Of a DNA stretch of 64,000 bases, positions 1 to 64,000 are shown one piece after another. Every line of letters starts with the position of its first letter. Position 1 is the stretch's first letter. Source of the DNA: Ectothiorhodosinus mongolicus. Its GTDB lineage: Bacteria; Pseudomonadota; Gammaproteobacteria; Ectothiorhodospirales; Ectothiorhodospiraceae. Both the position numbers and the translations under genes were made by a program. Where the stretch lies: NCBI RefSeq assembly GCF_022406875.1, contig NZ_CP023018.1, positions 469,575 to 533,574 on the forward strand. The letters are read 5' to 3'. Under the pieces are notes generated by a model. The model was given only the letters and a program-made list of their open reading frames with translations, searched no databases and had not been told where the DNA came from.

Positions 1-1
1 G

Positions 2-382
2 GTTTCCTGGCAACGCCATCACATCCAACAGGGCGATACTCTGGGCGGCATTTCCCGGCAATACCAAATCAGTGTGGCGGATTTGCGGCGCATCAATGGG
101 CTATCGGGAGACCGCATTCGTGCCGGAAGATATTTATTGATCCCCTCCCAGTCAGACCCCGCTATGGCAGCTCGGGTGGCGAGCGCTAATCGGCCGCTGA
201 ATATCCCCGCCAATCGCATTACGCACGTAGTGCGTACGGGAGATAACCTCTGGAATCTTGCACGCCGGCATGGTGTGACCGTGGCTGATTTGACGCGGTG
301 GAATAATCTGCGCAGCGATAGCATCCTGCGTCCCGGGCAACGTCTGGTGCTTTACGTCGACGTAGTAGCTCAGGGGCGCTAA
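2..382 (+). CDS. C-terminal part of a LysM-repeat protein, probably membrane-bound lytic murein transglycosylase D (5' end outside window)
   Basis: The reading frame is open from base 2 and its start lies before the window. It encodes two LysM peptidoglycan-binding repeats: one near the start (key residues QQGDTL, then LRRINGL and a closing LLIP) and one after a short linker (VVRTGDNLW, LTRWNNL, LRPGQRLVLY). The stop follows the second repeat closely, as in MltD-type transglycosylases, which carry C-terminal LysM repeats behind a lysozyme-like domain and cut glycan strands in the periplasm. The catalytic domain is not visible, so another LysM hydrolase is possible. The TAA stop overlaps, tail to tail, the TAG stop of the ABC transporter gene on the other strand. 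Confidence 0.6.
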   Translation, partial: VSWQRHHIQQGDTLGGISRQYQISVADLRRINGLSGDRIRAGRYLLIPSQSDPAMAARVASANRPLNIPANRITHVVRTGDNLWNLARRHGVTVADLTRWNNLRSDSILRPGQRLVLYVDVVAQGR

Positions 383-2028
383 CTTCCGGTGATACGCGGG
401 ATGGCCGCCAGCAGCTTCTGCGTATAAGCGTCCTGGGGATTGCGACAGACCTCGCGTGCAGCGCCCATCTCCACCACCCGCCCCTGATACATCACCACCA
501 GCGTATCAGCCAAATACTCCACCACGCCCATATTGTGGGTAATAAATAATAGGGTCAGACCCCTTTTTTGGGCGAGGTCGGCGAGAATTTGTAGCACTTG
601 GGCTTGAACCGATACATCTAGGGCGCTGGTGACCTCGTCACAGACAATAAACTCAGGATCCAAGACCAAAGCTCGGGCGATACCGATGCGTTGGCGTTGA
701 CCACCAGAGAATTCATGGGGATAACGCCACAAAGCATCCTCAGGCATTTGCACTTGCTGCAAGACCCGCGCTGCCATTGCCAGGCGCTCCGCCTTATCGC
801 TGCCAATGCCATGCACGGCCATGGGTTCCGTCAACGTCGCTGCCACCGTCAGTCTCGGGTTCAGTGAGGACATCGGGTCTTGGAAGATGACCTGCATGCG
901 TCGGCGATAGGCCTGCATTTTGGCCCGAGGTAAGCGAGTAATATCCTCCCCATCAAAACGAATCTCGCCGGCTGTGGGCTCAATCAGACGAATCATGGCA
1001 CGTCCCAGCGTGGTCTTACCGCAACCCGACTCACCGACCACTGCCAAAACTTGTCCGCGGGGAATGGCAAAACTCACCCCATCGACCGCGCGCACATGAT
1101 CGACGACTCGCCGCATCAGGCCTTTACGGATCGGGAAGTGCACCTGCAGGTCTTTGACCTCAACCAAGCTGGGGGCGCTGCTGGGTGCCTGGCGAACCGC
1201 CATGCGCGGCAAATTCTCGGGTAAGGCGGCAATCAATTGCCGCGTGTACTCATGCTGCGGTCGATCCAGAACATCGCGCACCGTGCCGCTTTCCACGAGC
1301 TGCCCCTGACGCATCACGCCGAGGCGATGCCCCATCTGCGCCACCACACCAAAATCATGGGTGATGAATAAAATCGCCATGCCATTTTTGGCTTGCAGCT
1401 CACGCATCAAGCGCAGAATTTCGGCCTGAATGGTGACATCCAAAGCGGTAGTCGGCTCATCAGCAATCAACAAATCAGGCTCACAGACCATAGCCATAGC
1501 GATCATCACGCGTTGGCGCTGCCCGCCCGACAGGCGATGGGGAAATTCCCCGGCGATGTCTCGCGGTCTGGGCATTTGTACTTGAGTCAGCACTTCAATA
1601 GCGCGCTCGCGGGCTGCCGACTCCCCCAGGTCAGGGCGATGTAGCCTCAGCGCCTCAGTAATCTGCTCACCGACGCTGAGTACAGGATTCAGCGAGGTCA
1701 TGGGCTCCTGAAAAATCATACTGATGCGCATGCCGCGTATCTGGCGACGCACAGACTCGGCAGCACTGAGCATATCCAGCGTCTCAATGCGTTGATCTCG
1801 ATGACGATACTGAAACAACACCTGACCACTGGGGTGGGAACTGATGTCCTTGGGCAAAAGCTGGATAATGGACAAAGCGGTGACAGACTTGCCACTGCCG
1901 GATTCACCGACCAAGCAAAAAGTCTCGCCGCGATCGATACTGAAACTCACCTGATCAACGGCGCGGATTTGGTGCTGCCCCGCACGCAGCTCGGTGGATA
2001 ATTTTTGCACCTCAAGCAGCGCGCTCAT
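379..2028 (-). CDS. yejF: Peptide/microcin-C-type ABC importer, fused double ATP-binding protein (YejF-like)
   Basis: A 549-residue protein with two complete ABC ATPase domains in tandem. Each has a Walker A loop (GESGSGKS near residue 43; GESGCGKT near 325), an ABC signature (LSGGQRQR, then FSGGQRQR) and a Walker B region. Each also has the oligopeptide-type C-terminal extension seen in the DppD/DppF family. This fused arrangement is typical of YejF, which powers uptake of oligopeptides and microcin C in enterobacteria. Its ATG overlaps the stop of the upstream permease gene by 4 nt, so it is the last gene of a four-gene importer operon. The substrate in this organism is not known. Confidence 0.88.
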
Positions 2029-3188
2029 GCTTTTTTCTTCAAATAAGGATCAAGGGCATCGCGCAGCGATTCGCCCACCAAGTTATAGGCAAATACGGTC
2101 AAGAAAATGGCCCCACCGGGGAATGCCGCCATCCACCAATTAAAGGAAGACGATTGCACGGCTTGATTCAGCATCTGCCCCCAGGAGGGATCATCAATCA
2201 AGCCCAGACCCAAGAAGCTCAAGGTTGCCTCTGCCAAAATCGCTGAGGCAACACCAAAGCTAGCCGCCACCAGTATCGGCGCCACCCCATTGGGCAACAT
2301 GTGGCGAAACAGCACTGAGCGCAGCGGCAGACCACAGGCAATAGCCGCCTGCACATATTCCTGCTCGCGCAGCTTCAAAAACTCAGCGCGCACGTAACGC
2401 GCATACCCCGACCAGGAGGTGATGCCGATGATAATCATCATCATGTAAAGACTGCGCCCGAAAAAGGCAACGAAGGTTAACAATAAAAATAAGGTGGGTA
2501 TGGCTTCAAAGATTTCGACAATACGCATGCCAATCATGTCGACGATGCCGGAGAAATACCCCATCAGACCGCCGATGACGATACCGATGCCCAGAGCAAT
2601 ACCCGTGGCAATAAAGCCGATCCCCAAAGCGATGCGCGAGGCGTGAATCATACGCGAGAGCACATCAGCGCCATTTTCCTCCGTCCCCAGCCAATGCCGA
2701 CGGCTGTCCCCAGCCAAAGGCGCTTGCAGACCAGTGTCACCAAAATCCCGCAAATAATCCTTGGGTGAATAGGGTATGGGGGCGTGTATCACCCAGTCAT
2801 ATTGACCCTGGGCTTGAGCTTCACGGTATTGCTCATAAATGACCAGCTGTGGCGGCTTAACCGTTGCCCAGCTAATCGTTCCACCTACCGCCGCAATCAG
2901 CAATAACAAAAGAAATTTCTGCCAAAAGGCGCGCTGCAAGCGCCACAGCAACAATGCCGCAAAGAACGTCAGCATCAGCGTCACATCGGCGGCGCTCAGA
3001 TAACGTAATACCGGACTGGACCACTGCCCCCCTTCACTCACTAATAAGGGATAACTGCTGGCCAAAAACGGCGCGAAGACGGCAACGAACACCAACACCA
3101 AAATCCATGCCAAACCAATGCGCGCTCCCCAGCGCAGCAAGACTTCGCGCACTACCTGTGCGGTATAACTGCGCTGCGCCTCAGTCAT
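2025..3188 (-). CDS. yejE: Peptide ABC importer permease (YejE/DppC-like)
   Basis: A 387-residue inner-membrane permease of the binding-protein-dependent transport family. The C-terminal half carries five to six hydrophobic segments and the EAA loop that docks on the ATPase (YVQAAIACGLPLRSVLFRHM, near residues 277-296). The N-terminal part has additional hydrophobic segments (about residues 22-42, 69-83 and 91-106) followed by a soluble loop with the motif LGTEENGADVLSR that marks DppC/OppC/YejE proteins. It is somewhat longer than E. coli YejE (about 340 residues) because of the extra N-terminal membrane segments. It overlaps the upstream permease gene by 8 nt and the downstream ATPase gene by 4 nt, indicating translational coupling. 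Confidence 0.87.
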   Translation of the reverse strand: MTEAQRSYTAQVVREVLLRWGARIGLAWILVLVFVAVFAPFLASSYPLLVSEGGQWSSPVLRYLSAADVTLMLTFFAALLLWRLQRAFWQKFLLLLLIAAVGGTISWATVKPPQLVIYEQYREAQAQGQYDWVIHAPIPYSPKDYLRDFGDTGLQAPLAGDSRRHWLGTEENGADVLSRMIHASRIALGIGFIATGIALGIGIVIGGLMGYFSGIVDMIGMRIVEIFEAIPTLFLLLTFVAFFGRSLYMMMIIIGITSWSGYARYVRAEFLKLREQEYVQAAIACGLPLRSVLFRHMLPNGVAPILVAASFGVASAILAEATLSFLGLGLIDDPSWGQMLNQAVQSSSFNWWMAAFPGGAIFLTVFAYNLVGESLRDALDPYLKKKA

Positions 3189-4410
3189 AGCTCACTCGCG
3201 GATCGGCGATGGCATAACAAAGATCTGCCAGTAAATAACCGGCCAAGGTCAATAGCCCACTGATCAAAGTAATCGACAACACCAGTTCGCGATCTCGGGT
3301 TTGTACCGATTCAACCGCGAGCTTGCCCATACCATCAATCGAAAAAATCGTCTCAACAATCACGGAACCGGCCAAAAGGCTGGGCAACAAAGTCGCCGAT
3401 ACCGTAATCAAAGGCAGCAGAGAATTGCGAAATACATGTCGCCACAAGACATCACGCTCAGCCACCCCCTTGGCCCTAGCGGTGCGTGCATAATCGGACA
3501 AGAGATTTTCCAACACCGCTGAGCGCGTCAATTTGGCGAGAAAGGCAAAGCCCCCATAGGCCAAACAAATCACGGGCAATACCAAGTGCCAAAGTCGATC
3601 CAATAAGAACCCCCGCACAAAATCACCGCTCATTAAAGACATCGCCAGTCCAATCCCGATGGCGGCGCCCAGCAACCCCATAGTCGCTATCCACAAGATC
3701 GACCCGCTACGCCGCACTAACCAGACCAACAAAATCGTGCCCAGACCGGTGAGCAGAAACAACAAACCCAAGTCTCCCAACGAACTCCAATGCGGCAAAA
3801 ACGGCATATCCAAAGCCTCGCGACGACTGATGCCGCCGGTTGGAAACCAACGCCAAAACTGCTCAGAGGCAAAAAAACCAATCAGCAGCACGCCCGCCAA
3901 CATGGTGGGCACCGACCATAGGCCCAGCAGCAGCACCCCAGAGCCCGTATCAAAACGGCTGCCGCGATGGGTCGCGGCGCGCACACCCACAGCAATGGCG
4001 ATCACATAGATGATGGGAATGGAAAGAATATTCAACAGCAGGGTGATGGGCAGGCGTTCCGCAATGAGATCGCCCACCGGTCGTCCATAGCGAAAACTGG
4101 TGCCCAGCTCAGAACCTTTAAACAAGGAAAACCCCGCCAAGGCGCCCTCTTCATCAAAGACAAAACCGACAGGCGAGATATTATTCAACCAGCGCAGATA
4201 TTGGACCGGCGGCGGCTGATCCAAACCATACATGCGGTTGTAATAGTCCTCCATGGCCTGTTTGGCCTGAGGCTCTAAATTCATGCCATCCACTAATGAT
4301 TGCGCGCTGATGCCTCCGGGGGCAGCCGCCATCACCACGAAAACCACTAACGTGATGCCCAGCAAAGTGGGAATCATCAATAACAAGCGACGCAGAATGT
4401 AAGTCGTCAC
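3181..4410 (-). CDS. yejB: Peptide ABC importer permease (YejB/DppB-like)
   Basis: A 409-residue inner-membrane permease. The N terminus (ILRRLLLMIPTLLGITLVVF) is the classic DppB/YejB first helix. The EAA loop, with RAKGVAERDVLWRHVFRN, lies near residues 308-325 and is followed by the usual two terminal helices. The protein exceeds the family norm of about 310-365 residues. An insertion near residues 210-255 adds roughly two hydrophobic segments (LGLLFLLTGLGTILLVWLV and ILWIATMGLLGAAIGIGL) between core helices. It sits 15 nt downstream of the substrate-binding gene and overlaps the next permease gene. It should form the heterodimeric channel with that YejE-like protein. Confidence 0.87.
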   Translation of the reverse strand: MTTYILRRLLLMIPTLLGITLVVFVVMAAAPGGISAQSLVDGMNLEPQAKQAMEDYYNRMYGLDQPPPVQYLRWLNNISPVGFVFDEEGALAGFSLFKGSELGTSFRYGRPVGDLIAERLPITLLLNILSIPIIYVIAIAVGVRAATHRGSRFDTGSGVLLLGLWSVPTMLAGVLLIGFFASEQFWRWFPTGGISRREALDMPFLPHWSSLGDLGLLFLLTGLGTILLVWLVRRSGSILWIATMGLLGAAIGIGLAMSLMSGDFVRGFLLDRLWHLVLPVICLAYGGFAFLAKLTRSAVLENLLSDYARTARAKGVAERDVLWRHVFRNSLLPLITVSATLLPSLLAGSVIVETIFSIDGMGKLAVESVQTRDRELVLSITLISGLLTLAGYLLADLCYAIADPRVSYD

Positions 4411-4425
4411 GGGCGCTTAATGGAT

Positions 4426-6294
4426 CTAGCGCGAGTAGCGCTGCTGCTCGGCAGGAACATAAACCTCCAGAGGAATGGCTGAGAGGTTCAGTCCCAATCG
4501 GGTTTGTTGGAGATTACTCAGGCGCTGATCCACAAAAGCCAGGGTCATGCGTCGCATGAGAAACGTATAAGGCTGCTCTTCATGCAAAATCCGCTCTACC
4601 TGATGCCAGATCGGCATACGCTCTTCATCATCAACCGTGGAGCGTGCCAACTCGATCAAAGCATCCAGTTCAGGATTGCCATAGTGAATAAAATTATCCC
4701 CGCCAGCGACCCGCTGACTGGAATGAAACATCTGATAGACATCCGTTTCCACACCGCTGGTCCAGCCCAGAGTGATCGCATCAAAATCCTTGCGGTTGAG
4801 TAAATCCAACATCACCGACCATTCCGTCGGCCGGGGGCGCATGACAATACCGGCGCGGGCATACAAATCGCGCAGAAATAGCACCATGCGACGGGTGTCT
4901 TCATTGTCTTGGAAAAACACCAAATCAAACTCGAATTGCTGACCGTCGGGACCCTGCAAAATCCCGTCGCCATTGCGATCGGCAAAGCCAGCCTCAGCCA
5001 ATAGCGCCTGAGCTTTGGCTACATCAAACGGATAGGGCGTGATGCTGGCGTCGTGCTGGGGACTACGCGGATTAAACGGGCTAACCGCCGGCTCGGCATA
5101 ACCCAACATAATTTCATCAATGATGCGATCGGTATCCGTCAAATAAGCCATGGCTCGGCGCACCTTGGGATCAGCAAAGAGGGTGGGCTGATCATTGCGC
5201 TGTTGGTTCCAACCGATATAGCTATACCCCGCAGTGGGACTCATATACTCAAAGCGTTGGGTACGCGCAGCCAGTCGTTCATCATCACGCAACTGCTGAT
5301 ATTCTCTGGGGCGGGCCGCATAAATATCCAACTCCCCATTGCGAAAAGTCGTCAAACGCGCACTGTCGTTTTCAATGACCCGCCACAACAGCCGATCAAA
5401 GGGCGGATCGACCGGGCCCCAATAACGAGGATTGCGCTGCAATTCAACCATCCCCAAATCCGGTGTCCAACCGCGAGGATCAGCCAGGCGATAGGGGCCT
5501 GTGCCCATGAGTAGACCGCGGCTTTGATTAAAACTGCGCGGATCTTCTAAAAAAGGCTCATAAAAATGGCGTGCTAGGACCTGCAGGCCACCAGCCAATG
5601 ACAGGCTATTGAAATAGGGCTCAGAGAACACAAAATCCACGGTGCGCTGATCAATAGCAATCACCGACTCCAGCTTTTCCAGGTAGGCGCGCGCTCGCGG
5701 GGCGGCGATGGCCTCGTTCATGATGAATTCATAGGTGAAGACCACATCATCACTGGTCAAAGGCTCACCGTCTGAGAACTCGACACCCTCGCGCAGGGTG
5801 AAGCGGATAGTCATACCGTCTTCACTGAATGACCAATCCTGCGCCAAAAGACCCTGCCACTCTAACGTATCCGGGTCGCGAATCAGCAAAGGCTCGAGCA
5901 CATAAGACTGAACCTCACTAGAATAGGCATCAGAGGACACCAGCGGCGTCAGGGTCGCCAGGCCCGTGGGAAAGGCTCTGACTAACCAATCCCCCGAGGC
6001 ATAATCGGCCTGCTCAGCGGCGGCAAAGGCTCGCTGAAAAGCTGACGGGATCGCGTCTCGCTCCTGACTTCCCTGCCCGTCCAAGACCACGCCAGCGCGC
6101 AAACGCGAATCTAAACCCTGCACCGCCGAGCGCATCCGCCGCATATCCTCGGCCTGTTCTTGCATGGCTCTTTGCATCTCGCTCATGCGCTGCCACTGAC
6201 GATCAACCTGATACATGAGCAGCAACAAGCCCAGCCCCAAGGCCAGCAACAGGCCCAGGATGACAAAATCCTTACTGTGGTAACGCTTGTCCAT
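4426..6294 (-). CDS. Membrane-anchored substrate-binding protein of the peptide ABC importer (SBP family 5)
   Basis: A 622-residue extracellular solute-binding protein family 5 member (YejA/OppA/DppA fold). The family core starts near residue 105 and includes an N-lobe segment with [20 protein letters not shown]. The beginning is unusual. Instead of a cleaved signal peptide or lipobox there is an uncleaved-looking helix ([19 protein letters not shown], residues 10-28). A charged heptad-like stretch of about 40 residues follows ([20 protein letters not shown]), suggesting a coiled-coil stalk. The protein is therefore probably tethered to the periplasmic face of the inner membrane. It is the first gene of the importer operon and is transcribed divergently from fabI. 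Confidence 0.85.
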
Positions 6295-6403
6295 TGTGAT
6301 TTCTCAAAGCATGGGCTTTAGCCGCAAAGATACAAGATTCGCGTTAGAATGTACGCATAACATCAATATCAGGTCCACAGGACCTTGGACAGGAGTAAGT
6401 GCA

Positions 6404-7192
6404 ATGGGTTTTATGAGTGGCAAGCGAGTTTTGATTGTCGGTGTGGCCAGCAATCGTTCCATCGCCTACGGCATCGCCCAGGCGATGGCCCGTGAGGGTG
6501 CTGAACTGGCTTTTACCTATCAAAACGAGCGCCTGCGTGAGCGCGTTGAAAAAATGGCTGCTGAGTTCAACTCCAATATCGTTTTGCCCTGTGATGTCAG
6601 CAGTGATGCCGAAATTCAAAGCGTGTTCGATGCGCTATCCCAGCAATGGGACGGGCTTGAGGGCCTGGTACATTCCGTGGCCTTTGCGCCCAAAGAAGCC
6701 TTAGAGGGTGATTTTCTCGACGGTATATCCCGCGAGGCCTTTAATACCGCGCATGAGATCAGCAGTTATAGCCTGACGGCTCTGGCCAAAGCGGCTCGAC
6801 CCATGATGACCGGACGTGATGCAGCGATTCTCACCCTGTCCTACCTGGGCGCGGTGCGTTCAATGCCAAGCTACAACCTCATGGGTTTGGCCAAAGCCAG
6901 TCTCGAGGCCAACGTGCGCTACTTGGCTTATGCTTTGGGTCCAGAAGGTATTCGCGTCAATGGCATCTCAGCCGGGCCGATACGCACTCTAGCGGCCGCC
7001 GGCATTGGAGATTTCCGCAAGATTCTCGATCATGTGGAAAAGAACGCGCCTTTGCGTCGCAATGTGACCATCGAACAAGTGGGCAACGCGGCGGCTTTCC
7101 TATGCTCAGACTTAGCTTCCGGGATCACCGCTGAGATCAGCTACGTCGATTCTGGATACAGCACTCTGGGCTTGGGACCAGCTGAGGTCTAA
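6404..7192 (+). CDS. fabI: Enoyl-[acyl-carrier-protein] reductase (NADH), FabI
   Basis: FabI reduces trans-2-enoyl-ACP in the last step of each fatty-acid elongation cycle and is the target of triclosan and isoniazid-type inhibitors. The protein is an atypical short-chain dehydrogenase: the nucleotide site is [13 protein letters not shown], and the catalytic Tyr-x6-Tyr-x6-Lys pattern is Y147, Y157 and K164 in SYLGA...YNLMGLAK. With the ATG at 6404 it is 262 residues, the same length as the E. coli enzyme. That ATG has an AGGAGT ribosome-binding site 7 nt upstream; the open frame extends further left but lacks one. It converges on ppiD with only 2 nt between the stop codons. Confidence 0.96.
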
Positions 7193-7194
7193 GC

Positions 7195-9096
7195 TCAAAG
7201 GTTGTCCCGGAAGATTCGGACTTTGGCGGCGTCCTGCAGCGATTGCAGCGCCGCCTCGAACTCCAACATACGCCGGACACTGATCAACTGCTCGCGCGCT
7301 GCTTGCAACGAAGCCGCATCAGCTTCAGCGTCGATCACTTCATGCAATACAACCAGCGCATAGTCGCCGTTATCCAGGCTAAGACCGCGCATACTGGGTT
7401 GCTCAGCCATAGGCGCTGGCAGGGCAAAAGCTGCCTGCAGTAACTCTGCTGGCAAGCGTTCATCATCGCGGCGTAATTGGATATCGCTCCAAGAATCCCC
7501 GGGAAGGCCGCGAACAGTAGCCGCAAAAGTCTGCCCTGCCTGCAGCTGGCTGAGCGCTTGAGCGCCGGCTTCACGTGCCAAGCTCGACGCTTCTTCTGCG
7601 CGCAGAAGCGCCTCAGCTTCAGCAGCGACTTCGGCTAAGGGACGAGCCCGCGCTTCTTCCACTTCGGCCACGCGCACCACCAATGCCCGACCGTCATTCA
7701 GTTCTAATAAATCGCTATTGCGTCCTTCACGTAACAAGCGATCGGAAAATGCGGCGCGGCGCACGACATTGACGGCCCCAATACCGCTTCCAGTATCAGC
7801 CGTTATCCAATCCGAGCGCTGTAATGCCAAACCAGTAGCGGCGGCGGCGGGTTGCAGGCTGCCGGGATTTTCAAAGCTGGCGTTAATCAATTGTTCGGTT
7901 AATTGAATCTGACGGGTTTCCACCTGACGATCTAACAATTCCTGACGCACTTCATCACGCACCTCATCAAGAGGCTGAGAAATGGCGGCCTGGATCGCTG
8001 TCAGTTTGAGCACATGGAAGCCTTCACGGGTACGCACCGGGTTGCTGACTTCTGCCGCACTCATCGTGAATAAAACCCCATCCAAAGCGGCACCTAGGTC
8101 GCCCCGTTGCAGCAGGCCCAAATCGCCACCATCCGCAGCGGTAAATTGGTCCTCTGAAACATCAGCAGCGACGGCTGCAAAGCTCTCCCCTGCCAACACG
8201 CGACTGCGCGCTGCTTGGGCACGCTCACGGGCCGCTGCGGCCTCAGAGTCGCTGGCATTGATGTCGACACGAATCAAAATCTGTGCGCCGCGACGCTCCT
8301 CAGGCGAGGTATAACGATCCAGACTCTGTCGGTAGAAACGCTCGATTTCTGCATCGGAAATATTAATGGTCTCAGCCAATGTCTGGAAATCCAACATCAC
8401 GTATTCCAGCTGGAGACGCAGCGGTGTTTGAAAACGCTCCAGATTATCCTGATAAAACGCCTCAACCCGAGCAGGATCGATGCGGATATCACGAGCATAG
8501 TCCTCAGCGGAGATACGCAAAGCACTGAGGCGGCGCTCTTCGGACAACAAACGCAGGTAATCCAGCGCCTCGGTCTCCATCACCAAACTCGTGTCACGCA
8601 GGCCCGACTCAAACTGGCCCATGCGCAGGCTTAAAGCAATATCGGCTTCAAACTCCCCCCTGCCAATACGCTGCGCTTCTAGCAGGCGCACATAGCGCTC
8701 TCGATCAAAACGCCCATTGGTTTGAAAGGCGGGGATAGCCCCTAATTCGCGCGCCACAAGGCTATCGCTGACTCGGTAACCGCGCTCCTGACTGGTTTGA
8801 CGCACCAATTCACGACGGATCAGTACCTCGATGGCCTGCTCGCGCAAGGACTCTTCGTCGACTAAGCTGCTGGGAATTTGTCCACCGAAGAACTCGGCCA
8901 GTTGCTGGCGTTGTTGTTGAATCTCACGCTGCACGGCTCGACTGGTAATTTCCGTATCATTGACCTCAATGGCCACCAGGCGGGCGCCCCCACCGAAATA
9001 CTCGGCCACACCCCAAAGCGCGAACGGGATGGAAATCATGATGATGACGGCATATGCCAGCCATCCTGAGGCTTTATCACGTATCGATTGCAGCAT
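7195..9096 (-). CDS. ppiD: Peptidyl-prolyl cis-trans isomerase D, periplasmic chaperone PpiD
   Basis: PpiD is an inner-membrane-anchored periplasmic foldase associated with the SecYEG exit site. The 633-residue protein opens with the typical short cytoplasmic part and single membrane helix (WLAYAVIIMISIPFALWGVAEYF). A SurA_N-like chaperone domain follows, then a parvulin domain starting near residue 270 (AQILIRVD, later GGDLGLLQRGDLG and GFHVLKL), and a long C-terminal region. The length matches E. coli PpiD (623). It is the last gene of the tig-clp-lon-hupB-ppiD block, separated from hupB by two tRNA genes and a terminator, so it probably has its own promoter. Confidence 0.93.
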   Translation of the reverse strand: MLQSIRDKASGWLAYAVIIMISIPFALWGVAEYFGGGARLVAIEVNDTEITSRAVQREIQQQRQQLAEFFGGQIPSSLVDEESLREQAIEVLIRRELVRQTSQERGYRVSDSLVARELGAIPAFQTNGRFDRERYVRLLEAQRIGRGEFEADIALSLRMGQFESGLRDTSLVMETEALDYLRLLSEERRLSALRISAEDYARDIRIDPARVEAFYQDNLERFQTPLRLQLEYVMLDFQTLAETINISDAEIERFYRQSLDRYTSPEERRGAQILIRVDINASDSEAAAARERAQAARSRVLAGESFAAVAADVSEDQFTAADGGDLGLLQRGDLGAALDGVLFTMSAAEVSNPVRTREGFHVLKLTAIQAAISQPLDEVRDEVRQELLDRQVETRQIQLTEQLINASFENPGSLQPAAAATGLALQRSDWITADTGSGIGAVNVVRRAAFSDRLLREGRNSDLLELNDGRALVVRVAEVEEARARPLAEVAAEAEALLRAEEASSLAREAGAQALSQLQAGQTFAATVRGLPGDSWSDIQLRRDDERLPAELLQAAFALPAPMAEQPSMRGLSLDNGDYALVVLHEVIDAEADAASLQAAREQLISVRRMLEFEAALQSLQDAAKVRIFRDNL

Positions 9097-9108
9097 GGGC
9101 GTTGATCA

Positions 9109-9136
9109 CAAAAAAGGGTGCCCTAAGACACCCTTG
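9109..9136 (-). terminator. Rho-independent terminator after tRNA-Val/tRNA-Asp
   Basis: On the minus strand a 7-bp stem (AAGGGTG pairing with CACCCTT, 8-nt loop) is followed directly by a run of T. It begins a few bases after the CCA end of tRNA-Asp and should end the hupB-tRNA or tRNA transcript before ppiD. Confidence 0.75.
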
Positions 9137-9141
9137 AAAAT

Positions 9142-9218
9142 TGGCGGAGCGGACGGGACTCGAACCCGCGACCCCCGGCGTGACAGGCCGGTATTCTAAC
9201 CAACTGAACTACCGCTCC
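9142..9218 (-). tRNA. tRNA-Asp (GTC)
   Basis: A 77-nt cloverleaf read on the minus strand. The acceptor stem starts GGAGCGG, the anticodon loop contains GTC, the T-loop is TTCGAGT, and the 3' CCA is encoded. It closely matches gammaproteobacterial tRNA-Asp. Confidence 0.97.
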
Positions 9219-9233
9219 AAAACTGCATGGGCT

Positions 9234-9309
9234 TGGTGGGTGCTGACGGGTTCGAACCGCCGACATTCGCCTTGTAAGGGCGACGCTCTACCAACTGAGC
9301 TAAGCACCC
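9234..9309 (-). tRNA. tRNA-Val (TAC)
   Basis: A 76-nt cloverleaf on the minus strand. The acceptor stem starts GGGTGCT, the anticodon loop CTTACAA gives anticodon TAC, the T-loop is TTCGAAC, and CCA is encoded. It starts only 10 nt after the hupB stop codon and is followed 15 nt later by tRNA-Asp. Confidence 0.97.
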
Positions 9310-9319
9310 GCAAAGCCGA

Positions 9320-9592
9320 TTATTTTACGGCATCCTTAAGTGCTTTGCCAGCCTTAAAGCTGGGTACTTTGGATGCGGCGATATTGATGGTGGCGCCGGT
9401 ACGGGGATTACGGCCGGAACGGGCTTCGCGCTTGCGGACCAAGAAGGTACCAAAGCCAACCACGGTTACTTGGTCGCCTTTGGCCAGCGCTCCAGAGATG
9501 CTGGAAATAACCGCGTCGACTGCACGGCCAGCGGCAGCTTTGGACAGGTCAGCGGATTGTGCAACAGCATCTACCAGTTCAGATTTATTCAT
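9320..9592 (-). CDS. hupB: DNA-binding protein HU-beta
   Basis: A 90-residue histone-like nucleoid protein that bends DNA non-specifically as a homo- or heterodimer. It begins [11 protein letters not shown], and the DNA-binding arm carries the family signature around [21 protein letters not shown] with the conserved RNP turn. The length is exactly that of E. coli HU. It lies between lon and two tRNA genes, an order common in gammaproteobacteria. It has its own strong sigma-70-type promoter in the 200-nt gap after lon and an AAGG ribosome-binding site. Confidence 0.96.
9322..9351 (-). promoter_or_regulatory. Possible promoter for tRNA-Val/tRNA-Asp inside the 3' end of hupB
   Basis: The minus strand reads CTGGCA, an 18-nt spacer, then TAAAAT, whose final AT belongs to the hupB TAA stop codon. 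Expected initiation lies just before the tRNA-Val 5' end. The -35 match is only fair, so readthrough from the hupB promoter is an alternative. Confidence 0.35.
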
Positions 9593-9745
9593 TTTGTCTA
9601 CCTTTTTTCAAGTTAATTGGTGGGTACGCGACAACAAAGCCAGGTATCACGATTTGGCGAATTCACTAAATCATGTTTCCCCAATGCGGCCAAGTGAGGT
9701 CGCAGAATTATTATCTTCGGCCTTCCCGACCGGAAAAGCAAAACC

Positions 9746-9775
9746 GTTATACCAAGCGCTTTTCCCGGGTGTCAA
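9746..9775 (-). promoter_or_regulatory. hupB promoter (sigma-70 type)
   Basis: The minus strand reads TTGACA (perfect -35), an 18-nt spacer and TATAAC (5 of 6 at -10). It lies within the 202-nt gap between lon and hupB, giving an untranslated leader of roughly 145 nt. Confidence 0.75.
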
Positions 9776-9794
9776 CGAACTTTTTTGCGACTAC

Positions 9795-12233
9795 TTAATG
9801 ATGAGGAATACGCCGAGAACTGGCACGCCGAGTGGTTTTGCTCGATACCGGCTTAGCAACTTCTTCGCTTTCAGTATGTTGCGGTTGTTCCTTGAGAGCA
9901 ATCGCCAGGACTTCATCGATCCAGCGCACGGGACGAATATCCAACTGACTTTTAATGTTTTTCGGAATATCCACCAAATCTTTTTCATTTTCTTGGGGAA
10001 TGATGACGGTCGTAATCCCGCCCCGATGCGCTGCCAAAAGCTTTTCCTTTAATCCACCGATCGGCAAAACCTCTCCACGCAGCGTGATCTCACCGGTCAT
10101 GGCAACATCAGAACGCACGGGAATCTCTGCTAAAGCCGAGACAATCGCGGTGCACATGCCGATGCCGGCACTTGGGCCATCCTTGGGTGTAGCGCCCTCA
10201 GGCACATGCACATGGATGTCTTTTTTCTCGTGGAAGTCCTCAGCAATACCCAGTGTACTGGCGCGACTGCGCACCACGGTGAGAGCCGCTTGAATGGATT
10301 CCTGCATAACATCACCCAGCTTACCGGTATGGGTAAATTTACCTTTGCCCGGAACCACAGCAGACTCAATGGTCAAAAGCTCACCACCCACTTCCGTCCA
10401 CGCTAGACCGGTGACCTGGCCAATCTGGTCACGCTCCTCAGCAATACCATAGCGAAACCGGCGCACTCCCAAATACTTATCAAGATTACGTGGCGTCACG
10501 GAGGTTTTGTGTTCTGTGCCTTTGAGCAAATGCCCCTTGACCACTTTGCGACAGATCTTAGAAATCTCGCGCTCTAAATTACGCACACCCGCCTCCCGGG
10601 TGTAATAACGCACCACATCCCGAATCGCGGCCTCGCTCATCGAGAGCTCATTGGCTTTCAGCCCATTGGCCTGAATCTGTTTGGGAATTAGATAGTTGAC
10701 AGCAATACTGGCTTTCTCATCCTCGGTGTAGCCGGGAATGCGAATAACTTCCATACGATCGAGCAACGGACCGGGAATGTTCATGCTATTGGCCGTCGCC
10801 ACGAACATCGTATCGGAAAGGTCATAGTCCACTTCGAGGTAATGATCGGCGAAGCTGCTGTTTTGCTCCGGATCCAAAACCTCGAGCAGTGCCGATGCGG
10901 GATCACCGCGAAAATCCATCGCCATCTTGTCAATTTCATCAAGCAAGAACAGAGGGTTACGCGTACCCACTCGCGACATATTTTGGATGATCTTGCCCGG
11001 CAAAGCGCCGATGTAGGTGCGCCGATGCCCCCGAATCTCAGCCTCATCACGCACACCACCTAGGGACATACGTGTGAATTTTCGGTTGGTAGCACGGGCA
11101 ATCGAACGCCCCAGGGAGGTTTTACCCACACCCGGCGGACCCACCAAGCACAGAATCGGACCTTTCAACTTACGCACTCGCTGTTGCACCGCAAGATATT
11201 CAAGGATGCGTTCTTTAACTTTCTCCAGACCATAATGGTCCTGATCAAGTACATCCTGCGCCTCGGCAATATCAATGCGCACTTTGCTGCGTTTTTTCCA
11301 GGGGACATTGGCCAACCATTCCACATAATTGCGCACCACCGTGGCTTCTGCGGACATGGGTGACATCATTTTCAGCTTGTTGAGCTCATTTTGAGCTTTC
11401 TGCAAAGCTTCCTTAGGCATGCCCGCGGTATCAATACGCCGCTGCAGCTCTTCTATTTCGTTGGGGACATCATCCATGTCTCCCAATTCTTTTTGGATGG
11501 CCTTCATCTGCTCATTGAGATAGTACTCGCGCTGACTTTTCTCCATTTGTTGCTTCACGCGGCCACGAATGCGCTTTTCGATTTGCAACAAATCAATCTC
11601 ACCCTCAATTAGGGACATGATGTGTTCCAAGCGCGCCTGAACGTCATCAATCTCAAGAATCTTTTGTTTTTCCTCAAGTTTGAGCGCCATATGAGCAGCG
11701 ATGGTATCGGCCAATCGAGCCGCATCGTCGATACCCGCCAGCGAGGTCAGAATCTCAGGAGGAATTTTCTTGTTGAGTTTGACGTACTGCTCAAACAGAC
11801 TCATGACGGAGCGACACAGAACTTCCATTTCCCGTTCATCACCGGCCGGTGGCTGAGGGCTCACCATCACCTGAGCCGAGAAATGCACATCCGCATCAGT
11901 CAATTCCACCACCCGGGCGCGCTCTACACCCTCCACCAATACCTTAATAGTGCCATCTGGCAACTTCAGCAACTGAAGGACAGTCGAGAGTGTACCGGTG
12001 CGATAAATCGCATCAATCGAAGGCTCATCCTCATCGGCGCTCTTTTGCGCCACCAAGAGAATTTGTTTGTTGCCGGTCATCGCCGCGTCCAGCGCCCGAA
12101 TCGATTTCTCGCGCCCTACGAATAACGGAATCACCATGTGTGGATAGACAACCACATCGCGCAGCGGCAGTACTGGGACGTGGCGCATCGGCTCTTGGGC
12201 GGCTGATGCGGGAAGCTGGGGCTTATCTGGCAT
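9795..12233 (-). CDS. lon: ATP-dependent protease La (Lon)
   Basis: Lon degrades misfolded and short-lived regulatory proteins in the cytoplasm. The 812-residue protein has the N-terminal substrate-binding domain (from [21 protein letters not shown]), an AAA+ module with Walker [10 protein letters not shown] and Walker [11 protein letters not shown], and a C-terminal protease domain. The catalytic serine is in GPSAGIGM and the lysine in [10 protein letters not shown]. The ATG at 12233 is preferred. An upstream in-frame TTG at 12293 lies inside the apparent -35 element of a heat-shock promoter and would add 20 residues atypical of Lon. The gene follows clpX and precedes hupB, the standard order. 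Confidence 0.95.
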
Positions 12234-12267
12234 GCTCGAACTCTCGATGGAAGGCTTACCCAAGTTT

Positions 12268-12294
12268 ATTGGGCGCGATTCGGAATAATTCAAG
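12268..12294 (-). promoter_or_regulatory. Heat-shock (sigma-32 type) promoter of lon
   Basis: The minus strand reads CTTGAA, a 15-nt spacer and CCCAATA, close to the RpoH consensus (CTTGAAA, then CCCCATNT). It sits 34-61 nt before the lon ATG, in the gap after clpX, as expected for a gene that is heat-induced in E. coli. Confidence 0.65.
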
Positions 12295-12325
12295 GCTGTG
12301 AGACCCAGCCCACTGAAGAACGGGA

Positions 12326-13600
12326 CTAATCCGACGCTGCTTTCTGGTAGTCAGAGTTCTCGTAGATCAGATAGGGCTTAGCATCACCCAGGATCACTGC
12401 CTCATCGATCACGACTTTCGAGACGTTTTCCATGGACGGGATCTCATACATACTATCCAGCAATACCTGCTCCAGGATCGTGCGCAGACCCCGAGCTCCG
12501 GTCTTACGCTCCATGGCTTTGCGGGCTACCGCACGCAGCGCATCCTCACGAAACTCTATTTCCACACCTTCCATGTCAAACAGTTTCCGATACTGTTTGG
12601 TCAGGGCATTGCGCGGCTCGGTAAGAATACGAATGAGTGCGTCTGCGTCCAATTCTTCGAGGGTAGCGATCAATGGCAAACGACCCACAAATTCAGGAAT
12701 CAGGCCAAACTTCACCAAATCTTCGGGCTCGACAATAAACAACAAGTTAGGATCGATTTTTGAGTCGTCTTTAGCCTTCACTTCAGCTGAGAAGCCAATC
12801 CCACCCTTCTCCGTTCGGTCTCGAATGACACGCTCAAGTCCGGCAAAAGCGCCGCCCACAATAAACAAAATGTTGCGTGTATCGACTTGTAGGAACTCTT
12901 GCTGAGGGTGTTTGCGTCCCCCTTGTGGCGGTACCGAGGCAACCGTGCCCTCGATGAGCTTCAACAAGGCCTGCTGCACACCCTCCCCAGAGACATCTCG
13001 AGTGATTGAGGGATTGTCGGATTTGCGCGAGATCTTATCGATCTCATCAATGTAGACGATGCCCGTTTGCGCCTTCTCCACATCGTAATCGCATTTTTGT
13101 AACAGCTTTTGAATGATGTTTTCGACATCCTCACCGACATAGCCGGCTTCGGTTAGCGTCGTCGCATCGGCAATGGTGAACGGGACATTGAGTAGCCGCG
13201 CCAGAGTCTCTGCGAGTAACGTTTTTCCTGAACCGGTAGGACCGATCAGCAAGATATTACTCTTGGCCAACTCCACATCGTCTTTACCGGTGCGGGCTTC
13301 GAGGCGCTTATAGTGGTTGTACACGGCGACGGAGAGCACTTTTTTAGCGCGTTCCTGACCAATCACATACTCATCGAGAATCTGATTAATCTCCCGCGGG
13401 CTAGGCAGCTTCTTACCATCAGTGGCGGCCTGTTCCTGCATCTCTTCGCGAATAATGTCATTACATAGCTCGACACATTCGTCACAGATGAACACCGAGG
13501 GCCCAGCGATGAGCTTACGCACCTCGTGCTGACTCTTGCCGCAGAAGGAACAATAGAGCAGCTTACCGCTCTCGGGATCCTTATCCTGTTCGTCGCTCAT
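12326..13600 (-). CDS. clpX: ATP-dependent Clp protease ATP-binding subunit ClpX
   Basis: ClpX is the AAA+ unfoldase that recognises tagged substrates (for example via SspB and ssrA) and feeds them into ClpP. The 424-residue protein has the N-terminal C4 zinc-binding domain (CSFCGKS, then ICDECVELC). Next come Walker [13 protein letters not shown], Walker [11 protein letters not shown], the pore/GAF region and the ISREVSGEG-like segment [19 protein letters not shown]. The length equals that of E. coli ClpX. It lies 102 nt downstream of clpP on the same strand; that gap holds no clear terminator or consensus promoter. Confidence 0.97.
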
Positions 13601-13702
13601 TAACGCTTCTCAATAAAGTGCCTAAACCACACCTTGCCGCTTTTCCGAATAAGATGCAAGCACTCAGGCTTAATCACGCAAAGACCTGAAAAATAAGAAG
13701 GT

Positions 13703-14344
13703 TTATTTCTTTGCCAGGGCGGTACGACTCTCTAATACCTGGTCAATGAGGCCATACTCACGCGCCTCTTGGGCACCCAAAAAACGATCGCGATCGGTAT
13801 CTTCGGCGATGCGCTCAATGGGCTGACCTGTATGGTGCGATAAAATACCGTTGAGCTGGTCGCGAATTTTGAGGATTTCGCGGGCATGAATATCGATATC
13901 CGTGGCCTGGCCTTGGAAGCCGCCCAGAGGCTGATGAATCATGACGCGTGAGTGCGGCAGACAGTAACGCTTGCCCTTGGCCCCACCAGCCAAAAGTACA
14001 GCGCCCATGCTGGCCGCCTGACCAATACATAGGGTGCTGACATCCGGTTTGATGAACTGCATGGTGTCATATATCGCCATGCCCGCCGTCACCACACCGC
14101 CAGGTGAGTTAATGTAGAGGCTGATGTCTTTGTCGGGATTCTCGGACTCAAGAAACAACAACTGCGCCACAATCACATTGGCCATGTAATCCTCAACTGG
14201 ACCCACAGCAAAAATGACACGCTCTTTGAGCAGACGCGAATAGATGTCATAGGCTCGTTCGCCACGTGAGGTTTGCTCAACCACCATGGGAACGAGGTTA
14301 AGTGCCTGGGCATCCAATGCACCCTTGCTGTCCATCACATTCAT
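13703..14344 (-). CDS. clpP: ATP-dependent Clp protease proteolytic subunit ClpP
   Basis: ClpP is the tetradecameric serine peptidase of the Clp complex. The 213-residue sequence shows the catalytic triad in its family contexts: serine in [10 protein letters not shown], histidine in [11 protein letters not shown] and aspartate in EDTDRDRF. The start codon shares one base with the tig stop (TAATG), so translation is probably coupled to trigger factor. The N-terminal extension before [18 protein letters not shown] is short and resembles the autoprocessed propeptide of E. coli ClpP. Confidence 0.97.
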
Positions 14345-15651
14345 TAGGCTTGCTCCTGCTCAGAGGGGTTCATCAGGGCTTCAAAACTCATGGTTTCTTC
14401 AGTAAGTTTGCACTGATCCACCACCCAGTCTACCACCTGCTGCTCTAAAACGACGGATTCAAGCCCGCTCATGGCTTCTTGATTGCCTCGGTAGTAAGCA
14501 ATGACTTGCTCCGGGTGCTCATAGCCGGCCGCCATAGCCTGCAGCTCGGCATCAATACGCTTGGTGTCCGGCTTGATCTTGGCACTGCGAATGATCTCAC
14601 GAATCACCAAACCTAGAACCACACGCCGCTGCGCTTCTTTCTCAAAATGTTCACCCGGCAGCTGAGCACTGCCCTGCCCGCCCCCAAAACGCGCTTCCAC
14701 CTGCTCACGCAGGCGATTGATTTCCTCTTTGACGACGCTTTGAGGCACGTCTAAGGAATGCGTATCGTACAGCGCATCCATCACCTGATCTTTGACCCGC
14801 GTTTTGATGGTCTGCCCAAGCTCGCGTTCCATATTGGCTTTGACTTCCTCACGCAATTTTTTCACGCCGCCTTTTTCAACACCAAAAGCCTTGGCAAAGG
14901 CAGCATTCACCTCGGGCAGACTGGGCTCTTGTACTTTTTTTACCGTAATATCGAACTCCGCAGCTTTGCCAGCTAAGTGCTTCGCGGGATATTCCTCTGG
15001 GAAGTCCACCTTGATGGTTTTCTCAGCGCCCGCCGCCAGACCCTTGAGCTGCTCCTCAAAGCCAGGAATCATGCGACCCGCACCTAATTCAATCGCAGCA
15101 TCTTCGGCGCTACCGCCTTCAAATACTTCGCCATCCACGCGACCCACGAAATCGACGACAATTTGATCGCCATCAGCGGCCTTGCGCTCAACGTCGGCCC
15201 ACTCACGGCGCTGTTTGCGCAGTGACTCAATCACCTTATCAACGTCTTCGGCAGCAATGCTGACTTTGGGTTTCTTGACCTTGATATCGCCCATCTTGCC
15301 CAACTTGACTTCCGGGAAGACTTCAAAGGTGGCTACATACTCCAAAGGCTGACCGGACTCCACGCTCTTGGTGTCAATTTCTGGCGCGCCAGCAGGGACG
15401 ATTTTTTCTTTGATCAACGCTTCCTGATAGGAAGATTGCAACACATCACCCAAGACCTCTTGATAGACGCCTTCACCGTAGCGCTTCTCAACAACCTTGA
15501 AGGGCACTTTGCCCGGGCGAAAGCCATCAATGCGCACACGCTTAACCAATGAGCGCAGTCGTTTGTCCACTTCAGTCTGGATGCGCTCGGCAGGAACCTG
15601 CACGGTCATTTTGCGCTGCAGGTTGCCAACAGATTCAACAGATACTTGCAT
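14344..15651 (-). CDS. tig: Trigger factor, ribosome-associated chaperone
   Basis: Trigger factor binds the ribosome at the peptide exit and shields nascent chains. The 435-residue protein contains the ribosome-binding N domain (from [15 protein letters not shown], with the signature GFRPGKVP near residue 44), a central FKBP-type prolyl isomerase domain ([20 protein letters not shown]) and a long helical C domain. The length matches E. coli Tig (432). It lies about 30 nt after tRNA-Leu and directly before clpP, so it may be transcribed from the tRNA-Leu promoter. Confidence 0.96.
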
Positions 15652-15682
15652 GAATGAAAAACCCTTTGCTCATAAAATAGTT

Positions 15683-15767
15683 TGGTGCGAAAGGAGAGAC
15701 TCGAACTCTCACGGGTTGCCCCACTGGGATCTAAACCCAGCGCGTCTACCAATTCCGCCACTTCCGC
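15683..15767 (-). tRNA. tRNA-Leu (TAG)
   Basis: An 85-nt class II tRNA with a long variable arm on the minus strand. The acceptor stem starts GCGGAAG, the anticodon loop holds TAG, the T-loop is TTCGAGT, and CCA is encoded. It is directly upstream of tig. Confidence 0.97.
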
Positions 15768-15798
15768 CGGGTCGTGCATGCTGCTACCCGAGTCGCGC

Positions 15799-15804
15799 AG
15801 TATA
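15799..15804 (-). promoter_or_regulatory. Possible -10 element for tRNA-Leu/tig
   Basis: TATACT on the minus strand is followed by a GC-rich discriminator (GCGCGA), as in stringently controlled stable-RNA promoters, 31 nt before the tRNA-Leu 5' end. No good -35 is seen; that position falls in the preceding terminator hairpin. Confidence 0.35.
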
Positions 15805-15810
15805 CAGGCA

Positions 15811-15836
15811 CAAAAAAGCCCGCGAAAGCGGGCTCT
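15811..15836 (-). terminator. Rho-independent terminator after tRNA-Val(GAC)
   Basis: On the minus strand a 7-bp GC-rich stem (AGCCCGC pairing with GCGGGCT, TTTC loop) is followed by six T. It lies directly downstream of the tRNA-Val CCA end and separates that tRNA from the tRNA-Leu/tig unit. Confidence 0.8.
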
Positions 15837-15844
15837 GATGATTT

Positions 15845-15921
15845 TGGTAGGCGCGATTGGACTCGAACCAACGACCCCCACCATGTCAAGGTGGTGCTCT
15901 AACCAGCTGAGCTACGCGCCT
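15845..15921 (-). tRNA. tRNA-Val (GAC)
   Basis: A 77-nt cloverleaf on the minus strand. The acceptor stem starts AGGCGCG, the anticodon loop TTGACAT gives GAC, the T-loop is TTCGAGT, and CCA is encoded. The anticodon arm closely resembles E. coli valV/valW. It has its own promoter and terminator. Confidence 0.97.
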
Positions 15922-15938
15922 AAGATACCGAAGAGCGA

Positions 15939-15966
15939 ATTGTACGCGCTTAGGCCTCCGTGTCAA
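15939..15966 (-). promoter_or_regulatory. tRNA-Val(GAC) promoter
   Basis: The minus strand reads TTGACA, a 16-nt spacer and TACAAT, 18 nt before the mature tRNA 5' end. The TGA inside the -35 hexamer is the stop codon of the upstream DUF2237 gene, so the two signals share bases. Confidence 0.7.
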
Positions 15967-16340
15967 TCCAGGTCAACCGCATGGGTCTTCAACACGTCCA
16001 GAGGCACGATCTCCAGGGCTTTTTGATGGGTAGAGCCTAACTGTACTTTCGGCGCTACCCCTTCGTCATGGGCCTGGAGAAAACGCATGGCACACAAACA
16101 CCACCAGTCACCGGGCTTTAAACCGGGAAACCCAAATTCCGGCCGGGGCGTAGAAAGATCATTGCCGACATACAAAGAAAACGCCAAAAACTCTTCCGTC
16201 ATCTGTGAACACACAGTATGACTGCCGGCATCTTCGGCACAGGTATCGCAAGCACCATTACGCAAAAAACCAGTGAGAGGATCCAGAGAACAGGGTTTGA
16301 GTTCCGTGCCAAGAACATTTACCGAGGCATCAATCTTCAC
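15963..16340 (-). CDS. DUF2237 family protein of unknown function
   Basis: A 125-residue soluble protein matching the conserved DUF2237 pattern. Visible features include NVLGTELKPCS near the start, a cysteine-rich stretch (GACDTCAEDAGSHTVC), the segment GNDLSTPRPEF and FPGLKPGDWWCLCAMRF. The many conserved cysteines and histidines suggest metal or redox chemistry, but no function is established. The GTG start is chosen because GGAGG lies about 6 nt upstream; the next in-frame ATG would remove the conserved beginning. It sits between tRNA-Lys and tRNA-Val, and its stop codon overlaps the tRNA-Val promoter. Confidence 0.85.
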   Translation of the reverse strand: MKIDASVNVLGTELKPCSLDPLTGFLRNGACDTCAEDAGSHTVCSQMTEEFLAFSLYVGNDLSTPRPEFGFPGLKPGDWWCLCAMRFLQAHDEGVAPKVQLGSTHQKALEIVPLDVLKTHAVDLD

Positions 16341-16365
16341 ACAAGCATCCTCCGTCAGTGGCGAA

Positions 16366-16441
16366 TGGTGGGCCGTGTAGGAATCGAACCTACAACCAAT
16401 GGATTAAGAGTCCACTGCTCTACCAATTGAGCTAACGGCCC
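16366..16441 (-). tRNA. tRNA-Lys (CTT)
   Basis: A 76-nt cloverleaf on the minus strand. The acceptor stem starts GGGCCGT, the anticodon loop CTCTTAA gives CTT, the T-loop is TTCGATT, and CCA is encoded. It is the last tRNA of the Pro-Arg-His-Lys array. Confidence 0.96.
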
Positions 16442-16465
16442 AAACTCATCAGATTTTCCAACAAA

Positions 16466-16542
16466 TGGGGTGGCCGACGGGACTCGAACCCGCGACAACC
16501 GGAATCACAATCCGGGACTCTACCATCTGAGCTACGGCCACC
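16466..16542 (-). tRNA. tRNA-His (GTG)
   Basis: A 77-nt cloverleaf on the minus strand. It includes the extra 5' G (position -1) opposite C73, the identity element for histidyl-tRNA synthetase. The anticodon loop TTGTGAT gives GTG, and CCA is encoded. Confidence 0.97.
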
Positions 16543-16563
16543 ACTGACACAACAACCACTTAA

Positions 16564-16640
16564 TGGCGCGCCCGGCAGGACTCGAACCTGCAACCCTCGG
16601 CTTAGAAGGCCGATGCTCTATCCAGTTGAGCTACGGGCGC
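16564..16640 (-). tRNA. tRNA-Arg (TCT)
   Basis: A 77-nt cloverleaf on the minus strand. The acceptor stem starts GCGCCCG, the anticodon loop CTTCTAA gives TCT, the T-loop is TTCGAGT, and CCA is encoded. Confidence 0.96.
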
Positions 16641-16652
16641 AGCAGTTCAAGC

Positions 16653-16729
16653 TGGTCGGGGTAGAGGGATTCGAACCCCCGACATCCTGCTCCCAAAGCA
16701 GGCGCGCTACCAGACTGCGCTATACCCCG
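16653..16729 (-). tRNA. tRNA-Pro (TGG)
   Basis: A 77-nt cloverleaf on the minus strand. The acceptor stem starts CGGGGTA, the anticodon loop TTTGGGA gives TGG, the T-loop is TTCGAAT, and CCA is encoded. It is the first tRNA of the Pro-Arg-His-Lys array. Confidence 0.97.
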
Positions 16730-16746
16730 CAACGCACAGGCCGGCA

Positions 16747-16775
16747 AGTGTATCTGTACCGGCCTTTGCCGTCAA
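16747..16775 (-). promoter_or_regulatory. Promoter of the tRNA Pro-Arg-His-Lys array
   Basis: The minus strand reads TTGACG, a 17-nt spacer and TACACT, 17 nt before the tRNA-Pro 5' end. The TGA of the -35 hexamer is the pssA stop codon. An inverted repeat (AGGCCGG with CCGGCCT) lies across the spacer and -10 region; it lacks a T-run, so I do not call it a terminator. Confidence 0.65.
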
Positions 16776-17499
16776 CGCAGCTGACGCTTGCGGTACCAAC
16801 GCACAGCCGCCCAAGCTGGGCCCGACAAAGCATAAAGCAAAAAGCCCGCCCACAAGATTTTGGGCGGATCTAGGGCCATCACCATCAACAATGCCACCAG
16901 CGCCACCATGACAAAAAATGGCACGCGATGCTTAAAATCCATGTCTTTGAAGCTGAAGTAGGTGAAATGGCTGACCATTGCCGCCCCGGCAAGCACGGTA
17001 ATGACGAGAGCCAGATAAACTAGGTTTTCCGCAGGCAGCCCCAGATCCTGGAACACCCAAACCATCCCCACCATCAGCGCCGCAGATGATGGACTGGGCA
17101 GTCCTTGAAAAAAGCGCTTATCGCTCACGCCCACCTTGGTATTAAACCGCGCCAGCCGCAGTGCGGCTGCAGCGGTATAGAAAAACGCCGCGACCCAACC
17201 CACCTGGCCGGTATCCGTCAGCGCCCAAAGGTAAACCACCATAGCGGGCGCCACCCCGAAGGAGACCATATCGGCCATGGAGTCGTATTCGGCGCCAAAA
17301 GCAGTTTGGGTGTTGGTAAGACGTGCCAGTCGACCATCAATGCCATCAAGCACCATGGCCACAAAAACAGCCACCGCAGCGGCGGTAAACTGTTCATTTA
17401 CCGCCGCCATGATGGCGTAAAACCCCGCTAACAACGCCGCCGTGGTAAACAAATTAGGCAGTAGATAAATGCCCCGGCGGGTGTTAGGCGAATGGTCCA

Positions 17500-17500
<1 letters not shown>
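16772..17500 (-). CDS. pssA: CDP-diacylglycerol--serine O-phosphatidyltransferase
   Basis: An integral membrane enzyme making phosphatidylserine, the precursor of phosphatidylethanolamine. The 242-residue protein carries the CDP-alcohol phosphotransferase motif around DGIDGRLARL with the following G...EYDSMAD, supplying the three catalytic aspartates. Most of the rest is hydrophobic helices. This is the membrane (subclass II, Bacillus-like) type, not the soluble E. coli enzyme. The ATG overlaps the ilvC stop (TGATG), a coupling also seen in other gammaproteobacteria. Confidence 0.9.
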
Positions 17501-18519
<1,019 letters not shown>

Positions 18520-18554
18520 TCACTCCCCGAGTTTGTCGGTTTTCTAATAAAAAA

Positions 18555-19049
18555 TTAAAGCTTTAGAGCCACATCGCCGCGGGCGATACCCATCACCCCG
18601 GAGCGCACCACTTCTACCACTTCATAACCACTCATGGTGTCCACAAAGGCATCCAATTTTGGGCTGTCACCCGTCATTTCCACCACGTAGACATCACCAC
18701 TGACATCAATAATTTTGCCGCGGAAAATATCTACTAGCCGCATCACGTCGGCTCGCTGCTCGCCGCTGGGCACTTGCACCTTGAGCATCATAATCTCTCG
18801 CTCAATGTGTCGATACTCTGTCAGATCAAGCAGTTTGACCACATCAATGAGCTTGTTGAGCTGTTTCGTAATTTGCTCAACAACCTGGTCTGAACCCGAA
18901 GTGACTAAGGTCAGACGTGACAAAGTGGGATCATCGGTCGGCGCCACGGTCAGCGATTCAATATTATAGCCCCGAGCCGAGAACAGGCCGGCTACCCGAG
19001 ATAGGGCGCCGGATTCGTTTTCCATCAAGATTGAGATGATATGTCGCAT
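18555..19049 (-). CDS. ilvH: Acetolactate synthase small (regulatory) subunit
   Basis: IlvH binds the catalytic subunit and confers valine feedback inhibition. The 164-residue sequence starts with an ACT domain (RHIISILMENESGALSRVAG) and has the family segment YNIESLTVAPTDD and a C-terminal domain ending VVRSGVMGIARG. The length matches E. coli IlvH (163). It lies 5 nt after ilvI. Confidence 0.96.
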   Translation of the reverse strand: MRHIISILMENESGALSRVAGLFSARGYNIESLTVAPTDDPTLSRLTLVTSGSDQVVEQITKQLNKLIDVVKLLDLTEYRHIEREIMMLKVQVPSGEQRADVMRLVDIFRGKIIDVSGDVYVVEMTGDSPKLDAFVDTMSGYEVVEVVRSGVMGIARGDVALKL

Positions 19050-19054
19050 AGGAA

Positions 19055-20749
19055 TTACAGAAGAATCATTTCGTTTTGGCCGGCACCGGCAGGAATCATG
19101 GGGTAAACGTTTTCGTTCTGGTCGGTGATGAAGTCCATAAACACCAGACGATCTTTCATAGCCAGGGCTTCTTTAATGGCTCCTTCAACGTCACCCGGTT
19201 TTTCAATGCGCATGCCAACATGGCCATAGGCCTCTGCGATTTGCACAAAGTCGGGCAACGCATCCATGTAAGACATGGCATAGCGGCCCTGATAAAAGAA
19301 CTCCTGCCATTGACGCACCATACCCATGTAGCGGTTATTCAACGCTACCACCTTAATCGGCGTGAGATATTGCTTGGCAGTGGATAACTCCTGAATACAC
19401 ATTTGGATACTGGCCTCGCCAGTGACACACACCACAGTCTCATCAGGATGCGCCAACTGCACCCCAATTGCTGATGGCAAGCCGAAACCCATGGTGCCAA
19501 GACCGCCCGAATTAATCCAACGCAGCGGCTTATCAAAACCATAGAACTGAGCAGCCCACATCTGATGCTGCCCCACATCCGAGGTTACATAAGCATCACC
19601 CTTAGTCAGCCGATGCAGTGTCTCAATGACATATTGCGGCTTGATGATCTCGCTGCCGCGGTCAAATTTAAGGCAATCCATACCGCGCCACTCATCGATT
19701 TGCTTCCACCACTTGGTGAGTGCCTCGGCATCGGGTTTCTCCTCCCGACTCTTGAGCTCCTTGATCAAGGCTTTAAGTACCTGATCTACTTCACCAACGA
19801 TAGGCACGTCGACTTTGACGTTTTTAGAGATGGACGCCGGGTCCACATCCACATGCACGATGCGTGCATAGGGACAGAATTTCTCGATATTACCCGTAAC
19901 GCGATCATCAAAACGCGCGCCAATAGCGATCAGTACATCCGCATGATGCATCGACATATTGGCTTCATAAGTGCCATGCATACCCAGCATGCCGATGAAT
20001 TGCTTATCGGACGAGGGATAGGCACCCAAACCCATGAGTGTATTGGTGATGGGATACCCCAACATCCGCGTCAGTTCAGTCAGCGACTTGGAGCCATTAC
20101 CCAAGATCACACCGCCACCGGTGTAAAGCACGGGCTGCTTGGCTTCCAAAATCAGATCCACTGCGCGACGGATTTGACCTGAGTGACCCTTAATCGTGGG
20201 GTTATAAGAGCGCATCTTCACGCTCTTGGGATAGTGAAACTCGCACTTGGCAGCGGTGATATCCTTGGGAATATCCACCAGCACCGGCCCCGGGCGCCCC
20301 GTAGTCGCGACATAGAAGGCCTTCTTGACGGTCTCCGCCAAGTCTTTCACATCTTTGACCAAGAAATTGTGTTTCACACAGGGACGGGTAATACCCACGG
20401 TATCCACTTCCTGGAAAGCGTCGTTGCCAATCAAAGGCGTGGGCACCTGACCAGAGAACACCACCAGCGGCACTGAGTCCATGTAGGCATCAGCGATGCC
20501 GGTCACGGCATTGGTCGCACCGGGACCCGAGGTTACCAGCACGACACCAGGCCTATTGGTGGACTTGGCATAGCCTTCTGCAGCATGCACCGCGGCCTGT
20601 TCATGGCGTACAAGAATATGCGCCACTTTGTCTTGTTTGAACATGGCGTCATAAATGTGCAATACCGCACCGCCCGGGTAGCCGAATACCAGCTCCACGC
20701 CCTCTTCTTGGAGACAACGGACAAAAATTTCGGCGCCGGTGATTTCCAC
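19055..20749 (-). CDS. ilvI: Acetolactate synthase catalytic (large) subunit
   Basis: A thiamine-diphosphate enzyme condensing pyruvate with pyruvate or 2-oxobutyrate at the start of branched-chain amino-acid synthesis. The 564-residue protein has the N-terminal pyrimidine-binding domain with the catalytic glutamate in LVRHEQAAVHAAEGYA. A central FAD-binding domain and the C-terminal TPP/Mg2+ domain (GEASIQM to NNRYMGMVRQWQ) follow. Translation starts at GTG with AGGAG 9 nt upstream. Pairing with ilvH identifies the valine-sensitive IlvIH type. Confidence 0.95.
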   Translation of the reverse strand: MEITGAEIFVRCLQEEGVELVFGYPGGAVLHIYDAMFKQDKVAHILVRHEQAAVHAAEGYAKSTNRPGVVLVTSGPGATNAVTGIADAYMDSVPLVVFSGQVPTPLIGNDAFQEVDTVGITRPCVKHNFLVKDVKDLAETVKKAFYVATTGRPGPVLVDIPKDITAAKCEFHYPKSVKMRSYNPTIKGHSGQIRRAVDLILEAKQPVLYTGGGVILGNGSKSLTELTRMLGYPITNTLMGLGAYPSSDKQFIGMLGMHGTYEANMSMHHADVLIAIGARFDDRVTGNIEKFCPYARIVHVDVDPASISKNVKVDVPIVGEVDQVLKALIKELKSREEKPDAEALTKWWKQIDEWRGMDCLKFDRGSEIIKPQYVIETLHRLTKGDAYVTSDVGQHQMWAAQFYGFDKPLRWINSGGLGTMGFGLPSAIGVQLAHPDETVVCVTGEASIQMCIQELSTAKQYLTPIKVVALNNRYMGMVRQWQEFFYQGRYAMSYMDALPDFVQIAEAYGHVGMRIEKPGDVEGAIKEALAMKDRLVFMDFITDQNENVYPMIPAGAGQNEMILL

Positions 20750-20767
20750 GGGTGTGCTCTCCTAATT

Positions 20768-20866
20768 CTAGGTTTGGGTGTTCAGCGCGCGCGAAAGGAC
20801 GAAGCGATTCAGCACGCTACTGGGTAAACTTTTGATCATATCTTGTTGCGCTGCAAATTTCATCAT
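20768..20866 (-). CDS. Possible 32-codon small ORF/leader peptide upstream of ilvI
   Basis: In the 148-nt gap before ilvI the minus strand has an uninterrupted ORF starting ATGATG and ending TAG 18 nt before the ilvI GTG. The peptide begins MMKFAAQQDMIKS and its second half holds several Leu and Val codons (SSVLNRFVLSRAL). The ribosome-binding site is weak and no attenuator hairpin with a T-run follows. It may be a real small protein, a translational leader, or chance. Confidence 0.25.
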   Translation of the reverse strand: MMKFAAQQDMIKSLPSSVLNRFVLSRALNTQT

Positions 20867-20897
20867 GACTTTGGATTCACATCGTGCAATAACCTCA

Positions 20898-22070
20898 TCA
20901 TTCTTCGGCTTTTTGAAACAAAGCGAGATAAGCTTGCCGAGCCATGGGGGAGCGCTTGGCTACCACCAAAACATCCTCAAGATGGTTCGGTGTGCTCATG
21001 CCCACTAAAGCCGTCCCCACTCCCGGGGCGCTGCGGTTGAATTGCAAAGAACGCTGTGCCGGGTTACTTAAATTAGGCAAGGCGCGTTCGACACTGTCTA
21101 CCGACTGCTTGGCCAAATGACCTTTGAGCATGCCATGTGATGCCAGCATATAAACTTGCAACTGATAAGCTGCCTGCAGAGCCGAGGCCACATTGCCTTT
21201 GCCTGTTGCAGTATTGAATCGGGTAAAGCCCTCGAGCATCACCTGATTAAACGGCAAACTGGCAAGACGAAAATGATGCCGCGCATTAGGCTCGCCGGTC
21301 ACCGACTGAGCGGCCCGTTCCGCTAAGCCAATCATTGAGGTCAAAGATTGAAATTGTTCCGCATCGGTCTCAACACGAAAGCCTTCGAAGGTGCTAATCC
21401 CATAAAACCGCAAGCGGTTTTCCTGCACCGCACGTTCCAGAACCTCAAAAACCGGCTCTAGCATTCGGTTGGTGGCTTCTTTACCGCGCTCAGCGATTTG
21501 CACTTCAGGCTGATCAATCAAAAACCCATCCAAAGTCTCGACACCCATCAAGTGGCGGGACAGCTCCAGCTGGAAATGGATGTATTCAGGGCTGAGCAGA
21601 TGCACACCGCCGGCCAATTGTTCCTGAGTGCCCAGACCCTGACTGATAATCTCAGCATCAAACCAGCGCGTCATGTCCTCGGGCGGACCACCACGCAACG
21701 TTAAAAAACCCCCTTTGGATATCAGGAACATAGCCTCACGTGGGACTCCCGCCTGAATGGCCGTGCGCACGCCCGCACCTACCGCCGCGAGCGATCGGCC
21801 ATAGCGGTAATGAGCCCCGGTATCAATCACATTGATACCGGCTTGCAGGGCTTGGGCAACGATGGCGCTGATACAGGCATCTACGGCGCCACTGGCTTCT
21901 CCGCCGAAACTACCCGCACCGATACTGGAGAGCTTCAAATGCTCCCGCGGAAATTCCGAGAAATGCCCGCCACCAACAAGCCCCTTTTCTTCAAGCGCTT
22001 GCGCATAATGCTCCGTGCCCTGACGGGTGGCAAAACCGGGGATGAGAAGTGGGTCTGTTTGTTTTAACAA
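20898..22070 (-). CDS. Divergent aldo/keto reductase family protein
   Basis: A 390-residue protein with the aldo/keto reductase TIM-barrel pattern. The nucleotide-side start is LSSIGAGSFGG, the barrel strand with catalytic Asp83 and a tyrosine is GINVIDTGAHYRYG, and the catalytic lysine is K119 in ISKGG. The fourth tetrad residue, normally His in a Y-x-x-H segment, is replaced: the equivalent reads LDGFLIDQPE, with Asp186. The substrate is unknown. The start is TTG; no in-frame ATG precedes the conserved core, so the N terminus is uncertain. It is 148 nt upstream of ilvI on the same strand and divergent from a small unknown gene. Confidence 0.75.
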   Translation of the reverse strand: MLKQTDPLLIPGFATRQGTEHYAQALEEKGLVGGGHFSEFPREHLKLSSIGAGSFGGEASGAVDACISAIVAQALQAGINVIDTGAHYRYGRSLAAVGAGVRTAIQAGVPREAMFLISKGGFLTLRGGPPEDMTRWFDAEIISQGLGTQEQLAGGVHLLSPEYIHFQLELSRHLMGVETLDGFLIDQPEVQIAERGKEATNRMLEPVFEVLERAVQENRLRFYGISTFEGFRVETDAEQFQSLTSMIGLAERAAQSVTGEPNARHHFRLASLPFNQVMLEGFTRFNTATGKGNVASALQAAYQLQVYMLASHGMLKGHLAKQSVDSVERALPNLSNPAQRSLQFNRSAPGVGTALVGMSTPNHLEDVLVVAKRSPMARQAYLALFQKAEE

Positions 22071-22085
22071 ATCTGCTACACTCGC

Positions 22086-22114
22086 TTTTTAACCAATGGT
22101 TATATCCGTATATT
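22086..22114 (+). promoter_or_regulatory. Possible promoter of the 105-residue unknown gene, in a divergent control region
   Basis: The plus strand reads TTTTTA, a 17-nt spacer and TATATT. An 11-bp palindrome, AACCAATGGTT (22091-22101), lies in the spacer, and a TATAAC on the minus strand could serve the aldo/keto reductase gene. The match is weak. Confidence 0.3.
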
Positions 22115-22154
22115 CAAAGTGAAAACAAGCCGACGGGCCGTGAGGAATTAGAGG

Positions 22155-22472
22155 ATGGCGCTGGTAAGACTGGTCAAATTGAATAACCTGCAATACAACG
22201 CAAACCGTGATCCAGACGTTTATCGGCGCAGCGTTGGCAAATCTTTTCGTATCCAGGCGTTTCTGGTGGGCACTGGCCCTGCCAAAGCGCGCTTTACCGT
22301 CAATGGCGAGGTCCGAGGCGAAACAACGGTGACTCTGCCCGGCCGTTTTGACTGCGAAGTATCATTCGACACCGCCGGCAGCCGGGTGGGAATCCTATCG
22401 ATCGAAGGTAACGGCGAGCAATTCACACAGGAACTGCGCCTAGATACCGTCGAGCACGACTGGGTGGGTTAA
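22155..22472 (+). CDS. Uncharacterised 105-residue protein
   Basis: I do not recognise the family. The predicted soluble protein alternates hydrophobic and polar residues in a way that suggests beta strands (for example AKARFTVNGEV and GETTVTLPGRFDCEVSF). It has no signal peptide or membrane helix. A ribosome-binding site (GTGAGGAAT) lies about 10 nt before the ATG. It is the only plus-strand gene in this part of the window and is convergent with the next two unknown genes, 17 nt from the first. Codon use looks like its neighbours, which supports a real gene. Confidence 0.65.
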   Translation: MALVRLVKLNNLQYNANRDPDVYRRSVGKSFRIQAFLVGTGPAKARFTVNGEVRGETTVTLPGRFDCEVSFDTAGSRVGILSIEGNGEQFTQELRLDTVEHDWVG

Positions 22473-22489
22473 GCCCAAGGTCAGCTGAC

Positions 22490-22879
22490 CTATTCGCCCC
22501 AGGCGTAACGCTCACAAAACTCAGGCAACATGCGCAACATCTCGCGTCGGCTGAAAAATCGGTCGGCGCGCGCTAAGCGCATATCGTTTTGTAGCTCTTC
22601 ATCACCCCCAAAGCAAAACACCGGCACGTTAATCTGATACTCCATACGCAGTGTGCGCATGATTTCCAATGGGTCAAATGCCGCTTCCTCATCCAGATCC
22701 ATGAGAATGAAGCGATACAGCAGTACGTCGTTCCATTCTCCCAGCTCGTCTAGATCCGTAACCGCCTGACCAACCCAAGGTTGCGGAGCAACGTCAGCCA
22801 GCTCAGCAACAAAACCCGAGTCCGAAGTGAAGACCACAAAGCGGCGCTGCAAGCGGGTGCCAATGGTTGGTTCAGCCAT
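22490..22879 (-). CDS. Uncharacterised 129-residue protein, possibly with a receiver-like fold
   Basis: The family is not recognised. The beginning after the basic segment (RRFVVFTSDSGFVAEL) followed by an acidic strand end (YRFILMDLDEEAAFDP) and VPVFCFGGDEE recalls the alternating strand/helix order of response-regulator receiver domains. However, the canonical aspartate pocket and the Thr/Lys switch residues are not convincingly present. The ATG at 22879 is preferred over an upstream TTG because GAGG lies 10 nt before it. It follows the next unknown gene by 11 nt, so the two form a small operon. Confidence 0.65.
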   Translation of the reverse strand: MAEPTIGTRLQRRFVVFTSDSGFVAELADVAPQPWVGQAVTDLDELGEWNDVLLYRFILMDLDEEAAFDPLEIMRTLRMEYQINVPVFCFGGDEELQNDMRLARADRFFSRREMLRMLPEFCERYAWGE

Positions 22880-22890
22880 GCCCAATTGCC

Positions 22891-23259
22891 TCAGGAAAAG
22901 TAGCGAAAATAAAAATCACTGCGCGACAAATCTTCATAGAGCTTGGCGCGCTCCTCCATCCCCATGCGCATAATCTTGATCAGCGCCTCGCTTTGTTCAG
23001 CATCGACGATATGCATCTGTCCAATCACCTCTTCATCGGTATCGAGAATATCCGTAGCCAAGGCATCCGGATAGTCGGCATAGACCAAAAATGACCGGCA
23101 AGTCTCATCCTCTGGATCTAAGGGCTGCATCACCAGTTTGCCCAACCAAGCCAAACGCGCGGCCTGATTGAACTGGCGAATGTCGAATTTTTTGCCTTTA
23201 CGGTAGCGATTCAGCTGATTGCGAATGTCACTGATATTGGTAATGTCAATTTTTTTCAT
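22891..23259 (-). CDS. Uncharacterised 122-residue protein
   Basis: The family is not recognised. It starts MKKIDITNIS, is basic in the first 30 residues (RNQLNRYRKGKKFDIRQF) and acidic afterwards, with a helical C-terminal half ending in an aromatic tail (DFYFRYFS). There is no signal peptide or membrane helix. The ATG is used rather than the TTG 6 nt upstream. It is the first gene of a two-gene unit with the following 129-residue protein, suggesting a joint function. Confidence 0.62.
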   Translation of the reverse strand: MKKIDITNISDIRNQLNRYRKGKKFDIRQFNQAARLAWLGKLVMQPLDPEDETCRSFLVYADYPDALATDILDTDEEVIGQMHIVDAEQSEALIKIMRMGMEERAKLYEDLSRSDFYFRYFS

Positions 23260-23384
23260 AGCCAATGGTCATAACCTAGTAATTAAGTCGGAAAAGCATA
23301 GCCCAGTGTAGCTGACCCAAGACTAATCGGCCACTTGAAGGCCGGTGTCATGCCGTATCGACCTCTTTGACTCGACAGTCGGGC

Positions 23385-23415
23385 AAAAAAAGGCCCGCTT
23401 TCAGCGGGCCTTTTC
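23385..23415 (-). terminator. Rho-independent terminator after the LysM lipoprotein gene
   Basis: A 9-bp GC-rich stem (AGGCCCGCT with AGCGGGCCT, 3-nt loop) is flanked by A-runs and T-runs, so it could act on both strands. It lies 20 nt beyond the stop codon of the minus-strand LysM gene. The rest of the gap 23260-23434 shows nothing recognisable. Confidence 0.85.
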
Positions 23416-23434
23416 ATTTCTTGAAACGCTTCGC

Positions 23435-23977
23435 TTACCGCTTGGGCGTCAAGTTGTACTGGCGCAGATACTCCAAGTCGGTCGCTTCGACCGGACCCAG
23501 CGACCAAGCACCACGGGTGCGCGCATGACGCACCGCCGCATCGACATCAGCCGCAGAAGGACGCAACTCAATACGTAGACGCTGACCGGGATAGATCAGA
23601 TCGGCATCACGGATTTGGTCCGCATTGGCCCGATAGATCAACGGCCAGTGGTAAGGATTACCATACACTGAGCTCTTTGCGGAAATATTCCAGAGACTAT
23701 CGCCACGCTGTACTTCGTACATCATGCTGGCCTCCGAGGCCGGCTGAGCGGGAGCGGGAGCGGTAGCGAACAAATCTGGGTCACACACCTCGTTGGCGCG
23801 GTCACGACTCCAATAACCTGTACGCACGCAGTCACCCGCCGCATCACGGACATACTCATTGCTGGAATCAACCACGTAAGCGGTTCCAACGGGGGTGCCG
23901 GAGACAGAGGCACAACCCGAAAGCAGTGCTGCTGAAGCAAGACCGGTCAACCACAGGGAATTTTTCTTCGTTATCAC
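23435..23977 (-). CDS. LysM-domain outer-membrane or periplasmic lipoprotein
   Basis: A 180-residue protein with a lipoprotein signal (hydrophobic LWLTGLASAALLSGC, lipobox cysteine near residue 21). A segment with the pattern CVRTGYWSRDRANEVCDPDL follows, which resembles the conserved region preceding OmpA-like domains in gammaproteobacteria. Near residues 85-140 is a LysM domain (YEVQRGDSLWNISAKSSVYG, IYPGQRLRIEL) that should bind peptidoglycan. The GTG at 23977 has GGAGT about 8 nt upstream; a longer frame exists but would bury the signal peptide. It pairs with the DUF4398 lipoprotein gene upstream. Confidence 0.82.
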   Translation of the reverse strand: MITKKNSLWLTGLASAALLSGCASVSGTPVGTAYVVDSSNEYVRDAAGDCVRTGYWSRDRANEVCDPDLFATAPAPAQPASEASMMYEVQRGDSLWNISAKSSVYGNPYHWPLIYRANADQIRDADLIYPGQRLRIELRPSAADVDAAVRHARTRGAWSLGPVEATDLEYLRQYNLTPKR

Positions 23978-24027
23978 GTCAGAACTCCAGAAAGTTTGAG
24001 AGCTTAAGCCCATTATCACTAAGCCAA

Positions 24028-24056
24028 ATTGTAAAGAAAATCCTTTGAGCTCGCAA
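24028..24056 (-). promoter_or_regulatory. Promoter of the LysM lipoprotein gene
   Basis: The minus strand reads TTGCGA, a 17-nt spacer and TACAAT in the 108-nt gap between the DUF4398 gene and the LysM gene, about 50 nt before the GTG start. Confidence 0.5.
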
Positions 24057-24085
24057 GCGCATCGACGTGCGCCCAAGGCCACACG

Positions 24086-24412
24086 CTATCGAACCTCAGC
24101 GTCCTGACGAGCACGAATCGCCCAATCCCGGGATTCTGCAGCCAGCCTTCTCGCTTCTGAGTAATCACCCGCCTCAAGTTGTTCTTCGGCTTGACGCAAC
24201 AATCGCTCCGCGCGCTCATACACGGCGCGCGCATAGCTCGGTGCTTGAACCTGCTCCGCTGCCTGTAAGGCCTGACGTGCATCGCTCATCTCCTGTGCTG
24301 GCGCAGTCATCGCACAGCCAGTCCCAACCACCACGACAAGCGCGAGCGACACCCCGTATAATAATCGCCTTATAACCCTGCTTCGGTGCCCTATGTTTTC
24401 AGCCTGGCTCAT
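24086..24412 (-). CDS. DUF4398 domain lipoprotein
   Basis: A 108-residue protein with a lipoprotein signal (LLYGVSLALVVVVGTGC, cysteine near residue 33). A predominantly alpha-helical mature part follows, rich in Ala, Glu and Arg (SDARQALQAAEQVQAP, YERAERLLRQAEEQLEAGDY), matching the DUF4398 pattern. Such proteins are commonly encoded next to OmpA-like or LysM envelope proteins, as here. It probably sits in the outer membrane facing the periplasm. No clear ribosome-binding site precedes the ATG, so the exact start is uncertain by a few residues. Confidence 0.78.
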   Translation of the reverse strand: MSQAENIGHRSRVIRRLLYGVSLALVVVVGTGCAMTAPAQEMSDARQALQAAEQVQAPSYARAVYERAERLLRQAEEQLEAGDYSEARRLAAESRDWAIRARQDAEVR

Positions 24413-24460
24413 GGAGTGAAAGTATTTATCATAAAAATCACAAATGCAACAGCAACCTAG

Positions 24461-25470
<1,010 letters not shown>

Positions 25471-26131
25471 CGCGGCGTTTATCCTCAAGCGATGCCGCAT
25501 CCAAGCCATCCAGCACCTGCATCAAAGAGCGTAGGTCGCGTCGACAATGGTTCAAAAGGTATTGCGCTGCCGGCTGGGGAAGATCAAAACCGCGGTTTTT
25601 TGCCTCGCGGACCAAGACTGTAAGGCACTCCTCATCGGCCAGCGGCTGAAGTTGTATCACCAATCCCCAAGCCAGTCGCGACTCTAGGTCAGCCAAACCC
25701 ACCCCCAGCGCTTTGGGTCCTTGCCTGGCTGCCAACAACACATAGGCATCCCGCGCCCGAAGTTCATTCATCAGGTGAAAAAGCGCCTGTTCCATTTCCC
25801 GATGACCAACCAGCACGTCTAGCGCATCGATGGCCAGCAGTCGGTGATCCTGCCATCCCGTCAAGATCGCGGGTCCCTCGCTCGCAATCAGATCCAGGGG
25901 CAAATAGGCTACGGGCTCACCGGTCTCAGCCATGGCATGACAAGCGGCTTGCAGCAAATGGGTTTTGCCCGTAGCACTTTCGCCATAGATATAAATCGGC
26001 GACTCGCCTTGGCCGCTGATCAGGGTTTGGATGGCATTCAACGCTAGGCCATTATTGCCGACTTCAAAGCTGTCAAAGCGGGCGCTGCTGCGAAGGCCCA
26101 GATCCAGAGTGAGCTGCTGCATGCGCTTGAA

Positions 26132-26692
26132 TTAAGAAGCCACGCGGCCATGCTGCCAGGCCTTACGGCCCCAGGCAATCATGTACGCCAGTCCACTGCC
26201 GATAGTCGTCCCCGCTACCACCAGGAACAAAGCCTCTAAGTAGGCCACAGGGATCACTATAATCGCGCCGGCATCGATGATCACCGACAACACCAAAACA
26301 ATCTGCGCGAATGTATTGACCTTACTGATGAACAGTGGCTGCATCTCCAGACTGCGCGTCAATAAGCGAAACAATAGGGCGCCACCGACGATGACCACCT
26401 CGCGCCCCATGACCAACAGCACCAACCACCACGGGATTAAGCCGATGTAGGCAACAGTGAGATAAGTGCTCAGCACCAAGATCTTGTCGGCCAAGGGATC
26501 TAGATAGCCACCCAATCGGGTATACCAGCCATATCGCCTAACCAGCCACCCATCCAGCCCATCGGACAATCCAGCCAGCAGCAGCAGCAACAAAACTAGT
26601 GCATACTCTTCGCCCAACAATGACAGCACGATCGGCACGCTAAGCGCGATTCTCGCTAGGGTAATGGTGTTGGGAATCTGTCTGAAGTTCAC
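26132..26692 (-). CDS. CDP-alcohol phosphatidyltransferase family membrane protein
   Basis: A 186-residue integral membrane protein with the CDP-alcohol phosphotransferase signature (DGLDGWLVRR, then GGYLDPLADKIL), so a phospholipid head-group transferase of the PgsA/cardiolipin-synthase type. The usual alanine before the arginine in the motif is a valine. The substrate cannot be told from sequence. In other gammaproteobacteria a second PgsA-like gene sits next to hda, as here. Its ATG overlaps the DUF2066 stop by 4 nt, and hda follows 9 nt later. Confidence 0.83.
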   Translation of the reverse strand: MNFRQIPNTITLARIALSVPIVLSLLGEEYALVLLLLLLAGLSDGLDGWLVRRYGWYTRLGGYLDPLADKILVLSTYLTVAYIGLIPWWLVLLVMGREVVIVGGALLFRLLTRSLEMQPLFISKVNTFAQIVLVLSVIIDAGAIIVIPVAYLEALFLVVAGTTIGSGLAYMIAWGRKAWQHGRVAS

Positions 26693-27729
26693 GGCAGCAA
26701 ACGAAACGTCAGTTCAGATTCAGCGCTGGGCGTCAACACATTGCCCAACCGGGTGGCTCGGGCCAACTCGCGACTGTCGCCGCGCAGCTGCACCCAAAAA
26801 ATCACCGAATCGGATCCCAGAATGTGGGTTTGAACCCGTTGCACGGGTGCCAATTCGGAGAGATAGTTACGAACTCGGTGGTAGTCTGACAAAGAATGGA
26901 TATCGGTAATATTGATCTCCACAGAATTCTGCGCATGAGCTAACCCCGCCGTCGCCATCACTCGGCCGATGCCATCCACCATCGACTCAAATGCCTGTTG
27001 CAGCGCCTGCTTGGCTTCTTCGGCCTCAGCTTCCCATACGCCACTGTGTACAGAACCATGCAACTGCCAACGGGCAGAAAAACCTCCTGAGCGCTGCTGC
27101 ACGCGAACCAGGGCCACCGCATCCGGTTCGTAGCGTGCCGAGGCATTCAGCACCCCCTCTTCAAAACCCAAGAGGATATCGGCTGCACTGATGCGCGATT
27201 GATCCTCAAGATCCCACAAGGGTTCGATTAACAGTATGCCGCGGGCATTGGCCCAAGATTCAATCGCACGCCACCACTCTAGATCATCCACCGTGTGCGC
27301 CATGCGCCGCTCGTTGTCCTGCTGTATCGCCAGCCAAATCAACAAATTCGGACGATCGCGCTGCCACAGTGGCAACCCAAGATCCACCAGGTTGCGCTCA
27401 ATGGCAGCAGCATCAAATCTCACCCACAGCTCTGAAGTGCCTTCGGCGGATTCTTGATAGCGATACTGACGCACCCATTGAGGCGCCTGACGCAGTAACT
27501 CTTCGAGTCTTGGATCGCTTCGCCATGCTCGGTCGCCGGTCATTTTGACGACGACTTCCTGTAGAGCCTCTGAAAACGCCCGTTGGCGCGTCCCACGATC
27601 ACGATCAGGCACGGCGACCATGGCCTCTCCGAGCCGCTCCAGACTGATACTGGCAGCCGCCGCCGGTGTTGCCAGCAGGGCTAACATCACCAGAATGAGC
27701 ATCAACAAACGGGCGCTAAGCAATCTCAT
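26689..27729 (-). CDS. DUF2066 family exported protein
   Basis: A 346-residue protein with a cleavable signal peptide (LLMLILVMLALLATPAAA) and the DUF2066 pattern in the mature part: ALQEVVVKMTGDRAWRSDPRL near residue 55 and RLWVRFD-like SELWVRFDAAAIERNL near residue 105. The function is unknown; the protein is periplasmic. The ATG at 27729 is chosen so that the signal peptide starts the protein; a longer frame begins at 27759. It heads the operon with the CDP-alcohol transferase and hda and is divergent from purM, a conserved arrangement. Confidence 0.85.
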   Translation of the reverse strand: MRLLSARLLMLILVMLALLATPAAAASISLERLGEAMVAVPDRDRGTRQRAFSEALQEVVVKMTGDRAWRSDPRLEELLRQAPQWVRQYRYQESAEGTSELWVRFDAAAIERNLVDLGLPLWQRDRPNLLIWLAIQQDNERRMAHTVDDLEWWRAIESWANARGILLIEPLWDLEDQSRISAADILLGFEEGVLNASARYEPDAVALVRVQQRSGGFSARWQLHGSVHSGVWEAEAEEAKQALQQAFESMVDGIGRVMATAGLAHAQNSVEINITDIHSLSDYHRVRNYLSELAPVQRVQTHILGSDSVIFWVQLRGDSRELARATRLGNVLTPSAESELTFRLLP

Positions 27730-27745
27730 AATTTGACAATTAGGC

Positions 27746-27774
27746 TTGGGAAGCAACAAACGTTAAAATATCAT
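27746..27774 (+). promoter_or_regulatory. Possible purM promoter
   Basis: The plus strand reads TTGGGA, a 17-nt spacer and TATCAT, 47 nt before the purM ATG. A TTGACA at 27733-27738 has no -10 at proper distance. I see no clear PurR operator. Confidence 0.35.
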
Positions 27775-27820
27775 ATTTGCGCAGTCACCCTGTGCGCTCA
27801 ACCTAGGAAAAATCACCAGC

Positions 27821-28876
27821 ATGGCCCAAGACACTTCTCACCCGCCCTCCGGCCTGCGTTATGCCGATGCTGGAGTCAGTATTGATGCGGGCAATACTTT
27901 GGTTGAGCGTATCAAGCCGCATGCCAAACGCACCCTGCGCCCTGGGGTTCTTCAAGGTTTGGGCGGTTTCGGTGCTTTGTTTGAGTTGCCCTGGGATCAA
28001 TATCAACAGCCCGTACTGGTTTCGGGCACCGATGGCGTCGGGACTAAACTCAAATTAGCCCAAGAATTGGGGCGCCACGACACCATTGGCATCGACTTAG
28101 TTGGCATGTGTGTCAACGATATTGTTGTGCAAGGCGCCGAGCCGTTGTTTTTTCTCGATTATTTTGCCACCGGCCACCTCGATGTGGAAACAGCCACCTC
28201 TGTCGTAAAAGGGATTGCCGATGGCTGTCTCGAAGCCGGCTGCGCCTTGGTGGGCGGCGAGACTGCGGAAATGCCGGGCATGTACGCCACGGGCGAATAT
28301 GATCTAGCTGGCTTTGCGGTCGGGCTGGTCGAGAAAAGCGCGATTATTGATGGCTTGCGCGTCCGCCCAGGCGATGCGCTATTAGGTCTAGCCTCCACGG
28401 GCCCGCATTCCAATGGCTACTCATTGATCCGCCACGTTCTAGCAGCCCACCCTACCGATCTTAATAGCGCCTGTGGCGACCAAAGCCTTGCGGATGCCTT
28501 GATGGCGCCTACCCGCCTCTACATCAAACCTCTGCTGACATTACTCAAACAAACACAGATTCATGCCCTGGCGCACATTACCGGGGGCGGCATTACCGAA
28601 AACCTCCCCCGTGTTTTGCCTCAAGACATGATTGCCGAAGTGCAACGGAACAGCTGGCAGCAACCTGAGGTATTTGCCTGGTTACAAAAAGCAGGCGATA
28701 TCGCGACCGATGAAATGTTGCGCACCTTCAATTGTGGTATCGGCATGATCATCGTGCTGCCGCAAACAGAACTGGCTGCCAGCCAAAAATGCCTTGAGAA
28801 ATATGGGATCTCGAGCTGGCATATCGGCGAGGTCAAGGCGCAAACTGGCGCACCCAAAGTCGTGTATCGCGGATGA
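27821..28876 (+). CDS. purM: Phosphoribosylformylglycinamidine cyclo-ligase (AIR synthetase)
   Basis: PurM closes the imidazole ring of purines, using ATP to convert FGAM to AIR. The 351-residue sequence has the family start ([20 protein letters not shown]), the ATP/phosphate loop [14 protein letters not shown] and the catalytic-region segments [19 protein letters not shown] and [11 protein letters not shown]. The length matches E. coli PurM (345). The stop overlaps the purN start (ATGA). Confidence 0.97.
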
Positions 28877-29556
28877 GCCAGAAGACCGGCATTGTCGTCC
28901 TCATCTCCGGTTCAGGCTCCAATCTGCAAGCCATCATTGATGCGGTGCAAAGTCGTGCGATCGAGGCTGATATTCGTGCGGTGATTAGCAACCGACCCGG
29001 GGTGCAAGGACTGCAGCGCGCAGCGCAGGCGGGCATTACCCACTGCGTCATCGATCACAAAGACTTTACTGAACGCGCCGCTTTTGATCAGGCCCTGATG
29101 CAGGAAATCGATTCTCATCAGCCGGCCCTGGTGGTGTTGGCTGGATTTATGCGCGTTTTGACCCCGGCGTTTGTGCGTCACTACGAAGGGCGATTATTGA
29201 ACGTTCATCCGTCGTTGCTGCCTGACTATCGAGGCTTACACACACACGCTCGCGCACTCGAGGATGGCGCTGACTGGCATGGCTGCAGCATCCACTTTGT
29301 GACTGCTGAATTGGATGGAGGACCCGTCATCATTCAGGCGCGCGTGAATATCAAGGCCAATGACACAGAAGAATCCCTAGCTGCGCGGGTACAGATCCAA
29401 GAGCACATTGTTTATCCTCTGGTTATCCAATGGTTTTGTCAGGGTAGACTCAGTGTTCACGAGGGTAAGATAAAAATTGATGATCAAGTTCTGGAAACGC
29501 CTATGCTGCTGGAGAACCTACGCCCTAGTCATCGTGACACTGGGGATATTGCCTAA
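28873..29556 (+). CDS. purN: Phosphoribosylglycinamide formyltransferase
   Basis: PurN transfers a formyl group from 10-formyl-THF to GAR in purine synthesis. The 227-residue protein begins with [15 protein letters not shown] (phosphate-binding loop). It carries the formyltransferase signature around [25 protein letters not shown] and the catalytic segment [18 protein letters not shown] with His and Asp. It overlaps purM by 4 nt and the downstream DUF3108 gene by 77 nt, an unusually long overlap that covers its last 25 codons. Confidence 0.96.
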
Positions 29557-30238
29557 CACCCAAGCTGAGTTATTGGATCCTGCGCTACTGCCCCCACCCT
29601 ATGTGGCACAATATCAAGCGCACCGCATGGGCCTATCGATCCAGGCCGATGTACGCTTTGAAACCACCGCTCAAGGCGCCACTTACCTAACCCAGTTACG
29701 ACCCCGGGGACTGCTCTCCCTGTTGCGTGATGACCGCATTGAGGAGCGCAGCGAATTAAGCCTGAGTGCGCAGGGCCTGAGGGTTGAGCACTTTGCCCAC
29801 CAGCGCACCAGTAGCGACGAGAGCGAGTCCAGTTCCGCGCAACTGGACTGGGATACGGCCATCATCCGCGGCGAGCACCGTGGTCAAGCCTTTGAAATGA
29901 CGCTACCTGAGCAATTGGTGGACCGTTCCGCATTGCAGCTGGCACTGAGTCAACGCGCCAGAGGCGGAAAAGCAGAGTTCTCCCTAAACGTAATCGATCT
30001 GAATCGAATCGTGGAATATCACTTCTCAGTGGGTGAAGTGGAATCCATTCGCACACCCCTGGGGGTTCTTCGAGCCGTTCCTGTCACCCGCTATGACAGT
30101 GATCGCGAGCGTACCATCAGCACATGGTTTGCTATCGACAAATACTACGTCCCGGTACGTCTTGAGGAAATCCGAAACGGCCAACGCATCAGCCTGAATA
30201 TTCAGGAGCTTCGCTGGCTGGATCCCAGCATGAATTGA
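29480..30238 (+). CDS. DUF3108 family exported protein
   Basis: A 252-residue protein with an N-terminal signal peptide ([19 protein letters not shown]). The mature part is beta-rich and matches the DUF3108 pattern, with PPYVAQYQAHRMGLSIQADV near the beginning and the terminal segment TISTWFAIDKYYVPVRLE. These periplasmic proteins have no established function and often follow purN. The ATG at 29480 is chosen over the immediately preceding TTG; GAGGGT lies 13 nt upstream. The gene begins inside purN. Confidence 0.83.
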   Translation: MIKFWKRLCCWRTYALVIVTLGILPNTQAELLDPALLPPPYVAQYQAHRMGLSIQADVRFETTAQGATYLTQLRPRGLLSLLRDDRIEERSELSLSAQGLRVEHFAHQRTSSDESESSSAQLDWDTAIIRGEHRGQAFEMTLPEQLVDRSALQLALSQRARGGKAEFSLNVIDLNRIVEYHFSVGEVESIRTPLGVLRAVPVTRYDSDRERTISTWFAIDKYYVPVRLEEIRNGQRISLNIQELRWLDPSMN

Positions 30239-30255
30239 GCAAAAAGGAGTTTCAG

Positions 30256-31665
30256 GTGGCAGAACACACAGACCTAGCGGTGATTGGATCGGGCCCGGGT
30301 GGTTACCGCGCAGCAGTCCTGGGGGCCCTGCGCGGCCTGAAAGTCAGTATCATCGAAAAAGACGCCTGGGGTGGTTGCTGCCTCAATCATGGCTGCGTGC
30401 CCAAAAAAGACTGGCACCATACCGCGCGATTACTGGCAGCACAGCCGTCGTTTTCTGAACGCGGAATCCAGGGGGCACTGCGGCCTGATATAGAGGCCGC
30501 TTGGCAGCATCAACGACAGGTTGTGGCCACCGTACAGGACAGCTACGCCGGATACCTCGCGCATTTAAAAGTCGATTCCGTGCAGGGCTGCGCGCGATTT
30601 TTAGATGCCCAGACGCTAGAAGTACGAAACGATCAGAACAGCAGCCGTGAGATCCATGCACAACACATCATCATTGCCACCGGAGCCAGCGCCCACATTC
30701 CCTCACCGTTTCCCGAGAATGCTGCCCGCGTGCTTACCACTGACCGGCTATTTACCCAGGCTCTGCCTTCTGGGCGACGTGTGGCGTTGATTGGCAGTGG
30801 CGTGGTAGCCACAGAAATGGCTTTTATCCTGACGCAATTGGGCTGTGAGGTGCACTGGTTAGCGCGATCCCCCATGCTCAATCGACTGAATTTCAGTCGT
30901 CCGGCGCGAGATACTCTAATCAAAGAACTCACCCGCCAGGGAATCGAACTACAACGCACTAAGGGCTTTGTCGCTGTTAAAGAAACCCAAAATCATGTGC
31001 ATATCAGGCTAGAAGAAGGCCGCGAACTGGAAGTCGACTGGGTATGCTTAGGCACTGGACGTAAACCCCATACCCAAGCTCTGAACCTTACTGCCGCCGG
31101 CATTAACACCGATACACAAGGGTTTATTCAGCGCGACGCGAGTCTGCGCACGGCTAACCGCAACTGTTTCGCCATTGGCGATGTCGCCAACTCTTTAATG
31201 ACCGCCAACCATGCACTGGCGGAGGCCACTTTAGCTGTGGACAACATTATCCATGAGGCAGATAAATCTCTGGATTGGCAGCAAATCCCCATGGTCGTCT
31301 ACAGCGCCTTGGAATTGGCCCGCTTAGGTCATGATGAAGACAGCGCAGAAGATGCTGGTCTTGAGCCGGCGGTTGGCTTTGCAGCATTCCAAACCTCACC
31401 ATGCGCCCTCGGCCAGGACGATATATCGGGTTTTGTACGCTTGCTGGCTGATATGGATAGTGGCGCCATGCTGGGTGGCGAAATTGTCGGCGGCTCCGCC
31501 GGTGAGCTAATCCATTTGCTGTCGCTGGCGCCGGATACGCAATCCGCTTTACGCTGGTTGGCCAAGGGTATCTATAACCATCCTGCTCGGGCTGAAGAGG
31601 TACTCAATGCGACCGAAACCCTAGCCAACAAATGGGGCCTGCAGGAACCGATTTTCGGTGGCTAG
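30256..31665 (+). CDS. Dihydrolipoamide-dehydrogenase-like pyridine nucleotide-disulfide oxidoreductase
   Basis: A 469-residue flavoprotein of the class I disulfide reductase family. It has the FAD loop VIGSGPGGYRAA, the redox-active disulfide C42/C47 (GGCCLNHGCVPKK), the NAD(P) loop VALIGSGVVATEMAF and a second FAD segment with CFAIGDVANSLM. The C-terminal dimer domain holds the active-site His-Pro with following Glu (NHPARAEE). It fits a dihydrolipoamide dehydrogenase, though glutathione or mycothiol reductase relatives are related. The GTG start is chosen for its GGAG 6 nt upstream. No E1/E2 dehydrogenase genes are nearby, so it may serve lipoylated carriers such as LbpA; that link is inference. 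Confidence 0.8.
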   Translation: MAEHTDLAVIGSGPGGYRAAVLGALRGLKVSIIEKDAWGGCCLNHGCVPKKDWHHTARLLAAQPSFSERGIQGALRPDIEAAWQHQRQVVATVQDSYAGYLAHLKVDSVQGCARFLDAQTLEVRNDQNSSREIHAQHIIIATGASAHIPSPFPENAARVLTTDRLFTQALPSGRRVALIGSGVVATEMAFILTQLGCEVHWLARSPMLNRLNFSRPARDTLIKELTRQGIELQRTKGFVAVKETQNHVHIRLEEGRELEVDWVCLGTGRKPHTQALNLTAAGINTDTQGFIQRDASLRTANRNCFAIGDVANSLMTANHALAEATLAVDNIIHEADKSLDWQQIPMVVYSALELARLGHDEDSAEDAGLEPAVGFAAFQTSPCALGQDDISGFVRLLADMDSGAMLGGEIVGGSAGELIHLLSLAPDTQSALRWLAKGIYNHPARAEEVLNATETLANKWGLQEPIFGG

Positions 31666-31679
31666 TTCGATCACCACGC

Positions 31680-33023
31680 TTAATCGCCGGCCACGGTCAG
31701 TCCATCGACCAACCAAGAACCGGTGTGTATACCACCGCGGCGATCAACATCCTTCCCCACCGCCACCAATTCAGCAAAGATCTGCTTAAGATTACCGGCC
31801 ACTGTGATCTCTTCGACGGGATACAAGATCTCACCATTCTCCACCCAAAATCCCGCAGCGCCTCGAGAATAGTCGCCGGTCACCATATTCGTGCCATGAC
31901 CGATAAGTTCAGTGAGCATCAAACCGGTGCCCATCTCGCGCAGCAAGGCCGGCAAATCCAGGTCGCCGGGCACCATTTCCAAATTACGTACCCCGCCCGC
32001 ATTGCCGGTTGTCACCATACCTAGGCGCCGCGCCGCATAGCTGCTGAGCACGTAAGACTCAAGCACACCCTGATTCACAAAATCCCGATCGGCGGTGGCC
32101 ACTCCCTCAGCATCAAAAGGCGCGCTTCCCAGCCCTCTGAGTAAGTGCGGACGCTCGTGAATGCGTACAAACTCGGGAAACACCCTTTGCCCCAAATGAT
32201 CAACCAGAAACGACGCGCGGCGATACAGGCTGCCGCCACTGATCGCTCCCATAAACTGCCCCAACAGCGAGCGCGCTGTCTCAGGAACAAACAACACCGG
32301 GCAGCGACGCGTGCTCAGGCGACGACCACCTAGGCGCTTCAAAGCTCGCTCGGCTGCTTGACGCCCTATCTCTTCAGCCGCTAACAAATCATCAGCGCAG
32401 CGTGCAGCACTGTACCAATAGTCACGCTGCATGCCTTGTGCATCCCCCGCCACTACAGAGCAACTCAGGCTATGCCGGCTGGTGGCATAACCACCGATAA
32501 ACCCATGCGAGTTACCGTAGGCCATTTGTCCCGTAAAGCTGCCCACCTCAGCCCCTTCAGAATTCACGATGCGCTTATCCATCCCCAAAGCCACCGACTC
32601 GCAATCACGGGCTAAGGCAATCGCTGAATCGGCATCAATTTGCCAAGGGTGATATAAATCCAGATCTGGAATATCGGTCGCCATCAATGCGGCATCAGCG
32701 AGTCCAGCGCAGGGGTCAGGCTCGCTGACTTTGGCGATACGACAAGCTGCGGCTGCAGCCTCACGAATCGATGCATCACGCAAATCAGCGGTGCTGGCTG
32801 AGCCTTTGCACTCACCGACAAATACCGTGATGGCAATGCCCTGATCCTTGTGATGTTCCAAAGTCTCGACTTCGCCCCTACGCACATTGACTGACAGGCC
32901 GGCATCTTGACTGGCACTGGCCTGCGCCGCAGTAGCGCCCTCGGCATCGGCCGCCTCCAGAGCCAAAGCAACTTTATCGGTCAGCGTCTGGCTGAGCCCT
33001 GCCTCTTTTAGGTTTGCATTCAT
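31680..33023 (-). CDS. pmbA: Metalloprotease-related protein PmbA (TldE)
   Basis: PmbA (TldE) forms a heterodimeric metalloprotease with TldD. In E. coli the pair degrades CcdA and matures microcin B17. The 447-residue protein has the characteristic segments VNVRRGEVETLEHHKD near the start, RCPVLFVPETARSLLGQFMG in the middle and LTELIGHGTNMVTGDYSRGAAGFWVENG toward the end. It lacks the HExxxH zinc motif, which TldD provides. The ATG at 33023 follows an AGGGA site. It lies 10 nt downstream of tldD, so the two subunits are made together. Confidence 0.94.
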   Translation of the reverse strand: MNANLKEAGLSQTLTDKVALALEAADAEGATAAQASASQDAGLSVNVRRGEVETLEHHKDQGIAITVFVGECKGSASTADLRDASIREAAAAACRIAKVSEPDPCAGLADAALMATDIPDLDLYHPWQIDADSAIALARDCESVALGMDKRIVNSEGAEVGSFTGQMAYGNSHGFIGGYATSRHSLSCSVVAGDAQGMQRDYWYSAARCADDLLAAEEIGRQAAERALKRLGGRRLSTRRCPVLFVPETARSLLGQFMGAISGGSLYRRASFLVDHLGQRVFPEFVRIHERPHLLRGLGSAPFDAEGVATADRDFVNQGVLESYVLSSYAARRLGMVTTGNAGGVRNLEMVPGDLDLPALLREMGTGLMLTELIGHGTNMVTGDYSRGAAGFWVENGEILYPVEEITVAGNLKQIFAELVAVGKDVDRRGGIHTGSWLVDGLTVAGD

Positions 33024-33033
33024 CTCAAATCCC

Positions 33034-34479
33034 TTAGTGCTGCGTGCCGCCAACGGTCAACCCGTCGATACGCAAGGTTGGCTGGCCCACACAAACCGGC
33101 ACACTCTGACCCTCTTTACCGCACGTTCCCACGCCGGAATCCAGATCCAGATCATTGCCCACCATCGAGACCCGCGTCAGAGCATCGGGGCCATTGCCAA
33201 TCAAGGTCGCACCCTTCACCGGGCGGGTGATTTTACCGTTCTCAATCAAATAGGCCTCAGAAGCTGAGAAGACAAATTTACCGGAGGTAATATCCACTTG
33301 ACCGCCGCCGAAATTAACGGCGTAAAGGCCTTTATCCACGGAAGCAATAATATCCTCCGGGGCATGCTGCCCGGCCAACATGTAGGTATTGGTCATGCGC
33401 GGCATCGGCAGGTGCGCATAAGACTCACGTCGGCCATTGCCAGTAGGAGCACCCTTCATCAAGCGCGCATTCAATCGATCCTGCATATAAGCTTTCAAAA
33501 TCCCGTCTTCGATCAACACATTACAGGCCGTGGGCACGCCCTCATCATCCACATTGAGAGAGCCACGGCGTCCAGCCAACGTGCCGTCATCGACCACGGT
33601 CACCCCGGGGGCTGCTACGCGTTCACCGATGCGGCCACTGAATGCGGATGTCCCCTTGCGATTAAAATCACCCTCAAGGCCATGCCCCACAGCTTCATGC
33701 AGCATCACCCCTGGCCAACCCGAACCCAAGACCACCGTCATATTGCCAGCGGGTGCCTCGTCGGCCTCGAGTTTCAATAAGGCCTGGCGCACAGCTTCAT
33801 GGGCATACTGCAGAGCGCGGCGCTGCTCGAGGAAAAACTCATAACCATGCCGGCCTCCGCCTCCACTACCGGCCTGCTCCCGCCGACCTTGCGCATCCTC
33901 AACGATGACATGCACATTCAGCCGCACCAATGGCCGCACGTCCGCTGCCAACTCGCCGTTCGTGGTGGCCACCAGAATGATTTCATGCACACCCGACAGA
34001 CTCACCATCACTTGGGTCACACGCGGGTCAAGGCCTCTAGCCTCAACATCAATACTGCGCAATAAATCTAACTTGGCCTCCGTACTCAAGCTGCCCAAAG
34101 GATCATCGACTGAGTAAAGCTGATGCCCCGCAGTTTGCTGAGCAATAGCCACCCGACCGGACTGCTGCCCTTGACTGATGGCGCGCGCGGTATGGGCTGC
34201 CTCGATGATCGCCGGTAAGGCGATCTCATTACTGTAAGCCAAACCCACACGTTCACCACTGATGGCGCGCACACCGACGCCACGCTCAATATTAAATCCA
34301 CCCTCGCGAATCCGCCCATCCTCCAAAACCCAGGACTCGTGACGCGTATCTTGGAAATAGATATCACCGCCATCGACGCGGCTGCTACAGAGCTGACTAA
34401 GTGCTTTATCCAGGGCAGACTCATCCAATCCACCGGGTTCGAGCAGCTGCTGGCGAGCCAGCGCGAATACATCCTGCAT
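33034..34479 (-). CDS. tldD: Metalloprotease TldD
   Basis: TldD is the zinc-bearing subunit of the TldD/TldE protease. The 481-residue protein has the metal motif [11 protein letters not shown] (HExxxH type) near residue 265. It also has the conserved C-terminal cysteine segment [21 protein letters not shown]. The length matches E. coli TldD (481). An alternative GTG lies 9 nt upstream of the chosen ATG. It follows the nitrilase gene closely and precedes pmbA. Confidence 0.95.
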
Positions 34480-34488
34480 AGTGATCAC

Positions 34489-35325
34489 TTACCTTTTGTC
34501 GTGAACCAGTTGACACCCGAGGCGGCGGTGCGAGATTGCTGGAAAACTGCGGCGCACGGCCTGCTGCCGCTCTCGATCCAGCGATGCCAGAACGACGCCA
34601 GAACCGCGCGGCAGACGATCCAGAATATTTCCCCAAGGATCGACAATCATGCTGTCACCATGCGTCTCCCGACCATTCACATGGTAGCCGCCTTGCGCCG
34701 CAGCAATGAGATACACCTGATTTTCGATGGCCCGGGCGCGCAACAAAGCCTCCCAATGAGCGCGACCAGTGACCGCGGTGAATGCGGCCGGCAACACAAT
34801 TAACTCAACATCTTCATCCAGAAGACTGCGAAACAACTCAGGGAAGCGCAAATCGTAACAAACCGCCAGCCCGAGCCGGCCAAAAGGCGTATCCATCACC
34901 ACGACGGAATCGCCGGGGCGCGTCGATTCTGATTCGACATAATATTCATCATGATCGGGGAGACGCACGTCAAACAGATGAATCTTGTCGTATCGCGTGA
35001 GACACCGACCTTGATCATCATAGACCAAACAACTGGCGGTAACCCGCTGTTCATCACCGCAATCCAGCGGCACCGTGCCACCCACAATCCAAAGACCTAA
35101 ACGGCGGGATTGCTCACTGAGAAAATCCTGAATCATGCCAGCGCCCGGCTGCTCACGGATCGCCAATTTATCCTCTTCCCGCATCCCCATCAAAGCGAAG
35201 TTCTCCGGCAGCACCGCCAGCTGAGCACCGGCCTTGGCAGCCTCACCCAATAAACGTGCGGCCTCATGCAGATTCGCCGGCGGATGCGTCCCAGACGCCA
35301 TTTGAATGGCAGCTACTAAAGTCAT
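34489..35325 (-). CDS. Nitrilase/carbon-nitrogen hydrolase family amidase
   Basis: A 278-residue soluble hydrolase with the Glu-Lys-Cys triad in typical contexts: glutamate in LAVLPENFALMG, lysine in CLTRYDKIHLFDV and cysteine in LGLAVCYDLRFPELFR. The sequence resembles the branch that includes NIT1/deaminated glutathione amidase (E. coli YbeM), which repairs deaminated glutathione. The substrate here is inferred, not shown. Its location next to tldD and yhdP is common in gammaproteobacteria. Its start overlaps the previous gene by 4 nt. Confidence 0.88.
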   Translation of the reverse strand: MTLVAAIQMASGTHPPANLHEAARLLGEAAKAGAQLAVLPENFALMGMREEDKLAIREQPGAGMIQDFLSEQSRRLGLWIVGGTVPLDCGDEQRVTASCLVYDDQGRCLTRYDKIHLFDVRLPDHDEYYVESESTRPGDSVVVMDTPFGRLGLAVCYDLRFPELFRSLLDEDVELIVLPAAFTAVTGRAHWEALLRARAIENQVYLIAAAQGGYHVNGRETHGDSMIVDPWGNILDRLPRGSGVVLASLDRERQQAVRRSFPAISHRRLGCQLVHDKR

Positions 35326-35672
35326 TGCGATGGCCCTCTCAAGCGCAAAATCAGCTGCCCATCAAGACTGGAATCCAGCTCGGCCTCCAGCCGATCGGAC
35401 CTCAGCCCTAACGCAGCCAACGCCTGCTGAAGAGACATGAAAACCTGCTGGGCTTCTTCGCCTGGAGGATGATGCACCACCACCGCCGCGCCTTGACCTT
35501 GCTCGAAACGCGACATCATGGTGCGTAGAGGTGCCGAGTTCAGCCAATCTTGTAATTGGGTTTTGGCCTGCAACTGATCCAGCGCCAGCACCCACTGGTC
35601 TTCAGCATGACTCGGGGCTGCCAAAGCCAAAAGCATCAGCAGCACGCCCGCGGTTGATCGATAACGTCGCAT
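35322..35672 (-). CDS. Small exported protein of unknown function
   Basis: A 116-residue protein with a signal peptide (MRRYRSTAGVLLMLLALAAP, cleavage after SHA). The mature part of about 93 residues has a helical start and two strand-like stretches (GAAVVVHHPPG and GQLILRLRGP). I do not recognise a family. The ATG at 35672 gives the cleanest signal peptide; another at 35693 is in frame and would add seven residues. It lies between yhdP and the nitrilase gene and overlaps the latter (ATGA), so it is translated with the envelope-related yhdP group. Confidence 0.65.
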   Translation of the reverse strand: MRRYRSTAGVLLMLLALAAPSHAEDQWVLALDQLQAKTQLQDWLNSAPLRTMMSRFEQGQGAAVVVHHPPGEEAQQVFMSLQQALAALGLRSDRLEAELDSSLDGQLILRLRGPSQ

Positions 35673-35720
35673 CTGTTCACTATAGCAAGGCATGGTTGAA
35701 CTTGACGACTCCACTGGGTA

Positions 35721-38700
35721 TTAAGGCGAAGGTGTGGTAGCAATTTCGCGCACCTGCGCTTCCACTTCAGGGGCATTCCATGGACCCGTGACGTGATATT
35801 CCAGTCGCATACTGTCATCCAAACGATCACCCAAACCCGCGATACGCTCGAACAAAAATACCGCGATTCCGGCGACGGGGCCGCCCAAAAATGCGCCTGC
35901 CAGGGGCAGAGTCGAACGCACATTCGGTGAAACCAGAATCATCTGATCGTAATCCTGCGCCAGCAATCCAGTGCGGCCGCGAATCTGAATTCGGGCAGCA
36001 GGCCCATGCAGCAACAAATCCGGGGTGTACAACTGACCTTGTTGTAAATCAAAGGCTCCCTTGAATTCATCAAACACCAGCCCTCGCTGAAACACATCGC
36101 GAAAATCCAAAGCCAAGCGACGCGGCAACATATTCAAACTGAACAATCCCAACCATCGTCCGGCACCCGGCTCCACCTCAAGTAATCGCCCCTCTTCGAT
36201 GTTCAGCTCACCCTGCGCCTCTGCTATCTCAAGTGCGAAGTGGGTGGCTGCATCTGGCCAGTGCACGCGTGCTGTGGCCAGCACTCGTCCACCACTAATG
36301 TTATGGTTGATATTCAACGCACTCAGCCCCTGTCCCAGATCATCACCGAAGAAACGAATATGGGCTTCGGTGCGGTGTTCCGCATCTTCCCCAATACGCC
36401 ACTCTCCCTGCGCTTCAGCCTGCAAATACTGATCGCGGCTGGCGACTGAGGCCGACAGCAGACGCAAGCCCTGATCAAAAGGCACACTCTGCCAGCGCAA
36501 GTCATGCAATATGCGTTCATTCAAGTGCAGCGCATCAATCGATACATCCAGAGCCGGCAAAACGTGCGGGTCGATGCGGGCGCGCTCCGATCGGTCCTCA
36601 GGAAAACCCAACTCCGCCCAGCGCACATAACGCAGCTCAGCGCGCAAACCTTGCTCAGCACTGGGCTCAAAAGGCCAGCGCAACTCACCACTGACGGCTG
36701 GTGAATCCATCTGCCATAGCCAGTGTGGTGCCTCCTGCCGACCGCGTAAAAACAGCCTCTCCCCACCCGACTCACCCAAACTAAGCCGCACCCCGGCCGG
36801 CCCATCAGCCAAGAGATCCATGCGCAGGTCCAGCAGCCAAGCCTCATCGGCTGTCTTCGCCAAAAGTGATGGCAAGCGAGAAACCACGCCGCGAGTATCG
36901 CTGCGTAGGCGCAAATGGGGGGGATCTTGTGGCGCAAATTGCAGTTGTGCCCGCCAGAGGGCAGAGCCGCTTAGGTGATCCCTAACCATTTCGGGGAGTT
37001 CCTGCAGCAAAGTCTCGATCGGCTGGAGTCCCAGGGCCTCGATATACACATGTGCATCAGGCTCCCGTCGCACATCTAAACGAATCGCTTCACTATTTAA
37101 TTTGGCGGTTAAGTTCCGCGAGCTTAGACTGCTCAAATCAAAGCGCAGATCTCCTTGTATATCTTCCAGCGGCCAGGGCAAGCCGGGTGCCATCAAGCGA
37201 GTCCCAAGCAACGAAAACCGCCCCTGCAGCTGATCTGGGTTAGCGTGTTTGTGTCGGTCTCTCAGTTCCATTTGCAGACCCAACTCCAATTGCCCCACAC
37301 CTTGCAATTGCAACGGCTCTAACCAAGCTTGATTGAGCGCAGCTAAGGGCGTGGCCAGCAGGTAGGATTGAAACCCAGGCAAATCTCCGCGGGCGATGCC
37401 GCTAAGATCCAATACAGGCCTGCCAAAATCCTCGATACGCACGCTCAAATCCACCACAGGCGTATCCCGCAAGCGGCCACTGGCCTCACGTACCTCCATG
37501 CCGGCATTCTTAAAGATCAATTCTGCTTGCACTTGCTCAGCTGAAGGCCATTCGGGGTGGAACTGCAGGCCCACATCACGAACATCGGCACGCACTTCAA
37601 AAACACCCTGATCCTGTGGAAACGGAAAATCTTTAAAACGTCCGCGAAATTGCACCTCGCCGCCAGCAATCTCACCCTGCAGCAATGCATTCTCCAGCCA
37701 AGTGACCACAATGGGCGGCATAATGCCGCGTGGTAGGTAATGAGAAACCCGGCGGATATCTGCTGAACCGAATTGGCCCTCAAGGATCATCCCTGCATCA
37801 GCCTGCAGGTCAAACTCGCCCCGCAATTGCAGAGCGACATCCTGATTACTCAAAGCGATTGAATCGCTGACCAGACTTACACCCTGATCATGCTGAGTGA
37901 TGTCAAACGACGCCGCTAAACTTTGGATTGCCAGCGCGTCCGTGAACAGCCTTGGGGCAGTGATTGCGGCGGAATCGCTGTAAATCTGCAACTCACCTTG
38001 CCCATCGTAAAAGACCACATCACCGTGAATCCCCTGAAATCCCGGTATACCGCGCGCTGGAAGCGTCTGCCCATCGCGCAAACTGGCCTGCAACTGGAGA
38101 CTTGGCTGGTCTTCTTTAGAGAGCTGGATATGCGCGGATAAGGATTGCACAACTCCGCCAGGCTGCAACTCTTGCAGCCAGTCCGCACCTGGCACAGACC
38201 AAGATTGCTGCGCCAAGATAAAAGGCCAAATATCTTCTAAGCGCGCATGATCAAGAGAGATTCGCCAGTCTTGGCGATCCGCTTCTTGGGTGACCTGCAG
38301 GTCAAAACCACTCTCAGGCCAGAAACGCGTGCCTCTTTGCACGCGCAGATCATGGCCCCGCATCTGCCAACCCGATGCCTGCTGCTCCCAGAGAAAATGG
38401 CCCGCTAGATGATCAAACTTGACCGCCTCGATTGAGGGCTGTGCAACAAAAGGCAGCAGCAATAAATCCTCAATACTCACCAAAGCTTGTGCCCGACGCA
38501 CTTCACCGCGCATCCAATTCAACCAAACACTGGTCTGAATCTCCGCCTTATCCAGCCCCAATTGTTGTCGCAGCGATTCGGGCAAGCCGGAACCATGCAA
38601 AGATTGCCCCCGCAAATAGGCCAAGCCGGACCAGTCACGTGCAGACGCTTCCAAGTGCATATCCATCGCCACATGTAGTGAGTCCCCCAGATACTCGGGC

Positions 38701-39323
38701 AAAAAAACCTGCCCCGCCAATTGCACACGCTTTGGCTCGGTGACGACAGCCAGCTGCAAATCATGAAACTGATAATCGATGCCCAAACGTCGGTCTTCCC
38801 ATCGCAACCGGCTGCGCTCCAACAACAAATGCTGACCGGCGATCAAGCCCAGGACATCGCGATCTGCATCGGGGGTTCCGATATCCATGCCCACTGGAGC
38901 ACCATAAACGCGCACAACCCCAGCTTCATCGCGCAGCACATGCACGTCAGCACGGCGAATCGTCAGGTCGGAAAATACCGGTTGTTGCTGCCACCAACTG
39001 CGCCAGACATGGAGATCGACCTGCACCTCACCCACACCGAACAAGACGTCCTGGGCGTGCTGATCCAGCACGGTGACATCGCCCAAGGTGACGCGAGCGC
39101 TGACGACTCGCCATTGCACGCGCAGGTCACCGATCTCAACGGTCTCTCCGACCCAAGCAGTGAGCTCCTGCTCTAAGTGGGGGATCAGGTTATCAGCCCA
39201 CAGCAGGCCAACGCGCAACACGCTGATGGACACGGCCAAAACAATAACCAGCACTGCGCCCCAGGACCACAGCCTGCGCAAGACCCGCGGAACGCGCTGT
39301 CTAGACTGCTCAGAACCGGTCAC
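35721..39323 (-). CDS. yhdP: YhdP family AsmA-like envelope protein (phospholipid transport)
   Basis: A 1200-residue protein with one N-terminal membrane anchor (WSWGAVLVIVLAVSISVLRVGLLW) and a long periplasmic beta-rich region. Such proteins form a bridge-like groove. In E. coli YhdP, with TamB and YdbH, carries phospholipids between inner and outer membranes. The AsmA-like C-terminal part is visible (AHIRFFGDDLGQGLSALNIN, LLGLFSLNMLPRRLALDFRDVF-type segment, and LVSPNVRSTLPLAGAFLGGP). The length is close to E. coli YhdP (1266). It follows rng after 8 nt. Confidence 0.92.
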   Translation of the reverse strand: MTGSEQSRQRVPRVLRRLWSWGAVLVIVLAVSISVLRVGLLWADNLIPHLEQELTAWVGETVEIGDLRVQWRVVSARVTLGDVTVLDQHAQDVLFGVGEVQVDLHVWRSWWQQQPVFSDLTIRRADVHVLRDEAGVVRVYGAPVGMDIGTPDADRDVLGLIAGQHLLLERSRLRWEDRRLGIDYQFHDLQLAVVTEPKRVQLAGQVFLPEYLGDSLHVAMDMHLEASARDWSGLAYLRGQSLHGSGLPESLRQQLGLDKAEIQTSVWLNWMRGEVRRAQALVSIEDLLLLPFVAQPSIEAVKFDHLAGHFLWEQQASGWQMRGHDLRVQRGTRFWPESGFDLQVTQEADRQDWRISLDHARLEDIWPFILAQQSWSVPGADWLQELQPGGVVQSLSAHIQLSKEDQPSLQLQASLRDGQTLPARGIPGFQGIHGDVVFYDGQGELQIYSDSAAITAPRLFTDALAIQSLAASFDITQHDQGVSLVSDSIALSNQDVALQLRGEFDLQADAGMILEGQFGSADIRRVSHYLPRGIMPPIVVTWLENALLQGEIAGGEVQFRGRFKDFPFPQDQGVFEVRADVRDVGLQFHPEWPSAEQVQAELIFKNAGMEVREASGRLRDTPVVDLSVRIEDFGRPVLDLSGIARGDLPGFQSYLLATPLAALNQAWLEPLQLQGVGQLELGLQMELRDRHKHANPDQLQGRFSLLGTRLMAPGLPWPLEDIQGDLRFDLSSLSSRNLTAKLNSEAIRLDVRREPDAHVYIEALGLQPIETLLQELPEMVRDHLSGSALWRAQLQFAPQDPPHLRLRSDTRGVVSRLPSLLAKTADEAWLLDLRMDLLADGPAGVRLSLGESGGERLFLRGRQEAPHWLWQMDSPAVSGELRWPFEPSAEQGLRAELRYVRWAELGFPEDRSERARIDPHVLPALDVSIDALHLNERILHDLRWQSVPFDQGLRLLSASVASRDQYLQAEAQGEWRIGEDAEHRTEAHIRFFGDDLGQGLSALNINHNISGGRVLATARVHWPDAATHFALEIAEAQGELNIEEGRLLEVEPGAGRWLGLFSLNMLPRRLALDFRDVFQRGLVFDEFKGAFDLQQGQLYTPDLLLHGPAARIQIRGRTGLLAQDYDQMILVSPNVRSTLPLAGAFLGGPVAGIAVFLFERIAGLGDRLDDSMRLEYHVTGPWNAPEVEAQVREIATTPSP

Positions 39324-39331
39324 ATGACCGC

Positions 39332-40810
39332 CTAGACGGGCACCACATCAAATTGCTCCTGGGTGTATAGGGTTTCTACTTGGAAGCGGATCGGGATGCC
39401 AATAAATTCCTGCAACTGAGCGACGCTAGCTGATTCCTCGTCAAGCAATAAATCCACCACACTTTGTGACGCCAAAACCAGTAATTCCTGGGCATCAAAC
39501 TGTCTGGCTTCGCGCAAAATCTCGCGGAACATCTCGAAGCAGACGGTCTCGGCCGACTTTAAATAACCGCGGCCGCCACAGGTAGGACAGGGCTCACACA
39601 ATTGATGCGCCAAACTGTCACGCGTGCGCTTGCGAGTCATTTCTACCAGTCCCAACGGCGAGACCTCACAGATCTGGCTACGCGCGTAATCCTTTTCCAT
39701 CCCCTTCTCTAGAGCGCGCAAGACCTGGCGTTTGTGCTCTTCCTGCGTCATGTCGATGAAATCGACAATGATAATACCGCCAAGATTTCGCAGGCGCAGT
39801 TGCCGAGCAATGGCTTGCGCTGCCTCTAGGTTGGTTTTAAAGGTGGTTTCCTCCAAGTTGCGATGACCAACAAACCCTCCCGTATTGATATCAATCGTCG
39901 TCATGGCTTCGGTTTGATCAAAGATCAAATAACCACCAGACTTTAATTCGACTTTGCGATCCAAGGCTTTCTCAATCTCGTCCTCGATATTGTAGAGATC
40001 GAATATGGGCCGCTCGCCAGGATAGTGTTCAATATGCGGTAGCAACTCCACCATGTAGCGATTGGCAAATTCAGTGACCTTTTGCAGGGTCTCCCGAGAA
40101 TCAATACGCACGCGTTCTAATGTGACTCCCGCCATGTCCCGGAGAATGCGTAGACTCAAGGGCAGATCAGCATAAACCTCGGAACCGGCTTTAGCCTGTT
40201 TGGCGCGCTCATCAATGCTTTGCCAAAGCTTTTCCAAAAACTCGACATCCTGCTTTAGGGCGTCATGCGTGGCACCATCGGCAGCTGTTCGCGCAATCAA
40301 GCCCGGCTTTGCCGTAGTTTCACTTTGCAATTGGCCGAGTAATGTTTTCAAACGCTCGCGTTCTGTCTCTGCTTCAATCCGTGTGGATACCCCGACCACC
40401 GAATTATCAGGTAGCAGTACCAGATAGCGGGAAGGGATAGTGATATGGGTGGTCAGTCTCGCACCCTTAGTGCCCATAGGATCTTTGATCACCTGCACGA
40501 GTATCTCTTGGCCTTCATGCAGCAATCTCTGAATGGGTTCTCGAGCCACCTCCTCGCCTTCAGGCAGGGCTTCATGATGTGCCGGAGCGACATCCGAGGC
40601 ATGTAAAAAAGCGGCTCGTTCCAAGCCGATATCCACGAATGCTGCGTCCATGCCAGGCAACACGCGATTCACCTTGCCCTTGTAGATGTTGCCCACGAGA
40701 CCAAAGCCACGGGCTCGCTCCAAATTAAGCTCTACCAACACGCCATTTTCCACGAGTGCCACCCGCGTTTCCTGCGGCGTGACGTTCATGAGAATTTCCA
40801 TACCCATCAT
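39332..40810 (-). CDS. rng: Ribonuclease G
   Basis: RNase G is an endonuclease of the RNase E/G family that processes the 16S rRNA 5' end and degrades certain mRNAs. The 492-residue protein starts with an S1 domain (LVGNIYKGKVNRVLPGMDAAFVDIG). The catalytic Mg2+ region contains GGIIIVDFIDM, and the Zn-link contains CEPCPTCGGRGY. The length matches E. coli RNase G (489). The first of several in-frame ATGs at 40810 is chosen because GAGGGA lies 8 nt upstream. The longer open frame would run into maf. Confidence 0.95.
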   Translation of the reverse strand: MMGMEILMNVTPQETRVALVENGVLVELNLERARGFGLVGNIYKGKVNRVLPGMDAAFVDIGLERAAFLHASDVAPAHHEALPEGEEVAREPIQRLLHEGQEILVQVIKDPMGTKGARLTTHITIPSRYLVLLPDNSVVGVSTRIEAETERERLKTLLGQLQSETTAKPGLIARTAADGATHDALKQDVEFLEKLWQSIDERAKQAKAGSEVYADLPLSLRILRDMAGVTLERVRIDSRETLQKVTEFANRYMVELLPHIEHYPGERPIFDLYNIEDEIEKALDRKVELKSGGYLIFDQTEAMTTIDINTGGFVGHRNLEETTFKTNLEAAQAIARQLRLRNLGGIIIVDFIDMTQEEHKRQVLRALEKGMEKDYARSQICEVSPLGLVEMTRKRTRDSLAHQLCEPCPTCGGRGYLKSAETVCFEMFREILREARQFDAQELLVLASQSVVDLLLDEESASVAQLQEFIGIPIRFQVETLYTQEQFDVVPV

Positions 40811-40826
40811 GCTTGAGTGTCCCTCG

Positions 40827-41408
40827 CTAAGCGTCCAGTATTCCACAGGCGGCAAGCAGCTGCCCCGTTTCAAAAATGGGCAAACCCATCACCCCTGTGT
40901 AGCTACCGTCGATACGCTCCACAAACAGTCCACCCAAGCCCTGTATACCATAGGCCCCTGCCTTATCTTTTGGTTCCCCTGTTTCCCAATAGACGTTAAT
41001 AGCCCGGGGACTCAAGGCCTTAAACCACACTTGTGTGGCACAGAGTTTTTCATGCAAACCCGCACGACTCTGCAATGCCAGTGCTGAATACACCCAATGG
41101 CTGCGCCCCGAAAGACTCTGCAGCATCTCGATGGCGTCGGCGCGACCTCGGGGCTTACCCAAAATCTGCTGATCTATGCCAACCACGGTATCAGCCGCCA
41201 GAATGGGTAATGCCGCAGGGCTACACTGATAGGCTGCCTGCGCCTTTTCCCTAGCCATACGCTGCGCAAATGCTGCGGCTAACTCACCCCGGTGGGGCGT
41301 TTCGTCAATCTCGGCGGGCTGCACACGAAATACCACACCCAATTGCGCGAGTAATTCTCGGCGGCGCGGTGAAGCAGAGGCCAAAATCAGCTGAGCAGCA
41401 TCCGCCAT
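40827..41408 (-). CDS. maf: Maf-family nucleoside triphosphate pyrophosphatase
   Basis: A 193-residue Maf/YhdE-type house-cleaning pyrophosphatase that hydrolyses dTTP/UTP or modified nucleotides. Family motifs are ILASASPRRRELL at the start, DETPHRGE, and the catalytic-site segment ADTVVGIDQQILGKP. A longer frame reaches 41525 but would overlap rlmH; the ATG at 41408 gives the family start. Maf directly before rng matches the E. coli order (yhdE-rng). It lies 2 nt after rlmH. Confidence 0.93.
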   Translation of the reverse strand: MADAAQLILASASPRRRELLAQLGVVFRVQPAEIDETPHRGELAAAFAQRMAREKAQAAYQCSPAALPILAADTVVGIDQQILGKPRGRADAIEMLQSLSGRSHWVYSALALQSRAGLHEKLCATQVWFKALSPRAINVYWETGEPKDKAGAYGIQGLGGLFVERIDGSYTGVMGLPIFETGQLLAACGILDA

Positions 41409-41410
41409 TA

Positions 41411-41884
41411 TTAATCCCCTCGATGATAGGGATGACCGCGCAATAAAGACCAAGCGCGGTACAATTGTTCTGCCACCACCACACGCACCAGAGGATGCGG
41501 AAAAGTCAGCGGCGATAATGACCAACTCCAGTCTGCACGTTGGCGCACCTGGGCATCGAGGCCGTCAGGCCCACCCACCAGCAGGCTGACATCGCGGCCG
41601 GATTGCATCCATTTGTCCAACTGCTCGGCTAAGGCTTCGGTGGTTAATGATTTACCCTGACCGTCCAGAGCAATCACCCAGTTGGCTTTGGGCACAGCAT
41701 CCAGTAAATCCTCGGCTTCACGGGTTTTTAAAGCCTCTACTTTTGAGCTGCGATGCCGCTTAGGCATGGCGATTTCGCGCAACTCCAAACGACACTCAGC
41801 CGGCAGGCGGTCCGCATAATCACGATACGCCTCATTTACCCATGATGGCATGCGCGTCCCGATAGCCAGCAACTGCAAACGCAT
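41411..41884 (-). CDS. rlmH: 23S rRNA (pseudouridine1915-N3)-methyltransferase RlmH
   Basis: RlmH, a SPOUT methyltransferase, methylates pseudouridine 1915 on assembled 70S ribosomes. The 157-residue sequence has LLAIGTRMPSWVNEAYRDYA at the start and the knot region with LLVGGPDGL, SLSPLTFPHPLVRVVVAEQL and a C terminus ending GHPYHRGD-like, as in E. coli RlmH (155). It follows rsfS by 7 nt in the standard order. Confidence 0.96.
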   Translation of the reverse strand: MRLQLLAIGTRMPSWVNEAYRDYADRLPAECRLELREIAMPKRHRSSKVEALKTREAEDLLDAVPKANWVIALDGQGKSLTTEALAEQLDKWMQSGRDVSLLVGGPDGLDAQVRQRADWSWSLSPLTFPHPLVRVVVAEQLYRAWSLLRGHPYHRGD

Positions 41885-41891
41885 CAATACC

Positions 41892-42287
41892 TCAGCGTTT
41901 CAGTCGACGAAAGGCAGACTCGGGCAGATCATCCTCTTGTGCCTCATCCTCCTCAGACACCACCCCGGCAGCCAGCCATAGCTTTTCGAGATTATAAAAA
42001 TCCCGAACCTGCGGCAGCATGACGTGCACCACGACGTCGTTGAGATCCACTAACACCCATTCGGCATCGCGTTCACCCTCCATCCCCAAAGGCTGGACAC
42101 CGGCGTCCTTTGCTTTTTTCATCACATTGTCGGCCAGGGATTTCACATGGCGATTAGAGCTCCCGGTAGCGATGATCATATGATCGGTAATACTGGTTTT
42201 ACCACGTACATCGATCACCCGAATATCCTTAGCCTTGATATCTTCTAGGGCCTCGGTGACGAGTTGGCTGAGCTGTTCAGTCTGCAT
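41892..42287 (-). CDS. rsfS: Ribosomal silencing factor RsfS
   Basis: RsfS binds ribosomal protein uL14 and blocks subunit joining during starvation. The 131-residue protein starts with [15 protein letters not shown] and contains [21 protein letters not shown] and [21 protein letters not shown]. It carries a short acidic C-terminal tail ([14 protein letters not shown]). It lies between nadD and rlmH, 8 nt after nadD. Confidence 0.96.
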
Positions 42288-42295
42288 GCATACCT

Positions 42296-42949
42296 CTATG
42301 TCCCTAGCGATGGGTGCTGTGTTTCATGATGGCGGTAAAGCCGTTGTTGTTCAATGTACGAGAGCACGCTGTCGGGTAATAAAAATCGGGGACTATGCCC
42401 ATCTTGCAACAGCCTACGAATCCGGCTGGCCGAGATATCCAGCTGGGTCACGCTCACATAAAGAATGTGACCAGATGGCGACTCATCCAGTTTTTGCCGC
42501 GAATCCACCTGCGCGTCTTTCCAAATGAATGGCGGATCTACCTTACTCGAGCCCGGTCGGTGGGTGACCACCACATGCGCCAAGCCCAGCAAGGCTTGCC
42601 AGTCATGCCATTGTTCTATAGCGGCAAAAGCATCCATACCAACGATCAGGCTCATCGCTTGGTTCGGCCCATATTCCGCCCGCAGTTCAGCCAAGGTATC
42701 CATCATATAGGAGGGCCCAGGGCGCTGAATCTCGCGTTCATCTAACTGCAAGCTTTGCTGGTCAGCCAGTGCCAAGCGCAGCATGCTCAGTCGCTGTTCC
42801 ACACTGGCCACAGGAGGACCGCGATGTGCCGGTCGAGCACAGGGAATGATCAAAAGACGCCCCAGCTTCAGTTGCTCCTGCAACTCCCAAGCCGGACGAA
42901 GGTGGCCATAGTGAACCGGATCGAAGGTACCCCCGAGAACGCCAATCAT
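42296..42949 (-). CDS. nadD: Nicotinate-nucleotide adenylyltransferase
   Basis: NadD adenylylates nicotinate mononucleotide in NAD synthesis. The 217-residue protein has the nucleotidyltransferase start [18 protein letters not shown] with the HxGH motif. It also has [17 protein letters not shown] and the C-terminal phosphate-binding segment [11 protein letters not shown] (ISxSxxR). The length matches E. coli NadD (213). It follows proA and precedes rsfS. Confidence 0.95.
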
Positions 42950-42967
42950 GCCAATCCTGGCAAAGTG

Positions 42968-44233
42968 TTATTCACGAATTTGCCCATCACCCAAAACCAC
43001 AAACTTCAGGGTGGTCAGACCCTCAAGTCCGACCGGACCACGGGCGTGTAACTTATCGGTACTGATGCCAATTTCGGCACCCAGCCCATACTCGAAACCA
43101 TCAGCAAATCGCGTTGAGGCATTGACCATCACTGAGCTGGAATCGACCTCGCGCAAAAATCGCCGGGCACGCGTGTAATCCTCAGTGAGGATGGCATCGG
43201 TATGGTGTGACCCATAGTGGTTAATGTGCTCTATGGCTTCATCCAAGCCATTGACGACGCGAATGCTCAATATGGGAGCCAGGTACTCCGTCTCCCAATC
43301 CTCCTCAGTAGCCGCCGGCATTTGCGGCTCATAACCGCGGCAACGCTCACAACCCCGCAGCTCCACGCCTTTTTCAGCAAACAGCGGCACCAAGGCGCTC
43401 AACGCCCGGGCAGCAATAGACTCAGCCAGCAACAAGGTCTCTGTGGTGTTACAGGTTCCATAGCGCTGGGTTTTGGCGTTAACGGTCACGCGCACGGCTT
43501 TTTCCAAATCGGCATGATCATCGATATAGACGTGACAAATACCATCCAGATGCTTGATCACCGGTATTTGTGATTCCTCACTAACCCGCGCAATCAAGCC
43601 TTTACCGCCACGCGGCACGATGACATCCACCCACTCTTTGAGACGCAATAACTCACCCACGGCGGCGCGGTCGGTGGTGCCCACCACCTGCACGGCATCT
43701 GCGGGCAACCCAGAGGCTTCTAATGCCTCGCGAATGCACTCAGCCAAGGCTCGATTAGAGTGAAAGGCTTCAGAACCACCACGCAGGATGGCGGCATTAC
43801 CCGACTTCAAACATAGACCTGCCGCGTCCACCGTCACATTGGGTCGCGATTCATAGATAATCCCAATGACACCCAAGGGCACGCGCATGCGCCCCACCTG
43901 GATTCCGCTGGGCCGATAATTCAAATCTGTAATCGCCCCCACGGGGTCTGGAAGCGCTGCAATCTGCCTCAAACCATCGGCCATCGCCGCCAGGCGCTCG
44001 GGGTTGAAGGCCAGGCGATCTAGCATAGCCGCATCCAGACCCGCAGCCCGCCCGGCCTCCAGGTCCTTGCGATTCTCTGCCATCAAGGCGACTTCTCGCG
44101 CCTCCACGGTATCAGCAATGGTAAGTAAGGCATGGTTACGCGCAGCAGTATCAGCGCGCAGCAATGCTCGGGCAGCCTGGCGAGCCTGCTGCCCCATGTG
44201 CAGCATATAATCTTGAATGTCTTTAGGTGTCAT
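42968..44233 (-). CDS. proA: Gamma-glutamyl phosphate reductase
   Basis: ProA reduces gamma-glutamyl phosphate to glutamate semialdehyde in proline synthesis. The 421-residue aldehyde-dehydrogenase-fold protein has the cofactor region [23 protein letters not shown], where bound substrate is contacted, and the catalytic cysteine in [12 protein letters not shown]. The C-terminal segment [25 protein letters not shown] is diagnostic. proA between holA and nadD is also found in Pseudomonas; proB is not in the window. Confidence 0.96.
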
Positions 44234-44268
44234 AGACCGATTGTCGCAAATTTCCGCCCCAAAGGGGA

Positions 44269-45291
44269 TTAGACCGACAGCTCAGGTCGCCCTGACCCGG
44301 CCAAACACTGGCACAAATCAGCCAAAGCCTCCCACGGCTGCCGCATAGCCTGGCCCTTGATGGCACGATCCACCTGCGCGCAGCGGCGTAATAATGTCCC
44401 GATCTGGCGGCGCGGATGGCGGCGCAACGCCTGTCGCACAATGCCTTGGCGCTTAGCCGGTCGCACTGTGGATAACACCTGCTGCGCGGGCGTTCCCGCC
44501 GCAGCTTGCTCGGCCAACGCCAATAACTGCCGAATTTCTCGACTCAGCCCCCACAACACCAGGACGGGCTCAGCACCCTCCTGCCTCAAACCCTCAAGAA
44601 TGCGCAGACTGCGTCCGCACTCGCCCGCGAGTGCCGCATCAACAAGATCAAAAACATTGAATCGCGCGCTATCCCCCACAGCCGCCATCAGCTGCTGACT
44701 GTCGATGGCACCGGCACCGAAACACAGACGCAGTTTCTCGATTTCCTGCACAGCGGCGAGCAAATTACCTTCGACTTTCTCAGCCAACAAGGACACCGAT
44801 TCCGTATCTGCCTGCAGCCCCAATGAGCGCATACGCTCGGCGATAAACTGTTGCGTTTGGCGCAGATCCAAAGGCCACATAGGTACCATCACGCCAGACT
44901 GATCCAAAGTCTTCACCCAAGCCGCTTGTCGCTCACGGGCTTCTAAACGGCTGGCCTGAATGAGTAATAATACGTCCTCTGGAGGAGCTGCACAAAAGGC
45001 CCTTAATGCCTCACTGCCCGCTTTACCTGGACGCGCTGAGCCCATGCGCAATTCCAAAATGCGTCGACTGCCGAATAAGGACAAGTGATTTTGCTGCATG
45101 ACCAATTGCTGCCAGTCAAAGCTCTTATCGACAAAGTAGGTCTCACGCTCGGTGAAGCCCGCCTGTTTGGCGGCGGCGCGAACGGTGTCGGCCGCCTCTA
45201 ACATTTGCCAAGGCTCATCACCGGTCAATAAATAAATCTTTGCCAACGACTTTTGCAGTTGGCCGGCGAGTTGCTCAAACTTCAGCTGCAT
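44269..45291 (-). CDS. holA: DNA polymerase III delta subunit
   Basis: HolA opens the sliding clamp as part of the clamp loader. The 340-residue sequence has the expected start ([10 protein letters not shown], then [20 protein letters not shown]). It then carries the region with [22 protein letters not shown] and the C-terminal collar domain. The length is close to E. coli HolA (343). It lies 9 nt after lptE and before proA. Confidence 0.94.
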
Positions 45292-45300
45292 AACATCTAA

Positions 45301-48272
<2,972 letters not shown>

Positions 48273-48325
48273 TTAAGCTGCCAAGAATACCAGCGCCCGA
48301 TTCCGACGAACAACCAAAGCCGGCG

Positions 48326-49870
48326 TTAAGCTTTCGCGCGAGGCCCTCGTCGCGCCGACAGCAAGGCCAGACCCACCATCAAACCCAACAATGAGATCAA
48401 TGGCGCATCCCCCCATCGCACGTATGGGGTCGTACCCTGGCGGGGTTGCGCGCTGGTGCGCAGAACATGGGGCTCGAATTGCGGGGAGACGGCGCTGAGG
48501 CGACCGCGATAGTCAATCACCGCAGAGATGCCAGTGTTGGTGGCACGCAGCATATCCCGGCCGCTTTCAACACTGCGCATGCGAGCGATCTGCAGATGTT
48601 GATGAGGCGCTATCGAGTCACCAAACCACGCATCATTGCTCACATTGACCAATAAATGCGCCTGCGGCAGGGCCAGACGCACCAAACCCGCGTAAGCGCC
48701 TTCGTAACACACCGAAGGCCCCAAAACCCAGTCGCCCACTTGCAGCACACGATCACCGGTTCCAGGGGATAAATCCGCCATCGGCAAATCCATCCAGCGG
48801 TCCAGCCAATGCAAAGCCTTGCGCAGCGGCAAATATTCGCCAAATGGAACGAGGCGGCGTTTGTGATAAAAACTCGATTGCTGCCGATCCACATGCACGA
48901 TGCTGTTGTGTAGCTTGGCCGTAGCATCATCATAAGTAAACACGCCCGCAATCAGTGCACCGCCGGCGGCGTGTACTTGATCGGCCAGCGGCCACAGCAG
49001 TTCATCGCGAATCTCACGATAAAACGTTGGCACGGCAGTCTCTGGCCATATCACCAGCTCTGCCCCCAAAGCCTGCTGTGTTAAGTCGTAATAGACCTGT
49101 ATGGATTGCGGCAATTGCCAGGGTTGTAGTTTCTCGGCTTGGGCCACATTACCCTGCAGCAAAGCCACGGTGACTGGCGCCCCCATCGGTTGAGTCCAAT
49201 TAACCTGCTGTAAGCCAGCGCCCAAAACCCAAATAAACAGCAGCAGGGCGGCAGCCTGCCAACCTCGGCGACGTTGTGACAAGAGCCCCCAAGCCAATAC
49301 CCCCGCCATCAAAGCCACCATCAGCGATACGCCAAACACCCCGACCACCGGGGCATAGCCGGCCAAAGCCGTGTCGACATGAGCACTGCCCAATAGTAAC
49401 CAAGGAAAGCCCGTCAAAAAAACCGAGCGAAAAGCCTCAAAAGCCACCCAACTGGCCGGCATCAATAAAAGCAATTGGCTGGTTAAAGCCAAACGCCGAC
49501 CCAATAGCGCCAAGAGATAACCCAATAGTGCGGGGAATAAGGCTAGAAACAAGACAAAGCCAGCGGTGATCAAGGCGGCCAGCGGCGCTATGGCCTCACC
49601 AAATAAGTACAAACTGTAATAAATCCAATAGACACCCGCGCCAAAAAAACCGACACCAAAGGCATACCCGCGCCAGGCTGCAGCCCGCGGTTCAGCGCGA
49701 ACCCAAAGGATAAAAAGCGTCGCGGGGGCGACAATACTCAGAGTGCGCCAGGCGAACGGGGCAAATGCCAGAACCAGCGATAGGCCAGCGACTAGGGCAA
49801 GCAGTAGAGCGGCTCGAGGATGCCGCCCCAGCCACTCGGGCAAGCCAGCCACCTGATTCGCCGTATTCAT
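48326..49870 (-). CDS. lnt: Apolipoprotein N-acyltransferase
   Basis: Lnt adds the third acyl chain to bacterial lipoproteins at the outer face of the inner membrane. The 514-residue protein has about six hydrophobic helices in the N-terminal half and a periplasmic nitrilase domain. That domain carries the Glu-Lys-Cys triad: glutamate in LVIWPETAVPTFYR, lysine in HKRRLVPFGEYLPLR and cysteine in GPSVCYEGAYAGLVR. A final hydrophobic helix is near the end. The start overlaps the corC stop by 4 nt. Confidence 0.95.
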   Translation of the reverse strand: MNTANQVAGLPEWLGRHPRAALLLALVAGLSLVLAFAPFAWRTLSIVAPATLFILWVRAEPRAAAWRGYAFGVGFFGAGVYWIYYSLYLFGEAIAPLAALITAGFVLFLALFPALLGYLLALLGRRLALTSQLLLLMPASWVAFEAFRSVFLTGFPWLLLGSAHVDTALAGYAPVVGVFGVSLMVALMAGVLAWGLLSQRRRGWQAAALLLFIWVLGAGLQQVNWTQPMGAPVTVALLQGNVAQAEKLQPWQLPQSIQVYYDLTQQALGAELVIWPETAVPTFYREIRDELLWPLADQVHAAGGALIAGVFTYDDATAKLHNSIVHVDRQQSSFYHKRRLVPFGEYLPLRKALHWLDRWMDLPMADLSPGTGDRVLQVGDWVLGPSVCYEGAYAGLVRLALPQAHLLVNVSNDAWFGDSIAPHQHLQIARMRSVESGRDMLRATNTGISAVIDYRGRLSAVSPQFEPHVLRTSAQPRQGTTPYVRWGDAPLISLLGLMVGLALLSARRGPRAKA

Positions 49871-50745
49871 TCCGCCTCTGGCGTTTTCGTGACCGTCTCA
49901 GGCAAAGTCTGGCGCGTCAACTCAAACAAGTGTACCCGCCGATTGTCGGCCCGCAGAATACGCACTTGAAAACCATCAAAGCTGATCTCTTCGCCGCGCT
50001 TGGGTAAGTGTCCGAATAAATGCACCACATAACCGCCGATGGTGTCGAATTCCTCGTCACTGTACTGCGTATTGAAGTAAGCGTTGAATTCCTCAATCGG
50101 GGTTAATGCCTTGACCGTATAGCGTCCATGCGCATGACGCAGAATATGGGTCAGAAAGTCTTCGATATCATGCTCATCATCGATATCACCAACGATTTGT
50201 TCCAACACATCCTCGATGGTGATGAGGCCCGCGACGCCACCGTATTCATCGACAACAATCGCCATGTGATTGCGGCTATTACGAAACTCGGTGAGCAGGA
50301 CGTTCAGACGCTTACTTTCCGGCACAAAAACAGCAGGGCGCAGAATCTCCTGCATAGAGAAGCGATCGCGTGATGCCTCGACAAAATAACGCAGCATATC
50401 TTTAGCCAATAAAATCCCCACCACTTCGTCGCGGTCATCACCGATCACCGGAAAACGTGAATGCGCAGACTCGGTCAAGACTGGGATGATTTCATCAATG
50501 CGTGCATCGCGTTGCACGACGTCCATTTGTGCGCGCGGGATCATGATATCTCGCACCTGCATTTCTGTGACCTGCAATACACCTTCAAGCATCGCCAGTG
50601 CATCGAGGTCCAGCAACTGGCGTTGATGCGCGCTGCGCAGAGTCTCCAATAATTGGTTGCGATCCCGGGGCTCGGCTAACAGGGCCAGACCAATGCGTTC
50701 TGCCCAACTGCGCGCCCCCGGTTGACTAGGTCGATCAGATGCCAT
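49867..50745 (-). CDS. corC: CorC/HlyC family CBS-domain protein (magnesium and cobalt efflux)
   Basis: A 292-residue cytoplasmic protein with two CBS domains. The start of the pair is MLEGVLQVTEMQVRDIMIPRAQMDVV, and the second contains HMAIVVDEYGGVAGLITIEDVLEQIVGDI. They are followed by the small CorC_HlyC (transporter-associated) domain around DTIGGYVVHLFGHLPKRGEEI. Members influence Mg2+/Co2+ resistance; the exact role is unsettled. It corresponds to E. coli YbeX, and its start overlaps the ybeY end by 11 nt. Confidence 0.94.
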   Translation of the reverse strand: MASDRPSQPGARSWAERIGLALLAEPRDRNQLLETLRSAHQRQLLDLDALAMLEGVLQVTEMQVRDIMIPRAQMDVVQRDARIDEIIPVLTESAHSRFPVIGDDRDEVVGILLAKDMLRYFVEASRDRFSMQEILRPAVFVPESKRLNVLLTEFRNSRNHMAIVVDEYGGVAGLITIEDVLEQIVGDIDDEHDIEDFLTHILRHAHGRYTVKALTPIEEFNAYFNTQYSDEEFDTIGGYVVHLFGHLPKRGEEISFDGFQVRILRADNRRVHLFELTRQTLPETVTKTPEAE

Positions 50746-51202
50746 GGGGTTTTTCGTTCACCTCGTAAGGGTTGGCTAATCCTAGCTGCGACAGAAGATC
50801 AATTTCCAGTCGTTCCATGACTGTGGCTTGCGCCGCATCTTGATGATCATAGCCGCGCAAATGCAATACGCCATGAATCACCAGATGTGCCCAATGATTT
50901 TTGACCGGCTTGTGCTGTTGTTCCGCTTGTTTTAACACCACAGGAGCACAAATCACCAGATCGCCTAGATGCGTACACGGCACCTCAGGAGGCGCCTCAA
51001 ACGGAAAAGACAGCACATTGGTCGGTCCGGATTTCTGACGATAAGTTTGGTTTAACTGGGCACTTTCCTCGGTATCCACCACCCGAATCAATACCGTGCC
51101 AGGGGTCTTTTGCCGCGCCAAGTTAGCCCATTCATGCAATTTTTTCGGACTGGGCAAGCCGCGGCGTGACAGCGCGTATTGCACCTGCACATCAGTGGCC
51201 AT
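50735..51202 (-). CDS. ybeY: Endoribonuclease YbeY (16S rRNA maturation)
   Basis: YbeY is a zinc-dependent endoribonuclease involved in 16S rRNA 3' maturation and ribosome quality control. The metal motif H-x3-H-x5-H is visible in LVIHGVLHLRGYDHQ, and TNVLSFPFEAP precedes it as in the family. The ATG at 51202 gives 155 residues, equal to E. coli YbeY. The open frame extends to 51277, but the extra residues overlap phoH strongly and are not family-like. It overlaps phoH by 11 nt and corC by 11 nt. Confidence 0.94.
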   Translation of the reverse strand: MATDVQVQYALSRRGLPSPKKLHEWANLARQKTPGTVLIRVVDTEESAQLNQTYRQKSGPTNVLSFPFEAPPEVPCTHLGDLVICAPVVLKQAEQQHKPVKNHWAHLVIHGVLHLRGYDHQDAAQATVMERLEIDLLSQLGLANPYEVNEKPHGI

Positions 51203-52217
51203 CGGAAGAATCCATGGGCCGTTCTGACGCGTCATACGCTTCGACAATACGCTGCACCAGCGGGTGTCGCACCACATCTCGGGAGTTGAAAAAGGTGAAA
51301 CTCACCCCTTGGACGCCCTGAAGAATTTCCAACACTTGGCGCAAACCCGAGCGTTGTGAACGCGGCAAATCGGTTTGCGTGACATCGCCATTCACCACAG
51401 CGGTTGAGCCAAAGCCAATGCGCGTCAAAAACATCTTCATCTGCTCAGGCGTGGTGTTTTGCGCCTCATCTAAAATCACAAAGGCATCATTCAAGGTTCG
51501 CCCACGCATATAAGCCAAGGGCGCGACTTCAATCACATTGCGTTCCTGCAGGCGGGCGACTTTTTCAAACCCCAGCATCTCATAAAGGGCGTCATACATT
51601 GGCCGCAGATAGGGATCGATTTTCTGTGCCAAATCGCCCGGCAAAAAGCCCAAACGCTCACCGGCTTCCACCGCCGGACGCACCAGCACCAAGCGTCGCA
51701 CGCGATCAGCCTCGAGTGCTTCACAGGCGGCAGCGACCGCCAAATAGGTCTTACCGGTGCCCGCTGGACCTACACCAAAATTCAGATCATGGGTGCGGAC
51801 ATTCTGCAAGTATTGAATCTGGTGTGCGCCCCGACCACGGATGACACCACGTCTGAGTTTCAGCGCCTCAAATTCGCGCTCCGCATCACTGCCGCCGCTC
51901 TCCAGCAGACGCTCGATGCCGGACTCCTGCAAAAACAAATGCACGGTTTGCGGATTCAGGCTCGTATGCTCACAGTGGCGGTAAAGATCACGCAAGAGCT
52001 CCGCTGTGGCCTGCACCGCACGAGCATCACCCAAGAGATTGAAATCCGCACCGCGGTTATTGATTTCCACACCCAGGCGCCGCTCGATCAGCCGTAGATG
52101 TTCATCAAACTGGCCACACAAATTCGCCAAGCGCTCGTTATCAACGGGTTTTAGTGTCAGCGCGATACTGCTGGCTGCGGCAGGCGTCACAACACGCTCC
52201 GGTTTGGGATTACTCAT
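51192..52217 (-). CDS. ybeZ: PhoH-like ATPase (YbeZ)
   Basis: A 341-residue cytoplasmic P-loop ATPase of the PhoH family. E. coli YbeZ binds YbeY and ribosomal RNA and may have helicase-like activity. Walker A is GPAGTGKTYLAV, and the Walker B region is DAFVILDEAQNTTPEQMKMF. The N-terminal third holds a KH-like nucleic-acid-binding segment (RRLGVEINNRGADFNLLGD). It lies in miaB-ybeZ-ybeY-corC-lnt, the same order as E. coli. Confidence 0.95.
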   Translation of the reverse strand: MSNPKPERVVTPAAASSIALTLKPVDNERLANLCGQFDEHLRLIERRLGVEINNRGADFNLLGDARAVQATAELLRDLYRHCEHTSLNPQTVHLFLQESGIERLLESGGSDAEREFEALKLRRGVIRGRGAHQIQYLQNVRTHDLNFGVGPAGTGKTYLAVAAACEALEADRVRRLVLVRPAVEAGERLGFLPGDLAQKIDPYLRPMYDALYEMLGFEKVARLQERNVIEVAPLAYMRGRTLNDAFVILDEAQNTTPEQMKMFLTRIGFGSTAVVNGDVTQTDLPRSQRSGLRQVLEILQGVQGVSFTFFNSRDVVRHPLVQRIVEAYDASERPMDSSDGH

Positions 52218-52226
52218 GGCTTGGCA

Positions 52227-53561
52227 TCAAGCGGCGTTATCCTGCAACTCACCGCGCAAAGAGTGGCTGAGTGCTTGGGTGATGCGCACATCGACAAACT
52301 GACCCACCAAGGATGCATCACCCACGAAATTCACCATCCGATTATTTTGTGTACGGCCAGCCCATTCCCCCGCATCACGCCGCGATGGCCCTTCGACCAA
52401 AATGCGCTCAACATTTCCCACCATAGCCTCACTGATGCCTCGAGCATGAGCCTCGATATGCGCCTGCAGCTGTTTCAGCCTTTGTTTCTTGACCGCCATG
52501 GGCGTAGGGTCTTCTAAGCTGGCCGCCGGCGTCCCGGGTCTGGGGCTGTAGATAAAGCTGAACGAAAAATCAAAACCAATATCCTCAATCAACTTCATGG
52601 TCGCAGCAAAATCCGCATCGGTTTCACCGGGGAAACCGACAATGAAATCCGAGGAGATGCTGATATCTGGACGTACTTCGCGCAGGCGGCGGATCTTAGA
52701 CTTGTATTCAAGGGCAGCATGTCCCCGCTTCATGGCAGTCAGAATTCGATCGGAACCGCTTTGCACCGGCAAATGCAAATAGCTGGCTAATTCGGGCACC
52801 GTGGCATAGGCCTGAATCAGGCTGTCCGAGAACTCCACCGGATGCGAGGTGGTAAAACGGATACGCTCAATACCCTCAATGGCCGCCACGTAATGAATCA
52901 GCAGTGCGAGGTCTGCCGTTTCATTATCATGCATGCGGCCGCGATAAGCGTTGACGTTCTGCCCCAACAGATTCACCTCACGCACGCCTTGCTCGGCCAA
53001 TTTAGCCACTTCCGCCAGCACATCATCAAAGGGCCGACTAATCTCCTCACCGCGGGTATAGGGAACGACACAAAAACTGCAGTACTTGCTGCAGCCTTCC
53101 ATGATAGAGACAAAGGCCGTGGGACCTTCTGCTCGCGGCTCGGGCAAGCGGTCGAATTTCTCGATCTCGGGGAAGGAGACGTCAACCACGCTGCGCCCCT
53201 CGCGCTGAGACTTTTCTAGCAGATCAGGCAAGCGATGCAGCGTCTGCGGGCCAAAAACCAAATCCACAAAGGGGGCGCGCTGTCGCAACAGATCACCTTC
53301 TTGACTGGCTACGCAGCCTCCTACGCCGATGACTACCCCGGGCTTGGTCTCTTTAAGTTGACGCCAGCGGCCCAGCTGCGAAAAGACTTTCTCTTGCGCT
53401 TTTTCGCGGATCGAACAGGTATTCAGCAGCAAAATATCTGCTTGGCTGGGATCATCCGTGGCTTCCGCGCCATGCGACTCTTTGAGCACATCAAGCATCT
53501 TGCTCGAGTCGTACTCATTCATTTGGCATCCCTGCGTTTGGATAAAGACTTTGGTGCTCAT
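52227..53561 (-). CDS. miaB: tRNA-2-methylthio-N6-dimethylallyladenosine synthase MiaB
   Basis: A radical-SAM methylthiotransferase acting on i6A37 of tRNAs. The 444-residue protein has the N-terminal UPF0004 domain with three cluster cysteines ([33 protein letters not shown]). The radical-SAM motif CxxxCxxC is in [20 protein letters not shown]-terminal TRAM domain is near [10 protein letters not shown]. The length matches E. coli MiaB (474) roughly. Its ATG follows the ssb stop with no gap. Confidence 0.96.
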
Positions 53562-54053
53562 TTAGAACGGAATATCATCATCGAACTGGCTACCGCCACC
53601 CGCCGATGCGGCAGACGAAGCAGGAGTTTTGCTCTGCGAGGCGCCACCGGCGCTAGCGGGTGCACTGCGAGGTTCACTGGGCTGATCCCAATTATCGGCT
53701 GAACCACCCCCGGCTCCGCGGCCACCGAGCATTTGCATGTCGTTGACGATAATTTCTGTGGTATAGCGATCCTGGCCATCCTGACCCTGCCATTTGCGCG
53801 TCTGGATACGACCCTCCACATAAACCTGAGAGCCTTTGCGCAGATATTCTCCAGCAACTTCAGCGGTTCGCCCATAGAATGTTAGACGATGCCACTCAGT
53901 GCGCTCTTGCTGCTCACCCGTTTGGCGATCCTTCCAACGCTCAGTGGTGGCCAAATTCACATTGGCAACTGCTCCACCGCTGGGCATATATTTCACTTCT
54001 GGGTCAGCCCCCAAATGGCCGATCAAAATCGCTTTATTAACCCCTCTGGACAT
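53562..54053 (-). CDS. ssb: Single-stranded DNA-binding protein
   Basis: SSB coats single-stranded DNA and recruits repair and replication partners. The 163-residue protein has the OB fold ([41 protein letters not shown]). A Gly/Ala/Ser-rich linker follows, then the acidic partner-binding tail FDDDIPF. It is divergent from uvrA, a widespread arrangement, and directly upstream of miaB, which is less usual. GGAGTAAGGT precedes the ATG. Confidence 0.97.
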
Positions 54054-54080
54054 ACCTTACTCCTGAATCTGTGTGAACCC

Positions 54081-54086
54081 AGTATA
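54081..54086 (-). promoter_or_regulatory. Possible ssb -10 element
   Basis: TATACT on the minus strand, 27 nt before the ssb ATG, is a good -10, but no matching -35 is present at 16-18 nt. The 166-nt ssb/uvrA gap holds no convincing LexA box. Confidence 0.35.
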
Positions 54087-54219
54087 GGCTAGCGGATGTT
54101 ACTGGATGGACAAATACCGCCCATCCGAAAAATACCTGCACTAAGCCGCATCCGTCAGCGCTTTTCTCTCTGCTGCGCATGTTAACCTATTTGTTTGTCC
54201 GAAGACTGCTAGCCATCCT

Positions 54220-57048
54220 ATGCAACATATTATCGTCCGCGGCGCGCGAACCCACAATCTTCGCAATATCGACCTGGTTCTGCCTCGCGACAAACTGATT
54301 GTCATCACCGGCGTATCGGGCTCTGGCAAGTCATCTCTGGCCTTTGACACCCTATTTGCCGAAGGACAGCGGCGTTATGTGGAGTCTCTGTCTGCGTATG
54401 CGCGGCAATTTCTATCGATGATGGAAAAACCCGATGTTGACCATATCGAGGGGCTATCACCCGCTATATCTATCGAACAAAAAACCACCTCGCACAACCC
54501 CCGCTCAACCGTCGGCACAATCACCGAGATCTACGATTATCTGCGCCTGTTATTTGCGCGTGCGGGCACACCTCGCTGCCCAACCCATGGCAACAGCCTA
54601 GAGGCGCAAACGGTCAGTCAAATGGTGGATCAGATCCTGGACTTACCCGAAGGCGACAAACTCATGCTGCTGGCGCCGGTGATCAAAGAGCGCAAAGGCG
54701 AGCACCTGAATCTCTTGGATGGGCTGCGCGCTCAAGGATTTCTTCGCGCCCGTATCGACGGCGAGGTGGTCGATTTAGATGCCACACCGGATCTGGATCC
54801 CAAACGCAAACACAGTATCGAGGTGGTGGTGGATCGCTTCCGTGTTCGCGAGGACCTGCGTCTGCGCCTAGCCGAATCACTAGAAACCGCTCTGCAGCTG
54901 GCTGATGGCATTGCCTTGGTCGCCTGGATGGACGAACCGCATCGTTCACCTTTGGTGTTTTCTGCCAGCTTTGCCTGTCCTGAGTGCGGATATGCGCTAC
55001 AGGAATTAGAGCCGCGGCTGTTTTCCTTTAACAACCCCGTAGGCGCCTGCCCCAGCTGCGATGGCTTGGGCATCCACCAATATTTTGATCCAGCCCGTGT
55101 CGTGGGCCATCCTGAACTCAGCCTAGCCGGCGGAGCGATACGTGGCTGGGATCGACGCAATGCCTACTATTTCCAGCTGCTACAAGCGCTGGCGGCGCAC
55201 TATGATTTTGACATTGAAGCGCCCTTTGAGGGCCTACCGCAGCGCGTGCGTGATGTGGTGCTCTACGGCAGTGGCAGTGAGGCCATTAACTTGGCGTATC
55301 ACAATGCACGTGGTCGTGTATCGCGCACGCAACTGCCTTTTGAAGGCATTATCCCTAATTTGCAACGCCGCTATCATGAAACCGATTCCAACATGGTGCG
55401 CGAGGAGTTAGCCCGCTATCGCGCGACCCAAGCTTGCCCCGATTGCCAGGGAACACGACTCAATACCGCAGCACGCAATGTCTTTGTGGGTGAACGCACC
55501 TTGCCAGAAATCACCGCTTGGCCCATTGGTCAAGCCCGGGCATTTTTTGGTGAGCTGAGTTTACCCGGCAAACAGGGAAAGATTGCGGAAAAAATCGTCA
55601 ACGAGATCAGTGCGCGCCTAGATTTTCTCGTCAATGTGGGTTTGGATTATCTCACCTTGGATCGTTCCGCTGACACGCTCTCAGGCGGTGAAGCCCAGCG
55701 CATTCGCTTGGCCTCACAAATCGGCGCGGGCCTTGTCGGCGTCATGTATATTCTCGACGAACCCTCGATCGGCCTACATCAACGGGATAATGAGCGACTG
55801 CTCAATACGCTCACCTATTTGCGTGATTTAGGGAATACCGTGCTGGTGGTCGAGCATGATGAAGATGCCATTCGGCGCGCTGATCATGTGGTGGATATGG
55901 GGCCAGGCGCGGGTCGTCATGGTGGGCAAGTAGTGGCTCAAGGAACCCCAGAGGAAATCACGCAAACCCCGGAATCACTCACCGGACAATATCTCAGTGG
56001 CCAAAAATGTATCGCCATACCCAGCAAACGCCATCCCCCCAAGAAGACCAAACAATTGGTGATTCATGGTGCCAGTGGCAACAACCTCAAAAGTGTGGAT
56101 GCATCCATACCCATTGGCCTATTTACCTGCGTCACAGGAGTCTCGGGCTCAGGAAAATCCACGCTCATCAACGACACCTTGTACCGCCTAGTTGCCCAGC
56201 GCCTAAACAATGCCTCTGAAGCACCCGCGGCTTTTGCATCGGTCAGCGGCCTCGAGCACATCGATAAGGTCGTCGATATCGATCAAAGCCCGATTGGCCG
56301 CACGCCGCGCTCCAATCCGGCCACCTACACAGGCCTGTTCACGCCGATACGGGAACTGTTTGCTGGCACTCAGGAAGCCCGCTCCCGCGGTTATGCGCCG
56401 GGGCGCTTCTCATTTAATGTGCGTGGCGGCCGCTGCGAGGCATGCCAGGGTGATGGCGTCATCAGAGTAGAGATGCATTTTTTACCGGATGTCTATGTGC
56501 CCTGCGATGTCTGCAAGGGCAAGCGCTACAACCGCGAGACGCTCGATGTGCATTACAAAGGCAAGAATATTCATGAAGTCTTAGAAATGACCGTGGAAGA
56601 TGCCTTGGTCTTTTTTGATGCGGTACCCGTGGTCAAGCGCAAGCTAGAGACGCTGATGGATGTCGGCTTGTCTTATCTGACCTTAGGGCAAAACGCTACC
56701 ACCCTGTCCGGCGGCGAAGCACAACGAGTGAAATTAGCGCGAGAGCTGTCCAAGCGTGACACTGGCCGAACCCTCTATATTCTCGACGAACCGACCACCG
56801 GCTTACATTTTGAGGATGTGGATCAACTGCTCAAAGTGCTGCATCGTCTCAGGGATCACGGCAACACTGTGGTGGTCATCGAACACAATCTGGATGTCAT
56901 TAAAACCGCCGACTGGCTGATGGATTTAGGGCCAGAAGGGGGATCGGGCGGTGGCGTAATTATTGCTGAGGGAACCCCAGAGCAACTTACAACCAACCCG
57001 CACTCGCATACAGGACGCTTCCTAGCCCCACTGCTGAAAAAGAGCTAA
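54220..57048 (+). CDS. uvrA: Excinuclease ABC subunit A
   Basis: UvrA recognises DNA damage with UvrB in nucleotide excision repair. The 942-residue protein has two ABC ATPase modules (Walker [10 protein letters not shown] and GVSGSGKST; signature LSGGEAQR twice). It has zinc fingers (CPECGYALQ with [19 protein letters not shown] with [10 protein letters not shown]) and the UvrB-interaction domain after [14 protein letters not shown]. The length matches E. coli UvrA (940). It is divergent from ssb and ends in a hairpin facing the sHdr cluster. Confidence 0.97.
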
Positions 57049-57071
57049 CCCCCTGATAGCAGGGGGTTAGC
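57044..57071. terminator. Bidirectional hairpin between uvrA and lbpA
   Basis: A perfect 11-bp inverted repeat (GCTAACCCCCT and AGGGGGTTAGC, 6-nt loop) lies between the convergent genes and includes the uvrA TAA stop codon. No long T-run follows on either side, so termination on both strands is likely but not certain. Confidence 0.6.
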
Positions 57072-57080
57072 AGTCAACAC

Positions 57081-57521
57081 TTAGGAGCAGCCCGCAAAGC
57101 CGTCTGCGTCCATCTTCGCCTGTAAGGCGGACTGAGCGTCAGCGCCGGTTTTCAGATCTCCGGATTCGCCATCCCAATCAGCCGGGGTAATTTTCACCAA
57201 CCAGCCATTGCCATAAGGATCTTCATTGATCAAGCCAGGGTTGGCTGCTACGGCACTGTTGATGGCAGCAACATCGCCACTGATCGGAGTTTTCGCTGGA
57301 CCGACCCATTTACCCGACTCGATGGTGGCACAGGACTTATCCTTTTTAACGCCCTTGCCTTCCTTCTTGGGTGTATAGGACACCACCTGACCGGCCAAAG
57401 CACACGCGTAAGCCGTCAAACCCACTGTCACCGTGCCATCGCCCTCTTTACGAACCCAAACATTATTCTCGATGCTGTACATCAGATCATCGGGCATATC
57501 ACAGCCTTTGACTGCACCCAT
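57081..57521 (-). CDS. lbpA2: Lipoate-binding protein LbpA (GcvH-like), second copy
   Basis: A 146-residue GcvH-like carrier of the type encoded in sHdr sulfur-oxidation clusters. The lipoylation site is K71 in CATIESGKWVGP. The hammerhead fold is indicated by SIENNVWVRKEGDGTVTVGL before it and NEDPYGNGWLVKI after it. It differs from glycine-cleavage H proteins, which have an ESVKA-type site, and no glycine-cleavage genes are nearby. Cysteines 7 and 145 are near the ends, as in the other copy. GGAGG lies 6 nt before the ATG. It is the last gene of the cluster, separated from dsrE by a 60-nt AT-rich gap, so it could have a separate promoter. Confidence 0.88.
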   Translation of the reverse strand: MGAVKGCDMPDDLMYSIENNVWVRKEGDGTVTVGLTAYACALAGQVVSYTPKKEGKGVKKDKSCATIESGKWVGPAKTPISGDVAAINSAVAANPGLINEDPYGNGWLVKITPADWDGESGDLKTGADAQSALQAKMDADGFAGCS

Positions 57522-57581
57522 AGTAACCTCCGCAATGTTTAATAAAAACTTCGAAACAACCCTACAATTATCACAGTTTCC

Positions 57582-57986
57582 CTAAAACGATACCACCTTA
57601 TCGGCGCGAAGCATGAGATCGGCCAAGTCACTAGCACGAGCCACGCTGTCTACCTCCTCGATCAAGTCCGTGTCTGGATCAATTTCATAGCCAGGAAGCG
57701 CCGGCCGACATACATGCAATTGCACGCCAGCGCGCTTGGCATCGCGAATGAAATCAATCACCCGCTTACCCCCTTCCATGGCCGTTAGCGGCTCTGCAAT
57801 CCCTTTTTGCATGAGCTTTACGCCTTCCATGGTAAAAAAGATGTGCACTTCGCAATCCATGGCCGCCAAAACCGCCCCCAGATAAAAAGGCGTGGCACAA
57901 CGATGCGGGGTGCTGGGGCCACTGGTCATCACCATCACCACTGTTTGCTCTTCGGCGTCTAGAAAATCATCAGTGGCCATGGGCAT
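57582..57986 (-). CDS. DsrE-family sulfur-transfer protein
   Basis: A 134-residue protein of the DsrE/DsrF-like (YchN) fold. It begins with a strand (TVVMVMTSGPSTPHRC), followed by ATPFYLGAVLAAMDCEVHIFFTMEGV, and a single candidate sulfur-carrying cysteine, C93, in the position after QLHVC. DsrE3-type proteins relay persulfide sulfur to the sHdr/LbpA system in sulfur oxidisers. Here the gene lies 10 nt after the first lbpA and before the second. The usual partners TusA and rhodanese are not seen in the window. A second in-frame ATG at 57980 is equally possible. Confidence 0.82.
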   Translation of the reverse strand: MPMATDDFLDAEEQTVVMVMTSGPSTPHRCATPFYLGAVLAAMDCEVHIFFTMEGVKLMQKGIAEPLTAMEGGKRVIDFIRDAKRAGVQLHVCRPALPGYEIDPDTDLIEEVDSVARASDLADLMLRADKVVSF

Positions 57987-57996
57987 AAAGCCTCAG

Positions 57997-58434
57997 TTAG
58001 CGATTACAGTGAATATTGTCTCGTTTGGCGCGTTGACAATAACCCTCATGAGCAAGCTTGCCGGTCACAAAGGCATCCAAAACGGCTTGCCCGCCACCTT
58101 CGGCTTCGACGCGCGCAATCCAAGTGCCGTAGGGATCCGAGTTCAGCAGATCCGGCTGCTCCATGACATGCTCATTGGCTTCAATGATGGTGCAATTGAA
58201 AAAATTGGGAATGGGGCCCGCCCACTTGCCGCTCTCAATCGTTGCCACTGGCTTGCCAGTCGGGCGCGCCGTACCAGGCCGCCGCACGCGAACATGAAGA
58301 ATGTGACCGGCGATCGCCTGAGACAGGTCGGTCATACCAACACTGAGGCTGTCATCATCCTCTAGGCGCAACCAGATCTGGTACTCGTCGTCATAAAAGA
58401 GTTCAGGGCGAAACTCGCAACCATTGCACTCCAT
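57997..58434 (-). CDS. lbpA1: Lipoate-binding protein LbpA (GcvH-like), first copy
   Basis: A 145-residue GcvH-like lipoate carrier for the sHdr complex. K70 in VATIESGKWAGP is the lipoylation site, in the same ESGKW context as the second copy. It begins MECNGCEF and ends with a cysteine-containing tail (GYCQRA, then HC). The ATG at 58434 is preferred: GAAGG lies about 8 nt upstream and it falls just after the shdrB2 stop. A longer frame to 58497 would overlap shdrB2 by about 50 nt. LbpA is essential for sHdr-based sulfur oxidation in Hyphomicrobium. Confidence 0.88.
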   Translation of the reverse strand: MECNGCEFRPELFYDDEYQIWLRLEDDDSLSVGMTDLSQAIAGHILHVRVRRPGTARPTGKPVATIESGKWAGPIPNFFNCTIIEANEHVMEQPDLLNSDPYGTWIARVEAEGGGQAVLDAFVTGKLAHEGYCQRAKRDNIHCNR

Positions 58435-58444
58435 CACACCGCCT

Positions 58445-59356
58445 TCAGATAACGCCACGTTCCCGCAGGAAACCGATGGAATCGCTGACGTTTTCATGGA
58501 TCCCCAGCTTCCGCGGTGACAAGCCCATGGCCAAGCCTAAGAGTTGGGTAAAATAAAGCACCTTCACCCCAGTTTTGATACCAAACTCAGTCTCGGCGCG
58601 CACTTGGTGCATTTCCAATCCAGAATGACAGGTCGGACATTCGGTGGCGATTACCTCAGCCCCGGAGTCTTCCGCCGCCTGCAGCAAGTTCAGCACCAAC
58701 TGCGTCGAGGTATCAGAGTCACTCAAGGTGTGCGCTCCCCCACAGCAAGAAGTCTTTAATGGGAAGTCCACATTTACTGCGCCAGCCGCCTCCAATAAAT
58801 CATCCATGAAATGCGGCTTATAACTCGATTCCGACCCTGGACCCTGGTCTTTTTCTGGAAAGATTTGCCGCGGCCGGGTGTACATGCAACCGTAGTAGTT
58901 GGCGATTTTGATGCCATTGAGGCTTTTGGTGAATTGTTGCTTCATCCCTTCTGGCCCCAACTCTTCCATCAACCACTCCAAGAGATGGAGCGTGCGGACA
59001 TCGCCGTTATACACCGGATCATCGGATTTGCGCGCCAGATCCTGAACGGTTTGCATCACTTGCTCTGAAGTGGCGGTTTCGTATTCGGCTTTTTTGAGGT
59101 TGTGGTAACAACCATTACAGGGCGCCATGACGGTATCGATACCCATTTGTTCGGCTGCGATGGCTAAATTACGCGCGGAAAGATAGGTTTGCAGCATGGG
59201 GTGAACATTTTTCACCTCCATGGCGCCGCAGCAATTCCAGTCGCGCAGGTTTTCCATCTCCAAACCCAGCGCCTTCACCAACACGCGGGTGGACTTATCG
59301 TAGGGACCACCGGAGCCTTCCAACGCACATCCCGGATAGTAGGCAACCTTAGCCAT
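58445..59356 (-). CDS. shdrB2: sHdrB2, heterodisulfide reductase subunit B-like protein (two complete CCG domains)
   Basis: A 303-residue protein with two CCG domains that, in methanogen HdrB, bind non-cubane [4Fe-4S] clusters. Both cysteine sets are complete: C10, C42-C43, C80-x2-C83 and C157, C204-C205, C240-x2-C243. Contexts include YYPGC, DWNCCG, APCNGC and SCCGGAHT. It should be part of the cytoplasmic sHdr complex that oxidises sulfane sulfur. The ATG at 59356 follows a GGAGG site and overlaps the shdrC2 stop by 8 nt; a longer frame reaches 59383. Confidence 0.92.
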   Translation of the reverse strand: MAKVAYYPGCALEGSGGPYDKSTRVLVKALGLEMENLRDWNCCGAMEVKNVHPMLQTYLSARNLAIAAEQMGIDTVMAPCNGCYHNLKKAEYETATSEQVMQTVQDLARKSDDPVYNGDVRTLHLLEWLMEELGPEGMKQQFTKSLNGIKIANYYGCMYTRPRQIFPEKDQGPGSESSYKPHFMDDLLEAAGAVNVDFPLKTSCCGGAHTLSDSDTSTQLVLNLLQAAEDSGAEVIATECPTCHSGLEMHQVRAETEFGIKTGVKVLYFTQLLGLAMGLSPRKLGIHENVSDSIGFLRERGVI

Positions 59357-60065
59357 GAGCGGCCTCCTTCTGTTCACGAACATACTGCTTCAACACATCG
59401 CCCGTCTTGCCCCATGAGCTGGTCTTGGGCTTCATCACCTGATTACGCGCCATACGCATACCGAGATGCACCGGCAGGTACTTCATCAGGCGCACGACAA
59501 AGACCTTCAACCATTCCTGGAACAGGGGCTGGCCAGTGCGCTTGTAAAAAGCCATCAGCACGTGTCCATCTTCAATACGGCCACGCTTGTAAATCAGATC
59601 GGTGAATTCTTCGTCGAAAATCGTCGATGGCGTTTTTTCGGTAATGCCTTCCTCTTCCATCCAGTGCGCCAAGGCCTTCATCACACCTTCAGGGCGCACA
59701 TCCTTAGGACAAATGTTGGTGCACTTGTTACAGGACACGCACTGCCAAATAATGTCTTTGTCTTTGATCAGCTCTTCTTTCAATCCCAGTCGCACCGCAT
59801 AAATCCAATAGCGCGGATTAAATTGCACATTTTGTGCGTACATGGTGCAGGAGTTGGTACAAGAACCACACTGCCAGCAGCGATGCACGTTCTCTGCGCC
59901 GGGGTATTGCTGCAGCATTTTCTCAAAACCGTCGTCATAGTCGGTAATCGTGCGCGGCGTGATCATGGTGTTCCAGTGACCGGAAACATCCACACCATCG
60001 ACCACCAGCTGTTCCGACTCCAGTAAGCGCTCGGGTTCAATTAGTGACTTTTCATGAATCGCCAT
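59349..60065 (-). CDS. shdrC2: sHdrC2, heterodisulfide reductase subunit C-like ferredoxin
   Basis: A 238-residue iron-sulfur protein of the HdrC type with two [4Fe-4S] motifs: C63, C66, C69, C73 (CWQCGSCTNSC) and C109, C112, C115, C119 (CVSCNKCTNICP). HdrC passes electrons between the flavin subunit and HdrB. The second halves of the sHdr complex are encoded here as C2-B2. It begins 34 nt after the conserved unknown gene and overlaps shdrB2. Confidence 0.92.
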   Translation of the reverse strand: MAIHEKSLIEPERLLESEQLVVDGVDVSGHWNTMITPRTITDYDDGFEKMLQQYPGAENVHRCWQCGSCTNSCTMYAQNVQFNPRYWIYAVRLGLKEELIKDKDIIWQCVSCNKCTNICPKDVRPEGVMKALAHWMEEEGITEKTPSTIFDEEFTDLIYKRGRIEDGHVLMAFYKRTGQPLFQEWLKVFVVRLMKYLPVHLGMRMARNQVMKPKTSSWGKTGDVLKQYVREQKEAAHG

Positions 60066-60099
60066 GTCGTTCTCCGCACTTCGTGCTTAACAATTCGGC

Positions 60100-60906
60100 T
60101 CAGTGCAAGGGCAAGGAGGGTGCATTGCGGGCAGGCCGCGTATTGCGCCGCTCATCAATACCCAGCAGCTTTACCACCATATCCATCGGGTCTTGTTGAC
60201 CGCCAAATTCGCTTTTAAAGATACCCAGGCTGCCGGATATGGAATCCATATAGTCGGCATAACCCCGGGCGAGAATTAAATCAGTAATAAACGGCAGATC
60301 GCGGTAGAAGCCGCTGGCCTCCAGGTGCTCAACAAACCAGGCACGAACACCTTCAAGACCCTCCGGCGACACCTCTAACGGCAGCGATTGCACCGTGTCC
60401 GCACCCGCCACAAACTCACGCACCGCACCACTCATGGTCTGACTGTCCCAAACCCAGCGTGTCATCAACGGCAAGAGCTCCGGAAAGCGGAAATGCAGGA
60501 TCTCTGCTGCCAAGTCCCAGGCCGCACCTTCCTGCTTGCGACCGCTGACCGGTAACTTGTCACAAAAATCACGCATGCGTTCCAAGATGCTTCCCTTGCT
60601 ATAAACCAACTCTAGGATGGCATCGGCGAAATGCACCTGCTCCAGGCCTTTGAGTGGCTCGGCCAATTTTCGCCGCGCTGGAAACACGCATTCGAGCAAT
60701 ACCTGAGTCACCTCACCGGGAAGGCTATCGGGTCGGCGTTCCGGGAGCGCCGCCGCGAACACTTGATGTTTGTTGCGCAGCGCATCCACATAGCTTTCCA
60801 CACCGCCCCGCTCGCGAACATCATCCAGCAGACTGGCCAACTTACTGGCAGCGATCTGCGGCTCTAGACGAAAATCGAGCGCGGCGGGTTGAATCTGCGC
60901 GAGCAT
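60100..60906 (-). CDS. Conserved sHdr-cluster protein of unknown function (hyp)
   Basis: A 268-residue soluble, mainly helical protein that always occupies this place, between shdrA and shdrC2, in known sHdr clusters. I see no cofactor motif, membrane helix or signal. It has an Arg/Glu-rich N-terminal half, an aromatic/acidic middle (RWVWDSQTMSG), and a C-terminal half with ARGYADYMDSISGSLG. It is co-transcribed, 8 nt after shdrA. Its conserved position implies a structural or assembly role in the complex, but its function is unknown. Confidence 0.85.
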   Translation of the reverse strand: MLAQIQPAALDFRLEPQIAASKLASLLDDVRERGGVESYVDALRNKHQVFAAALPERRPDSLPGEVTQVLLECVFPARRKLAEPLKGLEQVHFADAILELVYSKGSILERMRDFCDKLPVSGRKQEGAAWDLAAEILHFRFPELLPLMTRWVWDSQTMSGAVREFVAGADTVQSLPLEVSPEGLEGVRAWFVEHLEASGFYRDLPFITDLILARGYADYMDSISGSLGIFKSEFGGQQDPMDMVVKLLGIDERRNTRPARNAPSLPLH

Positions 60907-60914
60907 CGGCTTCT

Positions 60915-61967
60915 TCAGCTGGCCTGACGCATCAATGCCACGAGGTCACCCACCGCGCGACTGGCCGCTGCCGCACCCTGAGAAATCGAGTCATCGATGG
61001 TCTCGGGGCCGTAAGCCGCACCACAGGAGTAAACACCGGGACGGCTGGTGCCGCAGGGATTGGTGTAATGCTCAGCGCGCTTAATGAATCCATGATGCTC
61101 CAACTCAATCCCGAACACTTGCGAGATTTCCGGGTTGTCCTGGTTGGGATCCATACCAATGGCATGCACCACGATATCAAAGGGAATAACGATGGGACGC
61201 TTGACCAGGGTGTCTTCACCCTTCACCAAGAGGCGTCCATCGGGTGCCGCCGTAACCTCGGCAATACGCGCTTTGACGAACTTGGTTTTGAATTCTTCCT
61301 GAGACTTCCAGTAGAACTTGTCCTCATACAAGCCGAAGGTGCGGATATCCATATAGTAGATAAACACCTCGGTCTTGGGTGACATCTCTTTAATCTCGAT
61401 CGCCATATTGGCTGAGACTGTGCAGCAAATTTTCGAACACCATTCACGACCAATCTGGCGATCACGTGAGCCCACACACAAGAGAATGGCAACGCGTTCT
61501 GGGACTCGGCCATCAGACGGGCATTTCAACTCGCCACGGCCAATCATCTGTTCCATCTGGGTGGTGGTCAGCACATCTGGAAAAGTACCAAACCCCCACT
61601 CGGGCTTATTGACTGAATCAAAGTGGGTGAAGCCGGTGGCCAAAACCACCGCCCCGGCATTCACCGTTTCATTATTGGACAGCGTGGCCGTGAAGTTACC
61701 AGCCTCTCCGTCCAACTTGGTCACCTTCGCGCCTTTGTGAATGCTCACGTTGGCATCATCCTCGACCCGTTTGACCATGCGGCCGATGGCATCCTTGGCC
61801 CATTCGCCTGAAGGGACCAACTTGGCGTATCCCGACAGAATCGGTGCGCCACCCAGGGTGTCTTCCTTTTCCACCATCACGGCTTTGTAACCCGAGGCAG
61901 CGACCTGCGCTGCCGCGGAAAGACCGGACGGACCGGAGCCGACGATCAAAACGGTATCTTGGGACAT
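60915..61967 (-). CDS. shdrA: sHdrA, flavin and Fe-S subunit of the sulfur-oxidising Hdr complex
   Basis: A 350-residue flavoprotein related to methanogen HdrA. The N-terminal FAD loop is VLIVGSGPSGLSAAAQVAA. A cysteine group C164, C177, C181, C182 (LLCVGSRDR, WCSKICC) is placed to bind a [4Fe-4S] cluster near the flavin. A second dinucleotide-binding-like region follows, with SCGAAYGP near the end. It is much shorter than methanogen HdrA and lacks that protein's extra ferredoxin domains, as is typical of sHdrA. It starts 3 nt after shdrB1. Confidence 0.92.
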   Translation of the reverse strand: MSQDTVLIVGSGPSGLSAAAQVAASGYKAVMVEKEDTLGGAPILSGYAKLVPSGEWAKDAIGRMVKRVEDDANVSIHKGAKVTKLDGEAGNFTATLSNNETVNAGAVVLATGFTHFDSVNKPEWGFGTFPDVLTTTQMEQMIGRGELKCPSDGRVPERVAILLCVGSRDRQIGREWCSKICCTVSANMAIEIKEMSPKTEVFIYYMDIRTFGLYEDKFYWKSQEEFKTKFVKARIAEVTAAPDGRLLVKGEDTLVKRPIVIPFDIVVHAIGMDPNQDNPEISQVFGIELEHHGFIKRAEHYTNPCGTSRPGVYSCGAAYGPETIDDSISQGAAAASRAVGDLVALMRQAS

Positions 61968-61970
61968 TTC

Positions 61971-63377
61971 TTAGCCTCCGTATGCCAATTCTGGCTTGTA
62001 AAGGTACTCAATATTGCCGGCTTCCACTTCCTTCAAATAGGCTTGGAAGTTTTTCTTCGCCTGATCCCAGGAGATACCCATCTTCTCGACGAGATCTTCA
62101 CAAGGTGAGGCATGCCATTGCAGCTGCACGATCTTTAATGGATCTGCGCCACAAGCCAAAGCGGCAAACTGAATTTCCGCCATGATAGGAACCTGATAGT
62201 TCTGCTCATGGGCTTTACCGATCCACTGATTCTTGTCCATGGTCGTGACACAACCGGTGTCGTTGGCCAGCATCACATCTGCATTGGCTTCTTCACGCAC
62301 CACTCGAATTTTCCGATTCATGGTGAAGGAACGCGTGAATTCACGCTCAGAGATAATGTGGCGGAATCCAAAGCCACAGCAGTCATACCAGGTGGAATAG
62401 TCAATCACCTGTGCACCCAAAGCTTGGGCCATAGAGGTGATGATCGCGGTGCGGTTACCACCCAAAACTTCCGGATCATAAACCGCATCCTCGTGGATCA
62501 TTTTGTAGTAATGACAAGCCACGTGAGCGGTCGCACGAATGTGTGACACGTCGATCTTCTGCAGATCGCTGGCAATGCGATTACGCATCACATGCACCCA
62601 CTCGGAGTAGTGAATCACCTCTTCTGGGATCACTAACTTGCCATCAACCAAGCGGCCCAGCTTGCCGAGAATCTTAGTGACTTTTTCACGCAGCTCCGCC
62701 GACTCAATCAGATATTTGCGGATCTCTTTGTAGTTACCAAAAGAGGTGCCGCAATGCACTAACGGGTAGAAATGACCCAGTTCGTGGCCATGCTGCTTAC
62801 CAGAGACATAGGCTTGGTGGAAGTTTCGTAGGAACACCGCCGCCAAGGACTCGACGTTGCCAATGCCCGAACCATGATAGTTCCAAGCCGTGCAAGAGGT
62901 CTGATCAGTCTCATCCAGATAATCCTTACCCGGCACGAAACCCAGTTCATTCATCACCCATAACAAAGAAGTAGGGTAGCCGGGAATATTGCCGCACTGA
63001 CCGCAGGACTTGTGGTGCCAAAGCTGTTTAGTGGGAATCTTTTTGTCCCAGCCAAACAGAGTTTTAACGCCAATAGGTTCGTGCTGATCACCCACACGGT
63101 GGATGATGATCTCGCCTTCTTTTTCCAGTTCGTACATGTGCTCACGCACATCGTCCATACGATCACCCAGATCGATGGTGCGACGATCGACGTGTTTGCG
63201 CACCCAATCTGTGGCCTGAACCGCTTCCTCGCGGGACAGATCGGTGGACTGAAAAAAGGATCCGTGGCCGGCGATGCCTTGACCATCGGTATTGTGGAAT
63301 CCGGGCTTCATGGCACCAGGGCCAGCGCCCTCTGCCGTTGCATTGTGACCGCCAGGGGTATGTTCATTCGATGACAT
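61971..63377 (-). CDS. shdrB1: sHdrB1, heterodisulfide reductase subunit B-like protein (degenerate CCG domains)
   Basis: A 468-residue HdrB relative, longer than sHdrB2 because of a roughly 115-residue N-terminal extension rich in Gly, His and charged residues. Its CCG motifs are incomplete. The first set has C125 and C128 (SCGQC), a lone C162 (TSCTAW) and C209 (HCGTS). The second has C288, C333-C334 (DCCGFG) and C376 (DTGCVTT), without the final cysteine. It probably binds fewer or different clusters than sHdrB2. It lies 48 nt after shdrC1 and 3 nt before shdrA. Confidence 0.9.
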   Translation of the reverse strand: MSSNEHTPGGHNATAEGAGPGAMKPGFHNTDGQGIAGHGSFFQSTDLSREEAVQATDWVRKHVDRRTIDLGDRMDDVREHMYELEKEGEIIIHRVGDQHEPIGVKTLFGWDKKIPTKQLWHHKSCGQCGNIPGYPTSLLWVMNELGFVPGKDYLDETDQTSCTAWNYHGSGIGNVESLAAVFLRNFHQAYVSGKQHGHELGHFYPLVHCGTSFGNYKEIRKYLIESAELREKVTKILGKLGRLVDGKLVIPEEVIHYSEWVHVMRNRIASDLQKIDVSHIRATAHVACHYYKMIHEDAVYDPEVLGGNRTAIITSMAQALGAQVIDYSTWYDCCGFGFRHIISEREFTRSFTMNRKIRVVREEANADVMLANDTGCVTTMDKNQWIGKAHEQNYQVPIMAEIQFAALACGADPLKIVQLQWHASPCEDLVEKMGISWDQAKKNFQAYLKEVEAGNIEYLYKPELAYGG

Positions 63378-63425
63378 GTTCGGGTACTCCTCTCGTTAAA
63401 TTCAGGTCAAAAGAATAGTCGGGAA

Positions 63426-64000
63426 TCAGTCTTCTTCCTGCTCCTCAAGCCACTCTTCGTATTCCTCCCGTTTTTCGTCGATGAAATCCTCAATAACGTC
63501 AAAGAGGTTTTCATCCATGAGTTCCAATGATTTCAGAACCCCCGTCATCTCCCAGATCGTGTACATCTCTACGGATGTCTTTAAAGAAACTTCCCAGGCG
63601 GTGTCCGTGGTCTGCATGGTCTGCATCGGAATCGCCTTACGCAGCAACTTCAAATCGCCTTCCACTTTCTGAATATTCGGACCCCAGTCCGGGAAGTGGT
63701 CAGGCTGAATCATATCGGGTGAAAGCTGGTTACCGGTGGTGATCAATTTGAGCATCACGCGTCCAAACGGACGCAGCACATCCTTGGCCGACTGCATTTC
63801 ATGTTTGATCGCGACCTCGCGCATGATGGCGACAAGCCCGCCCGGAGAATTCTTGAAAGGACAGCGGGCGGCACAGGTCATGCACTGCGCACACGCCCAG
63901 ATCTTTTCCTGCATGGCGTCATAAATTTGTTCGACGTTTTCGGTCCACAACAGCTGCACGATCTCGCGGGGACTGTAGTCATAGAATTGAGCGGACGGGC
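63426..64000 (-). CDS. shdrC1: sHdrC1, heterodisulfide reductase subunit C-like ferredoxin (5' end outside window)
   Basis: The frame is open through base 64000, so the N terminus is missing. An internal GTG at 63959 is not the real start, because coding-like sequence (FYDYSPREI) continues upstream. The visible 191 residues include a [4Fe-4S] motif CAQCMTCAARCP. This corresponds to the second ferredoxin motif of HdrC, so the first motif, if present, lies outside the window. The C-terminal part is helical and ends very acidic (EEWLEEQEED). It is the first visible gene of the sHdr cluster. Confidence 0.88.
   Translation of the reverse strand, partial: PSAQFYDYSPREIVQLLWTENVEQIYDAMQEKIWACAQCMTCAARCPFKNSPGGLVAIMREVAIKHEMQSAKDVLRPFGRVMLKLITTGNQLSPDMIQPDHFPDWGPNIQKVEGDLKLLRKAIPMQTMQTTDTAWEVSLKTSVEMYTIWEMTGVLKSLELMDENLFDVIEDFIDEKREEYEEWLEEQEED

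Follow-up and report, generated by a model that had tools for sequence, protein, structure and literature searches.

A type I sHdr-LbpA gene cluster predicted beside sox genes in a genome in which lipS1, lipS2 and slpl(AB) were not found

Organisation of the cluster and its surroundings

The window, i.e. the whole stretch of 64,000 nt that was analysed, carried nine genes at its right edge, all on the minus strand, in the order shdrC1-B1-A-H(hyp)-C2-B2-lbpA-dsrE-lbpA. Together they occupied positions 57081-64109, the first gene extending past the edge, and were followed by an inverted repeat:

63426..64000, running past the window to window-equivalent position 64109, minus strand: shdrC1, two [4Fe-4S] electron carrier, 227 aa in all
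61971..63377, minus strand: shdrB1, CCG-domain protein, proposed catalytic subunit
60915..61967, minus strand: shdrA, flavoprotein, best solved relative Hyphomicrobium denitrificans sHdrA (6TJR)
60100..60906, minus strand: shdrH ("hyp"), all-helical protein without a match in Pfam/NCBIfam or among solved folds
59349..60065, minus strand: shdrC2, two [4Fe-4S] electron carrier
58445..59362, minus strand: shdrB2, protein with two CCG motifs
57997..58434, minus strand: lbpA (upstream copy), lipoate-binding protein with ESGKW site
57582..57986, minus strand: dsrE, sulfurtransferase with invariant Cys30 and Cys93
57081..57521, minus strand: lbpA (downstream copy), lipoate-binding protein with ESGKW site and N- and C-terminal Cys
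57044..57071, no strand: inverted repeat, perfect 12-nt arms and 4-nt loop, lying between the stop codons of lbpA and uvrA

The start of shdrB2 was probably at 59362, and that of the upstream lbpA was placed at 58434 instead of 58497 because the relatives begin with MECNGCEF. An earlier note on this DNA had given the same gene order, and had listed Hdr-type iron-sulfur and CCG motifs, two ESGKW lipoyl sites and a DsrE protein; all nine genes were present, and all of these features were recovered by motif scan and Pfam/NCBIfam searches. C1 and C2 possessed two CxxCxxCxxxC motifs each, CCG occurred once in B1 and twice in B2, and both LbpAs carried ATIESGKW; the domain models matched were GCV_H (both LbpAs), DsrE (dsrE), CCG (B1 and B2), Fer4 (C1 and C2) and pyridine-nucleotide-disulfide oxidoreductase (shdrA). 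The core genes shdrC1-B1-A-H-C2-B2 lay within one syntenic cluster, as in type I of PMC11582611; shdrC2 and shdrB2 were separate genes rather than a fused shdrB3, a type II trait, and no etf gene, also a type II trait, was found inside the cluster or adjoining it. Judged from its sequence, the region 57081-64109 is a type I sHdr-LbpA cluster. Identical gene order was kept across dozens of named genomes and is thus not due to chance, and since it is exactly that of the published Thioalkalivibrio operon, the cluster itself is already known.

Just past base 64000 lay tusA, which the earlier note had predicted there, followed by soxY, soxZ and soxB. A rhodanese gene was likewise expected to the right of 64000, but none was adjacent, four being located at other sites of the genome. 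At the opposite end, the hairpin at 57044..57071 is likely a bidirectional terminator closing the operon against uvrA, whereas in relatives the operons run on into lipS1-slpl(AB)-lipT-lipS2.

The genome consisted of one contig of 1.995 Mb (99.95% complete), that is, 2.0 Mb versus 2.6-3.8 Mb in its genus-mates, and the organism is best explained as a genome-reduced relative of Ectothiorhodospira in an Ectothiorhodospira-type genus. Genome-wide presence and absence were assessed by targeted searches. Two Photo_RC proteins (read as PufL/PufM), BchE and RuBisCO were encoded; of the earlier description as a chemolithotrophic sulfur oxidiser, the sulfur oxidiser is therefore retained, while "chemolithotrophic" is at least incomplete, as these genes mark the organism as a phototroph that oxidises sulfur and not just as a chemolithotroph. 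No sulfite-reductase-type (NIR_SIR) protein was found in the genome, which argues that there is no reverse Dsr backup.

Identity and conservation of the encoded proteins

The predicted sHdrA matched H. denitrificans sHdrA (PDB 6TJR) over its full length (residues 5-340) with 484 bits, its best match, versus about 209 bits in a partial match to methanogen-type HdrA, and it scored far below the NCBIfam HdrA cut-offs; an identity as methanogen-type Hdr was ruled out on these scores. Both LbpAs had the conserved lipoyl lysine and Cys near both termini, and they grouped with LbpA1/LbpA2 orthologues, apart from the bona fide GcvH encoded at another site of the same genome, by which plain GcvH was rejected. 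The sHdr-LbpA identity proposed in the earlier note was borne out by these two results. For sHdrH, the structural model (pLDDT 89) had no significant PDB match.

Conservation in 99-100% of 62-80 relatives was seen for the Fe-S cysteines in both C and both B subunits, for five out of seven Cys in sHdrA, and for Cys30 and Cys93 of DsrE. Compared with E. haloalkaliphila, dN was 0.03-0.27, far below dS, which was mostly saturated, and the divergence of the LbpAs resembled that of LbpAs among the relatives. By these measures, the cluster genes are intact and evolve under purifying selection. The surroundings of the lipoyl site showed scattered single changes only, e.g. I67 where V is otherwise invariant; no change hinting at a new partner was visible around the lipoyl lysine, a point against the account of LbpA maturation preferred below.

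The missing maturation cassette and candidate replacement enzymes

Lipoate-assembly genes had also been predicted beyond base 64000. Neither there nor anywhere in the genome were lipS1, lipS2 and slpl(AB) found: six-frame searches of the whole genome gave no match for LipS1 or LipS2 at E<=1e-3 and no shdr-type slpl(AB). Both lipS1 and lipS2 were carried by 9/9 genus-mates, and lipS1 directly followed lbpA in 56 of the 58 testable named sHdr loci. The Group I arrangement of PMC6067878, with an lplA-like ligase and two radical SAM proteins in the hdr-lbpA operon, was thus absent, and none of the three components of the sLpl(AB)-LipS1/S2 pathway was found in the genome. Three PF03099 proteins were present, BirA (read from sequence), LipB and Lpl2, the latter being the only LplA-type ligase. 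Thirteen radical-SAM proteins were encoded, ten named by curated models, MiaB (in the window), and QueE and a KamA-like protein, both assigned by reading the sequence; none of the 13 was LipS-like. With the dedicated lipoylation genes, regarded as essential, gone from the genome, another enzyme must act, or the current picture is wrong.

Candidates for such an enzyme were few. LipA and LipB were present, both scoring over curated cut-offs. Lpl2, located at C1:341967 beside fumarase, a position kept in a genus-mate, matched the ligase catalytic domain. It fell in a clade separate from sLpl (support 96/98), although E. coli LplA and the outgroups formed long branches, which makes deep placement unsure. 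On synteny and this tree, rather than on solved-structure scores, it was judged a separate paralogue and rejected as the missing sLpl(AB). As it also occurs in relatives that have sLpl and the cassette, a role of Lpl2 in LbpA modification is not obvious.

The reading that we consider probable is a complete and functional type I system whose cassette has been lost and whose LbpAs are lipoylated by resident enzymes. According to the mechanism in the literature, sulfane sulfur freed by Sox proteins would be handed on through TusA and DsrE to the lipoate groups of both LbpAs, and the sHdr complex would then oxidise the lipoate-bound sulfur to sulfite in the cytoplasm. The slpl(AB)-lipS1-lipT-lipS2 cassette would have been lost in this genome-reduced Ectothiorhodospira relative, octanoate or lipoate being put on the LbpAs by the fumarase-linked Lpl2 (preferred) or by LipB, and sulfur being inserted on the LbpA-bound group by LipA. 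Charging by Lpl2 or LipB with sulfur insertion by LipA is the most likely route on the gene inventory; both the lipoylation of the LbpAs as such and the identity of the enzyme responsible for it are our inference. Against this stand the reports that LbpAs of other species were not modified by the lipoylation enzymes of E. coli or B. subtilis (PMC6067878), and that deletion of slpl(AB) in H. denitrificans left apo-LbpA and blocked thiosulfate oxidation (PMC10332631).

The same reports weigh on a rather unlikely variant, in which the LbpAs are direct substrates of the ordinary octanoyl-ACP route through LipB and LipA and Lpl2 is irrelevant, the published failures reflecting the use of foreign enzymes instead of a general barrier. 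Both enzymes are at hand, and LipS1/S2 reportedly occur in only 74.3% of sHdr bacteria (PMC10332631); yet LbpAs of sulfur oxidisers escaped canonical systems, H. denitrificans without sLpl(AB) made only apo-LbpA, and such organisms are reported to carry canonical pathways too.

It is improbable that the cluster is a decaying relic, with LbpAs never lipoylated and sulfur oxidation ending at the zero-valent stage or taking a different route. The small genome would suit such decay, as would a 4.0-Mb family member (G012) that likewise keeps shdr without lipS1/lipS2 and is probably Tv. nitratireducens, a species that can fall back on reverse Dsr (PMC6382920). However, the nine frames were open with catalytic residues intact and dN far below dS, sHdrC1 and B1 were 96% and 93% identical to those of E. 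haloalkaliphila, and no reverse-Dsr replacement was found in the genome. An assembly artefact, by which the single contig omits the cassette or a replicon that carries it, is harder still to credit: the presence of the cassette in all genus-mates would be accounted for, but the contig is near-complete, the perfect hairpin against uvrA resembles a tidy natural operon end, and lipS1, slpl and lipS2 were missing genome-wide and not at this locus alone. An ordinary known system with lipoate-assembly genes elsewhere in the genome can practically be dismissed, being refuted by the six-frame searches provided that the assembly is complete.

Tanabe and colleagues raised the question of a strict dependence of LbpA assembly on LipS1/S2 (PMC10332631). 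Many LipS-less counter-examples may be incomplete genomes, or may carry reverse Dsr, as does the probable Tv. nitratireducens; here, the cassette has been lost from a near-complete genome in one contig, with all sHdr genes under strong constraint and no reverse Dsr, and the question of LbpA maturation is narrowed to Lpl2, LipB and LipA. Tentatively, at somewhat short of an even chance, this would be a purple sulfur bacterium in which sHdr is the only recognised cytoplasmic sulfur-to-sulfite enzyme and the LbpAs are matured by Lpl2 or LipB with LipA. If so, the dedicated sLpl(AB)-LipS1/S2 machinery would be dispensable in nature, and Lpl2, if it acts, would represent a novel class of lipoate ligase with LbpA as substrate.

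Comparison with known systems

Bacteria with sHdr and without LipS1/S2 have been reported, namely about a quarter of sHdr bacteria in PMC10332631 and three genomes in PMC6067878. The present genome resembles them in this respect, but its loss occurred within a genus in which nine other genomes all keep lipS1/lipS2, and no reverse Dsr was found. With the sHdr-LbpA2 system of H. denitrificans it shared the core subunits, including the sHdrA best matched by 6TJR; in that organism both the modification of LbpA2 and the oxidation of thiosulfate depend on slpl(AB), which was not found here (PMC10332631 for H. denitrificans).

The E. haloalkaliphila locus (L104) had the same cluster from soxB to lbpA, with identities of 96% (sHdrC1), 92-93% (B1), 93% (B2) and 75-79% (LbpAs). 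Unlike the present locus, it continues into lipS1-slpl(AB)-lipT-lipS2, and Lpl2 is encoded at another site. Thioalkalivibrio loci usually run on in the same way, whereas the operon here stops at lbpA. In order and content, however, the type I operon of Thioalkalivibrio, hdrC1B1A-hyp-hdrC2B2-lbpA1-dsrE-lbpA2 (PMC6382920), was identical to the present cluster, sHdrB1 was 89-91% identical to that of most Thioalkalivibrio genomes, and tusA and Sox genes upstream were common to both.

The sHdr-LbpA cluster and its edges

The nine genes shdrC1-B1-A-hyp-C2-B2-lbpA-dsrE-lbpA were all found where the earlier note had placed them, on the minus strand, and the names of all except hyp (shdrH) were backed by domain searches, in which hyp had zero matches. 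The predicted model of sHdrH (60100-60906, minus strand) was all-helical and confident (pLDDT 89, pTM 0.88), with no significant match to solved structures. The upstream lbpA start was revised to 58434; the downstream lbpA (stop 57081) converged on uvrA (stop 57048), with a perfect 12-nt hairpin in between. ShdrC1, open at the window edge, had a full length of 227 aa and ended at window-equivalent 64109. TusA, predicted to lie right of base 64000, was present there, followed on the opposite strand by genes for an M48 peptidase, soxY, soxZ and soxB.

Window-equivalent 64430-64660: tusA, next after shdrC1

SHdrA matched Hyphomicrobium denitrificans sHdrA (6TJR) over its full length with 484 bits, versus about 209 bits for a partial match to methanogen-type HdrA, and was thus of the sHdr kind, as proposed. 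The LbpAs fell into two types (split 100/100), each with its own LbpA orthologues and apart from the genome's own GcvH. Under the definition in PMC11582611, separate C2 and B2 genes and the absence of etf genes in or next to the cluster mark a type I system. The gene order was identical to that of the Thioalkalivibrio operon, hdrC1B1A-hyp-hdrC2B2-lbpA1-dsrE-lbpA2 (PMC6382920); therefore, the cluster as such is already known.

Absence of the lipoate-assembly genes

Across named genomes, 80 shdr loci were located. Relatives showed the order tusA-C1-B1-A-hyp-C2-B2-lbpA-dsrE-lbpA, mostly followed by the cassette lipS1-slpl(AB)-lipT-lipS2, with lipS1 directly after the downstream lbpA in 56 of the 58 named loci whose sequence extends far enough to show it. 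The best NCBIfam matches of the relatives' two radical-SAM proteins were LipS1 and LipS2, though under the curated cut-offs. Among the order's genomes, 35 combine sHdrB1 with a completeness of 90% or more; LipS1 was present in 33 of these, the exceptions being E. mongolicus and a further relative, G012; all nine genus-mates had both LipS1 and LipS2.

The earlier note had expected lipoate-assembly genes right of base 64000, but neither LipS1 nor LipS2 was found anywhere in the E. mongolicus genome (six-frame search, E<=1e-3), an assembly of one contig of 1,995,095 bases, 99.95% complete, on which the window spans G000:C1:469575-533574. None of its 13 radical-SAM proteins is LipS1 or LipS2, every one being otherwise identified:

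Named by curated models: MoaA, RimO, BioB, BchE, HemW, EpmB, HemN, MnmL, RlmN
Further members: LipA; MiaB (inside the window)
Named from reading the sequence: QueE, a KamA-like protein

The only LplA-type ligase was Lpl2:

C1:341967-343034: Lpl2

Orthologues of Lpl2 (72% identity) occur in Ectothiorhodospira haloalkaliphila and another relative (G009), which also possess an shdr-linked sLpl with about 31% identity to Lpl2. The Lpl2 and sLpl clades were distinct (support 96/98), and a fumarase gene adjoins Lpl2 in E. mongolicus and G009 (L024:8393-11038, L101:9379-12049). A third ligase-like protein (L096:7960-8742, L100:10275-11063) shared 25-30% identity with Lpl2, its gene lying at most about 25 kb from shdr in Thioalkalivibrio-type genomes.

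Predicted sulfur oxidation and candidate routes of LbpA lipoylation

Compared with E. haloalkaliphila, the sHdr proteins had dN of 0.03-0.27, with dS mostly saturated; LbpA divergence was no faster than between other species, and catalytic cysteines were conserved. No E. mongolicus protein belonged to NIR_SIR, the sulfite-reductase fold family that includes DsrAB (control positive in 11 of 14 genomes); hence neither DsrAB nor an assimilatory sulfite reductase of that family is present, reverse Dsr provides no backup, and the organism probably relies on reduced sulfur. The earlier proposal of a chemolithotrophic sulfur oxidiser is at least incomplete, since phototrophy genes make a phototrophic sulfur oxidiser most likely:

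G000:C1:1686652-1688310: two Photo_RC genes, read as pufL/pufM
L012: bchE
G000:C1:1011473-1012399: RuBisCO

The low window G+C (54.7% versus 63-68% in shdr loci of two genus-mates) and a size of 2.0 Mb, below every genus-mate (2.6-3.8 Mb), suggest genome reduction; the overall picture is that of a purple sulfur bacterium with a reduced genome.

In the published pathway, periplasmic Sox proteins release sulfane sulfur; in the cytoplasm, sulfurtransferases, TusA and DsrE among them, pass it on, and LbpA-bound lipoate presents it to the sHdr complex, which oxidises it to sulfite (literature including PMC6067878). According to published experiments, sLpl(AB) is the specific enzyme for attaching this lipoate, LipS1/S2 complete it (PMC10332631, PMC6067878), and loss of sLpl(AB) abolishes the pathway (PMC10332631). 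E. mongolicus runs against this rule unless another enzyme substitutes. Lipoylation by LipB and LipA is the main rival; Lpl2 with LipA is the preferred candidate pair, because Lpl2 is of the ligase family, outside the canonical LipB route, and retained in a reduced genome.

Comparison with other cassette-less genomes

G012 (4.0 Mb; loci L088 and L100), also devoid of lipS1 and lipS2, had, as read from sequence, what resembled a TonB-receptor-type gene and a transposase in place of the cassette; its loss was probably a separate event. G012 fits Tv. nitratireducens, which carries reverse Dsr as well (PMC6382920); through that match, G012 would have reverse Dsr alongside sHdr, in contrast to E. 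mongolicus. Some sHdr genomes without LipS1/S2 have already been published: LipS1/S2 are reported for 74.3% of sHdr bacteria (PMC10332631), and three bacterial genomes for lacking maturation genes (PMC6067878). What appears to be new is a near-complete genome without LipS1/S2, in an otherwise cassette-keeping genus and without reverse Dsr.

Follow-up and report, generated by a model that had tools for sequence, protein, structure and literature searches.

The unusual part of the sHdr sulfur-oxidation locus of Ectothiorhodosinus mongolicus is the apparent loss of its dedicated lipoate-attaching genes, not the arrangement of the lbpA1-dsrE-lbpA2 trio at the end of the operon. The locus lies in a 64,000-nucleotide stretch of contig NZ_CP023018.1 (positions 469,575 to 533,574), referred to here as the window. 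It is best explained as the distal part of a type-I sHdr operon in which LbpA2 would be the core carrier, LbpA1 and the DsrE encoded between the two carriers (the internal DsrE) would be an addition, and both carriers would be lipoylated by canonical enzymes after loss of the lip genes. Taken as a whole, this explanation is judged to lie slightly on the probable side of even.

The operon tail and its conservation

The operon reads shdrC1-B1-A-Hyp-C2-B2-lbpA1-dsrE-lbpA2 on the minus strand and is followed by a terminator-like hairpin (Table 1). An earlier note on this DNA had placed a dsrE gene exactly between two lbpA genes with products of 145 and 146 residues, and open reading frames and alignment confirm the trio, its strand and its lipoyl lysines. 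The intergenic gaps are 10 nt between lbpA1 and dsrE and 60 nt between dsrE and lbpA2. The lbpA1 start assumed in that note is also the right one, because a longer open reading frame call begins at 58497, upstream of the conserved start, and the LbpA1 proteins of relatives begin with M(E/D)CNGC. The shdrC1 gene is longer in relatives and therefore probably runs beyond the window end. A genome-wide search for DsrA gave no match, so sHdr looks like the sole cytoplasmic route.

Table 1. Features of the sHdr operon and of the region downstream of it in the window.
Feature	Position	Strand	Description or basis
shdrC1, 3' part	63426..63959	-	NCBIfam and synteny
shdrB1	61971..63377	-	Pfam/NCBIfam and synteny
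shdrA	60915..61967	-	Pfam/NCBIfam and synteny
shdr "Hyp" gene	60100..60906	-	synteny; no match in Pfam or NCBIfam
shdrC2	59349..60065	-	profile match and synteny
shdrB2	58445..59383	-	profile match and tblastn synteny; true start may be shorter; overlaps shdrC2
lbpA1	57997..58434	-	LbpA1-clade lipoate-binding protein, 145 aa; lipoyl Lys K70; conserved C6/C81/C143
dsrE	57582..57986	-	internal DsrE sulfurtransferase, 134 aa; invariant C93; PF02635
lbpA2	57081..57521	-	LbpA2-clade lipoate-binding protein, 146 aa; lipoyl Lys K71; conserved C7/C145
predicted operon terminator	57044..57071	-	12-bp hairpin and T-run directly 3' of lbpA2; consensus match only
uvrA (presumed from its sequence)	54220..57048	+	convergent; sits where relatives carry the lip cassette
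ORF directly after lipS2 in relatives	22891..23265	-	34 kb from lbpA2; 64-74% identity to L039, L042, L043 and L045
aldo-keto-reductase-like ORF (presumed)	20898..22070	-	next ancestral neighbor 3' of the lip cassette

The three proteins carry the features expected of their families. LbpA1 and LbpA2 match the Pfam GCV_H model with 92.6 and 127.7 bits, respectively, and DsrE matches PF02635 with 62.4 bits (cut-off 22.7). The lipoyl lysine lies within an ESGKW motif in both carriers and is invariant across all aligned rows, the N- and C-terminal cysteine pair is conserved in 99-100% of rows, and the DsrE cysteine is present in 101 of 101. The terminal cysteines and the location of both genes in the shdr cluster place the two carriers in the LbpA group.

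Gene maps of the relatives' loci were made by tblastn. Among 80 named shdrB2 loci, 72 have at least 1.8 kb of downstream sequence, and the trio follows shdrB2 in the same order in 71 of these, including loci of Ectothiorhodospira, Thioalkalivibrio, Sulfuriferula and Acidithiobacillus. The lipS1, slplA and lipS2 genes are also present in 54 of the 55 loci with at least 6.5 kb downstream. Conservation in 71 of 72 loci means that the arrangement is not due to chance and that the three genes form a fixed module. A dsrE gene unlinked to lbpA in relatives, which would have counted against the earlier reading, is not the rule. The single named locus lacking the trio after shdrB2 is L146 (Acidithiobacillus sp. 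HP-2). The trio and the lip genes occur in 15/18 same-family regions and 16/18 class regions, counts that overlap the named loci because some are the same genomes. The full set is missing from G004, from G013 (two regions), from a contig end (L176) and from a cluster with LbpA2 as its only carrier (L177). The sHdr system of G013 is scattered (L048, L054, L158 and L159), with lipS1, slplA and lipS2 each at a separate place.

The observation of the trio is correct, but the module was already known and is highly conserved. The operon is given as hdrC1B1A-hyp-hdrC2B2-lbpA1-dsrE-lbpA2 in a 2019 Thioalkalivibrio survey (PMC6382920), and LbpA1 and LbpA2 were defined as two clades and named types by Cao et al. 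2018 (PMC6067878), so that neither the arrangement nor the clades are new. The Thioalkalivibrio operon described in these papers (K90mix proteins in the latter) shares the gene order, both LbpA types and the dsrE between them with the window. It differs in that lipS1-slpl(AB)-lipT-lipS2 follow lbpA2 (TK90_0641-0644, PMC10332631), whereas the window operon ends at lbpA2.

The two lipoate carriers

The window copies of LbpA1 and LbpA2 align over 106 aa with 35% identity. In the phylogenetic tree, LbpA1 forms one clade (44 rows, 99/94), LbpA2 a second (43 rows, 98/90) and GcvH a separate group (100/99). One window copy falls within each LbpA clade alongside Ectothiorhodospira relatives. The phylogeny thus upholds the claim of the earlier note that the pair is not a fresh duplication, and clustering of the copies as close paralogues, the outcome that would have spoken against it, is not seen. 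A recent duplication of lbpA is rejected; judged by their identity and the two supported clades, LbpA1 and LbpA2 are old, separately conserved paralogues. In a dN/dS comparison the synonymous sites were saturated.

Aligning 91 LbpA1 sequences together with 93 of LbpA2 shows that each clade keeps its own residue at many columns, some of them right after the lipoyl lysine (A72/V73 and P76/K77, LbpA1/LbpA2). A cysteine, C81, is present in 90 of 91 LbpA1 sequences, and the equivalent position in LbpA2, G82, is glycine in 91 of 93. The sole LbpA1 without C81 is that of L209, a divergent two-carrier locus. Cao et al. 2018 report seeing no conserved cysteine difference between the LbpA types (PMC6067878), and the larger sequence set used here reveals one that they did not notice. 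We have not met these clade-wide fixed differences, C81 included, in print.

AlphaFold2 models of LbpA1 (pLDDT 95.9) and LbpA2 (pLDDT 95.2) both have the H-protein fold. The best match of the LbpA2 model is the H-protein 1htp (Z 22.3, rmsd 1.3 over 131), and both models match E. coli H-protein 3a7l (Z about 19-22, rmsd 1.1-1.8); fold and lipoyl lysine are shared with GcvH. The LbpAs differ from GcvH by clade, by their sHdr-operon location and by the two conserved terminal cysteines, which Cao et al. describe as absent from GcvH (PMC6067878). The genome encodes a separate GcvH (G000:C1:1430312). Neither carrier reaches the cut-off of the GcvH equivalog TIGR00527 (115.85 bits), with scores of 93.3 for LbpA2 and 54.5 for LbpA1. 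LbpA2 exceeds that of the broader GcvH subfamily model NF002270 (120.9 against 117), and automated pipelines would therefore probably label it GcvH. A PDB sequence search matched GcvH for LbpA2 and 3mc3 for DsrE, with no other matches.

Orphan LbpA1-like proteins are encoded away from sHdr in two loci (L055:9237-9689 and L056:8983-9435) and group with LbpA1 on a long branch. Their genes adjoin those for a thioredoxin-domain protein and a COX1-like membrane protein, plus a rhodanese in L056.

The missing lipoylation cassette

The genome is a single contig of 1,995,095 bases with 99.95% completeness, and window GC is 54.7%. The gene order 3' of lbpA2 in relatives is lipS1-slplA-lipT-lipS2, a conserved ORF, and then further conserved neighbors, by their sequences presumably an aldo-keto-reductase-like gene followed by ilv genes. 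The window keeps these downstream neighbors at 17.5-23.3 kb, with strand and order unchanged but without the lip genes, and a block of about 34 kb that includes uvrA stands in place of the cassette (gap site 57048-57081 to 22891-23265). Exactly the cassette is therefore missing between lbpA2 and its former neighbor.

Genome-wide searches gave no match to LipS1, no match and no candidates for LipS2, and no sLplA orthologue, the best ligase being just 32% identical to sLplA. The search for LipT covered the window. No lip pseudogene remnants were found in the window, where searches with the four lip proteins gave at best weak matches, lying inside other genes. The genome retains LipA, a LipB-like protein and a general LplA. 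As far as searched, the lipS1-slplA-lipT-lipS2 cassette seems to have been lost from this genome. In group I hdr-lbpA clusters, according to Cao et al., the operon strictly includes the maturation genes (PMC6067878); in the window no lipS1, slplA or lipS2 is found, either next to lbpA2 or further away. Gaps of this kind have precedents: Tanabe et al. 2023 report LipS1/S2 in 74.3% of sHdr bacteria (PMC10332631), and three bacterial genomes lacking the biosynthetic genes are mentioned by Cao et al. (PMC6067878).

The general LplA (G000:C1:341967) was considered as an acquired, LbpA-dedicated ligase and rejected. Orthologues at 59-68% occur in 7 other class-sample genomes; of these genomes, G051, G102 and G225 lack a true sHdrB2, and G001 carries sLplA as well. 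Many loci, among them L100, L134, L138 and L147, have another LplA-like gene 3' of the lip cassette, at 28-33% to this general LplA. The opposite case to the window is seen in G004 (L040, 99% complete), where tusA-lbpA2-lipS1-slplA-lipT-lipS2 are kept and the shdr genes, lbpA1 and dsrE are gone. No sHdrB1 or DsrA was found in that genome.

Possible roles of the two carriers

When 398 genomes of the phylum were searched, six more gave strong shdrB2 matches. Five of these and L177 from the class search have LbpA2-only clusters, all six without LbpA1 and without the internal DsrE, and all with a different DsrE upstream of shdrC1. The sixth phylum genome (L209) has both carriers and both DsrE kinds. 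LbpA1 and the internal DsrE are thus co-present or co-absent in these clusters, and LbpA2 is always present. We have not met this pattern in print. A weak, 50-residue DsrE-like match lies 3' of lbpA2 in L212 and L213. The internal DsrE sequences cluster apart from the others (96/86), and the window DsrE lies outside the DsrE3C-type group that holds the upstream DsrE of LbpA2-only clusters, in a tree built without the Hyphomicrobium denitrificans sequence itself. The H. denitrificans lip-dsrE3C-shdr-lbpA2 cluster likewise combines the sHdr core, a DsrE and a lipoylated LbpA2, and it differs from the window by a single LbpA, a DsrE upstream of the cluster and the presence of lip genes (PMC12423496, PMC10451225). 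Both LbpA2 (PMC6067878) and sLpl(AB) (PMC10332631) are reported to be essential in that organism.

According to published work, sulfane sulfur travels on TusA and DsrE, and LbpA is the protein that presents it to sHdr (PMC11582611, PMC12423496). In the proposed mechanism, TusA and DsrE would hand protein-bound sulfane sulfur to the dihydrolipoyl arms, and the carriers would present it at the sHdr catalytic sites with sulfite as the product. LbpA2 can be the sole carrier and is for that reason taken as the core carrier. LbpA1 with its internal DsrE would add an entry step at which sulfur is loaded or relayed, perhaps via the extra C81, and the carrier that takes sulfur from DsrE would, we infer, be LbpA1. 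Confidence in this division between the carriers is moderate. Separate jobs had been suggested in the earlier note, with one carrier loading from DsrE and the other acting in the sHdr complex. Evolution supports separate jobs through the two clades, their fixed differences, the linked dsrE and the six LbpA2-only loci, but evidence against a simple LbpA1-DsrE pairing comes from G013, in which dsrE adjoins lbpA2 and lbpA1 adjoins shdrB2 at sites about 0.9 Mb apart. The lack of C81 in L209 and the origin of the LbpA2-only loci from only four families also count against the preferred explanation.

It is possible, if doubtful, that one job is shared by both LbpAs, as a duplication for dosage or as two carriers per complex whose divergence reflects co-evolution with different complex faces. 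Cao et al. 2018 proposed a shared job and likened it to the several lipoyl domains in pyruvate dehydrogenase (PMC6067878). One dedicated ligase lipoylates both Thioalkalivibrio carriers according to the same paper, the lysine and terminal cysteines are kept in both proteins, and both are predicted to have the same fold. The clade-specific columns beside the lipoyl lysine and the clade-specific cysteine argue against a shared job, as does the absence of two carriers of one type from every surveyed sHdr cluster; the orphan LbpA1-like copies lie away from sHdr.

The reverse assignment, with DsrE serving LbpA2 and LbpA1 as the sHdr-bound shuttle, is unlikely. It would fit the dsrE-lbpA2 pair of G013 and the upstream DsrE that LbpA2-only clusters still have; G013, however, is a single, generally scattered genome, LbpA2 alone is reported to suffice for sHdr in H. 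denitrificans (PMC6067878), and the clusters without LbpA1 are exactly those without the internal DsrE.

Both carriers look functional by their conservation. At columns with 95% conservation or more across the rows, neither LbpA1 nor DsrE departs from the conserved residue, and LbpA2 does so twice, each time conservatively. The identity of the window copies to outgroups equals that of relatives retaining the lip genes. Decay of the sHdr-LbpA system after loss of the cassette, with the trio as a relic, is very unlikely: the genome is small (2.0 Mb) and LbpA2 departs more than the 0 or 1 columns of 80 of 87 rows, but every sHdr gene in the window has an open frame and is conserved to the same degree as in relatives, no alternative DsrA was found, and the LbpA2 of G004, which lost sHdr, departs further (V47E, K62R and V67L). 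Intact-looking LbpAs in a genome without LipS1, LipS2 and sLpl(AB) are a combination we have not met in print.

Under the preferred explanation, the loss of the lip cassette suggests that the carriers would be lipoylated by the remaining canonical enzymes, the general LplA or LipB together with LipA. This is the simplest route, yet it runs contrary to the specificity reported for E. coli and B. subtilis, whose canonical machineries did not modify LbpA in published tests, which argues against the replacement.

The reason for two LbpAs in many sulfur oxidizers was left unexplained in the account of Cao et al. 2018 (PMC6067878). The survey offers a specific, testable difference between the carriers, C81 in LbpA1 against G82 in LbpA2, and a partner rule among the loci surveyed, with the internal DsrE only where LbpA1 occurs. 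A genome that combines working-looking LbpAs with the absence of the dedicated lipoylation genes offers a natural experiment on the dependence of LbpA on sLpl(AB)-LipS1/S2. A bolder combination, rather improbable as a whole, would make LbpA1 and the internal DsrE a co-inherited loading unit, place C81 in sulfur transfer near the lipoyl arm and have both carriers switched to the ordinary lipoate machinery. If true, this purple sulfur bacterium would have left the archaeal-type sLpl(AB)-LipS1/S2 pathway, breaking the strict specificity so far reported.
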